From: Enchytraeus crypticus
Taxonomy: Eukaryota; Annelida; Clitellata; Enchytraeida; Enchytraeidae
Direction: 5' to 3'
DNA length: 64,000 bases
NCBI GenBank assembly: GCA_905160935.1
Contig: CAJHZI010000536.1
Coordinates: 431,001 to 495,000, forward strand
Shown: piece after piece, positions 1 through 64,000 of the stretch
Position numbering within the stretch: position 1 is the stretch's first letter
Layout of the letters: every line of letters starts with the position of its first letter
The notes under the pieces: model-generated
What the model saw: the letters and a program-made list of their open reading frames with translations, nothing else
What the model was told of the DNA's origin: nothing
Databases searched by the model: none
Made by a program: the position numbers and the translations under genes

Positions 1-143
1 TTTGACCAATAAATGTTGCGGTCATCATACAATAATGACTAACTAGGTTATAGATCTAAAAGCTCTACACAGTGAAACTCATTATACCTCAAACATTCAC
101 TCAAAGTTTTCAGTTTTCAAAGAGAATTCATCTGTTCAATTAA

Positions 144-194
<51 letters not shown>

Positions 195-227
195 ATAGAT
201 ATATATACTTATCTAATATATATATAT

Positions 228-257
<30 letters not shown>
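144..257. repeat. (TA)n microsatellite
   Basis: This is an almost uninterrupted TA dinucleotide tract with a few TATT and GATA interruptions. The first ~140 bases hold no gene. Positions 5-25 (ending AAATGTTGCG) faintly resemble the dispersed repeat seen at 46640-46935, so a fragment of that repeat may enter the window here. Confidence 0.9.
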
Positions 258-258
<1 letters not shown>

Positions 259-339
259 TATATATCGTTGTCCTTTATTAATTGGTAAAAGTTTGCTTTG
301 AAAATATTAACAATAGTCTGAGATATATAAACGAAGGTC

Positions 340-507
340 TACCAAAGGAGGTAGACGGAAGGAAGAGAAGGTAGAATAGAAGGAAAGAGAAGATGAGTGT
401 TGGATGATTCAAAAATCCACTCATACGTGGTCATGAAGAGGAAAGCGAAAGACAGAGAAGAGTGGAGGCGTTAAACACCAGGGACCTGCCAGTGGGCATT
501 GCAATAT
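340..507 (+). repeat. LINE3 3' end fragment
   Basis: The segment carries the C-terminal coding end and tail of the LINE family called LINE3 here. The landmarks are a purine-rich GAAGGTAGAATAGAAGG stretch, then GAAGAGTGGAGGCGTTA and GGGACCTGCCAGTGGGCA. The same order of words recurs at 9286-9735, 20530-20935, 21100-21415 and 63100-63235. The reading frame is decayed and there is no functional ORF. Confidence 0.75.
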
Positions 508-603
508 TTGTATTTAACCAACGGCACTCTTAGCTAGTCTCATAAATCAAATTGAAATAAATGTTATCATTAAAAAGGTATAGCTGCGCCCTAGCTGCCT
601 TTG

Positions 604-768
604 CTGCCAGTGTCCAACTCAAAAAGCTAATGCTAACGTCAGTTTGCTCAATTGAGGGCCATGTCAGTGACGAGCGAGCTCAGGATTTGAACCCCGCACA
701 TACTGAACCGCGGTCGAATAACTTACCGACATCGCCACTGACTCCAGCCGCACTGTTACCAGTGGGTG
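604..768 (-). repeat. SINE1: tRNA-derived SINE copy
   Basis: Read on the - strand, the unit contains a pol III A box like TGGCGATGTCGG, then a B box GGTTCAAATCC about 40 bases later, followed by a tRNA-unrelated body ending in TTAGCATTAGCTTT. It matches the + strand copies at 14634-14772 and 23521-23665 along nearly its whole length. The two boxes fit the tRNA-promoter consensus, so this is a SINE of the tRNA class. Confidence 0.8.
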
Positions 769-1285
769 TTACCAGTTGCATTAGTAGACCATAAAAAATT
801 AATTTCTACTGATTGTAATATCAGAAACTTCAATGTGTTTTGTGGCACATAGCCATGAGCAAATGGCTATGAATTTTAAAAGTAATTCTAATTTTAATCT
901 CTTTTTTGATAAATTACTAGTGTGGTTTGCGATTTTCTTTATTTAGATATTGATGGTATATGTTGATATATATCCTTGTTGATATTGAACAGTGTGCAAT
1001 TTCAGTGAGAGAATCAGTTTTATAAATAATTACTTTTATGTGCAGTTCAACGAAGACATCTTAATAAAATGAAGTTTTGATGTGAACTACAAAAATGTCT
1101 ACATTTCATTTGGCGTTAAAAATATTAATTAATTTTCTTCTAAAAGTTTTAATTAGTTTATGTCGGATTAAGCTTTATCATTTAATATTATCAACATATT
1201 TGTCATATTCTAGTTAATCTGGATGGATTAAAATTATATACTGTATACTGTTTGTTGACACTGACTGAAACTATTTTGTGCTTAG
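769..1285. other. Intron of the patched-domain gene, nothing recognised
   Basis: This is AT-rich sequence immediately upstream of the splice acceptor TTGTGCTTAG at 1276-1285. No ORF or repeat was recognised. Confidence 0.5.
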
Positions 1286-1702
1286 GTGAACACTTCTGAT
1301 GACGAAGGTGAGTTAATGTTACTAATGAGAGATTTAGGGAAAAACTCATCAATTCAATTTAGGGTCTTTAGCCCAGACTTCGTTTTCTACGAGCATTACG
1401 TGTCCATCTTAAAGAATACACTGTTACCAGTGGGTGTAACTATGATTGGAATGTTATTCGTTGCCCTTGTATTCATTCCTCATCCAATAGCAGTGACATG
1501 TGTTACAGCGTCCATGAGCAGCGTGGTCGTGGGCATGATGGGTTTGATGCATCTGTGGAACTTAGCTCTTAGTGCAATAGCAACTATACAAATCATACTC
1601 GGGGTAGGTATATGTGTTAGTTTTACCGTTCACACGACACATGCTTTCATGACGGCAACTGGGAAAACTCGTAACGAGAGAGTGACAGCGGCTCTGATAA
1701 AG
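1286..1702 (+). CDS. Patched-domain membrane protein, penultimate coding exon
   Basis: The exon runs from an acceptor (CTTAG at 1281-1285) to a donor (AAG/GTAAAC at 1703) and is exactly 139 codons, phase 0 at both ends. It encodes part of the C-terminal RND-type transmembrane bundle of a Patched/PTCHD-like protein. FSPDFVFYEHY precedes three hydrophobic helices: LLPVGVTMIGMLFVALVFI, a helix containing MSSVVVGMMGLMHLW, and one containing IQIILGVGICVSFTVHTTHAFM. The MGLMHLW and SFTVHxxHAF segments match the conserved region of Patched and PTCHD proteins, which move or sense sterols or lipids in membranes. The acidic residue that usually follows this G-rich run in the TM10 region (GVEF in Patched, SVDF in PTCHD) is serine here. 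The first amino acid of the exon comes from GTG, which is a splice junction and not a start codon. Upstream exons lie outside the window. I cannot decide between PTCHD3-like, PTR-like and Patched itself. Confidence 0.85.
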
Positions 1703-2067
1703 GTAAACATTTAAAATATACATATTATGAAATTGCACTTTAATTCAGAATTTTAATAGAAATAAAATGTAATAATAAGAATTAGAAATATAAAAAAGGT
1801 TTCATATTTGTAGGACTAAGAACATGCAGTATTGTAACAAGCGGATATCATTAGTATCTGCGACCTGTTTGGTGTAATATGCGATTGACATTTTAAAACT
1901 TAAGTATTTAATAAATCTGAAAAACATACAGAATACGACAGTAGGTTAATACATAAAGCACATTTACTTTGTATATGTCCGATTATATGCATGAAGAGGC
2001 CTATGTGCATGTGGCTGTGAATGTGAGTGCGTATGTGTATGTGCATATGCATGAGCACGTGCACGTG

Positions 2068-2104
<37 letters not shown>

Positions 2105-2129
2105 TGTATATATATATATATATATATAT
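2068..2129. repeat. (TA)n microsatellite
   Basis: This TA tract is interrupted once by CTGTATA. It directly precedes the SINE2 copy at 2130, so it may have been its insertion target. Confidence 0.85.
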
Positions 2130-2336
2130 GGGGTAACGTCATGAAGTTTTAAATGACAAATCCTGAGGTGATTTGAACCCTCGTGGGTTCGAATCAAGGC
2201 CGCGCTGATCTGAGAGTAAAATCTCGGACATTGAACTGGCTACACGTAAAATGGTCTAAAATGCCTAACGGTTTAAGCATGTGGTGTTAAAAATTGACAG
2301 ATATCAACGTAGTTGATTATTTCACTATAATGAGTG
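2130..2336 (+). repeat. SINE2 copy (pol III B box containing)
   Basis: The unit begins GGGGTAACGTCATGAAG and carries GGGTTCGAATC, which fits a pol III B box. It continues with GATCTGAGAGTAAAATC and ends near ATCAACGTAGTTGATTATTTCACTATA. It is the same as the - strand copies at 7245-7452 and 62725-62990. An A box is less certain than in SINE1, so the tRNA origin is probable and not shown. Confidence 0.75.
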
Positions 2337-2399
2337 TTACTTACTTACTTACTTATATATATAAGTAAGTTATATAAGAAGCAATATATATACATATCC

Positions 2400-2480
<81 letters not shown>
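2337..2480. repeat. TTAC repeats, small palindrome and (TA)n tract
   Basis: GTTACTTACTTACTTACTTA is followed by TATATATATAAGTAAG, which folds back on the TTAC repeats. A pure (TA)n tract follows at about 2405-2479. Confidence 0.85.
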
Positions 2481-2482
<2 letters not shown>

Positions 2483-2916
2483 TTGCGTGACGTCATGTGT
2501 TGACAGGACTGTTTATTTATTGATTTATAATAAATAAATAGAATTTTGATTAAATTTATCGTCTAGAGTGAATAGTTTTAGACTTGATTAAATACATTGG
2601 CGTACTATTAACTTAGTTCATAGTTCTAAGTTATATTGTTAATCTGTTATATAGTTAATTTGTATCAAAATCAATTTACGGTTTTGACCGTTATGTTACC
2701 GTTATAGTTGATTCCTTTGCAGTTATTTTATACTGCTTTTACTCTTTAAATTGTTAAAGTTATCGTGTTTATGTTTGATCGTTAGGTAATTATTGCATAT
2801 TTGTATCATTTTATGTAATTTGTGTAATATTATATTGAAATTTATATTGTACTTTCTGTATTGATTACAATTACTGATTAGTCAGTTTTGTAAGCATATT
2901 TCGATCGAGAATTCCT

Positions 2917-5757
2917 GTTAATTCTCTTCGAAGCAATATTTCTCTTTGCTCTCTTAATATTCGATCCCTCTCTAACTCGGACCATATCATTACTTTGCAT
3001 GATTTGGCTGAGACTCACAAGTTTGACTGCTTTGCCATCAGTGAAACTTGGCTTTCCTCTATAACCACTCCTTCTGAACTGATGTCTATTGTTCCTTCAG
3101 GCTATGATATGTTTATTGCAAATCGTGACTCTAGGATATCTGGTGCTAAGGGTGGTGGAGTTGCTCTCCTACTAAGGAAGCCCTTTACCCTTCTTAGCAA
3201 TGACTGTCATAAATTTTCTTCATTTGAAGCAATTTCAGTCACTGGTAAATTTGGCACTGTACTCTGCATGTTGTTGCAGTGTATCGACCACCATCTTCCT
3301 CCACATATGCCAAACCTTTCTCTCTCTTTTTATCGGAGTTTTCTGCCCTACTCTCCTTCCTTACTACTTCTAAATCAGACTTTGTGACCTCAACATTCAC
3401 CTTGATAATCCTTAACTCAGCAGTTTAATACTTTGCTGTCCTCTTGTAATGCTGTTCACCTTTGTGAATGTTGCTACTCATATTGACCATCATACACTTG
3501 ATGTTGTTATTACACCAAGTCTCTCTGCTATTGATCCTTTAAGTGTTAATATTTTATCTCACTCACCGTCTGACCATTTTCCTGTTGTATTCACTTATAA
3601 TCATGATACTATTAAAAACTCATCCATTTTTTAATATAGGTGTGTTAATAATGTTGATCTTGATCTCTTTTATTCTGATCTTGAAAATTCGACTTTGATC
3701 AAGTTTCCTTCTAATGATCTTTATGAATTAGTAAAACAGTATAACACTACTCTTTCATCTCTACTTGATAAGCATGCACCTCTAACTACCAAGAAGCTTA
3801 AGAAATCTAACCCTTGATACACCTCTGATTTGAGAAAGCTAAAGGCTGCATGCTGTAGAGCTGAAAGAAAGTGGCGTCATACCCATTCAGATTTTTGGAA
3901 AACTGTTTCTAATTTGCAACACAAGATTTATCGTACTGCTATTGCTATTGCTAAGAAAGAATACTACTCCTCTTTGGTCAGTAAGGCTGTGAATGTCAAG
4001 AGTTTATGGAAAACTGTTAATGATCTATTACAAAGATCTAATTCTCCTTCTCTTCCTTCTACTCCTGTTGAGTCGCTTCCTGAACAATTTTCCAGTTACT
4101 TTAGTGATATGATAAGCAATCTTCGAGCATCTATCTCTCGAGCTCCTAACTCTACTCATACTCCAGTAGAGACTCATTCCAAGGACGAACTTTCTAATTT
4201 CACTCCAGTTACAATTGAGGAGATTACTAAATTAGTTTTAGACTCTCAAGCCAAACATTGTGACTTAGACCCTATCCCAACCTCTCTTTTAAAGAAGTGT
4301 ATTTTACTTGCTCCTGTATTAACAATGATTGTTAATCTCTCTACTGGCATATTTCCTTGTGCTTTAAGCTTGCAGTTATTACTCCATTGCTTAAAAAGCT
4401 CACACTAGATAGGAATCATTGTCGAATTGCTGGCCTAGATCTAATTTATCATACATTTCTAAACTTACTAAAAGAATTGTTCTTCAGAGGCTCTCTACTC
4501 ATCTCTCTTGCAATGATCTATTTAATAAGCTTCAAGCTGCTTATACTAAGCATCGTTCAACTGAAACGGTGCTTCTATCTGTGCAATTCTATTGTTAATG
4601 CCATGTGCACACAACGCTTAACTGGATTATGTATGCTTGATATTTCGGCCGCTTTTGATACCATTGATCACAATATTCTTCTGTCACGTCTATCTACCTG
4701 GTTCGGTAATCGTGGAATTGTTCTTGATTGGTTTTCCTCCTGTCTGACATATCGTTCTTTGAAAGTGATGGAGAGCATCTCTTCGCCTTCCCATTTAAAG
4801 TATGGTGTGCCTCAAGGCTCCGTTTTTGGTCATATCCTCCTCAACCTCTATACAGCACCCTCTGATATCTCATTCTCTTAATTATGAACTATATGCTGAT
4901 GAGACTCAAATGTACACTTGTTTCATCCCTAACTCCTACTCTGATGTTAAAAATATCCTGCAGCAAAGTTTCCGGTCTATATCCTCTTGGATGTCTGCTA
5001 ATTTTTTGGCACTTAATCCATCTAAGACTGAATTCTTGTTGGTTGGGACACCTCAAGAGCTTCTGGAGCCGAATGAGAAAACTCTTTCGTTATCCTTCGG
5101 GTATTAAAATATCACCTGTTTCTTCTGTGAGAAATGCCGGTGTTATCCTTGATAAACACCTAACCTTCCACGAATACATATCTAAAGCTTCACAAGCATG
5201 TTTCTTTCTTATCCGAGATCTTCGTCGAATACGTCCGTATTTGTCACGTGAGACAGCTGCTACAATTGGTGCTGCCAGTGTGCAATCGAAATTGGACTAC
5301 TGCAATTCCCTGTTTTTAAATCTCCCTGGCTGTTAGATTGATCCATTGCAGTTTGTTCAGAATTCTCTTGCGCGAGCTTTTTTTGTAGTTCTAAGTATTC
5401 ACATGTTACGCCCATATTAAAGTCTTTACACTGGCTAAAGATTAAAGAGCGTATCATTTACAAAACAGCTTCGTTAACCTATAAGTCCATTACCATCCCT
5501 GGACAAACTTGTATCTCTCACTTCATTAAAGTGATGCAGCCTGCTGTTTCTCGGTCTTCTAAATTAATTACTCTTGTGAGACCTAGCTTACCTTCGCGCG
5601 CTAAGCTATCTAATCGTTCTTTCCGGCATGCTGCACCGCAGATCTGGAATTCTCTTCCATCCAATCTTCGGAAATCTTCATTTGAACACATCGGCCTTTG
5701 CTTTCCTATGAGCAATTCCATAGGCAGTTGAAGACATATCTTTTTCATCTCTCTTTT

Positions 5758-5760
<3 letters not shown>
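2917..5760 (+). pseudogene. LINE1 copy A: decayed CR1/L2-type non-LTR retrotransposon
   Basis: A 2.8 kb copy of a non-LTR retrotransposon, aligned by eye with copy B at 43316-46424. The order is an APE-type endonuclease (SLNIRSLSNSDH, then FAISETWLSS and KGGGVALLL), a linker with HSDFWKTVSNLQHKIYR, then the reverse transcriptase with LDISAAFDTIDHNIL, YGVPQGSV and a damaged YADE (YADD in copy B). The C-terminal region ends with PSNLRKSSFE. The frame is broken many times: a 10-base deletion near 3385, stops near 3386 and 3815, and frameshifts around 4370 and 4870. The 3' UTR is missing and is replaced by (TA)n at 5761. It lies in the intron of the patched-domain gene, in the same orientation as that gene. 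It cannot encode an active protein. Confidence 0.9.

Positions 5761-5829
<69 letters not shown>
5761..5829. repeat. Compound (TA)n(TG)n microsatellite
   Basis: About 22 TA units are followed by about 12 TG units, exactly at the broken 3' end of LINE1 copy A. Confidence 0.92.
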
Positions 5830-5838
5830 ACTGTACAT

Positions 5839-6610
5839 ATGGGTAAACAGGACAGTTTTCTTAGGGAATGACGCCGCTGCCCAGTAAATGTCAGTCAAAG
5901 CGAAGATCTGAAAGGCATAGGGGGCCCACCTAGTCAAAACATAAACATCAAGAAAAAAATGGTATTTTACAAAAATGAACAAAAATGAACGCCCCAAGTC
6001 CCGTGCACCCTCTAAATTGCGAGGGGGTGGTAAGAATCCCACGGCCAGTATGTACTCAGGTGCCTCACAGATGTACCAAGAGGACATTTCATGTGCCCCA
6101 AAAGGATAAATGTGGACGCATGGAATGTGAAGACTATGGGTAAAAGGGCAAAAATAGAGAACGTAAAGAGGGAAATGGATAAAGGGGAAAATAAATGTCC
6201 TGAGGTAGTTGAATGGAGAAAATGAGTGAAGTGAGGTGGTTGGGCAATGGAGATTTTATAAGTGATCATATAGCCTACTCCGGAGAAGAAAGGTAGAAGT
6301 ATTGGGCGATAATATTTGATAGGAATTTAAATGAACGAGTAACAAAGGTTCTTCAGTGCAGTGAAAGACTGATGTTAGTGCGGATTAAGGCCGATCCAGT
6401 AGACTTGATGCTTATTCAGATATACATGCCTACATCAGCCTCAGAGGAAGAAGAAACTGAAGCAATGTACGAAAACATTGAAGGAACGATTGAAGGAGAA
6501 AAAGCCGCAGATCAAGTAATCAAGAAAAAAACACAGAAAAAAAGCCACAGATCAAGATTATGGGGATTGGAACGCGGTGGTGAGTGAAGGAAGAGATGTA
6601 ATAAAGCCAT
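5839..6610 (+). pseudogene. LINE3 5' region with endonuclease fragment
   Basis: The 5' leader (GGGTAAACAGGACAGTTTTC, and GCGAGGGGGTGGTAAG) leads into a broken endonuclease. INVDAWNVKTM and ENVKREMDKGENKCPEVVE fit the 'WNVRTL...LENVKREMEK' start of an APE endonuclease. At 6372-6587 the frame reads KADPVDLMLIQIYMPTS and a following acidic stretch, the conserved second part of the domain. DWNAVV near 6570 also fits, but a frameshift separates it. The corresponding - strand segment at 28070-28250 is the same family. The reverse transcriptase does not follow. Confidence 0.7.
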
Positions 6611-7140
6611 ATACCTGTAATGCTATTTCCTAAATCCATATTGGTGAGTTGTGAAGATACTGTATTGGTCAATAAGTGGTCATTCACTTGGCGATGATTT
6701 TCTCTAATATTTTAGAGAAGCAAGTTTAGAGACGGATTGGTCTATAGTTTGCAATTTCGCTACTGGTTCTCATTTTAGAATCGGGCAAACTTTTGCAATT
6801 TTCATTTTATATGGAATAGTGCCAATCATAATACATAAATTTAATATAATTGATAAAGGTCTTATTAGCTTTCAATATACTATTGATGCGTTCTATGCCA
6901 CGCTTTTCTCGGATCATGTTTACATTTAATTAATGTAAAATTACTAAACTGAGCTGAGCTGGGCTGATTAAAATATTCTTTTAGCAATTGTTACCAGTTT
7001 CTTCAATTTCCTTTACATGATTTATTTAAATGTATTTAATTAAATGTAGGCCCTATACAAATTTTTTCAACGTATTTGACTTCATGTTTGGAGATTTTAT
7101 AAAACTTGGATTTTGCATCACGACTATTTTAAATCTTTTG
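6611..7140. other. No feature recognised
   Basis: AT-rich intron sequence. I see no ORF with coding character and no repeat shared with other parts of the window. Confidence 0.5.
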
Positions 7141-7238
7141 TATCATTTTGTATCTCGACCTGCCTCTGCCTCCATTTCTTGCCATTCTGCCTTCTATGAC
7201 TTCTTTTAGTAGGCGTTCCTCCCTTAGAAAAAGGAAAA
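7141..7238 (-). repeat. LINE3 C-terminal fragment
   Basis: Read on the - strand this is the segment encoding EVIEGRMA(R)NGG...RQ, the end of LINE3. The word CCATTCTGCCTTCTATGAC recurs almost unchanged at 31630-31650 in the same orientation. Confidence 0.6.
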
Positions 7239-7244
7239 ACGCAA

Positions 7245-7452
7245 TATAGTGAATAATCAACTATGTTGATATCTATCACTTTAAAACCACATGTTTAATC
7301 CGTTAGGCAACTTAGACCATTTTCCGTATAACCAGTCCAGTGAATGTCCGAGATTGATTTTACTCTCAGATCAGCGCGGCCGGGATTCGAACCCACGAGG
7401 GTTCAATTTGCCTCAGGATCTGTCATTTAAAACTTCATGACATTACCCCTAC
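7245..7452 (-). repeat. SINE2 copy
   Basis: This is the reverse complement of the copy at 2130-2336, with the B box GGGTTCGAATCCC at about 7382-7394 on the - strand. It begins (on -) with GTAGGGGTAATGTCATGAAG and ends with the AACATAGTTGATTATTCACTA end. Confidence 0.8.
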
Positions 7453-8084
7453 GAAGTACTAAGTCACTGATTAATTATAAGCAGGTTAACTACTTTGAGC
7501 TTATAGGTCTACTATAACATAGAATATTTGTCTGTCAGTCGTACAGCTTTAATTTGAATACTAAAATAAACATTTGTCTAGCCTTTCAAATCCTATATAG
7601 ATATATAATTTTATTATCTCAGATTGAGTTTGCTATTTGACTCCTAAGCACTCTCGCTTTTCAGTCTTTTAATTTTTCTCCATCATTGCCATGCAGGCTA
7701 ATGGCTTAACCATAGTTTTAAATCATTTATGCCCCGATCTATGCAGTGCTCTTCTATCGTTCTCTCTCTCCATCTCCATGGCGTCTCCCTTTCACAACTT
7801 TCCACGTCTCTCCACATCAACTTCCGTATCTAGACTGCCTCAAAACAATCCTAAGCTTTCTTTGTTTCTTTTTTCCACGTAGCATCACTTGCACTTCTGA
7901 CCTTTCAGATTCTTTCACATTTTCTATCTTCACTCCAGTTCACTTCTAACTATATCTTCACTTATGATTTAAGCACCCTTATTTTAAGGCTTACTTTAAA
8001 AGCTCACGGCTTCCTTTATAATTTTTTATTCACCAAGGTCATAATAAAGCTAATCTTCTCCTCTTTGAAACTATAATATTAATT

Positions 8085-8420
8085 TCTAGAGTAGATAAAA
8101 CTAAGTTTCTGGGAGTGTTTCTTGATAAAAGCAAATTGTCATGGCAACATCGCATTTCATATATTTCCCTAACGTTTGCTAAATCAATTGGTTTACTCTC
8201 TCACGTTGAAGCAAAGCTACCAAAAACAGTTTATTAAATTATTAAATTACAGTCCAGATATTTTCACATCTAAATTATTACAGTATTGTGTGGAGTGATG
8301 CTTCGAAAACTTTGATCAAGGAGTTCAAAGTACTTCAAAACTGTGCAGTTCGAATTATTCAGCATGCAGAATATCCACGAACAATATATTTAAGGATTTG
8401 AAAATAGTAAAGATATCTGA
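8085..8420 (+). pseudogene. LINE reverse transcriptase C-terminal fragment
   Basis: One frame reads VDKTKFLGVFLDKSKLSWQH, the 'KFLGVxxD..L.W..H' motif just after the RT palm of jockey/CR1-like LINEs. Remnants of the following thumb region come after it in broken frames (AKSIGLLSH, then QNCAVRIIQHAEYPR). It has no neighbouring endonuclease and is a 5'-truncated or eroded copy of a family different from LINE1-LINE3. Confidence 0.65.
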
Positions 8421-8639
8421 TATTAATAAATATTGCTGTTGAGTATTTCTGTATACATTTCTCATAATGATCTGCCTTAATGTTACAAATACTCGCTGTT
8501 ATTGAATAGTGCTCCCATTTACAACTTTAGAAACCTGCCAAAATACACATTATTTTTATTATAGAATAAAATGCACATTATTTTATATCATTAAATTATT
8601 CTATTTTTGATTTCGATTAAAATTATAGCCCTGCCTATT

Positions 8640-9285
8640 AAGTATGCACGAGTTCACTATTGTTTATCGTATTTTTCTCTATGTTCACCATAGTTCACAT
8701 TTGGTTTGTGTTTTTTCCTTTCGCATTAGCTCATTTGAATTGGTTGCAAGTGAACTTTACGAAATTTACGGAGCTTCCAGGGAAGGAATTTCTACACATA
8801 TCCTGCAGATTTGGTGAAAATATATTCGGAAGTAACAAAAATACAACGTTTCTTCGAAAAAAATGTTAAAATCAATTTTAACAAGGCTTTTTAAGCAAAA
8901 GTACCGGACATTTTCTTAAAAATTTAATTTTAATAAAAGAATGAAATTTAAGCATCTTTTATTGGAGTAGCTAACAAGGTAGTGCAGGCTTAAACTTCAC
9001 CACTTAAGTAAACGGCCCTTTTCAGGGTCGTTATTTTCTTTGAAAGGAACGACTGACATATCGAAAAGCCTAAAAAGCCGAAAAGCCTGTTAAAATTGAT
9101 TTTAGAACTTTTATCGTAGAAATGCTGTAATTTCGTAACTAACGAAAATATTTCCATCAAATTTGCAGGATATATGCAGAAATTCCTTCCCAAGAAGCTC
9201 CGTAAATTTCGTAGAGATATTTTGAGTTTTCTTAAAGTTATTGAGATTTCGCTAGGGGATCTTTTTTTGCCTGAGTCTGTATATA
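8640..9285. other. Unclassified internal inverted repeat
   Basis: The segments near 8760-8860 and 9115-9235 are imperfect reverse complements. CTTCCAGGGAAGGAATTTCT with CCTGCAGATTTGGTGAAAAT on the left mirrors the TTTGCAGGATATATGCAGAAATTCCTTCCC area on the right. They look like the arms of a decayed foldback element. No protein was recognised. Confidence 0.45.
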
Positions 9286-9735
9286 TGTAGAAAGACACAA
9301 AGATATAGATAGTGAAAACTTTGGTTTGAACCACGCTATTTTATGGATGATGTGAAACATGGACTTTAAGGAAGGAAGATATTAGGAAACTGGAGGCATT
9401 GGAAATGTGGATTTAGAGAAGAATGGAGAGGGCTAGCCGGTCTCGAAAGGTTAAAAATGAGGAAGTTCCGGAGAGAGTTGGTTCAGATAGACAGTTTATA
9501 AATGTATTAAGAAATAGGAAAAAGAGTTGGATAGGATACATTCTAAGTGGGGAAGGTCTATTAAGGGAGGTAATAGAAGGTAGAAAGGAAGGAAATTGAG
9601 GCAAGCCGAGATTATGTTGTTAGATGATTAAAGACCCAATCAAATGTGGAAATGAAGAGGAAGGCGGAAGACAGAGAAGAGTGGAGGCGTTATATACCAT
9701 GGACCAGCCAGTAGGCAAGTAGACAGCGCATTAAG
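9286..9735 (+). repeat. LINE3 3' end fragment
   Basis: Decayed coding sequence for the LINE3 C-terminus. It includes the [14 protein letters not shown]-like segment at 9370-9410, the ...REVIEGRKEGN-like segment at 9565-9600, and [16 protein letters not shown] at 9650-9700. The tail CCAGCCAGTAGGCA leads into a (TA)n tract. Frame breaks are present throughout. Confidence 0.8.
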
Positions 9736-9742
9736 ATATATA

Positions 9743-9788
<46 letters not shown>

Positions 9789-9952
9789 AGGAGAATCCCC
9801 GAGAATACTGGTATATCAAATGAAATGTTATAAATAGCCTAATTTAAAGATCCACTCGTATGCTGATATGAAGAGAAAGACGGAAGATAGAGATGAGTAT
9901 AGGCGTTATATACCTTGGACCTGCCAGTAGGAAGTGCACTAAGATATATAGC

Positions 9953-10003
<51 letters not shown>

Positions 10004-10095
10004 GTAATAAATAAATAAATATATATATATATATAATATATATAATGTATTTATACACGTGTATATACATGCATACATACATTTATGTATGTATA

Positions 10096-10140
<45 letters not shown>

Positions 10141-10226
10141 TAAATATATAATATATAAATATATCTATATATGTATCTATAATTAAGGCGTTATTTACCT
10201 TGGACCTGCCAGTAGGAAGTGCACTA

Positions 10227-10281
<55 letters not shown>

Positions 10282-10518
10282 TATATATAGATATATATAT
10301 GCATATTTATATCTATATATATATACATTACAGTAGGCCTATATAGGCCAACATATTATATATATATATATATATGTATATATATAATATATATAATGTA
10401 TTTATAGACGTGTATAAATATATATATATATATTATATAAGTATATATATACTATATATATATAAATATATATATATTTATATATATAATATATATACAA
10501 AAAAAACAAGTAAATAGT
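9736..10518 (+). repeat. TA-rich block with two extra copies of the LINE3 tail
   Basis: (TA)n tracts alternate with GGCGTTATATACCTTGGACC/TGCCAGTAGGAAGTGCACTA units at about 9915-9950 and 10186-10230. Each unit is followed by AGATATATA and another long TA run. The layout suggests local amplification of the LINE3 3' tail together with its microsatellite. Confidence 0.8.
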
Positions 10519-10587
10519 GTGCATGAATGATGTTTCAAATAATGTGCATGAATGATGTTTCAAATAATGTGCATGAATGATGTTTCA
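10519..10587 (+). repeat. 25-bp tandem repeat just before a splice acceptor
   Basis: Two identical 25-base units and a third partial unit (19 bases) start at 10519, 10544 and 10569, each beginning GTGCATGAATGATGTTTCA. The array stops 24 bases before the last exon of the patched-domain gene (10612), in the branch-point/polypyrimidine region. The third unit ends in TTTCAG. Confidence 0.95.
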
Positions 10588-10611
10588 GTTTGGTTCATTT
10601 ATATGTTTTAG

Positions 10612-11283
10612 GTTGGTATCTTTATTTTGAACGGTGCGGTATCATCTATTCTTTCAATTGCTGCACTTGCGTTGGGTACGTCCTTCATATTTGTGTCTTG
10701 CTTCAAGACAATGCTTCTAGCTTTTATCCTCGGAGTCTTACATTCCATTATCTTTCTTCCCGTAATGCTCAGTTTCGTTGGCCCCAGACGTACAAGTAAG
10801 CCACGGATGTATGTACCAGTCTCGCCTAGTGTTCGATCACTCCAGGATAACTACACCCCTTGTAATTCTGTTTCTCAAACGGTTTGCTCGCCTCGATTGG
10901 GCGATGATCTAATAACGCATGAACCAGTATCAATTGATGAAACCTTACTTGGAGCGGTGGGTGGTTGTAGCACAGCTACCACTTCAATTGCTGATGACGA
11001 CTCAAACTCAAGTAGTGCCACCTATCGAAGTGATAAGGAACCTTCGAGTTTGCTACGTAAGGTGTCCTTTAAGATCGACGATAAATCAGACCGAGTTGAT
11101 GATATAACACAAGCAAATGCTGATTCAGAACGGTGTGGTTTGGAAAGCTCAGGTTCAGGCAGCAGCGGATCTTTAATTGGGAAATGTAGACTAGAGGGGA
11201 AAAGAAGCCAAGATGTCGAGACACAGACTGTTGGTAGATTGTTTGATACCATTCAAGAGATTACAGAGGAATCTGACGTGTAA
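10612..11283 (+). CDS. Patched-domain membrane protein, last coding exon
   Basis: The acceptor TATGTTTTAG (10602-10611) opens a phase-0 exon of 223 codons ending in TAA at 11281-11283, and it joins in frame to the exon at 1286-1702. The first ~60 residues give the last two transmembrane helices: ILNGAVSSILSIAALALG, a short FIFVSCFKTM linker, then LLAFILGVLHSIIFLPVMLS followed by FVGP. The 'G.LH...FLPV.LS..GP' block is characteristic of Patched/PTCHD proteins at this place. The remaining ~155 residues form a hydrophilic, Ser/Asp/Glu-rich cytoplasmic tail with no recognised domain. A (TA)n tract begins six bases after the stop, so the 3' UTR is mostly microsatellite. Loss of this exon would remove the end of the second 5-TM bundle, so both exons are needed for function. 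Confidence 0.87.
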   Translation, partial: VGIFILNGAVSSILSIAALALGTSFIFVSCFKTMLLAFILGVLHSIIFLPVMLSFVGPRRTSKPRMYVPVSPSVRSLQDNYTPCNSVSQTVCSPRLGDDLITHEPVSIDETLLGAVGGCSTATTSIADDDSNSSSATYRSDKEPSSLLRKVSFKIDDKSDRVDDITQANADSERCGLESSGSGSSGSLIGKCRLEGKRSQDVETQTVGRLFDTIQEITEESDV

Positions 11284-11289
11284 TGTATT

Positions 11290-11366
<77 letters not shown>
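11290..11366. repeat. (TA)n microsatellite in the 3' UTR
   Basis: A pure TA run starts a few bases after the stop codon of the patched-domain gene. Confidence 0.92.
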
Positions 11367-11369
<3 letters not shown>

Positions 11370-11420
11370 TATATAGGCCTATGTATATAATATAGTATAA
11401 AATGTGAGTATAATAGAATA

Positions 11421-12407
<987 letters not shown>

Positions 12408-13183
12408 CACTGTGAGTCATAAAAAATCATGTGCGCAGTATTTCGGCCACAACTTTGACACTTGCGAACCGATTTTGAAAATATTTTCAGAATTATAAAG
12501 AGGAAGAAAAGTATTAATCTTAAATCTTAAATCTAGTTTTTGTGACACTTTCGGTTTGTTTTAAAAAATAATAAACGATTCCACAAAAATAGTCTGTTTT
12601 TGTTTAAATTTTAAAATGGTGTTTACTAATGAAGATAAAGCGCTCATTGAAAACTTGTACCTCTTAATGCGTACATTGGTTGATTGCCGAATATCCAATA
12701 AAAAACTGGACGCTGGGAGGGCGAGATAGCTTATTAAAGAAATTACGCCGAAAAGAAAAAATAGATAACGTGGACGAATTGAAGCAACGCCTGGTGGACG
12801 TTTGGTAAGACGTGCAGCAATCTGTCATCGACAACGCAATAGATGAGTGGCGCAAGCCTGTATTCGCGCCAAAGGAGGACATTTTGAGCATATGCTTTGA
12901 CAGTTGACAGTAGTATTATGACACTGTTTGTTTCGTGTGTTTCGTTGTTAGTTAAGTCACGGATTTGTAAACATTCTGTAGCGATTGATTTACTTAAATG
13001 AATAGTTTCAGTCGCGCATATTTTCAAGCACTGCTTCAACACAAAATTGATAATTAACAGTCACTTAACGTTATTTTATAGCAAATGTTATCCTGATTAT
13101 ACCTGTGCAAGAAGTTAGAAAATCGGTTCACTAATACCAAAGTTATGGGCGAGAGACTGCGCAATTTTTTTTTTTGACTCACA

Positions 13184-13186
<3 letters not shown>
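12408..13186 (+). mobile_element. Internally deleted Tc1/mariner-like element, copy 2
   Basis: The element starts CACTGTGAGTCAT and ends TGACTCACAGTG, with TA on both sides, as expected for Tc1/mariner TA targeting. An ATG at 12616 opens MVFTNEDKALIENLYLL, the start of a Tc1/mariner transposase. After a frameshift the reading continues VHWLIAEYPIKNWTLGG and SLLKKLRRK, then passes straight to NVDELKQRLVDVW, a TAA stop, and DVQQSVIDNAIDEWRK. The helix-turn-helix part and the C-terminus are therefore fused and the DDE catalytic region is missing. Copy 1 has the same fusion, so the deletion arose before both insertions. The product is inactive. Confidence 0.88.
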
Positions 13187-13232
<46 letters not shown>

Positions 13233-13690
13233 CAGAAAATTTCTAGTCATACGTCGAAATATTACAAACAATAGCCTATGAATTTATCTCGTTAAACAGA
13301 ATTGTATTAAAGTGTTTTCTCTATAGGCCTAGAAGTTAAAAATCTAGAGCAAGGTGGAACAAACATAATGTAGGCCTATATGAAAGCCAGAAAGGGTTGG
13401 TTCTTTTTGAGAAGGATGAACATGTGCTTTTTAATTATTTAACTTAATGTTCCACTTTCATTTTGCATAGATAAAATTTTAATAGAGGAATAGAATCTAA
13501 ATTTTATAAATTATTTCTATTTATCTAAATTTTCATGTCATGTGAACGAAACTTGCAAATTTGCATGTAATTTGGTGCTTTTTCTAACACTTCATCTTTA
13601 GCATGTAGTGTACCAGACGGATCTATCTTATTTGAGCTTTATATTAGTGACTTCCTAGACATCATTGAGAGAGTACCGATGAAACTCAGA
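13187..13690. other. (TA)n tract and unannotated AT-rich sequence
   Basis: (TA)n runs to about 13230. The following 450 bases show no coding signal and no repeat that I recognise. Confidence 0.5.
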
Positions 13691-13699
13691 TGGACGTCT

Positions 13700-13900
13700 C
13701 AGTAGCCTGGTGTAAGCGCGTTAGGCAACGGCATGAAGTTTCAAATTTCTGTTCCTGAGGTCCTAGGATCTATTCCCGGGAGAGCTAGTCAAGAGTAATA
13801 TTACACCTTACAGGTGCTTTTATCCGTGCTCCTGACGTCTTGAAGGGAAGTCCTTCGAGCGTCTGATCTTGACGTTAAATCCACACTTAAATGTTTTTTT
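13700..13900 (+). repeat. SINE-like repeat related to SINE2
   Basis: TAGCCTGGTGTAAGCGCGTT and AGGCAACGGCATGAAGTTTC are followed by GTTCCTGAGGTCCTAGG, a damaged B box-like GGATCTATTCCC, and GGGAGAGCTAGTCAAGAGTA. The layout parallels SINE2, but the sequence differs enough to be another subfamily. Confidence 0.5.
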
Positions 13901-14292
13901 TACAGAGGGTCCATAACATTTTTAATGTTATATTTGCGTCATATTTCCAATCATTTCGAACATTTGCGGGAATTTCACGCTCTCGTATTGGCTGAAGCTA
14001 CCTGTGCTGGTTACAACTTTGTCTTTTACGCGAGAAAACCGCTCGAAGCTCAGTAGATATCTTCCCCGTCATAGTGGGTGAAATCGGCTCAGATATCGGG
14101 CGAAAAAAGGTTAATAAAAGCCATAAGTTACTTTCTGCGACGATATCGGAGGATTTGCAGAACGACGCACGATATCGCTCCTTCAAGAAATTGGCTATTA
14201 GTGTTGTATTAATTACTTGCAGGCTGTTATAACCTATATGTAGTTATATAGGCCTATAAAAATGTATTATTTGTATACATACATATACGTAC

Positions 14293-14352
14293 GTATGTCC
14301 CGTGTTGTGCTCGGGTGTGGACCACTGCAGAATAGGGTAACCGCAAACAGTA
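14293..14352 (+). repeat. Fragment of repeat R4 (18598 family)
   Basis: GTCCCGTGTTGTGCTCGGGT and GTGGACCACTGCAGAATAGG repeat the start of the longer unit at 18598-18965. It is cut by the 3' tip of LINE1 copy C (TAATAATAATTAGAGTGCCA). Confidence 0.7.
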
Positions 14353-14399
14353 ATAATAATTAGAGTGCCACAGCCATCAAGGACAACATCGAGCACTAT
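14352..14399 (-). repeat. 3' tip of LINE1 copy C
   Basis: On the - strand this gives the LINE1 terminus: ATAGTGCTCGATGTTGTCC, then GGCACTCTAATTATTATTA. It is separated from the rest of copy C (15545-17345) by the hAT-like insertion at 14400-15544. AGCACTAT occurs on both sides of the insertion. Confidence 0.9.
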
Positions 14400-15544
14400 C
14401 ATAGGCGTAACCACGGCCGAAAATCTGGAGAGGACACAATCATTGGCGTATCCACGGGGGGGGGCGAGAGTCTGCCCCCCCCCCCCCCTTAGGCCCGCCG
14501 ATAAAAGAACAGTAAACTATATTTTCATTGTTTTTATGACAATTTCTATGTGTAAATATGTATGTAAGGGCAGTGGTTAGGGGGGGGGGGGGTGGAATTA
14601 GTTTCACTAGCATACACAGTACAACTATCGGCTGGAGCCAGTGGCGAAGTCGGTAAGGTACTCGACCGCGGATCAGTGTGTGAGGGGTTCAAATCCTGTG
14701 CTAGGCCCTCACTGACATTGCTTTAGAGTGAGGAAACTGACGTTAACATTAGCTTTACCAGCTTTTACCTTTCAAAAATCGATCCACTGGCAGTGGCCTT
14801 GACCTGCACTGTAGAAGCAGCGCCGTGCGAAAATTCCTCGAGACTTTCTAACAAAACTCTGAATGATACTATGAAATTGCATTTATAACTTTCAGATTTC
14901 AAAATCGAAATTAATAATGTATTAATTCTTACCAGACGTGGCTTCTTGGTCTTTAACAGAAATTTATCCACTATGCAATTATGCAGAACTTGGTTTACTG
15001 TCTATGAATTTATATTGTAACGAACTCCATAAGCTAAACATTTACGCATATTTTTCAGAGCATCTACTGATGGTTGATAATTCTACCTCTCAAGATACAA
15101 TAGGCCTATCACCGCCTATGCAGCCGCACACTCGGGTTAAGCCAATAAAGTTTCATCCCGCTTAGCTCGGCAAGTTAGCACTCTCCCATATTTCGTCACA
15201 CTCACTACATCGGTCGCTCAACCCTGTAGTCTCCTATATACTACTAAAGTATGTGACAGTATATAGGAGTCTGTGGCCAAGCATACATAGTACAACTACA
15301 GATGCCAATAATTAATATCACGTAAGCGTATCAGTTTACCACTTGATCTAAACACGGTACTATAAATTCTAGTAATACTTACACATGCAGTTATTGGGCG
15401 ACATTGAAAATACGCACAATCTCTTACATAAAGTATATATATTTGAGCCTAAATTCTGGGGGGGGGACATTTGCATGCATGTTCCCCCAGTCTAAATGCT
15501 GGGGGGACGTGTCCCCCCTGTTCCCTCCTGTAGTTACTCCAATG
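14400..15544. mobile_element. hAT-like DNA element inserted in LINE1 copy C
   Basis: This 1.1 kb insertion is flanked by an 8-bp direct repeat AGCACTAT at 14392-14399 and 15545-15552. Its ends are imperfect inverted repeats: CATAGGCGTAACCAC on the left and, on the other strand, CATTGGAGTAACTAC on the right. The 8-bp duplication fits hAT transposition. A second similar terminus (CATTGGCGTATCCACGGGGG) occurs at 14441, followed by G and C homopolymers, so at least one related element may be nested. A SINE1 copy lies inside at 14634-14772. No transposase was found, so the element is non-autonomous. Confidence 0.75.
14634..14772 (+). repeat. SINE1 copy
   Basis: The A box TGGCGAAGTCGG lies at about 14642-14653. 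The B box GGTTCAAATCC follows about 35 bases later, and the body ends TTAGCTTTACCAGCTTTTA. Both boxes match the pol III internal promoter consensus exactly. It sits inside the hAT-like element. Confidence 0.85.
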
Positions 15545-17345
15545 AGCACTATTGAGACAAAATCAAGCCGGCGACCAAAAAATGGTCCAAAAACAGTGCA
15601 AATTTCCAAAATCCAAATTTAAGGGAATTAAAGAAAAGGAGGTTTAGGAGCAGGTCGCAACTCATGGACACTGGATGGAAAGAGAGGTGAAAAGATAGGC
15701 CTTGAACTGCCTATGAAACCGCTCATAGGAAAGCAAAGGCTGATGTGATTCAAATGAAGATTTCCGAAGATTGGATGGAAGAGAATGCCAGATCTGAGGT
15801 GCAGCATGCTGGAAAGAACGATTAGATAGCTTAGAGCGTGAAGGTAAGCTAGGTCTCACAAGATTAATTAACTTAGAAGACCGAGTAATAGCAGGCTGCA
15901 TCACTTTACTCAAGTGAGCCATACAAGTTGGTCCAGGGATGGTGATGGACTTAGGTTAACGAAGCTGTTTTGTAAATGATACGCTCTTTAATATTTAGCC
16001 AGTGCAAAGACTTTAATTAGGCGTAACATGTGAGTACTTGGAACTACAATAAAATGTCTCGCACAAAAGAATTCGGAACAAACTGAAACAGATCAATCTC
16101 ACAGCCAGGAAGATTTAAAAACAGGGCAGGTCAGTAGAATAAAATAGGGCATGGCAGTAGTTCAACTTCGATTGCACAACGGCTGCACCAAATACTGTCC
16201 AAATTCACCAATTATAGCAGCTGTCTCACGTTACAAATATGGAAGAATTCGACGAAGATCACTGAATAAACATGCTTGTGAAGTTTTAGTTATGTGTTCA
16301 TGGAAGCTTAGGTGTTAATCAAGGATTACACTGAGATTTTTCAATGAAGAAACAGGTTATGTTGTAATACCCGAAGATAACAAATGAGTTTTCCCATTCA
16401 GCTACAGAAGCTGTTGAGGTGTCCCAACCAACAAAAATTCAGTCTTAGATGGATTAAGTGCCACAAACTTATCAAACGTCCAAAAGGATATATACTGAAA
16501 AGATTGCTGCAGGAGGATTTCAGCAGCAGAATAGGAGTTAGGGGTGAAACAAGTGTACTTGTGAGTATCATCAGCATATAGTCTATGATTAAGAGAATGA
16601 GAGATCAGAGAGCTTAAGGGTGCTGTATAGAGGTTGAAGAGTATATGACCAAGAACGGAGCCTTGAGGCACACCATACTTTAAATGGGAAGGCGAAGAGA
16701 TGTACTCATCACTTTCAAAGAACGATACGTCAGATAGGAGGAAAACAAATCAAGAATATTGAATATTTTTGATATTTTAGAATATTGTGATCAAAAGCGG
16801 CCGAAAGATCAAGCATACATAATCCAGTTAAGCGTTGTGTGCACATGGCATTAATAATAGAATTGCACAGATAGAAGCACCGTTTCAGTTGAACGATGCT
16901 TAGTATAAGCAGCTTGAAGCTTATTAAATAGATCATTGCAAGAGAGATGAGTAGAGAGCCTCTGAAGAACAATTCTTTTAGTGAGTTTAGAAATGTATGA
17001 TAAATTAGATCTAGGTCTGCAATTCGGCAATGATTCCCATCTAGTATGGACTTTTTAAGCAATGCAGTAATGACTGCAAGCTTGAAAGCCAAGAGGAAGC
17101 CTTGCAAGAGGAAAAATGCCAGCAGATATTGGTGAATGCACTTCTTCAAGAAAGAAGTTGGGATAGGGTCTAAGTCACATTGTTTGGCTAGAGAGGATAA
17201 AACTAATTTAGTAATCTCTTCAATAGTAACTGGAGTGAAATTAGAAAGTTCGTCTTTGGAATGAGTCTCTACTGGAGTATGAGGAGTAAAATTAGGAGCA
17301 GGAGTGATAGATGCTCTAAGATTACTTATCCTATAAGTGGAAAAT
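15545..17345 (-). pseudogene. LINE1 copy C: 5'-truncated non-LTR retrotransposon
   Basis: On the - strand this covers the LINE1 linker, reverse transcriptase and 3' UTR. Recognisable pieces are FFLEEVHSPIS-like linker remnants, LTGLCMLDLSAAFD, MPQGSVLGHILFNLYTAPLS and YADDTHKYTCFTPNSY, then LVRPSLPSRSKLSNRSF and QIWHSLPSNLRKSSFE near 15720-15860. Frameshifts and small indels break the ORF (for example after AFDHNIL near 16780 and around 16090-16150). The 3' tip is displaced to 14352-14399 by the hAT-like insertion. Confidence 0.88.
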
Positions 17346-17920
17346 TTTTCAGGCAGTCGCTCAACAATCTGCTGCGTGTACGCAAGTCGACTAAGGCATA
17401 TTCGTTAATTCTATCTTGTAACTCCAATACTCATAGCGGGTGACAGGAACGCTTAACTACAAATCATGTAAATGGCCAGAGGCCCATCAGCTAACGGGCT
17501 GAGAAGACTGATCGATTATTTGTGATATGTGAGCGTTGATAAAAGCGTTAAACAGTATTAAATGTTCGTATATTATATATATTAAATATATAAAATAAAA
17601 ATACTTTTTTTGCCTCAGTGCTCAATGTAAAGTCAGAATCTGCTGCAGCTTGCTAGAATTCATGTATGTTTGCAGCTTCTCAGACTGCACGAGAATTTCA
17701 GTGTCATTACAGTTTGCGTCTAACCTTTAACCGTCGCCAACTGTATACCCTGGCCATTTTTAACGCTCATCATTGCCGGTGAATTACAATAGCGTGCCAG
17801 GGGCTGCGGCATGTCTGATAAAATATAATTAGTCACATAAGATACTATCTAATTTAATTCCACGTTCAATAGAAGATGATGCCTACTACACGTATGCCTA
17901 CTTGCTTCACGATTCAACTA
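17346..17920. other. R4-like fragment and unique sequence
   Basis: Positions 17358-17400 (CAACAATCTGCTGCGTGTAC) resemble the middle of repeat R4 at 18650. The remainder, downstream of RPS3A, has no recognised feature. Confidence 0.45.
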
Positions 17921-18103
17921 TAATTATAATTTATTCGTTCTTTAGTGTAACTCTGGTTTATCTGGGTACTGGATTTTACAAGCCAGAGATATGTAATTTA
18001 AGTACCTTACATTCATTCGCAAAACTTCAAGGTCAGTGATTATGTTTACTAGAAAGGAAGACATTAAAAAAGATCACGTGACAAACACTGAAAGGCTTAA
18101 CCT

Positions 18104-18109
18104 TTTAAT
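18104..18109 (-). terminator. Candidate polyadenylation signal of RPS3A
   Basis: On the - strand this is ATTAAA, 114 bases after the RPS3A stop codon. A canonical AATAAA also occurs on the - strand at 17930-17935, about 290 bases after the stop. Either could direct 3' end formation; transcript data would decide. Confidence 0.45.
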
Positions 18110-18222
18110 ATATGAAACCAGTAATCTTGTTAAAGTCACCCAAATGGCTAATCCATAAAAACGACTGATAACTCTATGACTCGATAACAGCAGCTAACAG
18201 AGTCTGTTATTAGGAGTTAACT

Positions 18223-18350
18223 TTACACGGAGCCTACAACAGGAGGCTCATAGTTATCAGGCCTATCCACCTTCTCTCCACCCTCACCCACAGGCTTGCT
18301 GGCGGTCGCTGAACTGCTTCCCTCGCCGTGCAGCTCCATCAGTTTGCCAA
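18223..18350 (-). CDS. RPS3A: RPS3A coding exon 6 (terminal)
   Basis: The acceptor is TGTTTTGCAG. It encodes [19 protein letters not shown] to YEPPVVGSV and ends in TAA at 18225-18223. It is too short to stand out as an ORF by itself. The intron before it is 5.3 kb long. Confidence 0.95.
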
Positions 18351-21300
18351 CTGCAAAACAAAAACATATAGTCGGGGTCAGTGGTACTGAAAAATGTCTT
18401 TGGCCGTTGTTTTTGTTGTGCTTTTTTAACGCTTTTTCTGTAACAACTTTACAGTAGCATAGTGTCTGTTATTGATAAGGTTTTTTGTATATCTTAAGTT
18501 TAGACTTATAAATAGAGTTTATGAATAACTAGGGTTTCTTAAAGAAATAACGATCATCATAAATAAAACATATAATATATTAAGATGATATATTAATTGT
18601 GTTGTGCTCGGGTGTGGTTGGACCACTGCAGAATAGGGCAACCGCAAACAATCTGCCGCGTATACGTAAGAGGTGACTAAATGCAGGAGCTGAGGATGGC
18701 AAGAGAGGCCCCACTCCACCATGAAATATTTTCCCACAGGATTAAATGGTATTAATCCACCTAACTGAGGAAGGCAACGGGAAACCACTTCAGAAACTAT
18801 ACTTTCCCCAAGCTATAGGCTACATATCGTATGGATAAAGCATAGACTTTGTGAAGGGATTAACTTGTTGATTTAAGGAGTGCTCTTATGGAGCGAGAAA
18901 GCACAAACTTGAGTATGAATATGTACCTTGAACCTACCACTAGGCAGTGTGCACTGAAGAAGAAGAATAATTGATATAATAATTTGTATCCTGACCCTAG
19001 TTAAACTGGGATTTAAGCGAGGATGATGATATAACAATTGCACTATGCATTCAATAAATTATTATCTGTTAGGCTCTAGTGATGAAAATAATATGTTTTG
19101 GGCCGTATTTTGGTTTAAATTTTTGTTGTGAATATTGGTTATTTTTCGGACATGATGAAACTGATAAAGAAACCAGCAAAACTATGTTTGAGAATTTGAG
19201 ACTGACTGACCGACAGACTAAAGTTAGGAATCAAATTCAAGAATCAAAACTCAGTGGTCAACAATCATTACTCAGAAATATTCTATCAGTACAGTTCTAA
19301 TTTCTATAATGATTATTAGTTGTTTGCAAAAGATACAACACAAACTACAAAAGAAATGAGTTATTTTGTAGTTTTTTAAGAAGAAAAAGGTTTTTAAACA
19401 GAAAGATCTAAAAAGAAAAATGCTTTTTGTGTTTTTATGCGTTGTCTTAAAACAAAAGTTTATTTGCAAAAACATTTGTTTTAAAATAAGCTCATATCTC
19501 TTAGGGTCAGGTCATCAATCTATCTTTCAAAAGATGTACAAGCTGTGTTGAATATAAGAACGAGAGAACGAAAAGTGAACTACAGCAGAGAATCTTGTTT
19601 CATTTAGCACACAATTCCCATATACGCCAATAAGGTCCACCAGCCTGACATTTTCACAAATATTTCTCACTACTTCAAGAAGTAAAAGCCGAAAATGAAT
19701 TCTCTCGCATACATATAGAAAATCCTTGCGCACAAAGTAAATTAACAAAGTATCCATTCCATCCTAAGCTTAAAACTATAATTTGGGTTAAAATACATAT
19801 ATTTAAAAAAATTGATATCATAACAATATTTACTATCTCAAATGAAAGAATATGGAAACGCTGATTCAAAAAAACATTTCCATCACATCTGATTTTGGGT
19901 ACAACTACCAAAACCAGTTTCCATTGCAATAATAAATGATAAGCTTCGACTTCTGAAGATAGTGCATTTACTAGACCATTCAAAATTTAACAAATTCACA
20001 TAAGGTTTCAAATACAAGGAACATTCCTGCAAATAAAAATATGAATATTGTTTTTAAGCTAAGCCAAAAATATTCTACTCCAAAGCGTTTCATTTATCAA
20101 GAATAGGAGACTGCAATGAGGGGCAAAACACGAAAAACATTCCAAGATGCTATCTAGCCTTGGATTAATTTGTAATATTTAAACAAAAACTTTCTTTAAA
20201 CAAAAACTCTAAAGAAAAACACTAACACAAGATAGTGAAAACCATGGTATGAACTACACTATCATATGATGCGAAACAAGGACCTTAACGGAGAAAGATA
20301 TCAGGAAACAAGAGGCATTGAATATGACGGCGGGATTAGCGCACTTGGTTTAGTTGTGCGTCAGTTATCAAAGTTAAGCTGCATCGAACTCGGTTAGTAC
20401 TTTGTGGGTGACCACCTTGGAAGACCGAGTAAAAGCTTAGGAAGGAAAAAATCCCAGGGTGATGGAAGGTTATTATTAAATCCGCGCCGGCTGAAATTGA
20501 TGCGCCATCAAAAGGCAACGACTACTAATAACCATGGAGAGGAATGGAGGAAATGGGTCTTAAACAAGCACCTGTGCTTCCTGACCCAGTGTGCCCTTAT
20601 GTTATGTGGATCTGGAGAATGGAAAGGATTAGCTGGACTCAAAAGTTACAAATGAGAAAGTTCTAGTAAGAGTAGGTACAGATAAACAGTTGATAAATGC
20701 ATTAAGAAATAGAAGAAAAGTTGGATATGACACATTCTAATGGAGGGAACGTTCAGGCGACTAAGAGAGGTCATAGAATGCAAAATGGGAGGAAATAGAA
20801 GCTGACCGAGATTAGGAAAGTTAGATGCTTTAAAGATCCACTTAAATGTGGACAAGAGGAAAGCGGAAGACAGAGAAGAGTGGAGGCGTTGTATACCAGG
20901 GACCTGCCAGTAGGCAGTGCACTAGGAGAGATTACTGCCCCAACAGGCATGGATTTATAAGGGGGAGGCGGGGGGATTTCTTCGTCACTGCCTTATGATT
21001 TCCTCAAGTGGTTTAAATTTAACCTTACAAGTGGGAAGAGTGAGACTGAAGCATGAGTAGATTGCACAAGCAAAATAAGCCTTCAACAGGAAAGAACTTT
21101 TAAGAAAAAGTATAATGATAAGACAAAGATACTGAAAACCTTGGTTTGGACCATGCTACTATATGGATGAAAACGATGGATCTCGAGGAAGGAAGACATC
21201 AGGAAACTAGAGGCATCGGAAATGTGGATATGGAGAGGAATGGAAGGAAAGTTACTGGAAGGAAAAGTGGGGCAGAGGCAGGTCGGGAGTAGGTATGTTA

Positions 21301-24300
21301 GATGATTTAAAGGTTCATTCATATCATATGTGGACATTAAGAGGAAAGCGCAAGACCGAGAAGCGAGGTGTTCTATAACATGGACCTGTCAGTAGGCAAC
21401 GCACTAAAGAGATATTAATTTCTTGGAATAGATGTAGAATTTCAGAAAAAATTCTGTACATTGCATGCAACGAATGCAATTTTAAATAACTTCAGAATAT
21501 AACATAGTATTGATTACAAACAAGAAACTATCAGCGAATTGTTGTTGAACATTTTTCTTATTCCAGGGTAGGTGAGTGCTTACAACCTTGAAAGAACCCA
21601 TTTTTCATTGCAAAATGACACCAATCTTTCATGACACCAGTTCTCTACAGTGCCAAAAACTGTCCAAGTGGCAAAAACGCTGCTGGCAAAAGTTTTTATT
21701 ATCTTGACCAAAAAACTGTCAAAACACATGAAAGCACATGTTGAAAATCATGCAGACACACGCCCATGGTATATAACCACATAAAACAAGCTCAGCATCT
21801 ATCGAGCACATCTTCTTTAACCTTGGCTTAATAAACTGCAAATATTGCTACCATCTATAACGTGCTAAGGTAGTGGTCCCAAAAATGGGGCTTAGAATTC
21901 AATGTGGACAAGTGTAAGGTAATTCACTTCCGTAAAAATAACCCTAATAAAGAATATGTTGTAAATAATAATATACTGCAAGTAGTGAGTGAGAAGGATT
22001 TAGGGGTAATATCCAGGACCTCAAAGTGAGGAAACAATGTACTGTGGCTGTTAAAGCAGCCAATATGATCTTAGGAATATTAAGTGGAATATTAAAACTC
22101 AAAAGTGCAGATAAAGGCATTGTTTTAATCTTTGATTCGATCTCATCTGGAGTATTTGTCAGTGTGGAGACAACACTACAAGAAGGATATTAAACTTATT
22201 GAAGCAGTGCAAAAAGAAGTATTCGGAACTATTAGGGGATTCAGGTATTAAGGTACGAGAGGCTATGAGCAGTTTAACTGACAACCCTAGAAACTAGGAG
22301 AATTGGAGGTGATCTAGAGGTTTATAAAACAATGCATGGGCTTACCGAATTAAGAGCAATAGATTTTTTCAATTCTCCAATATTGGTTTAGGAGGTCATA
22401 GCTAGAAGTCGTTTAAGCCTAGTGTAAGTACAGACTTAGAAAAGTTTTCCTTTTCTTAAGGGTGATCGATAGGTGGAACTCTTTCAGCGAGGAGTTTGTG
22501 AATGCAGTGTCAGTGAATAGTTTTAAAACCATGTGTGATTGGGGATTGAAATAAGCCCGTGGCTTTCTACCCTTGTTCCTACTACCTAAGTTTGAAGGAT
22601 TGGAATAACGAAAGATGGTAGCAATTCTGATAAATCTGATCCAAAACGCTGTTGCCAAATTGGTTTTTTGATACTCAATCTTGTCAAAATCTTGCGCTCA
22701 CAAGCTTGGATTTCTTGGAATTCTAACTTTGCAGAGTCAACAGGTCAACAAAGACAAAACTTTTATTGCTGACACATAGAATTAGCCAGATGTTGTTTTA
22801 TAAAATATAATTGGCGGTATAACTTTGAGGGCAGTAAACTAGTTCAGTTAGGCTACTAATTCAATCAAATATTGAGGAGCTACTGATTCAAATATTGAGG
22901 AACTTGCATTACGGAATCTTTTTGATGAGTGATAATTTTAAATTGTTGACACTTACAACGCTTGCATTAAAATTTCAAATCAAATTCTATGCTATAGACG
23001 ATTCTAATATATAATTAAAATACAATTAACCCTCATATATCTAGCTACTCAAAAATATTTTCTGACCGCTTTTTGGTTAGCCAGAGTAAAATTCCTTATT
23101 ACAAATGCTGGTGCAGAAGTAACAGATTTAAGTTAAAATACTGCGGTGTTTCTGGAATATTATTTTTATTTTAGTTCAACATTATTAATAATTATTTGTA
23201 CCAAAAGTCTACAGCCAGAGACAGGTCGACCGGGTCTCGAATGTCAGGCCACTTCCAGTGATATATTATCAACACTTATTTTATTTAATGAATCAAATAG
23301 AAATATGCAAGTTAAAAATACTACAAAAAGAGTGTGATTGAGCAATGGAGTTGAGAGACTGTATGATAAGCAGGCTCAACAACGATACTCAACACTATGA
23401 TCTACCTGATGATCAAAACTTATCACTCAACTATCAGAGATACAAGCCAGACCATAATACATCAGGCAATTAAAGGTAACTTTAAAAAAAATTTAACTAC
23501 ATTCAATGCCTATGTAACACCTGACTAAAAGTTAGTGGTGATGTCGGTAAGTTATTTGACAGCGGATCAGTATGTGCAGGGTTCAAATCCTGGGCTCGCC
23601 CATCACTGACATCGCTTTCAAGTGAGGAAACTGATTTTAACATTAGCTTTACCAGCTTTTTAATAGTTACACTGCACTTACGATCAAATCTTGGTTTCTT
23701 TAGACACTTGACCTTGCGGATGTACACATCGTGTAGAGGATAGATTCCCTGACAGACTTTTTCAATATCCTTACCGATACTGTCTGGAATTCTAATCAAT
23801 AATAAAGATTACACTAATCAGTATTACACATCGAATTGCATTACAATAACTAACTAGTTACAATTAAATGTTATTACGCGATGTCTTTAGTCAATCTGTA
23901 GTCCTGTCTACTGCCTATTGAAAATGATCTCAGAAATGAAATGTATCTTTTTATTATTAAAAAGAGCATTTTAGAATCCAATATAGGGATATGGTAAACC
24001 TTTTAAACCTTTTCTATAGGAGTAAGTTTAGCTCAGAAGTAAAATAAATACTTGTGAAATTGCAAATGAGTACCTGTTATTAAACTGTAACACAATGCAG
24101 AATTAAAAGAACTATATTAAATATAAATTATTTCAAAGAATGAAATTTAAAAAGAATTTTATTCAAGAACTTAAGTCTATTTGTGCTAGAGTTAAATATT
24201 TATTCCAAATTTATAATTTAAAAACGCTTTGCAATGTACAAAATTATTTATTATTGATAACCACTTAGTTAGCTGAATAGGCTTAATTACTGTGTGTTCT

Positions 24301-27300
24301 TGTATGGTCAAGAGGTGAGTACTCACAGCTTGTTAACGAACTCCTTTACGTCACTGGTTGACACCTCACGGGTGATGACTTCAACCATCTTACGTCTGAT
24401 GGTTTTCACCTGAGCGCTTTGGGCGTAAGAGGTCTTCTTCACTTGGTTAGAGCGGCGCGTCGTGAACCCAATAGCAAACACACGAAAAGAGTATCCATCT
24501 GTTGTCTTAACATCTACGTGAGCCTCAATCATCGTCTACAACATTTCAATCAATTGATTATATTCCCCGTGATTTACAATAAAAGTTTTAATTATGCCCT
24601 ATTAAAGTATTTGATCAACTTTCATATTATTGACGACATCAACAGTTATGTTGTTATTGCTGACATAATAATATAACATCAGACATCTGCTCGACATACT
24701 GTGTGTTGAAGAAATTCAATGTCACAAATATAATTTCATTCCTGATCATAAAAGCAGAGTTTTGACTGAAGATGAAATAAAGAAACTCGTTGGTTGATGA
24801 AACTTGGATCATTGCCAAAGTTGGATAGGGTTGTAGTGTGTGCAAATTACTATTACATAGATAATATTTAAAAAAATGATTTTTATAATTTTTGAAGTCA
24901 TAAAATTTGACAAGAGACCTAATATTCATTGAATGCACTCTATGCACAACTGCTATTTTTTTAAAAAATTGACAAATATTCATGATTTAAATAATCACAT
25001 TTTTTTCTATTTAATATTTGCAAATTTTAACTTAATATACTGTTTGAGGAAGTCAGAACGGAAACTAAGATGGTCAATAATGACTGCTGGCATCGCTCTC
25101 TTACAAAATACTTAAAATATCATAAAATCTAATGATGTTTCTACATATTACAATGTCATAACATATTCTTTAAAGCTAGATTGAATTCAATTATGGTCAT
25201 ATTTACTAGACAGATAATCAAGTTTAAACATCATCAGTTGCATAAACTACTGATTAGTCACAATTTGATATTCTGGAAGCTTGAATCACTGTGTTAAGTA
25301 ATGCTTAGCTACGCGCCTGTTTTTGGGCGTTTACAACGTTCATTAGTTATACCACTGATTAAGAAATAATATTCTAGTTTTGTTTACGAAGTAAGCTGAT
25401 TGGCTGACCAGCCTGAAAGGTAGCGCTGCCATTGGCTGAGCGATATAATTTGGTCAGATGACCTTGTAGATAATAACCACGCAACATTTTTTAATGAATA
25501 CTGATATTTCTTAACAATAGTTTAACAAACAACAGAGACGTAAGTGATCAATTGGTTAAGACAAGTTTAGTAAATGAGGGTATTAGTGAGCCTAATTATT
25601 TCCGAAAATATACAAGATCAACCTATATCAATTGTAGAAGAAAAGCTAAGTAATCTTCCAATACAATTGGCTGTCACAGTCAATAAGGTTCTTGTTTTCA
25701 GTTTAAGTGTTATTAAAGAAACCTTTTGCTACAGCAACCAAGTTTGATTAAACAAAGAATCCTTGAACTAAAAAAAGTAATTGTTTAAAATGTATATTTC
25801 ATGTTAATTTTCTGTGTTGTACTCCAAACACTGACAAATATCCCAATCATATGAGGCAACTGAGCAAGAACTGAGGAAGGCACAGTAAACCACCTCAGAA
25901 GCCAAATTATTCCCTATCTACAGGATACATTAGGTTGAGGACACAGGATTTTCTGTATTGAAGGTATTATCTCATTCATTGCTGAAGTCCTCTTTATGGA
26001 ATGTGACAAGCAGCAAACAAGCAGGAATCATGGACCTGTCGCTTGACAGAACACTAAAGAAATATTAGTACATAGACATATTATAGGACAGGTTTCAGTT
26101 AGGGTTAGAAATTCGATTAGGTGTGTGGTTAAAGATCTTTGAATGAAATTATGGTTTAGAAAGAGCTCCTTATTTATCAACTGCAATAAATAGCTATTTC
26201 TGAGTCTGCTGTTAAATGCTCGTTGATCGACGTTTGAGGCTTCATGAACAGCAATTTTCTCAATTGTTAAGTTAAGCGGTCGATCAGATACTTAAACACT
26301 AGTATTGCAGAAAACATTGCTTTATATAAGTCCGAAGTTAAGAGTATATAAAGCTAACACTAATCAAAATTTTTAATTTTACCAAATTACCTGCCATTTC
26401 TTGACCATAGATCTGAGCTTATCAGTGGTCAGGTCCATCCCATGAAAGTTAGTGAGCACATTTCTGCCTTGGACCTCTTCAGAGAACAGCTTGAACTTAC
26501 GGAAAGCTATCTCATCACTCTGTAGATCAGCTAACGGGACCTCAAACACACGTCCTTTCAGACCGTCTGAAGCAATCTCTGCAGACAAAGTTACATACAG
26601 AGAATTATACATGTATAGCAACCTAGAAATAGATTTAGCACACAAATCATGCACACCATAATTCACCATAAAAACAAGCAAGACATAAAAGGTATTATAA
26701 AATTTATCTTATAATATTTACTTTGTAATGTAGGACTAAATTATCATCAAGTAAAATAAATTTTACGAAGAAAGTGATATTTAACGGCTTCTCTACTTTT
26801 GTATTAAAATCTTTATGTGACCATTATATGCCTTTTGCTTTTTAGTCTAATCTCAGACAGATCTCTTGTGCCGCATCCTTTTAAAACCAAATCGTGTCTT
26901 GCTCAGTAACATCTCTGCTTTCGACTGAATGCAATTATTTATTATCTTTAATAAGATCTTCGATGCATGAGGTATTAAACTGATTGTTCTGTAATCCGAA
27001 CACTTTCACAGCATTGGCTTTATTGGGAATTATCATTGACTTGGTACAGTCTGCCCAAATACCTGTATTGATCACTTCCATACATACCTGCATTAACTTC
27101 TTGAGTGTTTCTCCTCCAACATTTTCAAGAATTCTGCAGGGATATCATCTATTCCAGCTGCTTTCCCCCTTCTTCATGCTGCTAATTGCAAAATAAATTT
27201 CCTCCTTCATTATATCAGGGCCCCATTTTTCATTTTCTACTCTATTCTCTTCTATTTCAAATCCTCTTGAACTGGCTTCCCAGCCTTATCATACAATTCC

Positions 27301-30300
27301 TCTACATATTCTCTCCAACTTTCTTTTACTTCGTAAGGCTCTGTCCCCAATTGCTCTGTTCAATTCCCCATCTTTACCCATTATACTAATGTCCTTTGCA
27401 TCTCCTTTCTTATCGGTTCATGCCAATATCCTGACTTCCTGATACAAAAGATCTGACCGCCATCTTTCATCATATTCTGCTAAAACATCAATGATCTTTG
27501 CTTCGACTGTATTTCTTATAAGCTCACTGTTTAAGCTTCTATATTTCCCTGGGCCATGACTGACGTCAATAATTTTCTATTCTCATTTCAACCATTTCGT
27601 CTAGCATCTCACTTGTGATCCTAGGTTTTTTAGCCGTTTTTTGCTTTAAGAAAGCCATATACTTCTTTTGCACCTAATTTAATAGCCTCCTTTTTTCTTA
27701 AGTATTTTCTGCTGCTGTAGCCTTACTTTTGCCATTACTAGATTGTGGTCTGAATTAACATTGGCTCCTGGATAAGCCTTTGAATTCTTCACACTATTCC
27801 TGTACTGTTGCTTTATCTGAATAGTCTATCTGGTATCTCTTCCCTCATTTCCGGTGCTTCCTGGTTTCTTCCAAGTGTAGCGCCTTCTCTTCTCATGCTT
27901 GAACCAAGTGTTTGTGCACCACTAATCTCATTCTATTGCAGAAATCAACCAATTCCTGTCCTCTCTCAATTCCTTTTCCTAGACAACATTTCCAAATTTA
28001 ATTTCCTTCTCTTCCTTCATCCACTACTGCTTTCCAATCCCCATAGTTATCACTTGATCTGAGGCTTTTTCTCCTTTAATCATTCCTTCAATTTTTTCAT
28101 ACACGGCTTCAATTTCCTCATCTTCTGAGGCTGACGTAGGCATGTATACTTGGATACTCACCGAGTCTACTAGATCCGCTGTGATCCACATTAACATCAG
28201 TCTGTCACTGCACTGAAGAACCTTTGTTACTCATTTACTTAAATTTAACCACCTTAGAGAAATATTTTCAAAATCCTATTTTATTTTCTATTTTCAACAT
28301 ACTTTTGAAAATTATTTTATTGGAGTATTAAAATACTTTAAAATTCATACTGTGTCTGTCAGGATCACATATTTGCTGTATTAATTAGTGTACATATGTT
28401 TTGTAACTGATAATGTATAGTGTTAATTTCTAGCTTAATACATTATATGTAAAGATAATATCCAACGAGTCGGCTGTTCAGATCTCCGTCGTGGGCGGGG
28501 CTTAAATAGTTTCAGGGCTCCTGACTGGTGGGCAGCCTGGTCAGAGGAGAATTCGTGAGGTGAAGGTTTGTTTACAAGGACAAAAGGAAAAAGGTTTAGA
28601 GGAGATAACAGGTGTTTGGAAAGATATTAGGAAAGATACAGATCTTTCTCGTCTAGACGATAGATGATAGTGGCTTATCTGTGAGCAGATAAGACCATTG
28701 AGGTGACCTTGGTGACCTTAAGTGTGGTAAAAGGAAAACGTAAGAGAACAGATATAGCTTTGTTAAAGGTGCTAACGTAGAATACAAAGGTTCTTACGGT
28801 AGAATTTCTAAAGTAGTTTTGTGATCATTATTTCTAATTTAAACGTTTAAAGGCTTACATGTGTATAAAGGCCTACATGTCAAGTTTTGCGATTGTAATA
28901 TTTAATTTCGGATTATATCACGTGTTGTTGTATTTCACGCGTTATAACTATCGGATATTTTCGTTTCTATGCACACTGTCTGTAAGTACTATTTAATTCG
29001 TGTTTTATTTAATAAATTTAATTTCTTTTTTAAACCCGTTTTCGTGATTTAAACCTTTAGAATAAATTCAGAGAGCTATTCGAGGCCGGGGCCAATGTTA
29101 CTAAGATTATAATAATTTAAGGAACATTAGAGGCCTTGACAGCGTCTTATAGAGGGCATAAACGGGTTGAACCTACTTTTCCACCCCTGGTTTACACACA
29201 TACTGCTTAGTGGCTGGCTTAACAGTATTCACTAGGCGTCGCCAGAAATTGAACATAATAATAACAACAGTTTAACGTCCATTTCCTCATAAAATGATGA
29301 TGTCAGGGACATTTTTTTATTAATCAATAAAATATATGTAAAGTAAGATCGTGATACAAATCTGCACAAGTTAATATTATTGCATGCCTTTCACAATATT
29401 ATGCTTCTTTACATTAATTGGAGTATCTTTCATTCTTTTTGATTTTAACACTTTCATGGTCAAATAATGAATTTCAAGTTTGATGACAGCAATGGCTAGT
29501 GGACTCATTTATTTACTGTGTTGTCTTCATAGACTACCATGAATCTGATGTTCTTTTCTGTATAGACTAAACCTTTCAATATTGCAAGTGGAGTATAAGC
29601 TATAATGATGCAAAATTTGGAGGATTACCTTACACAGTATCAAATGATACTTAATTCATTATTAAGACCACATGAGCCGAATTTTCCTGCAGATACAGTT
29701 TTCTCTACCAAAAGTAGATATAATTTCTAAGCTGCTCCACATCAGCTTTGCCGTATCACCATACAAATGGCCTCTTATACATCTCATAAATATCTTAAGC
29801 CCTTAATCTCCTAGTCTTTCATCACACAAAAAGCTCATTTTATAAGATACAAATTTCATACACTATCATTTTATCATACAGAGTTAAACAGACAGGAAAA
29901 AATAGACAAGAAAAACAGACAATAAATGTTAAGAGAATAATCAACATTTCAAAACCATCTCATAATTATTAGAATCATAATAAAATTATAAGTCTCAGTA
30001 TTAAATAACAGGTATACAAACTGGTCCCTATGGTGCGTGTGACAATTGTCTTGCCGACATTGCGGTTGTTGAACATAGACGGGGCCTTTACGTCATACCA
30101 ATCTTTCTTGGAGAACGGATCAACACTTGATACACAAATCAAATATATAAAGAGCATAACACTATTTATTTTTATAAAAATCAAATACTTTATAAAAATC
30201 CAATTTGTATTAAATCATATGAAAAAATTTCTATTAATTAACATAATTCTTCATGACCTCTGATATTTCTATCAATTAATTACAATTGAGCCATTTACAC

Positions 30301-33300
30301 TAGAGATGGCTGTCTAATACAACAAAACAAGCCCAGCTTAGTTTGGCAAGAAGCTAAGTGTTGATGTCTAACAGTAGATTGGCTAATTTCAAATAAATCC
30401 AATGTTCTTCATACAAAACCCAGCCTACATACAAGTCTAAATCAAAGTATGGTATCGGGGCAATTCCACCATACCAGAATTACAATTTGAACAGTTTTTA
30501 AAATTAACAATTGATGGAGTAAAAACCAACTACGGTTGAAGATTTTGTTATATTCAGAGTTCATGGATAACCAAGTGTCCTATGCTAATAATGAACTAAA
30601 ATATGTTTTTAATATTACAATATTTGTAACTAAGGGGCGAAAAACTGTGGTAACGAATCACATTAGAAAGTTCTCAATGTTCATGGTCACTGTTTTCACT
30701 TTCAAAACTCCCTGAGTTGTTAAATCCCATTAATATGTCCTCAATATATTTTTGGGCATATAATCATGAGTCACTTCAGGCTTTTCATTTTGATATTACA
30801 GCAGAAACTTTCCTAAAATAAGGCATCTTAGACTGGTAACGGAATTACAAAGTGGCAATGGAATTACAATTATGTGAATCTCTAGAACTCATGAAGATTT
30901 TAGTGCTTAACTGAGGTAAAACCTGGAATCGTATCTTAATGTTCAAAGCAATATATACAGTCTTAGATCCTTTCTGAGGATTTAATTATTGAATGTTATA
31001 TTTCGCAACATTATGATCTGAAAGTAGCAGCAGTCTGTGACGATCTGTCTGTGGTTCCATTAAACGTAGACTTATAATCTCTGTTGCAACAAACTCCACA
31101 TCATTCTTCTTTCTAAGGCCACTTAAATACTTCACTTTCTGTCTCCTTTTTCTTACAAACTAGACTTTGATTTGATCATCTTGACATGTCTTTTGTTGCT
31201 ATTGTTATTTTATTTTTATTATTGGGTTAGTTTTTCATGTGCAGCCTGAAAACATAAGTATAGCCTTAACAATTTCACAACAAATTAATAAACATTTCAA
31301 TGTTTAACCTTGAAGCATTATACAGTATGATTACCCATGCATAAGGAACAATAATAAGGAAAATAATATGGAATAATAAATGACAAAGGAATAATAATCT
31401 ATGAAGTCACGAAAATACATGTATATGATGTACCTAAAATGGCCATGATTGCAGATAAAACTGAACTCAGACCTGCTTCCTTTTATAAATTATTTTTACA
31501 GGACTGGCAGGTCTATGGCATATAAAGCCTTTACTCCTTGCAGTCTTCTGTTTTCTTCTGCATGTCCCGAAGGAGTAGATAGTTAATTCAGCTTACATTC
31601 ATATTCTCGGTCTGCTCTGCTTCTTTTTCCTACCATTCCGCCTTCTATGACCTCTTTTAGTAGACTTTCTCTCTTAGAATGTGTCCTATCCAACTCTTCT
31701 TGCTATTTCTTAACTCTTCTTAATTCCTTAATCAACAGTCGATCTGTTTCAATTCTTCTCAAAACTTCTTCATTTGTACCTTTTTTTTTTTTTTTTATCT
31801 TTTCGATTTTTCTTAATATATCTACATTTCCAATGCTTCTAGTTTCTTTAAATCTTCCTTTATCACGGTTCACATCCATACAATAGGGTGGTCCATAACA
31901 AGGATTTAACTATTTTTATCTTTGTGGCATCCTTTAGACTCTCATCATCCGTTTAGTATGACCTAAATATTTGAAACTTCTTACTTTTTCCAATCTCATA
32001 CCATTTATTGTAATATTGCCTTTACCAATTTCCTGGGACACTCATCACATTTGTCTTTCTGATGTTAATCTTCATATCATATTAAAATTTCCAAGAATTT
32101 TCCTCCTACTATTCCTTCTTCGATGTCTTCCGCGGCATCCTCCATCATGGCCTCAGAGTAAATGTTAGACGTTAGGCAACAGCAGTGAAATACTACAGCC
32201 TTGTCTTACTCCATGTCCTAATTCAGTTCTTCTGAGTATTTTTAAGCTTCTGTTAAATCTTGGAACTATATACCAATATATGATGTATCAGTACTCATAA
32301 AAATATTTCACTGCATTCCGTAATTCGTTCATGAAATTTCGTTACCACTGGTCCTTGAAAAAGTATAACTGCCTGAAATACTACAATTCTATATATTATT
32401 TCTAATAATGTAACATGGAAAAAATGAAGTTGCAAGAATTTGTCTTTCGAATTGTCAATTTTTTAAAATTTAGAGTCCATGAGAGTAGCTTTCTACTACA
32501 GTAGCTAATTGTGAAACTACAAAATGAAATATGCAAGAAAAGTAATTATTAAGCTATTTTACATCAGAATACTGTGGTGCAGTGACGCAATAGATTTAGA
32601 TACAGAAAAATTTTAAGGATAGCTTACTGGGGCTAAAGCAAAATTTTGATATGAAAAATTGCATAGATTCCTGTATTCCGCATGGAAGCATTAATTGTGA
32701 AATAACTTCATAACTGTGAATTCTAGAGAAAAAAAACAAGAACAGATTTGGAATCAGCATGAAATTTTCAGCTAGAAAACACATTTCATTTATAATTTGC
32801 TTTCAATTTTTTCATATGATGCCTCTATTTTCATGAAATTGCCCATCAGACCATAAATCTGGTATTTTCTTAAAGAAATAAAATAACTGTTTTTACACCA
32901 CAAATAGTGAAGTGTTACTTATTTTCCCATTATGCTGAATCACAATTATCACAGTTAAGTTTTTCTTACGAACAATTTGAGAGCCAGCTAAAAATAGAAA
33001 TTAATCATCATCATCTTCCCTTAATTCCCAGTTTAACCAGGGTTGGGATAAGAATACTTTCTTTTATCCATTCGTTGAAGTTTTGTGGCTATTACTGGAG
33101 CCTAGGCACTCACCAATCGAATTCTGACGTTGGTATGAATCTTGGTGCTTTAGTCACCTTCTACGACACGTGCAGTCATCGGTTGGTCAAATTCTTTCAA
33201 CAACCAGGACACAACTCGGGGAAATTAATTTAATAATTGCTTAACAATATAAAGTAACAACAATTATTAAGTTAATTAATAACATAACTAATTAATTAAT

Positions 33301-36059
33301 AACAATTATAATCAATCATTCAATAAAAATTTAACATCAATTTAACCTCGCCACAAGGCAATGTCAGGGACATCTCTTGCAGACTCTATACAAACAGGCG
33401 CCAAAACACCACACGATATGCTGATGATACATATCTCATAGTACCAACATCAAATTTCCATTTAACTGAAGAAGAATTAATGAACTTAGAAAGATACAGC
33501 AAACAATCTACAGCTAAAACAGAAATAAATCTAAGGAAATAATCTTTAAATCACCTAGCTTTTAGCATCAGACAATTGAATTGCCCTACTTAGATGGAAT
33601 GGAACAAGTCTCAAATCTCAAATGTTTGGAGTAACAAGTTCATGTAATTTTTCCTTTTCTTCTCACATATCCAATCTTAAAACCTCATGTTCAAGTAGTA
33701 TTTTTGCTTTATACTCCTTGCGCACAAAAGGTCTATCCAATGAACTCCTTCAGATAGTGTTCCAGGCTTCTACTCTTAGTAAATTACTCTAAGCCTCACA
33801 ATTTTGGTGGGGGTTTACTTCTGATGATTTAAACCACCAAGAAGCATTTTTAAGATGTGCAAAAAAGGCTGGTTTTTATAACAAAGAGCAACTTTTGAGA
33901 ATCTCTACTTGTCAGCTGACAGTAAGCTATTTAGGGCAGTCTGTAATAATCCTGACCACTTGCTGACTCCGCTTATGCCCTCAGTAAACCCACATTCATA
34001 TCAAACCCAAAGAAACCTTGCAAAAAGAAGTTGCGCCATACCAACTAAGCATAGCTCTTTGAATGATAAAAACTTCATAACCGCATGACACTAAGTGATG
34101 CTATAAAACTATAGCTAATTTAATCTTGGCTTAAAATGCATTGTTAGTATTTGCGTTGCTGTGTCATTATCTTCTCGTATGGTGTCATTATCTTCCTATG
34201 AAACCTATCTGCGGCTGTTAGATTGGTTTGAAAATAACAAATATTTATTATATTGTAACATCAAGCTCAGTGGGAGGGCTCTTCCATTATAATTACCATT
34301 TTAACTCACACCTTTGGAGGATAAGTTTTTATCATTAGAATATTATATAATGTCTGTTATGAAACTTTATCTACGAATTAATGGTATTATTGAACTTTCT
34401 ATTTGCTTATTGTTCCATATATGTTTGCACGTATTCTGCGGAATGTCAGATTTCATGTAATAAACGAATATATTACATTATGATGACGACTGAGTGCACA
34501 GAGACCTCAAGTGAAAGCGAGATCAAAATGTGCAAGTCCAAAATCCAAGGCAAGCGGGTCAAAATTTAGACCTATAGCAGAAAGAGCTGAGTATTTAGCT
34601 TGCCAAGGAAACTACCAATACAATTACAAGATCGAAGATCATGTGGCAGAGAGTTCATTTTGTCAGAGCAGAATACATGAAGAGGCATCCAACTATGGCA
34701 GATTTCATAACAAGAATTAAATTGCGAGGTAGCTATTTTATTGAAATTGTGTTTTTTTCTAAACATTCAGATTTTCCAATATGCAAATTTCAAATTCAAA
34801 CATCCTTTTTTAAATTCCAACATCACCAACAAACCAATTGAAACCAATCCTAATTCGAAGTCTTCAAGCGGAGGCCGCACAGAGCTCTCAGATTTTCATT
34901 TTCTAGCCTAACTTGAATAAAACCTTCATTTTTACAAGTGCCTAAACTAAATCAGAACCCAGAAAATTTCATTTATTTATATCCAATATCTATGTTCTCC
35001 CATTTCATCAAAATCATCCACCCCTACAGAAATAACAACATTCTACTAAAAAAAAAAAATTAATGCCCTGGGCTGTAAAGGGCCCTGGGCTAAAAAATAA
35101 GATAAAAGAGACTTTATTTAATTAAAAGTTTTTTAAAAAGCGATTAAAATAATTCCTCTGCACTCTGGGAAGCCGCTTCAGCCAAAGTGCCACTGAAGCA
35201 GACTGCATTGAATCGCTGGAGAGCAATAGACATTCTACTTGTAAAGACAGCTTTCAAAGATTTTATGGAAGAAATGTCATACTATAAAAATCTTAAAGGT
35301 ACATAAATACTGATATTCCAAGTGTTTTCAAATTACCTCTACCACAAGAGTCTCGATACAGGCATATTTCTGCTAAAGCTCCGACAATTCTTTAGCTATG
35401 GACAGGAAAATTTGATACTTTGTGAAAAAACTCAGGCCCAGTATTGCAATTAGAACTAAATTACAAATCTTGGCTTTACCAATGATTAATGTGACTAGAC
35501 ATTCTGTATACTTCCAAATGAATGTTATTGGAATCAACCTGTCAATAGTCACTTTTACATTGCCAATTTTGCATGTAGGTTAAATCTTAGTACAACATAA
35601 TAATACAGCATAAGCCCAACTCAACTAATCGACTTATCCAATGATGCACGCTGGACCTCCTTCACAGCGCTTTGATTATTGGGTTGGTCTACAAAATGTT
35701 TGGAGATAGGGCCAGCCACCGTCCTAAGATCAACGATCAAGAAATATACAATTTACATTTCGGAAGATAAAAAAAATGGGCTCAGACAATCGAAAAGGAT
35801 AAAGTTACTAAATAAATAACACCTTCCAAATACAAAATCATATGCATCAAAATAAACAAATATTCACTAATTCTAATTCTAATCTAAGACTTTAATCGAA
35901 CCTAATCTAAGCAAACGTTTCATACAAACTATATAAATTGCTGCTCTAATACAAATAGACGAATAAATGATAGATTTATTGTAATATTATTACGTACATC
36001 TTCTTCTTGCCTCCCTTTTTTCCTCCTTTAGACAGACGCTTGTTCTTACCGACAGCCAT
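18223..36059 (-). CDS. RPS3A: 40S ribosomal protein S3a (eS1), complete six-exon gene
   Basis: The gene encodes ribosomal protein eS1 of the small cytoplasmic subunit, near the mRNA exit site. Six coding exons on the - strand (35998-36059, 30022-30125, 26391-26578, 24327-24535, 23682-23791, 18223-18350) total 801 bases, giving 266 residues; the human protein has 264. All introns are GT-AG and every junction restores a codon of the conserved protein: [72 protein letters not shown], and [14 protein letters not shown]. The start context is [20 protein letters not shown], the usual basic N-terminus; the C-terminus ends [13 protein letters not shown]-like pyrimidine tract lies 17-27 bases before the ATG, as in other ribosomal protein genes. 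The introns are full of LINE and SINE pieces, and one SINE1 lies only 16 bases past the exon 5 donor. No frame break was seen, so this looks like the expressed gene and not a retrocopy. Confidence 0.96.
18598..18965 (+). repeat. Dispersed repeat R4 (SINE-like)
   Basis: The unit starts GTGTTGTGCTCGGGTGTGG, includes ACTGAGGAAGGCAACGGGAA and CCACTTCAGAA, and ends with a LINE3-like tail (CTACCACTAGGCAGTG, then GAAGAAGAAGAA). A diverged copy lies at 25830-26062 and fragments at 14293 and 17358. Sharing a tail with LINE3 suggests it is mobilised by that LINE's machinery. Confidence 0.65.
18966..19035 (+). repeat. LINE4 tail fragment
   Basis: CCTGACCCTAGTTAAACTGG and GATTTAAGCGAGGATGATG repeat, in the opposite strand sense, the segments at 33004-33060 and 60920-60960. 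It corresponds to the last codons of a LINE ORF ([12 protein letters not shown]). Confidence 0.6.
19036..20220. other. RPS3A intron 5, no feature recognised
   Basis: AT-rich sequence with A/T-runs around 19370-19480. No coding signal or shared repeat was seen. Confidence 0.5.
20221..20935 (+). repeat. LINE3 3' end interrupted by a 5S-derived SINE
   Basis: The LINE3 C-terminal sequence at 20221-20322 (KTMV.TTLSYD-like start, ...GAAACAAGAGGCATTGAA) breaks off and resumes at about 20605 (ATGTGGATCTGGAGAATGG). It then continues through the RGRPR-like region to AAAGCGGAAGACAGAGAAGA and the tail GGGACCTGCCAGTAGGCAGT. The break falls in the middle of GCATTG/AAATGTGGA, which is continuous at 9395-9415. 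The gap is filled by the SINE at 20323-20605. Confidence 0.78.
20323..20605 (+). repeat. SINE3-type: 5S rRNA-derived SINE
   Basis: The head resembles 5S ribosomal RNA: AAAGTTAAGCTGCATCGAAC, then CGGTTAGTACTTTGTGGGTG and ACCACCTTGGAAGACCGAG. These parallel the A box, intermediate element and C box of 5S genes (GAAGTTAAGC, GGTTAGTACT, GGGTGACC). It is followed by a body with CAACGACTACTAATAACCAT and ends near CCTGACCCAGTG. A second copy lies on the - strand at 37808-38078. It is too diverged to be a working 5S gene. Confidence 0.85.
21100..21415 (+). repeat. LINE3 3' end fragment
   Basis: It contains AAAACCTTGGTTTGGACCAT, GGAAACTAGAGGCATCGGAA and GTTAGATGATTTAAAGG, then the tail ATGGACCTGTCAGTAGGCAA. 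It is internally deleted relative to 9286-9735. Confidence 0.75.
21870..22660 (+). pseudogene. CR1/jockey-like LINE reverse transcriptase fragment
   Basis: In shifting frames the sequence reads [20 protein letters not shown] and [11 protein letters not shown], the 'NxxKCKVMHFG...EKDLGV' region after the RT active site. Then come [20 protein letters not shown]-like and [10 protein letters not shown], and [19 protein letters not shown], the usual C-terminal 'ETRRxRGDLIETYKIM' segment. It is frameshifted and has no endonuclease or YADD, so it is a dead 5'-truncated copy. The family differs from LINE1-LINE3. Confidence 0.8.
22661..23520. other. RPS3A intron 5, no feature recognised
   Basis: AT-rich sequence without coding signal. 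Confidence 0.45.
23521..23665 (+). repeat. SINE1 copy beside the RPS3A exon 5 donor
   Basis: An A box-like TGGTGATGTCGG is followed by the B box GGTTCAAATCC and the body ending TTAGCTTTACCAGCTTTTTA. It is antisense to RPS3A and ends 16 bases from the GT of the exon 5 donor (23681). Confidence 0.85.
23682..23791 (-). CDS. RPS3A: RPS3A coding exon 5
   Basis: The acceptor is TTGATTAG and the donor C/GTAAGT. It encodes [20 protein letters not shown] and then [15 protein letters not shown]. If the intron were retained, the frame would run on into the SINE1 sequence and stop at about 23503. Confidence 0.96.
24327..24535 (-). CDS. RPS3A: RPS3A coding exon 4
   Basis: The acceptor is TTGTAG and the donor CT/GTGAGT. 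It encodes [20 protein letters not shown] through [18 protein letters not shown] and VKEFVNK. Confidence 0.96.
25205..25555 (+). repeat. Dispersed repeat R5 (MITE-like)
   Basis: This is the reverse complement, with divergence, of 46640-46935. Matching landmarks are GCTTGAATCACTGTGTTAAG, CGCGCCTGTTTTTGGGCGTT, GCTGCCATTGGCTGAGC, and CCTTGTAGATAATAACCACG followed by CAACATTT. No ORF is present. The terminal structure was not resolved, so a MITE or solo LTR origin is open. Confidence 0.7.
25830..26062 (+). repeat. Dispersed repeat R4, diverged copy
   Basis: ACTGAGGAAGGCACAGTAAA, CCACCTCAGAAGCC and the LINE3-like ending ATGGACCTGTCGCTTGACAG match the 18598-18965 unit. Confidence 0.55.
26391..26578 (-). 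CDS. RPS3A: RPS3A coding exon 3
   Basis: The acceptor is TTGTCTGCAG and the donor CAG/GTAATT. It encodes [19 protein letters not shown] through [17 protein letters not shown], strongly conserved in eS1. Confidence 0.96.
26820..28255 (-). pseudogene. LINE3 endonuclease-RT fragment, decayed
   Basis: On the - strand, the 28070-28250 segment gives [16 protein letters not shown]-like and a Pro-Thr-Ser-Ala-Ser-Glu stretch followed by [11 protein letters not shown], the endonuclease part also seen at 6372-6587. At about 27010-27190 it gives [14 protein letters not shown], the usual 'GKA.G.DDIPAE.LK' motif at the start of LINE reverse transcriptases. The segments between are broken by many frameshifts and stops. 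It lies in RPS3A intron 2 in the same orientation as the gene. Confidence 0.72.
28351..29262 (+). other. Unclassified block with promoter-like features; possible solo LTR
   Basis: The block contains GGGCGGGGCTTAAATAG (28494-28510), a repeated CTGACTGGTGGGCAGCCTGG area, and AATAAATTTAATTTC near 29010, followed by a G/C-richer stretch GAGGCCGGGGCCAATGTTAC. A promoter-like start followed by a polyadenylation-like signal about 500 bases later would fit an LTR. I could not identify matching TG...CA ends, a target duplication or an internal region, so the call is weak. Confidence 0.3.
29263..29315 (-). repeat. LINE2 3' tail fragment
   Basis: AATAATAACAACAGTTTAAC, GTCCATTTCCTCAT and GATGATGTCAGGGACA match the LINE2 terminus at 56580-56640, on the same strand. 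Confidence 0.7.
29316..30021. other. RPS3A intron 2, no feature recognised
   Basis: AT-rich sequence with no coding signal. Confidence 0.45.
30022..30125 (-). CDS. RPS3A: RPS3A coding exon 2
   Basis: It runs from the acceptor after TATCAAG to a donor A/GTTTGT (30021). It encodes [20 protein letters not shown] and then [14 protein letters not shown]. The donor is weak (GTTTGT), but only this junction restores the conserved lysine before IASDG. Confidence 0.93.
30126..31500. other. RPS3A intron 1, no feature recognised
   Basis: AT-rich sequence. No repeat shared with the rest of the window was recognised. Confidence 0.45.
31505..32270 (-). repeat. LINE3 C-terminal region, decayed
   Basis: On the - strand the order is an MKINIKKTN-like segment (about 32050-32090), an RKIKKI... 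stretch, [20 protein letters not shown] (31710-31775), then [18 protein letters not shown] (31625-31690), and the tail TGCCATAGACCTGCCAGTCC (31500-31520). This is the same C-terminal block as at 9286-9735, with more of the preceding RT. Frame breaks are present, including a T-homopolymer at 31780. Confidence 0.72.
32271..33003. other. RPS3A intron 1, no feature recognised
   Basis: No coding signal or shared repeat. Confidence 0.4.
33004..33230 (-). repeat. LINE4 3' end fragment
   Basis: On the - strand, TATCCCAACCCTGGTTAAAC and GGGAATTAAGGGAAGATGATG encode the [12 protein letters not shown]-like ORF end also seen at 60915-61100. The rest (ACGTGTCGTAGAAGGTGACT) is likely part of the same decayed unit. 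Confidence 0.55.
33370..34120 (+). pseudogene. Jockey/CR1-like RT fragment with YADD motif
   Basis: [16 protein letters not shown] at about 33412-33460 is the catalytic F/YADD motif and its following strand. It continues [20 protein letters not shown], then the 'LKCFGVTSS' segment near 33620. Further on, frames broken by indels give CAKKAGFYN and a [19 protein letters not shown]-like C-terminus. It is truncated at its 5' end just before the YADD box. The catalytic pair of aspartates is present, but the protein is not intact. Confidence 0.75.
34125..35990. other. RPS3A intron 1, no feature recognised
   Basis: 1.9 kb of AT-rich sequence with short ORFs only. None has a recognisable motif. Confidence 0.45.
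35998..36059 (-). CDS. RPS3A: RPS3A coding exon 1
   Basis: ATG at 36059-36057, 20 codons plus two bases, donor AT/GTACGT. It encodes [20 protein letters not shown]. Confidence 0.95.
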
Positions 36060-36075
36060 GTTTGCAATACAACAT

Positions 36076-36086
36076 GAGAAAAAGAA
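36076..36086 (-). promoter_or_regulatory. TOP-like pyrimidine tract of RPS3A
   Basis: On the - strand the sequence is TTCTTTTTCTC, preceded by CCGG and located 17-27 bases upstream of the ATG. Animal ribosomal protein mRNAs usually begin at a C within such a tract, which puts their translation under mTOR/LARP1 control. The transcription start is inferred, not shown. Confidence 0.65.
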
Positions 36087-36307
36087 CCGGAATAGGAAAT
36101 AGTTGTCCAACTGTGTTTACCTTAAAAGCAAACTTGATAATTTGAAGAAAAGTTGTTTGGAGAAATGGATTTGCACCAATTCGAGTTTATTTAAGTTAAA
36201 TAATGCAGGAAATCCTCTCCGATCAGCCGTTTATGTAGTCTTTAGCATACTTTTCACATACAGACACATAACATATGTCGACCTGTATTAAAAATAAATA
36301 ACAATTT

Positions 36308-36545
36308 GAGTGCTACAGCCATCAATGACAACATCAAGCACTATTGAGACAAAATCAAGCCAGCGAGCAAAACGAAGGTAAAAAGGCGGTAAAAATTCCA
36401 AAGTCTAGAAAATCAGTCCAAAGTAAACGGAATTAAAGAAAAGGAGGTTCAGACACTGGTCGCAACTCATGGACACTGGATGGAAAAGATAGGTCTTCAA
36501 CTGCCTATGAAACTGCTCATATTAAAGCAAAGCCCCTACGTGATT
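36308..36545 (-). repeat. LINE1 copy D: 3' end only
   Basis: On the - strand it runs from the last LINE1 codons through the 3' UTR (GTCCATGAGTTGCGACC, TTGATTTTGTCTCAATAGTG) to the terminus GTAGCACTCAAATTGTTATT. Its 3' end points toward the RPS3A promoter, about 220 bases away. Confidence 0.88.
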
Positions 36546-37594
36546 CAAACAAAGAAAGTATGTTTACTTTTTCTAGTCCACTGTTTATGTTTGGTGTCCA
36601 CGATAGGTCTATTCATAGTTATAGTTATAGTTATATTCTATTTATAGTTATTACCGAAAAGATCTATTTAGCGAACAAGCGACAAGCTTATTGCCAATTT
36701 TATAACACTCCGATAGAAGCTTCGATTACTAGTTATGGAAAGGGTCCTTATTGCCTAGATTAGTTAATATTCGCTGTTTGGATTCTATTAACCTTTTACG
36801 ACTCTCAACTTCTAATCGACTCGCTAACTGGTAGGCGCGTTAAGTTCGTGGGTGGTCTGTGCGCGCGGTAAAGAGTGTGCTCTGCCATTGGCTGCTATCA
36901 TCAGCTGACATAATATTCCCGCGAGAATTATCAGTGTTTACAACTGTTGGTCATTTTGCTTTATTATTTTGTTTTATTATTTTATTTTGCTGCTTTTTGG
37001 TGAAATAAAGATTATATTTTGCTTTATTATGGTTCCCGTACATGGTAAAAATTAGTGAAATTAATTAATTAATTACCCCTATATGAGTTAAGATATTCAA
37101 TATATAAGAAACAAAAACTGTATTGATATTCTTTTTCAAATTTAATGAATTTATTTTCAACTAGTAGGCTATATAATTAATAGCAGCAATAAAATAACGT
37201 GTTTCAATTTTATTTTATAGGCTATATTTCAATACTGCTGCCATTAAAAAATCCACGTAAGACCTTAATATAACTTAATTATACTGGTTCAGGAAGTCTG
37301 AAAGACTCGTAACTCAACAATGATCTGACACATAATTAGCCCCATTCTAATCTTTTGATGATTATGATAGAGGCTCTATCATAATCATCATAAATATTGT
37401 ATACAAAAGTAGCTCTATCATAGAGCAACTTTTCTATACAATATTTTTAGTATTATTTTCACAGTATTTAATATATTTAATATATACATTCACATTTATG
37501 TTGATTTGTTAGAATAAAATTGACATTAAGCAATCGTATAGTCTAATAATTTCTGATCATTTGATTTTATTAATAAATTCAAGAGTCAATCCTA
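36546..37594. other. Intergenic, nothing certain
   Basis: A GC-richer patch at 36830-36920 (GGTAGGCGCGTTAAGTTCG, GTGCGCGCGGTAAAG, CCATTGGCTGC) resembles the core of repeat R5 and may be a diverged copy. An exact-looking palindrome around CTCTATCATAATCATCATAA occurs near 37370-37430. No ORF of note. Confidence 0.4.
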
Positions 37595-37800
37595 ATAGTC
37601 GAAAACACATCTCTTCCAGTCTTAGATTTAAATCATCTGCCTGACTGTTTATTGATCACTGGACTGGCACCGTTTAGGATCTCTTTTGTTTCTCTTCAGC
37701 TCATGTTTTTCATGTCGTTTACTGGGCTCGATTTGTAGCAACATGTCATGGAGACGTCCCTGACATCATCATTGTATGAGGAAATTAATTTTAAAACTTT
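37595..37800 (+). repeat. LINE2 3' end fragment
   Basis: ATTGATCACTGGACTGGCAC, GACGTCCCTGACATCATC and TGAGGAAATTAATTTTAAAA with a TTATTATTA tail match the LINE2 terminus (56586-56700) in opposite orientation. Confidence 0.75.
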
Positions 37801-37807
37801 ATTATTA

Positions 37808-38078
37808 CATAACGGAACACTGGGTCAGTAAGCACAGATGCTTGCTTAAGGCCCATTTCCTCCTTACTCTCCATGGTTATTAGTAATCATTTTCTTTTTA
37901 TGGCGTATCAATTGCAGCCGGCGGGCATTTAAGACTAACCTTCCATTACCTAGAATTTTTTCCTTCAAAGCTGTCAACACTCGTTCTTCAAAGGTGAACA
38001 CCCACAAAGTACTAACCCAAGCTGATGAAGCTTAACTTCGATTATTGACGCGCAACTAAACCGAATGCGCTAAACCCC
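37808..38078 (-). repeat. SINE3-type: 5S rRNA-derived SINE, copy 2
   Basis: On the - strand the head reads TCGAAGTTAAGCTTCATCAG, TGGGTTAGTACTTTGTGGGT, matching the 5S-like head at 20323. The body continues to CACAGATGCTTGCTTA/CTGACCCAGTG in reverse. Finding the same head-body-tail arrangement twice supports a real SINE family. Confidence 0.85.
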
Positions 38079-38087
38079 GCCGTCATT

Positions 38088-38184
38088 ATTATTTCTAGTA
38101 TTATTTTTATTATCATCATCATTAGCCTTATTAATAAATCAAACATAATCGCAGAATTATGAACACACAGAAACACACACAGAC

Positions 38185-38272
<88 letters not shown>

Positions 38273-38375
38273 GTCTGTGTGTGTTTCTGTGTGTGTATAT
38301 TCTGCGATTATGTTTGATTTATTAATAAGGCTAATGATGATGATGATGATGATAATAAAAATAATACTAGAAATA

Positions 38376-38377
<2 letters not shown>
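38088..38377. repeat. 290-bp near-perfect palindrome with (TA)n centre
   Basis: The left arm (ATTATTTCTAGTATTATTTT ... CACACACAGACAG) and right arm (CTGTCTGTGTGTG ... AATACTAGAAATAAT) are reverse complements over about 100 bases each. Only small GAT-repeat and 1-2 base differences separate them. About 42 TA units form the centre (38187-38270). A single strand could fold into one long hairpin. Confidence 0.95.
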
Positions 38378-38449
<72 letters not shown>

Positions 38450-38480
38450 GGTGAGTAAAAAAGTGATAACACCTGCAAAA
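38378..38480. repeat. (TA)n tract with a mariner-like terminus
   Basis: TA repeats at 38387-38446 are followed by CAGGGTGAGTAAAAAAGTG at 38447, which looks like a Tc1/mariner terminal repeat next to a TA target. The rest of that element is not visible. Confidence 0.55.
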
Positions 38481-39910
38481 AGTTTGAATATCTCAGGATC
38501 AGAATCATGATTAGAAAAGGAAATATATAGTTCTGTGTCGTCTGCATAGAAATGAAAATTTATGAAGGACTGAGCAAGCAGGTAGCTAAGAGGAGTGATA
38601 TATAAAGAGAAGAGCAATGGACCTAACACTGAACCTTGAGGAACACCGCGTAGGAGGGGTAGTTCAGAAGAGCGATTTTGACAACCGATTGTGTGCGACA
38701 TGAGAGATATGATGTGAGAAGGGAAGAAGCAGAATCAGAGATGGCAAAACAAGATTTAAGTCTATTTACTAGAATGCCTTGGTCAATTATATCGAAGGCA
38801 GCAGAGAGATCCAGAAGAACCAAGGCAGAAACCTGTTTACTACTCATGGCCAAGCTAAGATCATTATGTATACGAAGAAGAGCGGTGTCAGTAGAATGAA
38901 ATTTTCTATAGGCAGATAGATAATGAAAGAGAGAAGGGAAGGAATCAAGATGAGCATAAACGGGTATATATTACCTTTTCAAGAAGTTTAGAGATGAAGT
39001 TAAGATTGGAAATAGGACGGTAACTGGAAAGATCATCTTTTGGTAGAGAAGGCGTTTTCAGCAAAGGAGATACAACTGCTTGTTTGAAGGAGGTCGGGAA
39101 GATACCTTCTGAGAGTGAGAGGTTGATTAAGTAAGTAATAGGAGCAACTAAAACATCAATACAGGATTTCAGTAAGCGTGTAGGAATAACATCAAGGCAG
39201 CAAGATGAGTCGGTAGAGCGAAGTATAAAATTGCGTATTTCTTCCGGTTTAGCTGGTTCAAAACTAGAAAGTAGTGGTGGTTCAGGCATATTTACAGAAA
39301 TGAAGTTGTCGGTGTCAATGGAGTTGGAGGGTATAGAGCTACAGAGTTGGGCTATTTTGTCATCGAAAAAGTTGAGAAAAGAGGTAGCAAGAGAAGATGG
39401 TGAGGTGGTAGAGTGACTTGGGAATGGTGCCATCAAGCAGAGAGTCAAGTGCTCCCCATAATTTCTTGGGACAATTTTGATTCTGCGAGATTAGATTTTG
39501 ATAATACAAGCTTTTAGCAGAACTAAAACTGTTGAATGAGTTCAGGTTTATTTAGACTTTTTGTAATAGTTGTGGCAGACATTGAGGCAGCAAGTGGACA
39601 GGTTAGAAAAAGAAGAAACAGGGCCAGGATTCAACTCAACATCGCCTGCTAGAATTAAAAGAAAGGAAAGAAAGAAGTTTAAATGTCGTTTAGAAGTGAG
39701 ATTAAGTGAAACAAAATGAAGATAGGATTTGGAAAAGTATGGCAAAGGTAAAGAATGAAAGCATTGACAAACGGAGGCATGCGGTATAGGTTGGTAAGTG
39801 AGTTTGCATGAGGAAGAAATACGGTCAATGGAACTGCCAGTGAAATGGTTGGTCATTTGTGGAGTAGTGAGGGCTAAAACAAGACAAATTGAAAGAAAGA
39901 GCAATGAAAG
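38480..39910 (-). pseudogene. LINE2 5' half: 2A-containing non-LTR retrotransposon
   Basis: Read on the - strand. The N-terminal part (39904-39548) contains a hydrophobic run, then a 2A-like DVELNPGP motif, then LSTCCLNVCHN, the start of the endonuclease. The endonuclease itself is largely deleted between about 39548 and 39450. Next (39448-38945) comes the segment before the RT with DDKIAQL, CCLDVIPTRLLK, INLSLSEGIFPTSFKQAVV and SYRPISNLNFISKLLEK. RT palm pieces follow: LVLLDLSAAFDIIDQGIL (38800) and [16 protein letters not shown] with [12 protein letters not shown] (38520-38640). The catalytic YADD is intact, but frameshifts occur near 38945 and 38690. The 3' half is missing: after NHDSD the sequence runs into a mariner-like terminus and (TA)n. 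Confidence 0.88.
39620..39643 (-). other. 2A-like ribosome-skipping motif in LINE2
   Basis: The codons GAT GTT GAG TTG AAT CCT GGC CCT encode DVELNPGP, preceded by LLILAG. This matches the D(V/I)ExNPGP consensus of 2A sequences, which make the ribosome skip the Gly-Pro bond and release the upstream peptide. 2A-like sequences are known at the N-terminus of some LINE ORFs in invertebrates. Activity here is inferred from the motif. Confidence 0.85.
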
Positions 39911-40694
39911 TACATCTATAGCATGAAAAATGGGAAATGATTTCTTTCTGTTGGGTGAAGCAGAAAGAAATCAACCAATTAAAGTAAAGGAAAAACATTC
40001 TAGGATAAAAAGGTGTTTAAATATTAGGATCAAAAGCGCGGTAAAAAGTGAAAATTTTAAAACAAATATGTTTAAACCATTACCGTAAATTAGAAGAAAA
40101 TGAATGTATATTAAAATGTAGAAAATTATAAGTAATATAGTAGAGCACAAAAAATGCACAAAACGCCCTTCAAACGGTCATAATTATTTTATATATTATT
40201 ATTCAATTATTATTATAGCACCCAAGCCAATCAGCCGGAAATATTAAAAGTAGTAGATAATTAACGTTTATCTCTTACTCTCAATAGCCTACGAACCATA
40301 ATATTTTACTTAGATAATTTATTCAATTATTCATTTACCGGTTCATTAAATGTTCGAGATATTAGTAGTTTTCTGATCAGCCTTCCATGGAAATCACACG
40401 CTTATTCAGCCCGTAGACTGCCTATAATTTTAATCTCATTAAATCCAGCTTTTATATACTCTAGGCCTATAGGCCCCTACCTTAACACAAAAGGTTAAAG
40501 CGCATTTGAAAATAATTATAAATAATATCTTATAATTTTATTTACTATAAATGTCGATTTTTTGACTAGTTTTCTCTTCTATTAATTAAACGAAAGCAAG
40601 GTTTGAAACATTGTATTAGACCTATATGATATTAATGAACAAAATTATCACATAGATGAACAATAAACGAATAAATGAAACAATTGAGTTTGTA

Positions 40695-40952
40695 TTATGA
40701 ATTTTCATCGTAAGACATTTTAGCTTTGACATTTGCATCAATCTCTCTGAACTGCCATGAAGGAATCGAGTGACGGAGGGACTTCATGGTGTCAGCAAGC
40801 TGCAGCGGAGTCATACACCACGGCGTGTCCCTGATGTTACACCTCAGTTCAACACTGACGACATTGACTGCGTATCCGCTGATCTTAACAACGTGACGGT
40901 TCAGAACAGTGTACTCAACATTGAAGACGCCTGATGACCGGTCTTTACGCAT
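40695..40952 (-). CDS. Putative terminal exon of an unidentified gene
   Basis: An open frame of 85 codons on the - strand starts at ATG directly after TGATGCGTGTAG, a possible acceptor, and ends in TAA at 40697-40695. It is clearly richer in G and C than its surroundings and uses varied third positions, as in real coding sequence. The product includes VVKISGYAVNVVSVELRCN, TPWCMTPLQLADTMKSLR and IPSWQFREIDANVKAKM. I do not recognise the family. No transmembrane segment or signal peptide is evident. Only phase 0 gives an open frame, so if it is a splice-linked exon its partner must end in phase 0. It could also be a short single-exon gene or a retrocopy fragment. Confidence 0.5.
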   Translation of the reverse strand: MRKDRSSGVFNVEYTVLNRHVVKISGYAVNVVSVELRCNIRDTPWCMTPLQLADTMKSLRHSIPSWQFREIDANVKAKMSYDENS

Positions 40953-41214
40953 CTACACGCATCAATAAATCAATCTAAAACTACAGATCGAGTTGATATG
41001 CATCACACATAAAGATTGGTTAGGCTTGTTTCAGTGAAACTTGAAAAACAACTGTGACGCAGTCGGACAACTTATCAATAGGCTACGAGGTCAACACTGT
41101 GTTCTCCGCAAGGCAAAACATATTTGACCTATTAATAACTTATTAATTCTTCAGTTATACATTTCAGTTAGAATATAGGCTACAGTTACATCGTTAAATG
41201 CCACAGCGCGACGG

Positions 41215-42105
41215 TGGCATTTCCAATTCAGCTTCGGAAGTTGAATGGGAAAACTCTTTCGTTATCTTCGGATATTACAATAACACCCGTTTCTTCTGAG
41301 AGAAATCTCGGTGTTATCCTTGATAGACACCTAACCTTCCACGAACACATAAGTAAAAAGGTTCTTTCATATCCGAGATCTTCGTCGAATACGTCCATAT
41401 TTGTCACGTGAGACAGCTGCTACAATTGGTGCTGCCATTGTGCAATCGAATTTGGACTACTGCTATTCCGTTTTTAAATCTCCCTGGCTGCGAGATTGAT
41501 CGATTGCAGTTTGTTCAGAATTCTCTTGCGCGAGCAAATTTTTTGTAGTTCCAAGTACTCACATGTTACGCCCATTTTAAAGTCTTTGCACTGCCTAAAG
41601 ATTAAAGAGCGTATCATTTACAAAACAGCTTCGTTAACCTTTAAGTCCATCATCATCCCTGGACAAACTTGTATGTCTTACTTGATTAAAGTGATGCAGC
41701 CTGCTGTTACTTGGTCTTCTAAATTAATTACTCTTGCGAGACCTAGCTTACCTTCACGCTATCTAAGCGTTCTTTCCAGCATGCTGCACCGCAGATCTGG
41801 AATTCTCTTCCACCCAATCTTCGGAAATTTTCATTTGAATCACATCGGCCTTTGCTTTCCTAGCAATTCCAGAGGCAGTTGAAGATCTATCTTTTCCATC
41901 TCTCTTTCCATCCAGTGTCCATGAGCAGCGACCTGCGCCTAAACCTCCTTTTCTTTAAATTCCTTTTACTTTGGACTGATTATCTGGATTTTGGAATTTG
42001 CACCGTTTTTGGACCTCCTTTTTGATCGCCGGCTTGATTTTGTCTTAATAGTGCTCGACGTTGTCATTGATGACTGTAGCACTCTAATTGTTGTTACGTT
42101 ATGGC
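41215..42105 (+). pseudogene. LINE1 copy E: 5'-truncated
   Basis: It begins inside the RT C-terminal region (GKTLSLSSDITITPVSSERN, LGVILDRHLTFHEHIS) and continues through LKIKERIIYKTASLTFKS, and ARPSLPSRYLS, to the 3' UTR ending GTAGCACTCTAATTGTTGTT at about 42075-42098. Small deletions break the frame, for example near 41360 and 41470. It is collinear with copy B from 45540 onward. Confidence 0.88.
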
Positions 42106-42269
42106 ATAAGTAGCATACAGCGGCGCTTTATAAATATACCTATTTATAGTATAATTTTTTGACTAGGCCTACATACAAAATTATAATTATCTATTGCATA
42201 TATCCAACATAGCTATTTATAAAATTTTTGTTCAGTTATTTTTTTAAAATAGTAACATGCGATTCTACA

Positions 42270-42340
42270 GGTTACTACCTCCAAAAGCCTCCTCTTGTGG
42301 GATCTTTGTGTATGATCAGGTGATCTTCTGGATTAATGTT
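42270..42340 (+). repeat. Short dispersed repeat R6, copy 1
   Basis: TACAGGTTACTACCTCCAAA, CCTCCTCTTGTGGGATCTTT and GATCAGGTGATCTTCTGGA recur, diverged, at 49882-49955. Confidence 0.55.
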
Positions 42341-43145
42341 ATTATTATTATTATTACACCTTTACGTTAAATGCTTAAATGATGTTGGATGCTGCAGAAA
42401 GGTCTGCTCAGCCTTGAGAGTAGAAGAAAGTCCGATATTGTGTCTTTCGCTATTTCTAATTTTCTTCCACTATGAATGAAAAATGATTTTTTAAGTTTAA
42501 CGGTTGGCTCACATATACTGCAGAACAACGAAATTTGCTAGTTCAGTCTATTTGCAAATTCACCGTTAGGCCTATATTTTCTACAGTCCTTTAATTTATA
42601 GCAGTGTGCATTAAAAGCCTATATAGCTAGGCCTATATAGGTGTTTGGAAAAACCTATATAGCAATAGGCTACAGGTTTTTAGTGAGTAGAATTTTAATT
42701 AAAAGACAAACCTAAACATGATTTAAAAAAATGGTTTTTAAGGCTCTTCTAGAAAAACTAGCATACATAATTAGCAGGTATCATCATTCATGACAACGGG
42801 ACCTACTAACTATCCCCCTCTGAGGTTAGGAACAGCCCTCCCCCCCCCCCCGATAAGATTTTCTTTTGCATTAAAAGTGGGGATGCCAATGTAAAACGTA
42901 GTGCGAAAAATTGCAATATTTCCCTCTTGTATTTAACAAAGAGCTACTAAAGCACATGTAGTACTTAGACGTGTTCCTTCTTTCTGCACATGAACACAGT
43001 ACCCTGTAGCCTACTAATTATATCCACTGTAATTTAAAATAATTTCACAAATATTACAGTAGGCCTGTTGTATCAACAATGCTGAACAATTTTAGATTAA
43101 GCTATGTTTCATTAACATGATAGTGTCATGATTTACACACAAGTT
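42341..43145. other. No gene; homopolymer and TAGGCCTA-type words
   Basis: It contains a C12 run at 42839-42850 and several AGGCCTATAT words. No ORF of note. Confidence 0.45.
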
Positions 43146-43149
43146 ACAA

Positions 43150-43292
43150 ATTAAGCCATGGACCTGCCGTTAGGCAGCGCACAAGAAGAAGTGATTTAAT
43201 AATGTACTCGTATGTGGACATGAAAAGAAAGCAGAGTATAGAAATATCTGGAGAAATTTATACCATAAACCTGTCACTAGGCAATACATTAT
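43150..43292 (+). repeat. Two LINE3 tail fragments
   Basis: CATGGACCTGCCGTTAGGCA with GAAGAAG (43157-43193), and CCATAAACCTGTCACTAGGC (43263-43282) after a degraded ATGAAAAGAAAGCAGAGTAT stretch, are tails of LINE3 or R4. Confidence 0.65.
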
Positions 43293-43315
43293 GATAGTGA
43301 ATCCATTTTTTTTCC

Positions 43316-46300
43316 GGTTAATTCTCTTCGAAGCAATATTTCTCTTTGCTCTCTTAACATCCGATGCCTCTCTAACTCAGACCATATCATTGCTTTGCAT
43401 GATTTGGCTGAGACTCACAAGTTTGACAGTTTTGCTATCAGTGAAACTTGGTTTTCCTCTATAACCACTCCTTCTGAACTGGTGTCTATTCTTCCTCCAG
43501 GTTATGATATGTTTATTGCAAATCGTGACTCTAGGACATCTGGTGCTAAGGGTGGTGGAGTTGCTCTCCTACTAAGGAAGCCCTTTACCCTTCTTAGCAA
43601 TGACTTTCATAAATTTTCTTCATTTGAAGCAATTTCAGTCACTGGTAAATTTGGCTCATGTACTCCGCATGTTGTTGCAGTGTATCGACCGCCATCTTCT
43701 TCCCCCTATGCCAAACCTTTCTCTCTCTTTTTATCGGAGTTTTCTACCCTACTCTCCTTCCTTACTACTCTAAATCAGACTTTGTGATTACAGGTGACCT
43801 CAACATTCACCTTGATAATCCTCTTGATCCCTTAACTCAGCAGTTTAATACTTTGCTGTCCTCTTGTAATGCTGTTCAACATGTGAATGTTGCTACTCAT
43901 ATTGACGATCAGACACTTGATGTTGTTATTACACCAAGTCTCTCTGCTATTGATCCTTTAAGTGTTACTATTTTATCTCACTCGCCGTCAGACCGTTTTC
44001 CTGTTGTATTCACTTATAATCATGTTAAGCCAGATACTATTAAAAATTCACCTACTGTTTCATTCAGGTGTGTAAATAACGTTGATCTTGATATCTTTTG
44101 TTCTGATCTTGAAAATTCGACATTGATCAAGTCTCCTGCTAATGATCTTGATGAATTAGTAAAACAGTATAACACTACTTTTTCATCTCTACTTGCTAAG
44201 CATGCACCTCTAACTACCAAGAAGCTTAAGAAATGTAACCCTTGGTATACTTCTGGTCTGAGAAAGCCAAAAGGCTGCATGCTGTAGAGCTGAAAGGAAG
44301 TGGCGTCATACCCATTCAGATTTTTGGAAAACTGTTTCTAATTTGCAACACAAGATTTATCGTACTGCTATTGCTAATGCTAAGAAAGAGTACTACTCCT
44401 CTTTGGTCAGTAAGGCTGTGAATGTCAAGAGTTTATGGAAAACCGTTAATGATCTTTTACATAGATCTATTTCTCCTTCTCTTCCTTCTACTCCTGTGGA
44501 GTCACTGCCTGAACAATTTTCCAAATGCTTTACAGATAAGATAAGCAATTTTAGTGAATCTATCACTCCAGCTCCTAACTCTACACCTCATACTCCAGTA
44601 GAGAATCATTCCAAAGATAAGCTTTCTAATTTCACTCCAGTTACAATTGATGAGATTACTAAATTAGTTTAAGACTCTCCAGCTAAACATTGTGATTTGG
44701 ATCCTATCTCTCTTTTAAAGAAGTGTATTCACATACTTGCTCCAGTATTAACATTGATTGTTAACATTGACCTCTCTCTCTCTCTACTTCTCTACTGGCA
44801 AATTTCCTCGCGCTTTTAAGCGTGCAGTTATTACTCCATTGCTTAAAAAGCCCACACAGGATAAGGAATTATGGTCGAATTCCAGGCCTATATCTAATCT
44901 GTCATACATATCTAAGCTCACTGAAAGAATTTTACTTCAGAGGCTTTCTACTCATCTCTCTTGCAATGATCTATTTAATAGGCATCAGCTGCTTATATTA
45001 AGCATCGTTCAACTGAAACGGTGTTTCTATCTGTGTGCAATTCTATTGTTAATGCCAAGTGCACACAACGCTTAACTGGATTATGTATGCTTGATCTTTC
45101 GGCCGCTTTTGATACCATTGATCACAATATTCTTCTGGAACGTCTTTCTTCCTGGTTTGGTGTTCGTGGAATTGTTCTTGATTGGTTTTCCTCCTATCTG
45201 ACGGATCGTTCTTTTAGTGTGAAAGTGATGGAGTACATCTCTTCGCCTTCTCACTTAAAGTATGGTGTGCCTCAAGGCTCCGTTCTTGGTCCTATCCTCT
45301 TTAACCTCTATACAACACCCCTAAGCACTCTAATCTCTTCTCATTCTCTTGATCATGAACTATATGCTGATGACACTCAAATGTACACTTGTTTCACCCC
45401 TAACTCCTATTCTAAAGCTGAAACCCTCCTACAACAAAGTTTTCAGTCTATATCCTCTTGGATGTCTGCTAATTTCTTGGCACTTAATCCATCTAAGCCT
45501 GAATTCTTGTTGGTCGGGACACCTCAACAGCTTCTGAAGCTGAATGGGAAAACTCTTTCGTTATCTTCGGGTATTAAAATATCACCTGTTTCTTCTGTGA
45601 GAAATCTCGGTGTTATCCTTGATAAACACCTAACCTTCCACGAACACATAACTAAAACTTCACAAGCATGTTTCCTCCATATCCGTGATCTTCGTCGAAT
45701 ACGTCCATATGTGTCACGTGAGACAGCAGCTACAATTGGTGCAGCTCTTGTGCAATCGAAGTTGGACTACGGCAATTCCCTGTTTTTAAATCTCTCTGGC
45801 TGTGAGATTGATCGGTTGCAGTTTGTTCAGAATTCTCTTGTGCAAGCAATTTTTTGTAGTTCCAAGTACTCACATGTTACGCCTATTTCGAAGTCTTTGC
45901 ACTGGCTAAAGATTAAAGAGCGTATCATTTACAAAACAGCTTCGTTAACCTATAAGTCCATCATCATCCCTGGACAAACTTGTATGTCTCACTTGATTTA
46001 AGTGATGCAGCCTGCTATTACTCGGTCTTCTAAGTTAATTAATCTTGTGAGACCTAGCTTACCTTCACGCTATCTAAGCGTTCTTTCCAGCATGCTGCAC
46101 CGCAGATCTGGAATTCTCTTCCATCCAATCTTCGGAAATCTTCATTTGAATCACATCAGCCTTTGCTTTCCTATGAGCAGTTCCATAAGCAGTTGAAGAC
46201 CTATCCTTTTCATCTATCTTTTCCATCCAGTGTCCATGAGCAGCGACCTGCGCCTAAACCACCTTTTCTTTAACTCCCTTTACTTTGGACTGAATTTCTG

Positions 46301-46424
46301 GATTTTGGAATTTGCACCGTTTTTGGACTTTCTTTTTTTGCTCGCCGGCTTGATTTTGTCTCAATAGTGCTCGATGTTGTCATTAATGACTGTAGCACTC
46401 TAATTGTTGTTATTATTATTATTA
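43316..46424 (+). pseudogene. LINE1 copy B: most complete CR1/L2-like retrotransposon
   Basis: At 3.1 kb this is the longest LINE1 copy. The order is an APE endonuclease (NISLCSLN; AISETWFSS; KGGGVALLL; YRPPSSSPY; VITGDLNIHLDNP near 43790; SDRFPVVF near 43990, where a His normally follows the SD), a linker, then the RT ([67 protein letters not shown]) and a C-terminal region. The 3' UTR ends GTAGCACTCTAATTGTTGTT plus (ATT)n, the microsatellite tail expected of CR1/L2 LINEs. Lesions visible by comparison with copy A are one-base shifts near 43768 and 44267, a stop at 44670, and a stop TAA at 45999-46001. The 5' end is truncated at the start of the endonuclease. Confidence 0.92.
45021..46001 (+). 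CDS. LINE1 reverse transcriptase ORF (partial)
   Basis: This 326-codon open frame in LINE1 copy B carries RT motifs in order: DLSAAFDTIDH (residues ~25-35), [17 protein letters not shown] (~85-101), the catalytic YADD (~117-120), FLALNPSKPEFLLVG (~155-169), and LGVILDKHLTFHEH (~197-210). A thumb/C-terminal region with SKLDYGNSLFLNL and SKYSHVTPISKSLHWLKIK follows. The first RT motifs are upstream in another frame and the C-terminus is cut by an early stop, so it is not a full polymerase. It would reverse transcribe the element's own RNA at a nicked target if intact. Confidence 0.88.
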   Translation: MFLSVCNSIVNAKCTQRLTGLCMLDLSAAFDTIDHNILLERLSSWFGVRGIVLDWFSSYLTDRSFSVKVMEYISSPSHLKYGVPQGSVLGPILFNLYTTPLSTLISSHSLDHELYADDTQMYTCFTPNSYSKAETLLQQSFQSISSWMSANFLALNPSKPEFLLVGTPQQLLKLNGKTLSLSSGIKISPVSSVRNLGVILDKHLTFHEHITKTSQACFLHIRDLRRIRPYVSRETAATIGAALVQSKLDYGNSLFLNLSGCEIDRLQFVQNSLVQAIFCSSKYSHVTPISKSLHWLKIKERIIYKTASLTYKSIIIPGQTCMSHLI

Positions 46425-46639
46425 AGTACGATGCAGGCATTAGGCCTACACTTATTTTACATTGTAGGCCTACATGTAGTTAGCCAATCGCCATATGTAA
46501 TATGACTGTGCATTGTAATATATAGCTCTGCATTGCAGTTATTGCACATTAAAGATAGCAGCTTTGTGAATACTGTGTATAATGTGCATACACAGCACAA
46601 CTCTAATGTCACTTATGCTCGTAGTTACTAAACTCGTCA

Positions 46640-46935
46640 TGATCCGCAGATCACTTGAGCATCTGTTGTAGGTTAAACAACTGTTTAGAAATTTTGGTAT
46701 TCACTAATAAATGTTGCGTGGTTAATAACCACAAGGTCAACTGCCAAAATTATAGAGCTGAGCCAATGACAGCGCTGTCCTTCAGGCTGATCAGCATACT
46801 TCATAAACAGGACTAAAATATTATTTATTAATCAATTAATTAGCAAATCAGCGGTGTTAATGCCCGAAAACAGGCGCGCAGCTACTCATCACTTTACACA
46901 GCGATTCAAGTTTAAAGAATATCAAATAGTTTGCA
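46640..46935 (-). repeat. Dispersed repeat R5 (MITE-like), copy 2
   Basis: On the - strand it reads TTGAATCGCTGTGTAAAGTG, GCGCGCCTGTTTTCGGGCAT, GCGCTGTCATTGGCTCAGC and CCTTGTGGTTATTAACCACG, parallel to 25205-25555. Confidence 0.72.
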
Positions 46936-47042
46936 TTTAAATAGGAAATTACTAACAGGATTATTGCTGCCTGTTTTTTTTGAAGCACCAAAACTTAAAC
47001 TGCCCGGAGGGGGAGGGGGATTTGGATTATAGGAAGGATTAA

Positions 47043-48538
47043 CCCTTGTAATATAACTTATAAAATTTCCCAAAGATTATATTTTTACGGAAAACAATAT
47101 TCTATCAAAAACAGATTTTGGTTAGTGGAAAGATTCAACCCCAGTAACCAAATATAGAAAAAAATTATCTAACAATAAAACTTACCGTCGAAATTTAAAG
47201 CTATCTTCATTCTTGCAATGACCTTGTCATTTATCTTGTCGAAGATTTTAGTGTAAAATGGCTCCAATAACTTGTATTTCGAAAATACTGATTGCTTTCT
47301 CGGCATTCTAGGCTTTAATCCTTTACAGGATTTAGTCTGTTTATGATGATAAAAAATTGTAAACAATTAACAAAGAAATAAAACAGTAAAAAACTGTTAA
47401 CACTGTTTTTATTTTTTAATATTAGGGGGGACTTCAAGCCAGGGGGAGAAATTTCAGTGACGGGCAAGCGCAGGATAGATAGACAAAAGCGCTTAATGGT
47501 TAGTACCAGTGCAACACTTTAAAAGTTTGTAACCATTGTTACAAAGGCTACCTTTCATCCACTTTACTGTTACAATCTAATTCTTCGTGTCAAAGCAGAC
47601 ATCATAAGATCCAGGTCCAGCTTTTTGTAGAGCACTGCTGGTTTTCAGAATGGCGCGGATCAACCTGTTCTCATGAACTGTTCCTGTTGCATGGAAATCA
47701 TTTTCAATCAGTTTTGTCATAAGCTGGTGTGATCTAAAGAAGTTGCCGAAATAAATGACTTGCTCGTTTGGATGATCAACTATATGCTGCAAGTGTAGGA
47801 CAACCTAGGCTCCCACGCCTAGGACGCCATTAAACCTTGTGTCACGACAAGTGTATGGAAGACACTGCAACAGATATCCATCAGCTGAACTCAGGCACCA
47901 GAATTTAAACCCAAAACAAACTGACTTGGTCTTCAAAAACATTTTGTAACTATATCACCCACAACAAGGAACCATCTGCTCATCAACAGAAAGATTATGT
48001 AAAAATATTCAAAATTCGGCAAATTTTCCAGTCAGAACATCAATACCCTTTCTGATTTTGTAAAGCCTATCATCTATATCAATGGTGTCAGGCAAGAATA
48101 TGATATACATATCTGAGCTTAGATTTGTGTAACATAATCTAGATAGGAAGACGGTACTATTAGTACATTACATAGTACATGTGGCTGAAGTTGCGAAAAA
48201 GCGATGTCCAATTTCTATTAAAAAATTAACGTTGAGGAAGGCACTATTAGCACAACTCTGTCATAGGCAATAAAGATGGCCTATCCGTATACTAAATAGT
48301 ATTTCGATCCCTTGATGAGTGTTTCCATTTTCAGAATAATTGTTTTAAAAATAACACCTGCAGTCTGTCTGCTTTAATCAAGAAATGAAATAAGTTCACG
48401 CAAAGTTTTGTTTTTCTTTTCGAATAATCAATAGTCAGATAATAATTGTATGGTTATACAGTGAATTTTTCTACTGCAGAATTTTGTAAAAGTGTTCGAA
48501 GTTTACGTTGCGTTTTCGCAACGTCAGGTGTAAATGGG
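47043..48538 (-). mobile_element. piggyBac-type transposon relic
   Basis: The 1.5 kb element lies between two TTAA sites (47039-47042 and 48539-48542). Its ends, read inward, are CCCTTGTAATA and CCCATTTACACCTGACG, in keeping with CCC-starting piggyBac termini. Read on - from 48095, transposase remnants are DTIDIDDRLYKIRKGIDVL, NLSVDEQMVP (a catalytic Asp), GFKFWCLSSADGYLL, QHIVDHPNEQVIYFGNFF and FHATGTVHENRL with SYDVCFDTKN. In the second catalytic motif, FDNFF has become FGNFF, so that Asp is lost. Several stops and frameshifts are present and the N-terminal third is not recognisable. An unassigned open frame (47187-47339, PRKQSVFSKYKLLEPFYTKI) ending at a GTAAGT sits near the 3' end. Confidence 0.85.
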
Positions 48539-48542
48539 TTAA

Positions 48543-49320
48543 TATTTGACGCCAAATTTGGCTGCTTTTCTCGCAAAAATTTGTAGTACAAAATTTACAG
48601 CGTTATAAAGGGATACAAGGTACTCAGCATATCAAAAATCGCGAGAGGATATCTGAAATTTTATTTTTTATGAATTTTTAAAAACGTGAACTTGCCATTA
48701 TATCGATGCCATAAATATTGCAGTTTGATGCCAAATTTGGCTGCCTTTGCCGCAAAATTTTTACTTCAAAATTGACAGGGTATAGAGGGGTACAAGATAC
48801 ACGAAATATCAACAGATCTTGAGGGGACATCTGAAACTTTATTTGTTATGAATTATTAAAGCATTCAAAATTGCCATTATATGGATACCTGAAATATTAA
48901 AGTTGACGTCAATTTGGCTGCCTTTGTCGCTAAAAAGTTTACTTCAAAATTTACAGGGGTAGGCTATAGAAGGGCACATGGTACACAAAATATCAACCAA
49001 TCTCAAGAGGACATCTGAAACTTTATTTATATAAATCTTTGAAAAATGCAAAGTAGCCATTATATTAACCAGAAATATTAAAGTTTGACGTCAAATTTGG
49101 CTGCCTTTGTCGCAAAATTTTTACTTCAAAATTTATTGGGATACAGAAGGGCTCACGGTTTCACGCCAAATTTGGCTGCGTTTGTCGCAAATTTTTACTT
49201 CAAAATTGACAGGGTATTGAGGGGTACAAAGTACACGAAATATCAACAGATCTCGAGGGGACCTCTGAAACTCTATTTTTTATGATTTAAAAAAATGCAA
49301 TGTAGCTATTATATATGAAT
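48543..49320 (+). repeat. ~180-bp satellite array
   Basis: The unit TTTGACGTCAAATTTGGCTG-CCTTTGTCGCAAAATTTTTAC-...-GAAATATCAACAGATCTCGAG-...-GCCATTATATCGATACC begins near 48545, 48724, 48903 and 49084. The period is 179-181 bases. A shortened unit starts near 49159. One or two more units lie at 51870-52100. It is non-coding. Confidence 0.92.
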
Positions 49321-50090
49321 CTCCTTATTCGTCATAAAATCTGACATGAAAAGCAAGCAAGTAAGCAATAAAGTGAACAACTGAAAGAATAAAGTTAACA
49401 AGTCACTATATCGATAAAAGAAATATTAAAGTTTGACGAAAACTTTAATATTTCTAATAACTTTGACGACAAACTGTAAATATTTCTAGTAACATTAATA
49501 TTTCTATTCTTTAATTTTGCACAAAATATTACATTTTACGTTGTCAATAAAGTTAAATTATTCAAATGCAAAATAGTCAAATTTTAAAGTCAAATTTTAA
49601 TAAATATAATAATAGTCCTAATTTGATTAATAATATTATGGTCCCTTCCCAACTTCTTCACTATACCCCTCCTCACAGTGTTGCCACTGCTCTACGTACA
49701 CTGCTGCACGTGCAGCGATAGACCACACCCATCAACCCCCGTTGTTTCACTACCACCCGCGAGTTAAAATGCAACTGTCGATTTCCGCCCTCTTTCCCGA
49801 ATGTTACATTACTCCCCGACCGACTTCTCTCCCTTGACTGATTCGAAGTGATCACCCTACCAGACACAGCATCACCATTCTGCAGGTAATTTCACCTCAA
49901 AATCCTCCTTTCGTGGGATCTTGTTATGTGATGAGGTGAGATTCTGGACTGGTGATTGGCGAGAGCGGCTATTGATGGCCAAGCTACGGCGGCGCCGGTT
50001 ACGATATCCCGCCTTAAAGCAGCGGCGTGTGGGGGTTGAGTTCCCGGTATGAATTGAGCTAGAAGATGCAGAGGGGAATTTTGAGGAGCG
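49321..50090. other. Mixed sequence with R6 copy 2
   Basis: 49430-49510 holds inverted AATATTAAAGTTTGACG / CGTCAAA-type satellite edges. 49882-49955 (GCAGGTAATTTCACCTCAAA, CTCCTTTCGTGGGATCTTG) is repeat R6 copy 2. The stretch 49670-50090 is GC-richer than its surroundings, but I recognise no gene. Confidence 0.45.
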
Positions 50091-50299
50091 CTAGAGAAAA
50101 TGTTGCTGGGCGGAGGGTTCCTCGAGACGACTGTAGAGACGATTCATGGGATCGTATGAGTCGAATGAGTTGAGCGGATCAGCAACGCTGTTAGACACGG
50201 TGAAGCTGTGATCTCTTCCTCCCGTGTGACGCATCAGAGAGGGGGAGAAGCCAGGAGGTAGTGGTAGAGGTGGTGAAGGTGGCAATACTAGATCTCTCT

Positions 50300-51137
50300 G
50301 CATCACGCTTTGACCTGTGTAATCAGCCAAAGCTCTCTAGCTCTCTACCACAGAGGTCATATATTTTATGAATATGCAGTGATCCGGCTTGTCATTCTCT
50401 TTGTATAGGATTCTATTAAAGGCTACCATGTCATCAACCATAATCGACTTCATTATCTTCTTAGAGCGGAACTGTTTGAGTGCCGAGAGGTTCATCCCGT
50501 CGTTGTTGCCGAGGTGAATATAGCCGACGAAGGAGGTGGGCTTGAAGCCCGTGTCAACGAGAAAGTCAATGAGTACAGACTTTCGCTTCTTCTGACCAGA
50601 CTTGAAGTCATCACCTCCGATGTATATCTTTAAACACTCAGCCAGAACAGTTGCTTCGGGCACACAGGAGTTCTGAGGACTTCCGTAGATGAAGGAGCAA
50701 CCCTCTAGTATGGACCCTACGGTGAATAGAGTGGAGGGCGACACGTCTGCCTCACTCCATCTGATGGAAGAGATAAGATTATCAGTCGTGTCATAGAGTC
50801 CCGCCCTTATATCATTGAATCTTTCAGTGATCGCTGTCCACAACGCTATCGCCTTATCCACACCCGACTCAGACTTGAACTTTCTGATGTCCTGTCTGAG
50901 GTGCTGGAGATGCTCAAACTTGTCCTTACCAGAGAATCATATTGTCCACTTCATTGCAGCCCTTCTGGCGGTGGCCAGAAGGGCTGCAATGAAGTCAGGA
51001 TAGTAGATGAAGGGTCGTGTCGTAAGATCCTCCATATGTGTACGAGAATCAAAATCCAGTATTTTAGCTGGCACCAAAATATTGGCAAGATTCCAATTCG
51101 AGATGTCCCAACTATGGAAAATACCCATTGGCGGCAA
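50300..51137 (-). pseudogene. ISYNA1: myo-inositol-3-phosphate synthase retropseudogene fragment
   Basis: On the - strand, intron-free sequence matches the central part of myo-inositol-3-phosphate synthase, the NAD-dependent enzyme that turns glucose 6-phosphate into inositol 3-phosphate. Segments in order are FHSWDISNWNLA (WDISSLNLA in the family), IYYPDFIAA, DKFEHLQHLRQDIRKFKS, ALWTAITERF (normally WTANTERF), VSPSTLFTVGSILEGCSF, GSPQNS, IGGDDFKSGQ, HLGNNDGMNLSA and KIMKSIMVDDMV. The frame then meets TAG where the family has Lys (ES*RALADYT). After DYT the similarity stops and an unrelated Pro/Ser-rich frame continues to 50091. A foldback insertion lies after FIAA. The N- and C-terminal thirds of the enzyme are missing. 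Absence of introns suggests a decayed retrocopy, but I cannot exclude a broken gene copy. Confidence 0.85.
50948..50995. repeat. 22-bp perfect hairpin inside the ISYNA1 pseudogene
   Basis: The arms 50948-50969 and 50974-50995 (ACTTCATTGCAGCCCTTCTG... and its complement) are perfectly complementary, with a 4-base loop GGTG. One arm covers normal coding sequence for DFIAA; the other is an inverted copy that replaces the expected codons. Confidence 0.95.
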
Positions 51138-51869
51138 ATATTCCTCTGGAAGCTGGTAGGAGACTCAGTAGTTTGCTGCATCTTCTGTTGTATTGGTCTG
51201 GCGAGGATTGGGCGAAGTGGATCCCTCCGAAGTTTTTCCGGATATGTCAGGACTAAAACCCTTAGAACAGGATATTACCGTGACGTACGTAACCCCAGGG
51301 ATGTACAGTAGGTTTGCGAGGGGACTCTGGGCTTGGGGTGAAATACGACATTCCAATAGGAAACTGCGGGCATATGTAATTCTCTTACGTGAATCATTGA
51401 ATTATTGAATTCAACTCTGTATAGGACATTTCTGATGAGTTTTCTGGCTTACATTCAGGTTCTGTCTCTTTAATACGATTTCCAGCTTTTAGAAGTATTG
51501 CACTTGTGACCTCCTGTTCCCATTCGACAAGGACCCTGTTATACTGTGAACCTCTCCTTCTCAGTTGTCTTCCCGATGAAGTGTCCACTTCTTCACAAAG
51601 TGCTTTAGCTTCAGCAAGTCAGCTCGAAATTAGATCTGTGAGTGCACTTGTTTCGTCTCAATTCAGTGGGGATGCTGATTTAAAGTAGTTATTCTGTTTA
51701 ACTTCTGAATTGATAGTTATTTTCTTCTCCTCTAAAATTAACGCATTCAAATTAACCAATGCTTCTTCATCAGATGAAATATCAGAATTTGGAAAGTGAC
51801 AATTGTCGGTAGAATTTATCTGCCATCTTTGGTCAGAAATATTGGGAACAAAATATTTCTATTTCGAAT
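51138..51869. other. Possible further pseudogene sequence, unrecognised
   Basis: The - strand between 51394 and 51680 reads ALTDLIS(S)*LAEAKALCEE and GSQYNRVLVEWEQEVTSAIL with a stop. It is hydrophilic and possibly helical. It does not convincingly match the inositol synthase N-terminus, although it lies where that would be expected. Confidence 0.35.
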
Positions 51870-52100
51870 ATTTTTAATATTTACGGCTGCTTTTGTCACA
51901 AAATTTTACTTCAAAATTTACAGGGCTATAGAGGGGTAAAAGGTACACAAAATATACAAAAATCTAGAGACGACATCTCAAACTTTATTTTTAAATTAAA
52001 AAAAATAAAGCCATTATATCGATACAAGAAATATTAAAGTTAGACGCCAAATTTGGCTGCCTTTGTCGCAAAGTTTTACTTAAAAATTTACAGGGATATA
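51870..52100 (+). repeat. ~180-bp satellite, outlying units
   Basis: ACGGCTGCTTTTGTCACAAA at 51882 and GACGCCAAATTTGGCTGCCT at 52037 are the same unit as at 48543-49320. The satellite tracts flank the 2.5 kb pseudogene block. Confidence 0.88.
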
Positions 52101-52750
52101 TGTGTTCATCTTTGCAACTTTCGGCATTATTAGTTCAGTCGACAGTTATTGTAATGTTAAATGTTATGCTAGATTACACCATTCTATTACATTGATTTAC
52201 AGAAATTTTGCACAACTTACAACGTTACACTTTTCTCATGTAATTTTTTGTGCTGATTTCAAATCTGCTTTTGGTTTTGCTCTATCACCCTCAGTTGCTG
52301 AGATATTGAGACTTATATCATTTTAAAGTTTTACAGAATTATAATTTTTGAACTAATATTTTAGTCATAATATGTATTCTATATATAATTATATAATTTC
52401 AATTTAATAATATAATATTTTTATATAACTTATATGTTAGAGAAGACAAAGTTAAATATTAACTGAGTAGAATGGATTTATACTTTTTTAGCAATTTCAA
52501 CAGTCTAGTAAGCATTATAATGAGAGAATTTAGTAACTTAATTAAACACCACAATTTTACTTCGCCTGTAATTAATAAATGCAGTACACGCCCATATTAT
52601 TTATTTTGCTAGTCTAACTTAAGTTATAGTCAGCGTGCACGAGATATTGCGACAGTAGCTCGAGTGTGTCGTATCGTCCTGAAGAGCTTTTGTTGGCTTC
52701 TGAACCTTGACGTTAAGCACAATACCAACTTTCTACCTTCTGTCACTTGT
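52101..52750. other. AT-rich sequence upstream of the transposon-derived gene
   Basis: No gene recognised. CGTGCACGAGATATTGCGAC, near 52636, begins a GC-richer stretch that may be the 5' part of the following element. Confidence 0.4.
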
Positions 52751-52754
52751 AAAA

Positions 52755-53738
52755 ATGGTTGAACCGTCAACGTCAATGTCAGATCGCACTGGAGGATCAT
52801 CAAAGTCTGCTAGGCGTTGTTGTGTGAATGATCCAGACAAGTTCTGCTACGTCTGTGGACAGTTTGTGCCCAAGGAGCACATGAGAAAAATCTCAATCCA
52901 TGATCGAGCTGCATATCATCTTTACTTTGGGTGTAAAATGGGCAATCAAGATAATCAGTGGCTCCACATATAATCGGTTCTACATGCTCAGTATCACTAG
53001 GTAAATGGCTGCGTGGAAGAAGGAAGTCTATGCCATTTGCTGTGCCCATGGTGTGGCGTGAGCCTCTCGATCATGTCACTGACTGCTACTTATGTTTAAG
53101 CAATACTGCTGGCTTCCAGGTCAAGAATCGTAGTGGCATCACATATCATGATATTGCTTCAGCCTGGAGACCAGTCCCACTTGGTGAGGGTCTTCCAGTA
53201 TCTCAATCACCAGTGTCATATGTTCCTGCATCTGAGAAAAAATTGATGTGAATAGCGCCGGAGGTATATATGACTCAGATTACATCCAGGATGACAATAG
53301 CGAGCCTCACCTGATAACAACTGGCGAACTGAACGATCTTGTGTGTGAATTGTCTCTGTCAAAATCTCAATCAGAACTATTGGCATCAAGATGGAAGGAA
53401 TGGAACCTGCTGCAGAAGAAAACCTTTAAGGCTGTGGTTAGTGGTTTTCTGGGAAACCATCGTGTTCCTAACTGCAGAAAATGCGTAAGGATATGCTGGA
53501 GTGCTATCGGCTAATGGGATGCAATATGTCACTGAAAATACACTTTTTGGATTCCCTCCCATATTGACTTCTTTTCCGGAAACCATGCAGCTGTTAGGGA
53601 TGAACATGGAGATTAGATTCCTCCAGGACATATTGGTCATGGAGTCACGTTGCCAAGGTAAATGGAATGCCTCAATGCTCGCGGACTATTGCTGGACGTT
53701 GTGTTGTGATAACCCGGATGCAGAAGACAGGAAAAAGT
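52755..53738 (+). pseudogene. Transposon-derived zinc-knuckle-like protein, frameshifted
   Basis: An ATG at 52755 opens MVEPSTSMSDRTGGSSKSAR, followed by FCYVCGQFVPKEH and YHLYFGCKMGNQD. The frame then shifts and continues APHIIGSTCSVSLGKWLRG, SMPFAVPMVWREPLDHVTD and CYLCLSN. After a stop near 53250, the 53513-53740 region reads GCNMSLKIHFLDS, then in other frames RDEHGD, FLQDILVME and CQGKWNASMLADYCWTL. This layout (CxxC pairs, MPFAVPMVWREP, KIHFLDSHLDFFPE, YQGKW..MLADYCW) is one I know from a multi-copy family of uncharacterised invertebrate proteins thought to be transposon-derived. At least three frame breaks make it a pseudogene. Confidence 0.72.
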
Positions 53739-53740
53739 AA

Positions 53741-54285
53741 AATTCTAAGAGATTATAGAAATTATAAATAGTTCTGTAGACTTATTTATAGGCTGGACTA
53801 AGTTTACTTAAGGCTTTTACCTTATCTGAACGTTTTACTAGGATTAATAAAAATTTGGTTGTAAATGTTAAAGAATTACATATTAATATAATGCTTATTT
53901 TGGTGCGTAGTTGGTAAAATTTCAAATTGAGATACCTCAAAAACTGAGGGTAATAGAGAAAAAAGGAAAACAGATATGGAATCAGCATATAAAACTCTAC
54001 TAAAGACACCCTATGCCATTGTTTGTGAGCTCCGAAATTTCTTTTGTAGACCAGTGAATTATAGGAAATAATTTCATAAATATTATATTATAAAAATTTT
54101 GAAAAATCAATATGTTAAGCAATTACAAAAAGTTAATAATTTAAGTTAATTAGGCCTACAACTTCCGAAATTTGAAATGAAAAGAAATATTCCAATTTTT
54201 TATTTGTAAAAAATATCTATTTAAAATCATTACTTATTAATTAAATCACTGAATAAAATAGTAAAGTTAAAGCTAAAGCCAACTT
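53741..54285. other. No feature recognised
   Basis: AT-rich; no coding signal. Confidence 0.45.
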
Positions 54286-54289
54286 TAAT

Positions 54290-54490
54290 GTCAACATCCT
54301 GCTCGATAGCATATTAGTGAAAAGGAAAGCACTGCATTTGAACCATGCACCTACATTGACCTAATAATCCAATGTCAAACAACTTGCCACATGATTCTGA
54401 GTACAGGGTTTGAACCCTGTACCTACTGATCCGCTGTTGAACCTGTACAACTTGAAACCTGTCGAACCTGGACAACTTACCAACACAATA
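54290..54490 (-). repeat. SINE1, degenerate copy
   Basis: On the - strand a damaged body precedes GGTTCAAACCCTGTACTCAG (B box with one change from the consensus) and the tail TGACATTAAAGTTGGCTTTA. The A box is poorly kept (ACAGCGGATCAGTAGG remains). Confidence 0.6.
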
Positions 54491-56150
54491 CCGGCTCAGA
54501 AAAATACTGTCAAAAAAAAGTCTATCTTTGGCGCATAAAACTAAGCACTAGATTACAATTTTTTCTCACCTTTGACTGACGCCCATATCTTACGTTATCT
54601 CTCCTTCTTTTGGTATTCTCATGATTGTGCTTAAATGTCTCTTTACCAGTCGTAATATTGATAGGTCTCTGAATCTGCAAATACAGTAAACATTTTTTCG
54701 ACTACATATCATTTAAATTTTTTCTCAATAATATAAAACTAATAATGTTTGTAAGAGGCGACTCGGATAAGATAGCGGAGAAATTTGGTGCCACGGGAAG
54801 GACACGATTTTGAGCTGAAATTTTTGTGGTGAGAGAAACAGAAAAATTGTACGTAACATAAGCGATTGTTGTCTAGCGAAAAAACTTGGTATTCTAATTT
54901 TTATTGGCATAAATGTTATGTTTGAAAAGTTATTAGAAATAAAAATACTAGATGCTCTGATTACCTGTAGTAGAAAGAAGTTTCAAATCAATTTTTAAAT
55001 CCTTTAAAAACAACAAAACACAGAAAACACATAAGTTGTACAACAGTAACAGCTGCAGCTTAGCTGTACATAGAAACCCATCAGTTACTTTAGATAGCCA
55101 TAACATTCGAAAACTATTTAATTAAACGACTGAAAGTGTCAATTAATTTAATTATTTAGGCTTAAATCTGAAAACGCTACTAATCACGTTTTATCAATTA
55201 CTATATAGGCCAATATCCCAAACCACAAACGCTGATAACTTGGTAGCGTGTTAATAATAGTATTTCTAACAATAGTGATTTTACTATCAAGCAACTCTAA
55301 AATATCGTCTAGAGATCGCAATGAATATGAAGAAAAATCTTGAAACTGCAGCCTTAGAGACAGGAATGGGCTTGTGACTCAGAATTTTCGCAAACGGTGT
55401 GAACGTATGGATAAAGTGTCATACCTTGGGGAGACACAAATTTCATCTGTCTTCTTACAGAATATTCAAAGATATGTACACAAAAACTGCCGAAATGACA
55501 AACTGCTGTTATTTAAAAATATCTATATAAGAGCCCCATTGGTTTGTGTATTTAATAAACACCAGAAGGGCCATGCAACCATGTACAAGCACTTGTACAT
55601 GGTTCAAATACCATATCCATGTACATATGCATGAAAACACAAGTATAAACTTATACACGCAGTGTGAACCAAGGTGGCCTTTAAGTAAAGTGAGTTAATA
55701 TTTTTTACATTATTTTATAAATTTTAAGCCGAAATATTTAAATAGTGAAACATTCATATCGTGCAAGGACAGAGAATATCGCAAAGCAAAATAGTCTACA
55801 TAAGTCTTTAACATAAACATTACGGTATAACTTTTGAAAGAAGTATCTAATGTTGTAATACATAAATCATACGTCCCGTTGGGCAGGTGGTTGCTTACTA
55901 CCAGCCCAACTAGTGTTATTGATGAATTTTAATACATTTTAAGATTTGCTGGACTGAGTCGAGCGTTTCCTACTAAAAGGTACATCCATCACTTGCTACG
56001 AGGGGGCAGTGTTATTTCGATTGTTACAAATCACTTAATTATAATTTCGATTCAATTGTTGAACAGTTATTTCAATTTAAATTGCACATTTTATTTCAAT
56101 TTCGATTCAAATAAATGCTGATGCATTTACTGATTATTTTGACGCATTAC
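54491..56150. other. No feature recognised
   Basis: 1.7 kb of AT-rich sequence with short ORFs only. A tandem-like GTACAAGCACTTGTACATGG palindrome occurs at about 55582-55601. Confidence 0.4.
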
Positions 56151-56169
56151 AATGATTTTATATACTTCG

Positions 56170-56565
56170 AGTGAAACAGGAATGCATGTTTCCTCATACA
56201 AGGATGATGTCATGGACGTCCCCACAGCACACATCACTACAGATCAATTCACCCAAATCAATTTCAGCAGAAGAAATGTGCTGCGGAGAAGTAAGGTCCT
56301 AAACGAAAACCGGTCCGGTGATCAAAATTGGTCAAGGTAGATCGATTAAATCTACGGTGGGAAAAGCTAAGCCTTAAGCTTACTAAAGTAGAAAGTTGAA
56401 AGAGAAGAACAAGGGCGCAAATAAATAGGTGAAGAACTCCAGATTGTGGGTGCTGAATAAGAAAATGAACGTCTGCCCAATGATGTGAGCATATTTGGAA
56501 CAAAGAGAAGATTGGCATCAGTGGAACGAAGTGCACTTGAGGGACGATAGGGAAGAAAAATTTCA
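56170..56565 (-). repeat. LINE2 3' end, second copy
   Basis: On the - strand it encodes the C-terminal LPYRPSSALRSTDANLLFVP and RRSFSYSAPTIWSS, then the 3' UTR down to about 56190. It lies directly next to, and in the same orientation as, the copy at 56586-59010. Confidence 0.8.
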
Positions 56566-56585
56566 GATAATAATAATAATAAAAA

Positions 56586-59010
56586 AGGTTTAACGTCCGT
56601 TTTCCTCATCCAGGGATGATGTCAGGGACGTCCCCAACAGCACACATCACTACAGATCAGTTCACCCAGACCAATCTGCAAAAGAAATGTGCTGAGGAGA
56701 AGTAAGGTCCTAAACGAAAGCCAGTCCGGTGATCAAAAAATGGTCAGGGTAGATTGATTATGTCTATGGTGGGAAAAGGTAAGTCTTAAACTTGCTAGAG
56801 AATGTTGAAAGAGAAAAACAAGAGCAAAGATTAGCATGTAAAGAGTAGAGATGGGAATTTTATAAATTTCCACAGTTCGGGTTCGGTTCGTTAAAAATGA
56901 AAGTTCGGTTCGGGTTCGGTTAGCAGTTGACAATTTGAGAGTTCGGTTCGGTTCGTTGAATATGAAAGATCGGTTCGGTTCTAACAAGGGTTCGAGTTTG
57001 GCTTGCTTTCCAACTCGCAAGAGTTTGATTCGAGTTCGAAATGATTTGGTTTGGATAACGTTGCAATTGTTTAACTTTACTTATAATAATCAAGGTTATG
57101 ACAAACATGTTTAAAATGGTTTATGGTAAATAAGCTTAAAAATTCATTAAGTCATAATAGCTGCCACATTTTTTCACCTTAGTAAAACTATGACAATGAA
57201 AAAAGGAGAGAAGTGTATTTATTCTTGTACATTTCTTAAAATATTGTAAGTTGATCAACAAATGTTCATAATATAGATATTTAGCTTTATTATTGTATCT
57301 GAAATATTCTCCTTGATTATAACGAGCAAATAGAATGCTTCATCAATTTTAAATTTTTTTTGTCACTATAGGCCTATATATTAAATACGTCTATAATTAA
57401 GTGGAAATGTCTTGGATAAAATTTGATCCAAGATTTCAGAGCCAAAGTGCAATTTAGTAGCATAAAAATGTCAAATAAAGATGATTTGGTAAACACGTGT
57501 ACTTCCATAGAAAAATGATCATAATATGCTATCAACTGACCAGTAATAAGCTTCATAATTTACCTTAGGGCTTCAAATTTGAAACTCTCAGATCAATTGT
57601 GAAGTCATGAAAATAGTTATGAAATTATTGCATTGCTACGGTTCAAAATTATTTACTCCAGATAGTTTTAACACATATAGAATGTCATATATAATTATTT
57701 GTAAATCTGGCTGCAAAAATATTAAGGTAGCACAATAAAATTAGAAAAAATTCATAATTTGAATTTAACAAGAACAAATCCACCTAGATTAAGTCAAGCA
57801 TTTTCAGATTTTTAAGGAATACTCTCATCACTTTTGTCTCTTTGATGTTAATCTTCATTCCAAATTTCAATGCCGTATCATTCAGACTATCCATTATCTT
57901 CTATAGGCCTGTCTCGCTTCCCGCTAACATTTCTTTGTACAGCTACCATATTAAAATTTGTATCAGAACCAGCCTTACCTGAATATATGCTGATAGATAC
58001 TGTAAGACATGTAAATGCAAAAACTAATATATATTTGTATTGTTCTTACTATCTTTATTTAATGTCAGGCTGGTGAAGTAGAAAGGAACTATAAGAGTTT
58101 GGTTCAGTTCGGTTTGTACGAAGTATGGGTTCGGGTTCGGTTCGGCCAGAGTCTGGGTTCGGTTCGGGTTCGGTCAGAGTCTCGGTTCGAGTTCGGTTCG
58201 GTCAAAATTCTTGATTTTAGGGTTCGGTCCGGTTCGGGTTCGGTTCGAATCCCATCTCTAGTAAAGAGTTCCAGATTGTAGGTGCTGCGTAAGAAAATGA
58301 ACGTCTGCCCAATGATGTGAGAATATTTTCAACAGAGAGAAGATTGGCATCAGTGGAACGAAGTGCACGTGAGGGACGATAGGGAAAAAGAATTTCATAT
58401 AAGTAAGAAGGCTTGCCAAATCGCAGAGTTTCGAAAGTTAATAGAGCTATTTTATATTTTATGCGTTGATTAACAGGGAGCCAGTGAAGACTGTGTAGTA
58501 GACAAAGAGAGCGAAATTGAAGTCGAGAGGACTTGCAAACAACACGTGCAAGAGAATTTTGGACGTGATGCAAATGATTAAGAGAAGAAGTAGGCAACCC
58601 ATGAAATAATGAATTACAGTAGTCGAGCTTTGAATGAACTATAGAATTAGCAAGGATAGTGGCTGAATTTTTAGTAAGAGATGGACGTATTTGCCTAATC
58701 TGACGAATCTGAAAGAAAGAAGCGCAACAAACAGAAGAGATATGGGATTTAAAGTCAAGGTTTTCATCAAATGTGACTCCAAGGTTTTTGGCGGATCGAG
58801 AAGGTGAAAGAGTAAGATTCTGAAAATAAACAGAGTTATTAGCAATTTTTTATCTTTGCAAAGGAGTGCCAATTAAAAGGTATTCAGTTTTGGAGGGATT
58901 AACAGTAAGACGATTAGCACAAAACCAGGAATAAACCTTGTCTAGAATGGATGATAGATGAGCCAGTTTCTGATCGGAATCATGATTAGAAAAGGAAATA
59001 TATACATTGT
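56586..59010 (-). pseudogene. LINE2 3' half, interrupted by an hAT-like element
   Basis: On the - strand it starts at [11 protein letters not shown], just after the RT YADD box, and continues HLSSILDKVYSWFCANRLTV, NPSKTEYLLIGTP, and a ...SRLDYCNSLFHGLPTSSLN-type region. It then reads HVQNSLARVVCKSSR, LHWLPVNQRIKYKIALLTF and LRSTDANLLSV, ending AAPTIWNSL. The 3' UTR (AGACATAATCAATCTACCCT, GACGTCCCTGACATCATCCC) ends with GGACGTTAAACC and an ATTATTATTATT tail at 56586. The hAT-like insertion at 56846-58260 splits the region just after the ORF. The 5' two thirds of the element are absent. Confidence 0.87.
56846..58260. mobile_element. hAT-like non-autonomous element, 1415 bp
   Basis: The termini TAGAGATGGGA (left) and TCCCATCTCTA (right) are inverted repeats. 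The 8-bp target duplication GTAAAGAG flanks it at 56838-56845 and 58261-58268. These are hAT hallmarks. Just inside both ends are dense GGTTCGG/GGGTTCGG repeats (56873-57000 and 58095-58250), on the same strand at both ends. The interior is AT-rich and encodes no transposase. Apparent ORFs rich in Asn-Arg-Thr-Glu are translations of the GGTTCG repeats. Confidence 0.9.
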
Positions 59011-60914
59011 GTGTTTTAAAACCGATACCCCATATTATTTTTACAATAAAGTCGTAAGGAGTAGACGGAATTTGTGACATTTACAGAACTTGACCAGCAG
59101 CCAATTCTACCAAACATATTGAAATTTTGTTTGAATATCTTTAATAATGTGAAAGTTATAGTATTGCGAATAGGAGTGGGGTCAGATATGAAATTTCCAG
59201 TACAGGATTACGGGCATGTTACATGCAGAGTAAAGTAGTCTCCATAAAAATAATAGCGAACAAGTAACATAAAATTTCTGTTAAAGCTAATTTTAATAGC
59301 AATCATTTCTTTTCAAAACGGCGTAAAATACTTGCTGATATGTTCTTAATTGCCAAAGTTATTGAACTTTTAATGCATGCATTGCAGTAGTACTGCGCTC
59401 TCATCGTCTCACAGCAGCTGAGTTCTCGCCTAGCACATGTAGGCCTAAGGACTTAATGCGTCTTAATGCGTTAGTCTAAGTGCTAAGACTAGTCCCATCT
59501 TTGCGTTGCTCCATCCCTACGATTTAGGCTTTTGGCTCTTGTGCCGATTTACGTAGTGTGACTATACTGGAATCTACGAAGGTAATATAAGGTATTGCGA
59601 TAAGTACTTTAGTAGGTATCTTTTATGTAGACTCATAATAGTTAAGTTATCATAGAACTGATAACTGCGCTCATTCTTACTTTATATTAGAACTATTTCC
59701 TTATTATATTTGTATTTTGTTTATCTGTCTCGTCTCATATATTATTCAGTATATTCATTAGTCAGCTCCTTGTTCCAACTCCTTCGGGCAGCTTTAAGGG
59801 CTTGAATTCTCCGCCTGTGACCTCGCTTTCAGCACGGATGTTCTACCTCTAACTACGGGGAAATCCTTTCTTTTCTGGAGTTGGCTTGTCCAGCGGTGGC
59901 TCGTTATAACCTTCTTCTTTTTTTCTCCTTTCTTTTCCCCAAAGACAGGGTAGTTACCCACAACTTCCTACCCCAAATATATTTAGAGAGAGAGAGAGGG
60001 GAATCAAGGTGCCTGCATAGACGAGTAAAAATTCCCTTTTCAAGTAGTAGATACATGTACTACGTCGAATTCAATATTATTGTTTTAGCTGAACAAATTC
60101 AATGTCAATGGCTATACAAGCACAGGTAACTAATGATTGTGTACAGCATTATAATAATGCACATATTTACATGTACATCTATAGTCATAAACTTTACAGC
60201 ATAATATGCTGTAAAGTTTTCACACTGTAATATAAAAAACCAATTTCTTTATATTTATGCGAAGGTGACAAAGTAGGCCTATGTGTTTAGTGGGATGAGA
60301 ATAATATTGTAGGATAGCAACAGGGGTCAATGAGGACTAAAGACACAAGTCACAAATCATAAATTATATGTAGTCACTGGAATTAGTATTTAAAGTTATT
60401 CAAACAATTAATACTCAACAAATGAGAATCATTTCAATACGTCTACTAACTGCAGAGCCACAGAGCATAAAATACTCAAAGCATAAAATATAAGTAGTGC
60501 TGATTAGAAGATTTACTACAAGATTACTAATACAGCAGAAGTTTGCATACAGACATATGGTATAACTCTAGTTTTTATTAAAGGGAAAACCTAAAACGAT
60601 AAACTACAGAAGTATTTTATTTAACTAACTTAAGCGTATTTTAGCAACATCAGACTTTCATCAGATCGGCAGGAAGAAGAATTGACTGAAGGTATAATAC
60701 TACGACAGCAAAATTGATGTACTGAGAGCCGCAAGTTATGGTAGGGACAGTGCGCGACAAAGTTCTATCAATGGCAGGGTTCAAAGTTCTGGAATGAAAT
60801 TCCAGAACAATCCTTGGCTCGCGTGATTTGTCAAAGACGACGTTATTATTAATCCTGATTAATAGGACGTTATTTTTAATACGACGTCATTATTAACCAG
60901 ACTTCTGATATTCA
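59011..60914. other. No gene recognised
   Basis: It contains a short GA repeat at 59984-59998 and a GCTCGCGTGA/GACGTTATTA area near 60810-60890. A CTTTACAGCATAATATGCTG palindrome occurs at 60192-60219. Nothing has coding character. Confidence 0.4.
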
Positions 60915-61110
60915 TCATCATCTTCCCTTAAATCCCAGTTTAACGAGGGTCGGGATACGAATAGACTTTCTCCAGTCCTCCCTGTCCCACACCATATCAT
61001 CAGTCAATCCTCTATTTTTCATGCCCTTCTTAATTACCGCATCCCACGTCAATTGTGGTCTTACCTCTCTCTAGCTTAACATCCAGCTCTTCCCTCAAAA
61101 CTCTCTTTAT
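60915..61110 (-). repeat. LINE4 C-terminal end fragment
   Basis: On the - strand, broken frames give ESFEGRAGC, KIED*LMIWCGTGRTGES and ...RPSLNWDLREDD. They fit the '[27 protein letters not shown]' end of an RTE-like LINE after frameshifts. The upstream part of the same ORF is at 61843-62085. Confidence 0.6.
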
Positions 61111-61149
61111 ATTAAGATTACAGGTGGAATATATAAATGATGATTATTA

Positions 61150-61330
61150 GCAATAGAAGTTGAAGACGAATTTAACGTCCGTTGTCACTCTGATGATGAT
61201 GACATGGGAACGTAGCTGTAGAGCCCGGTACGGGATCGATCTGCTGTTCAGCCAGATAGGCCACTGATGAACGAAGGACCGCTAAGATTGCAATGATAAT
61301 GAGACGAACACAATTAATTAACAGCGCCTG
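61150..61330 (-). repeat. LINE2-like 3' tail inserted in LINE4
   Basis: GAATTTAACGTCCGTTGTCA and GATGATGATGACATGGGAAC resemble the LINE2 terminus. It lies between the two LINE4 pieces. Confidence 0.5.
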
Positions 61331-61712
61331 CTATGTTCTATTTTATTAGTCCATATTTTATCTCAGCAACATGCATACTCTAAACTACACTTTAACAGTC
61401 TCTATATTCAGTTATAGTTACTAATACGATGAGCGTAATATATTTTAAAGCTCCTAGCCTATGAACGTTGTGCCTAAAAGCCCCAGCGCTGTCTGATCGC
61501 TATAGGCAATGGCCTTCCAATTAGCCCCCGCTTTCTTGCTGCATTCCTCCAGCGACCAACCCCGCTACCCGATAATTTTACACAGTTTTCTCAGCACTCT
61601 ATGTAACTGTCCTCGACTGCGAATGCTTACGTCGACTGAACTCTTCCGCTGCTAGTCCGAATGATCTCGCTCTAGCTGCTAGCTAGCGCTTTATATACAT
61701 GCACTAGCGTCA

Positions 61713-61828
61713 TGTATGAATACATCCTACTCTAGCGTCCTGTATTAATACAGTTATCCATTCATGTATTAATACAGTCCTGTATTAATACAGTCATGTA
61801 TTAATACATCAAGTCATGTACTAATACA
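61713..61828. repeat. Cluster of TGTATTAATACA palindromes
   Basis: The 12-base palindrome TGTATTAATACA occurs at 61741, 61765, 61781 and 61797. One-mismatch versions lie at 61713 and 61817. Spacings between starts are 28, 24, 16, 16 and 20 bases. Confidence 0.95.
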
Positions 61829-61842
61829 TTAAGTCATGTGTA

Positions 61843-62085
61843 TCAATTTATTCTCTCCATTACATTTACAACATCCTCGTCTGCCTTTCTCACAATATGC
61901 CCATACCATCTCAATCTCGACTGAGCCAACCTATCCCCGATCCCCTCGCCATTCAAATTCATCCTCACATATTCATTTTCCATTCTGTCCTTCCTAATTC
62001 TTCCACACATTAGACGCAACATTTTCACTTTTGCACATGTACAATCTGCAAATGTTCCCTTTTTAGTGCCCAACATTCCGAACAA
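61843..62085 (-). pseudogene. LINE4 ORF fragment
   Basis: An 80-codon frame reads KVKMLRLMCGRIRKDRMENE and GDRLAQSRLRWYGHIVRKAD. This is the 'MRMLRWMCGKTRKDRIRNEYIR...KLRESRLRWFGHV.RR' segment following the RT in RTE-type LINEs. It is truncated on both sides. Confidence 0.75.
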
Positions 62086-62089
62086 TACA

Positions 62090-62724
62090 TCATTACTGGC
62101 TTACCACAGAACTATAAAATTTGCTTAAAAAGACTCCTGTTAATTAATAAGCGAAAATTATATACATATGCAAGTAATATGATTCTTGTAATGTCCACCT
62201 TGTAATGTAGTCACAATGATTGTGATATTACATTTCTTTAAAAATTTCAATAATTGTAAGCCCCAGAATATAAATACAACTTTTATGATAGTACAAAACA
62301 ACCTAAATGAATAAAATAAACAGCAAGTAGCATTATAAATTAAGTTCTGAATATACATATAATATTATTAATCATATCAAATCAAAAATAAGCAGTACTT
62401 TAAAATTTGATACACTGTTGCGGTATAATAAAATTACGGTACAACGCTAACACATTAACAGACCACAAGATTAGATTCATTTAGACGTCTGAACAGTTCA
62501 TCATCCTCTCTACCCCAGCCCCAGAACCTGTTCGATACACCATTCACCTGTCAGAAGAAGCAACAGGTAAACATTTGAATCATCTGTTAGTAAAAGCAGG
62601 TAAAGAATAGAGGTACCATTCAGTAAAGGCAGGTTAAGATTAGCCTTACCAAATGTTGTAAGATTATAATAAATTTTTTTAACGATTTCACTAGAAATCG
62701 TTACAGAATTGTCTCCAACTATAT
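62090..62724. other. No feature recognised
   Basis: AT-rich, with no coding signal. Confidence 0.4.
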
Positions 62725-62990
62725 AGGATCATTTATTTGGGTAAACAGGATTGTTTTCTCAGGGAATGACACACGCATAATCGTGAAATGATCAACTATG
62801 TTGATATCTATCATTTTTAATACCACATTTTTAAACCGTTAGGCAATTTAGACTATTTTCCGTATAACTAGTCCAGTGAATGTTCGACATTTTACTCTCA
62901 GATCTGCGCGGCTGGGATTCGAACCCACGAGGGTTCAATTCACCTCAGGAACTGCCATTTAAAACTTCATGGCGTTGCCCCTACGCTCTT
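62725..62990 (-). repeat. SINE2 copy with extra 5839-type leader
   Basis: The - strand B box GGGTTCGAATCCC is at about 62915-62927. The GTAGGGGCAACGCCATGAAG head and AACATAGTTGATCATTTCAC end match the other copies. Adjacent GGGTAAACAGGATTGTTTTC (62739-62758) repeats the start of the LINE3 5' leader at 5841. Confidence 0.8.
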
Positions 62991-63084
62991 GAGACATTCA
63001 TGACGCCCCTGCCTAGTACTCAAGTACTACTCAAGTTAGCCGAAGCTGAGGAATGCATAGAGAGCCAACCTCATAATAAGCAGA

Positions 63085-63235
63085 AGCCCAAAGAATATTG
63101 GTATATCAAAAGGAATGTTGCAGATGATTTAAAGATCCACTCGTTTGTGGAGATGAAGAGGAAAGCGGAAGATAGAGATTAGTGGAGGGTTAATACACCA
63201 AGGACATGCCATTAGACAAGGCACTAAGACAGAGA
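63085..63235 (+). repeat. LINE3 3' end fragment
   Basis: An open frame reads DDLKIHSFVEMKRKAEDRD before a stop, then GTGGAGGGTTAATACACCAA and GGACATGCCATTAGACAAGG. It keeps the C-terminal 'KRKAEDR(E/D)EWRR' motif best of all copies. Confidence 0.78.
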
Positions 63236-63334
63236 GAGGATAGATATAAGATTACGAAAACCGGTGATGCAGAATTGCAGTCTGAAAAATTGCTGAGGGC
63301 TCAAATTTCTAACTGTTGAGCCCGGTTCCGTAAC

Positions 63335-63530
63335 GTTGAGGCCAGGGACGTAGACAGGAGTTTGTCACGGGGAGGGATACTGGAATGATTGGTGCGAGGA
63401 AATGGGGTTGTAAATCACGCACAAGTCGATAAAGGGGGTCCGGGGTACATGTCCCCCATGGTCCAGGGACAGAACCTAGGCAGGGTGTCTGGAGACAACG
63501 TCCCCAGAGGCTGAAGCTCTTTTGTAAATA
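63335..63530. repeat. GC-rich DNA-transposon-like terminus
   Basis: AGGGACGTAGACAGGAGTTT, GTCACGGGGAGGGATACTGG and GGGGGTCCGGGGTACATG/TCCCCCATGG are words often seen at ends of invertebrate DNA transposons. The 15480-15530 part of the hAT-like element has similar GGGGACGTGTCCCCC palindromes. The superfamily is not determined. Confidence 0.45.
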
Positions 63531-63684
63531 ATGTCTTGCAATTGATAGTATTTGATAGAATAATGAACTGAAAATAACTCTATTAACAATTGTAATTAAC
63601 AATTATACTTAACTTACTGTTGATATGCAAGTTACACAATAATTTATTTCATTAAAATTGTAGGCACATGTCCGTCGTAACTTA

Positions 63685-63847
63685 TCGGCATTCAGTACAG
63701 GATTGTTTTGAAAGGCGTTCAGAGTACGATTGTTTTGAACGGGCTTACGCGCTGTAAGCCCGCAGTAAGTTCATTTCAGGATTGTTTTGTACGGCATTCA
63801 GAACAGGATTGCTCTGAGCGGCGTTCAGTGAAGGACTGTTTTGGAAG
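63685..63847 (+). repeat. Degenerate ~27-bp tandem repeat with a hairpin
   Basis: The unit GGCGTTCAGTACAGGATTG followed by TTTTGAA occurs five times with variation (starts near 63689, 63714, 63766, 63792, 63819). Between the second and third units lies CGGGCTTACGCGCTGTAAGC, closing with CCG, an 8-9 bp stem hairpin. Confidence 0.85.
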
Positions 63848-64000
63848 ATATTAATCATTCAATTTGCGTATTTTATTTGAACACCAATACGACAAACGCT
63901 TATCATTACATAAACGTGCATCTAACAACTTAATGCCATGCACCATTTCTTCAGCCCCCTCTCTTGAAAACATTCACTTCACACAATTTCGCACTTTGCC

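Follow-up and report, generated by a model that had tools for sequence, protein, structure and literature searches.

LINEs of the APE type that carry a 2A sequence are already known. A 2013 paper by Odon and colleagues in Mol Biol Evol is said to have described 2A-like sequences in APE-type non-LTR retrotransposons of the clades CR1, L2, Rex1, Crack and Ingi, and the elements that bear them reportedly tend to have one open reading frame (ORF). LINE2 of the annelid Enchytraeus crypticus is a further example of this known kind. 2A-like signals have also been described for NLR genes of sea urchins; in that report, the 26-aa 2A-like sequence of SpNLR is itself the N-terminal signal of the host gene, and the core 2A motif needs a suitable, less conserved upstream context (Roulston et al., 2016; PMC4981915). 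An example of viral StopGo motif 6, which belongs to the class with L-rich contexts, was active in reticulocyte lysate (Li et al., 2026; PMC12846837).

The window analyzed here is the whole stretch of 64,000 nucleotides (contig CAJHZI010000536.1, positions 431,001 to 495,000), and the feature under study lies on its minus strand. The feature is probably what is left of the N-terminus in a dead copy of an APE-type non-LTR retrotransposon with a single ORF. The family places leader, 2A, endonuclease and RT in one frame, and its 2A is predicted to skip. Its parts, in the order in which the element is read, are as follows:

39999..40145, minus strand: rest of the 5' untranslated region; the copy is 5' truncated, and the family 5' end lies about 399 nt before MTNHF
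39857..39998, minus strand: upstream extension of the leader, from an ATG at 39996-39998 (the relatives read MFFLYFNW...); in this copy shifted by one nucleotide against the rest of the frame
39620..39856, minus strand: leader frame from its Met (MTNHFTG...) through NPGP, 79 codons; under purifying selection in the family
39644..39685, minus strand: L-rich context HLNFFLSFLLILAG upstream of the 2A, like the L-rich motifs 2 and 6 of PMC12846837
39620..39643, minus strand: 2A/StopGo octapeptide DVELNPGP, where skipping is predicted to separate the G from the final P; intact in 40/53 distinct copies
39526..39619, minus strand: first codons of the endonuclease, frameshifted, up to the junction of a deletion of ~953 bp
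38497..39526, minus strand: remnant of the pre-RT region and reverse transcriptase (RT) of the LINE2 window copy; 95% DNA match to the related loci L031 and L038

The first-pass annotation had reported DVELNPGP preceded by LLILAG, and both are present: positions 39620-39643 encode the octapeptide, preceded by HLNFFLSFLLILAG, within a Met-led frame of 102 aa (39551-39856, minus strand). This site is the single match to D-x-E-x-NPG across the six frames of the window. Under a first-order Markov model of the window, the octapeptide is expected 2.7e-5 times per window by chance, both strands counted, and none of 400 windows simulated with such a model contained it. The initial residues of the endonuclease, NLSTCCLNV, come after the motif. 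The 2A ends at residue 79 when counted from MTNHF, or at about residue 126 when counted from the upstream ATG. The hydrophobic run adjoining the motif is short, and the best 19-residue Kyte–Doolittle window of the 79-aa leader reaches 1.31. A hydrophobic leader had been proposed on the strength of this run, which is mainly upstream context of the 2A; a longer hydrophobic stretch does exist in most copies, but it lies further upstream and, in the window copy, in a different frame.

The LINE2 copy in the window is dead. Aligned to its relatives, it is 5' truncated and starts at 40145, the upstream part of its leader is shifted one nucleotide out of frame, and a frameshift follows about 15 codons past the motif. 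A deletion of about 953 bp removed the endonuclease, so that leader and pre-RT region now meet at 39526, from where RT sequence runs on to about 38497 (with a weak PF00078 match, E 0.022, in the segment 38945-39490). The motif had been placed just before the LINE2 endonuclease, which is correct for the first endonuclease residues, whereas in this copy the frame is then lost and the endonuclease deleted. Splicing was rejected as the cause of the endonuclease loss, as the junction has no GT..AG border. Among the fetched loci, the exact 26-base junction word occurs only in the window copy itself (L001). Beside the copy, the stretch 38087-38378 and its reverse complement match at 92%, a feature of TA-rich microsatellites.

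The relatives of this copy were sought in the assembly of 524 Mb (802 contigs). From a search with the leader protein, the best 150 of 397 LINE2 candidates were scored, all with E 5.8e-35 or better, and most of the 150 align over residues 1 to 93 of the leader protein. Fetching yielded 65 oriented LINE2 loci, many of them duplicates in which one place had been fetched twice, leaving 53 distinct copies; the codon statistics exclude L042, and the analysis with 71 copies excludes L060 as a duplicate of L058. D[VI]ExNPGP is intact in the leader frame of 40 of the 53 distinct copies (51 of 72 in a larger set), and the octapeptide is lost in the other 13, some of them with long frames. The long frames without an intact motif are those of L034 (NPDP, 856 aa), L043 (HPGP, 534 aa) and L040 (motif deleted, 614 aa), and these losses look like decay after insertion. 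Each residue of LLILAG is retained in 66-70 of 71 copies. The sequence around the motif distinguishes three or more subfamilies (DVEL/VSSFS, DVEL/VSSVS and DIEL/VSSS). Further fragments that match the later part of LINE2-family loci lie in the window at 58261-59014 and 56188-56846 (minus strand).

As a DNA pattern, D[VI]ExNPGP occurs at 160 sites genome-wide (71 + 89) and the reversed pattern at none, whereas about 0.22 chance sites would be expected when the Markov model of the window is scaled to the genome on the assumption of window composition throughout. One hundred of the 160 sites were listed and nine of those fetched for inspection; eight of these nine resemble LINE2. The exception, L089 (G000:C187:455400-457900), has DIESNPGP at nt 1012 in a frame of 14 aa, with codons unlike those of LINE2, and is probably a chance match, which fits the expectation of about 0.22. 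A second 2A family in the genome is unsupported among the nine sites inspected of the 100 listed.

The organization of the element was read from 15 longer LINE2 loci (L031-L045). The claim that the 2A stands in frame between leader and endonuclease is borne out by these relatives: in 12 of the 15, the frame continues beyond the place of the motif and enters the endonuclease before a stop ends it, and the motif region is present in 11 of those 12, though not intact in all. The frames of L032, L041 and L042 stop earlier. D[VI]ExNPGP thus lies in frame upstream of the endonuclease in copies of the family. Three of the 15 loci reach the YADD part of the RT in one frame, namely L031 and L033, with an intact motif, and L034, with NPDP. 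The 983-aa frame of L031 holds an APE endonuclease domain and a reverse transcriptase together (PF03372, 2.4e-14, from residue 132; PF14529, 2e-7; PF00078, 1.5e-33), and the proline of its NPGP is residue 119. This frame is cut on its 5' side, where the family match starts only at -93, and shifts near its end; no complete ORF was seen among the copies examined. The start of the element lies exactly at -399 from the MTNHF codon in 12 of the 53 distinct copies and between -403 and -395 in 18 of them, while seven copies besides the query match it further upstream than this shared 5' start. The element starts about 399 nt before the leader ATG and therefore has no room for an ORF1 upstream of the leader; LINE2 is a single-ORF element. 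The L031 locus also contains, about 3.8 kb past the leader, a repeat of 126-136 bp that is found in the window at 623-749 (plus strand), 14630-14765 and 23534-23659 (both minus strand) and is perhaps a SINE.

Selection on the leader was assessed by classing variants common to several copies as synonymous or nonsynonymous; shared variants were used because they mostly should predate insertion. For the leader (237 nt) in the ORF frame, omega was 0.20-0.37 with 52 copies (P 1.7e-4 to 8.6e-4) and 0.24-0.51 with 71 copies (P 3.9e-4 to 2.5e-3). The endonuclease gave 0.20-0.33 with shared variants. The nonsynonymous deficit was not significant in the other two frames of the leader (lowest P 0.15) or in the 5' UTR (lowest P 0.17), and selection on the 2A stretch alone, which has 2-8 variable sites, was not significant either. 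The leader is thus under purifying selection in the ORF frame, with omega between 0.20 and 0.51. The 71-copy set has no net frameshift in the leader, which carries no weight as evidence, since the search that selected the copies already required a leader in frame.

Translation of the leader appears to start, with moderate confidence, at an ATG 47 codons above MTNHF, which would give a leader of about 125 aa. The frame above MTNHF is open for these 47 codons in most copies. The upstream ATG (-141) is intact in all 60 copies that reach it, whereas none of the 136 other triplets in the upstream stretch is invariant, compared with 2.8% of 217 in the 5' UTR. Position -3 is A at the upstream ATG but C at the ATG of MTNHF, and the latter is lost in 2 of 71 copies, one of which is L031 with its frame of 983 aa. 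Conversely, the leader may begin at MTNHF (79 codons), with the open stretch above it untranslated, a less probable but realistic alternative that is compatible with the best explanation. It draws on an omega in the upstream stretch that is only marginal (0.27-0.60, P 0.031-0.19) and on interruptions there, with an in-frame stop in 3 and a net frameshift in 12 of the 48 copies whose 5' part is complete. The hydrophobicity of the stretch points the same way: its 19-residue Kyte–Doolittle mean (2.23-2.28 in three copies; 2.24 in L045) is equalled by 6-17% of open dinucleotide shuffles in these three copies, about 15% of shuffles being open at all, and is not beyond composition. With the upstream ATG as the preferred start, the translated extension would add a hydrophobic stretch to the leader, which is suggestive rather than proven. 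A signal-peptide-like leader, as first proposed, is possible in this form, as a separate upstream stretch and not as the run seen in the window.

Because the class of motif has known activity, the 2A of LINE2 probably skips, giving a small leader and a separate enzyme from one frame. The nascent 2A would most likely stall in the exit tunnel of the ribosome, judging from the known activity of the class; the Gly–Pro bond would be left unmade and the leader released at Gly, and the ribosome would resume at Pro, so that the first residue of the endonuclease–RT would be a Pro, some 13 residues ahead of the endonuclease domain. It is improbable that the motif is a conserved protein stretch that skips weakly or not at all, with leader and endonuclease–RT made mainly as one fusion. 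Activity is not surely readable from sequence, and the upstream context matters according to PMC4981915; moreover, position 15 is L in LINE2, compared with the S linked to L-rich contexts in PMC12846837. Yet the core and its L-rich context are kept in most copies, and the LINE2 form matches a class with tested activity in the latter study. The notion of a chance peptide in degenerate sequence, which the broken window copy might invite, has a negligible probability and is refuted by the expectation per window, the genome-wide counts of forward and reversed patterns and the coding constraint on the leader.

If LINE2 does skip, its leader could serve as a membrane-targeting peptide, an idea that is speculative and rather unlikely: the N-terminal hydrophobic stretch would bring the LINE mRNA and its ribosome to the ER, and the 2A would free the endonuclease–RT in the cytosol beside its own RNA. 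A comparable case is Ty1, where SRP takes part in the translation of the RNA and the Gag protein is directed to the ER (PMC3945221). The 2A reaction is reported to be inhibited by certain upstream proteins upon their translocation into the ER (de Felipe et al., 2010; PMC2978324). Were the leader to insert in the membrane, the enzyme would depend on skipping for its release, and the inhibition at the ER described there would be a cost of the design. Such a combination of a signal sequence and a StopGo would be a cis-localization device for a LINE, and would offer a reason why some LINEs need a StopGo before the enzyme. Otherwise, LINE2 adds a further genome to a pattern that is already known.

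For a second LINE of the same genome, LINE1, a 2A had also been suggested as a possibility. It was followed in 20 copies fetched from the best 150 of 690 candidates scored, and these contradict the suggestion. In 20 of 20 copies, the ATG of MFRSRI directly precedes the codons of PVNSLRSN or variants of it (with a stop as third codon in L074), an in-frame stop lies within 70 codons upstream in 19 of the 20 (L069 being covered in part), and NPGP is absent from the forward frames in the 600 nt upstream of the 20 copies (L069 in part) and of both window copies. The proposal that copies A and B of the window both begin at PVNSLRSN fails for copy A, which runs on upstream into family sequence with IFRSRI where its relatives have MFRSRI, its Met codon being ATA; only copy B is cut there, at the proline codon. 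The LINE1 5' end lies near -421, with 5 of the 18 other copies beginning at one and the same base of the query, L083 (L069 was left out of this comparison), and no ORF1 was found in the region examined. A 2A or ORF1 further up was also considered and rejected: three copies extended by 2 kb have only short matches in common, of 109 and 56 bp, and those frames in the extensions that reach at least 60 aa look unrelated or repetitive. LINE1 and LINE2 are both endonuclease–RT elements, with 32-42% amino acid identity by segment and a 5' region of about 420 nt in LINE1; unlike LINE2, LINE1 has no 2A seen, and its ORF starts MFRSRIPVNSLRSN. In the window, the LINE1 family occupies 2912-5761, 43312-46226 and 41229-42096 (plus strand) and 15544-17366 (minus strand), with other fragments too. 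The window further holds a frame at 50337-50936 (minus strand) that matches myo-inositol-1-phosphate synthase (PF07994, 1.5e-34) and is possibly an exon or a retrocopy, and a frame of 223 aa at 10612-11283 (plus strand) that looks, on visual inspection, like the C-terminal part of a Patched-type protein and has no Pfam match at 0.001.

With 160 motif sites in one genome, LINE2 offers a case where codon statistics show the 2A leader of the family to be selected as protein, and the same genome holds a distant sister LINE, LINE1, without a 2A seen. Titles and the openings of abstracts, within a partial coverage of the literature, gave no description of a LINE whose 2A is preceded by a separate hydrophobic leader at the N-terminus. 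Like the elements of Odon et al. 2013, LINE2 is of the APE type and has a 2A motif in frame, and its one ORF fits the tendency reported for such elements; it may differ in its conserved leader and possible extra hydrophobic stretch at the N-terminus. With the 2A-like signals of the sea urchin NLRs, it shares the position of the 2A core, close to the N-terminus and behind a hydrophobic run (Roulston et al., 2016; PMC4981915), but the 2A of the LINE protein, ending where either start codon would put it (residue 79 or about 126), is not extreme N-terminal as in the SpNLR type. With the viral StopGo motifs 2 and 6, LINE2 shares an L-rich hexapeptide that ends in (A/S/C)G before the D, at position 12, whereas position 15 is L in LINE2 and is associated with S there; the hosts also differ, as LINE2 resides in a cellular genome and these StopGo motifs in RNA viruses (Li et al., 2026; PMC12846837).
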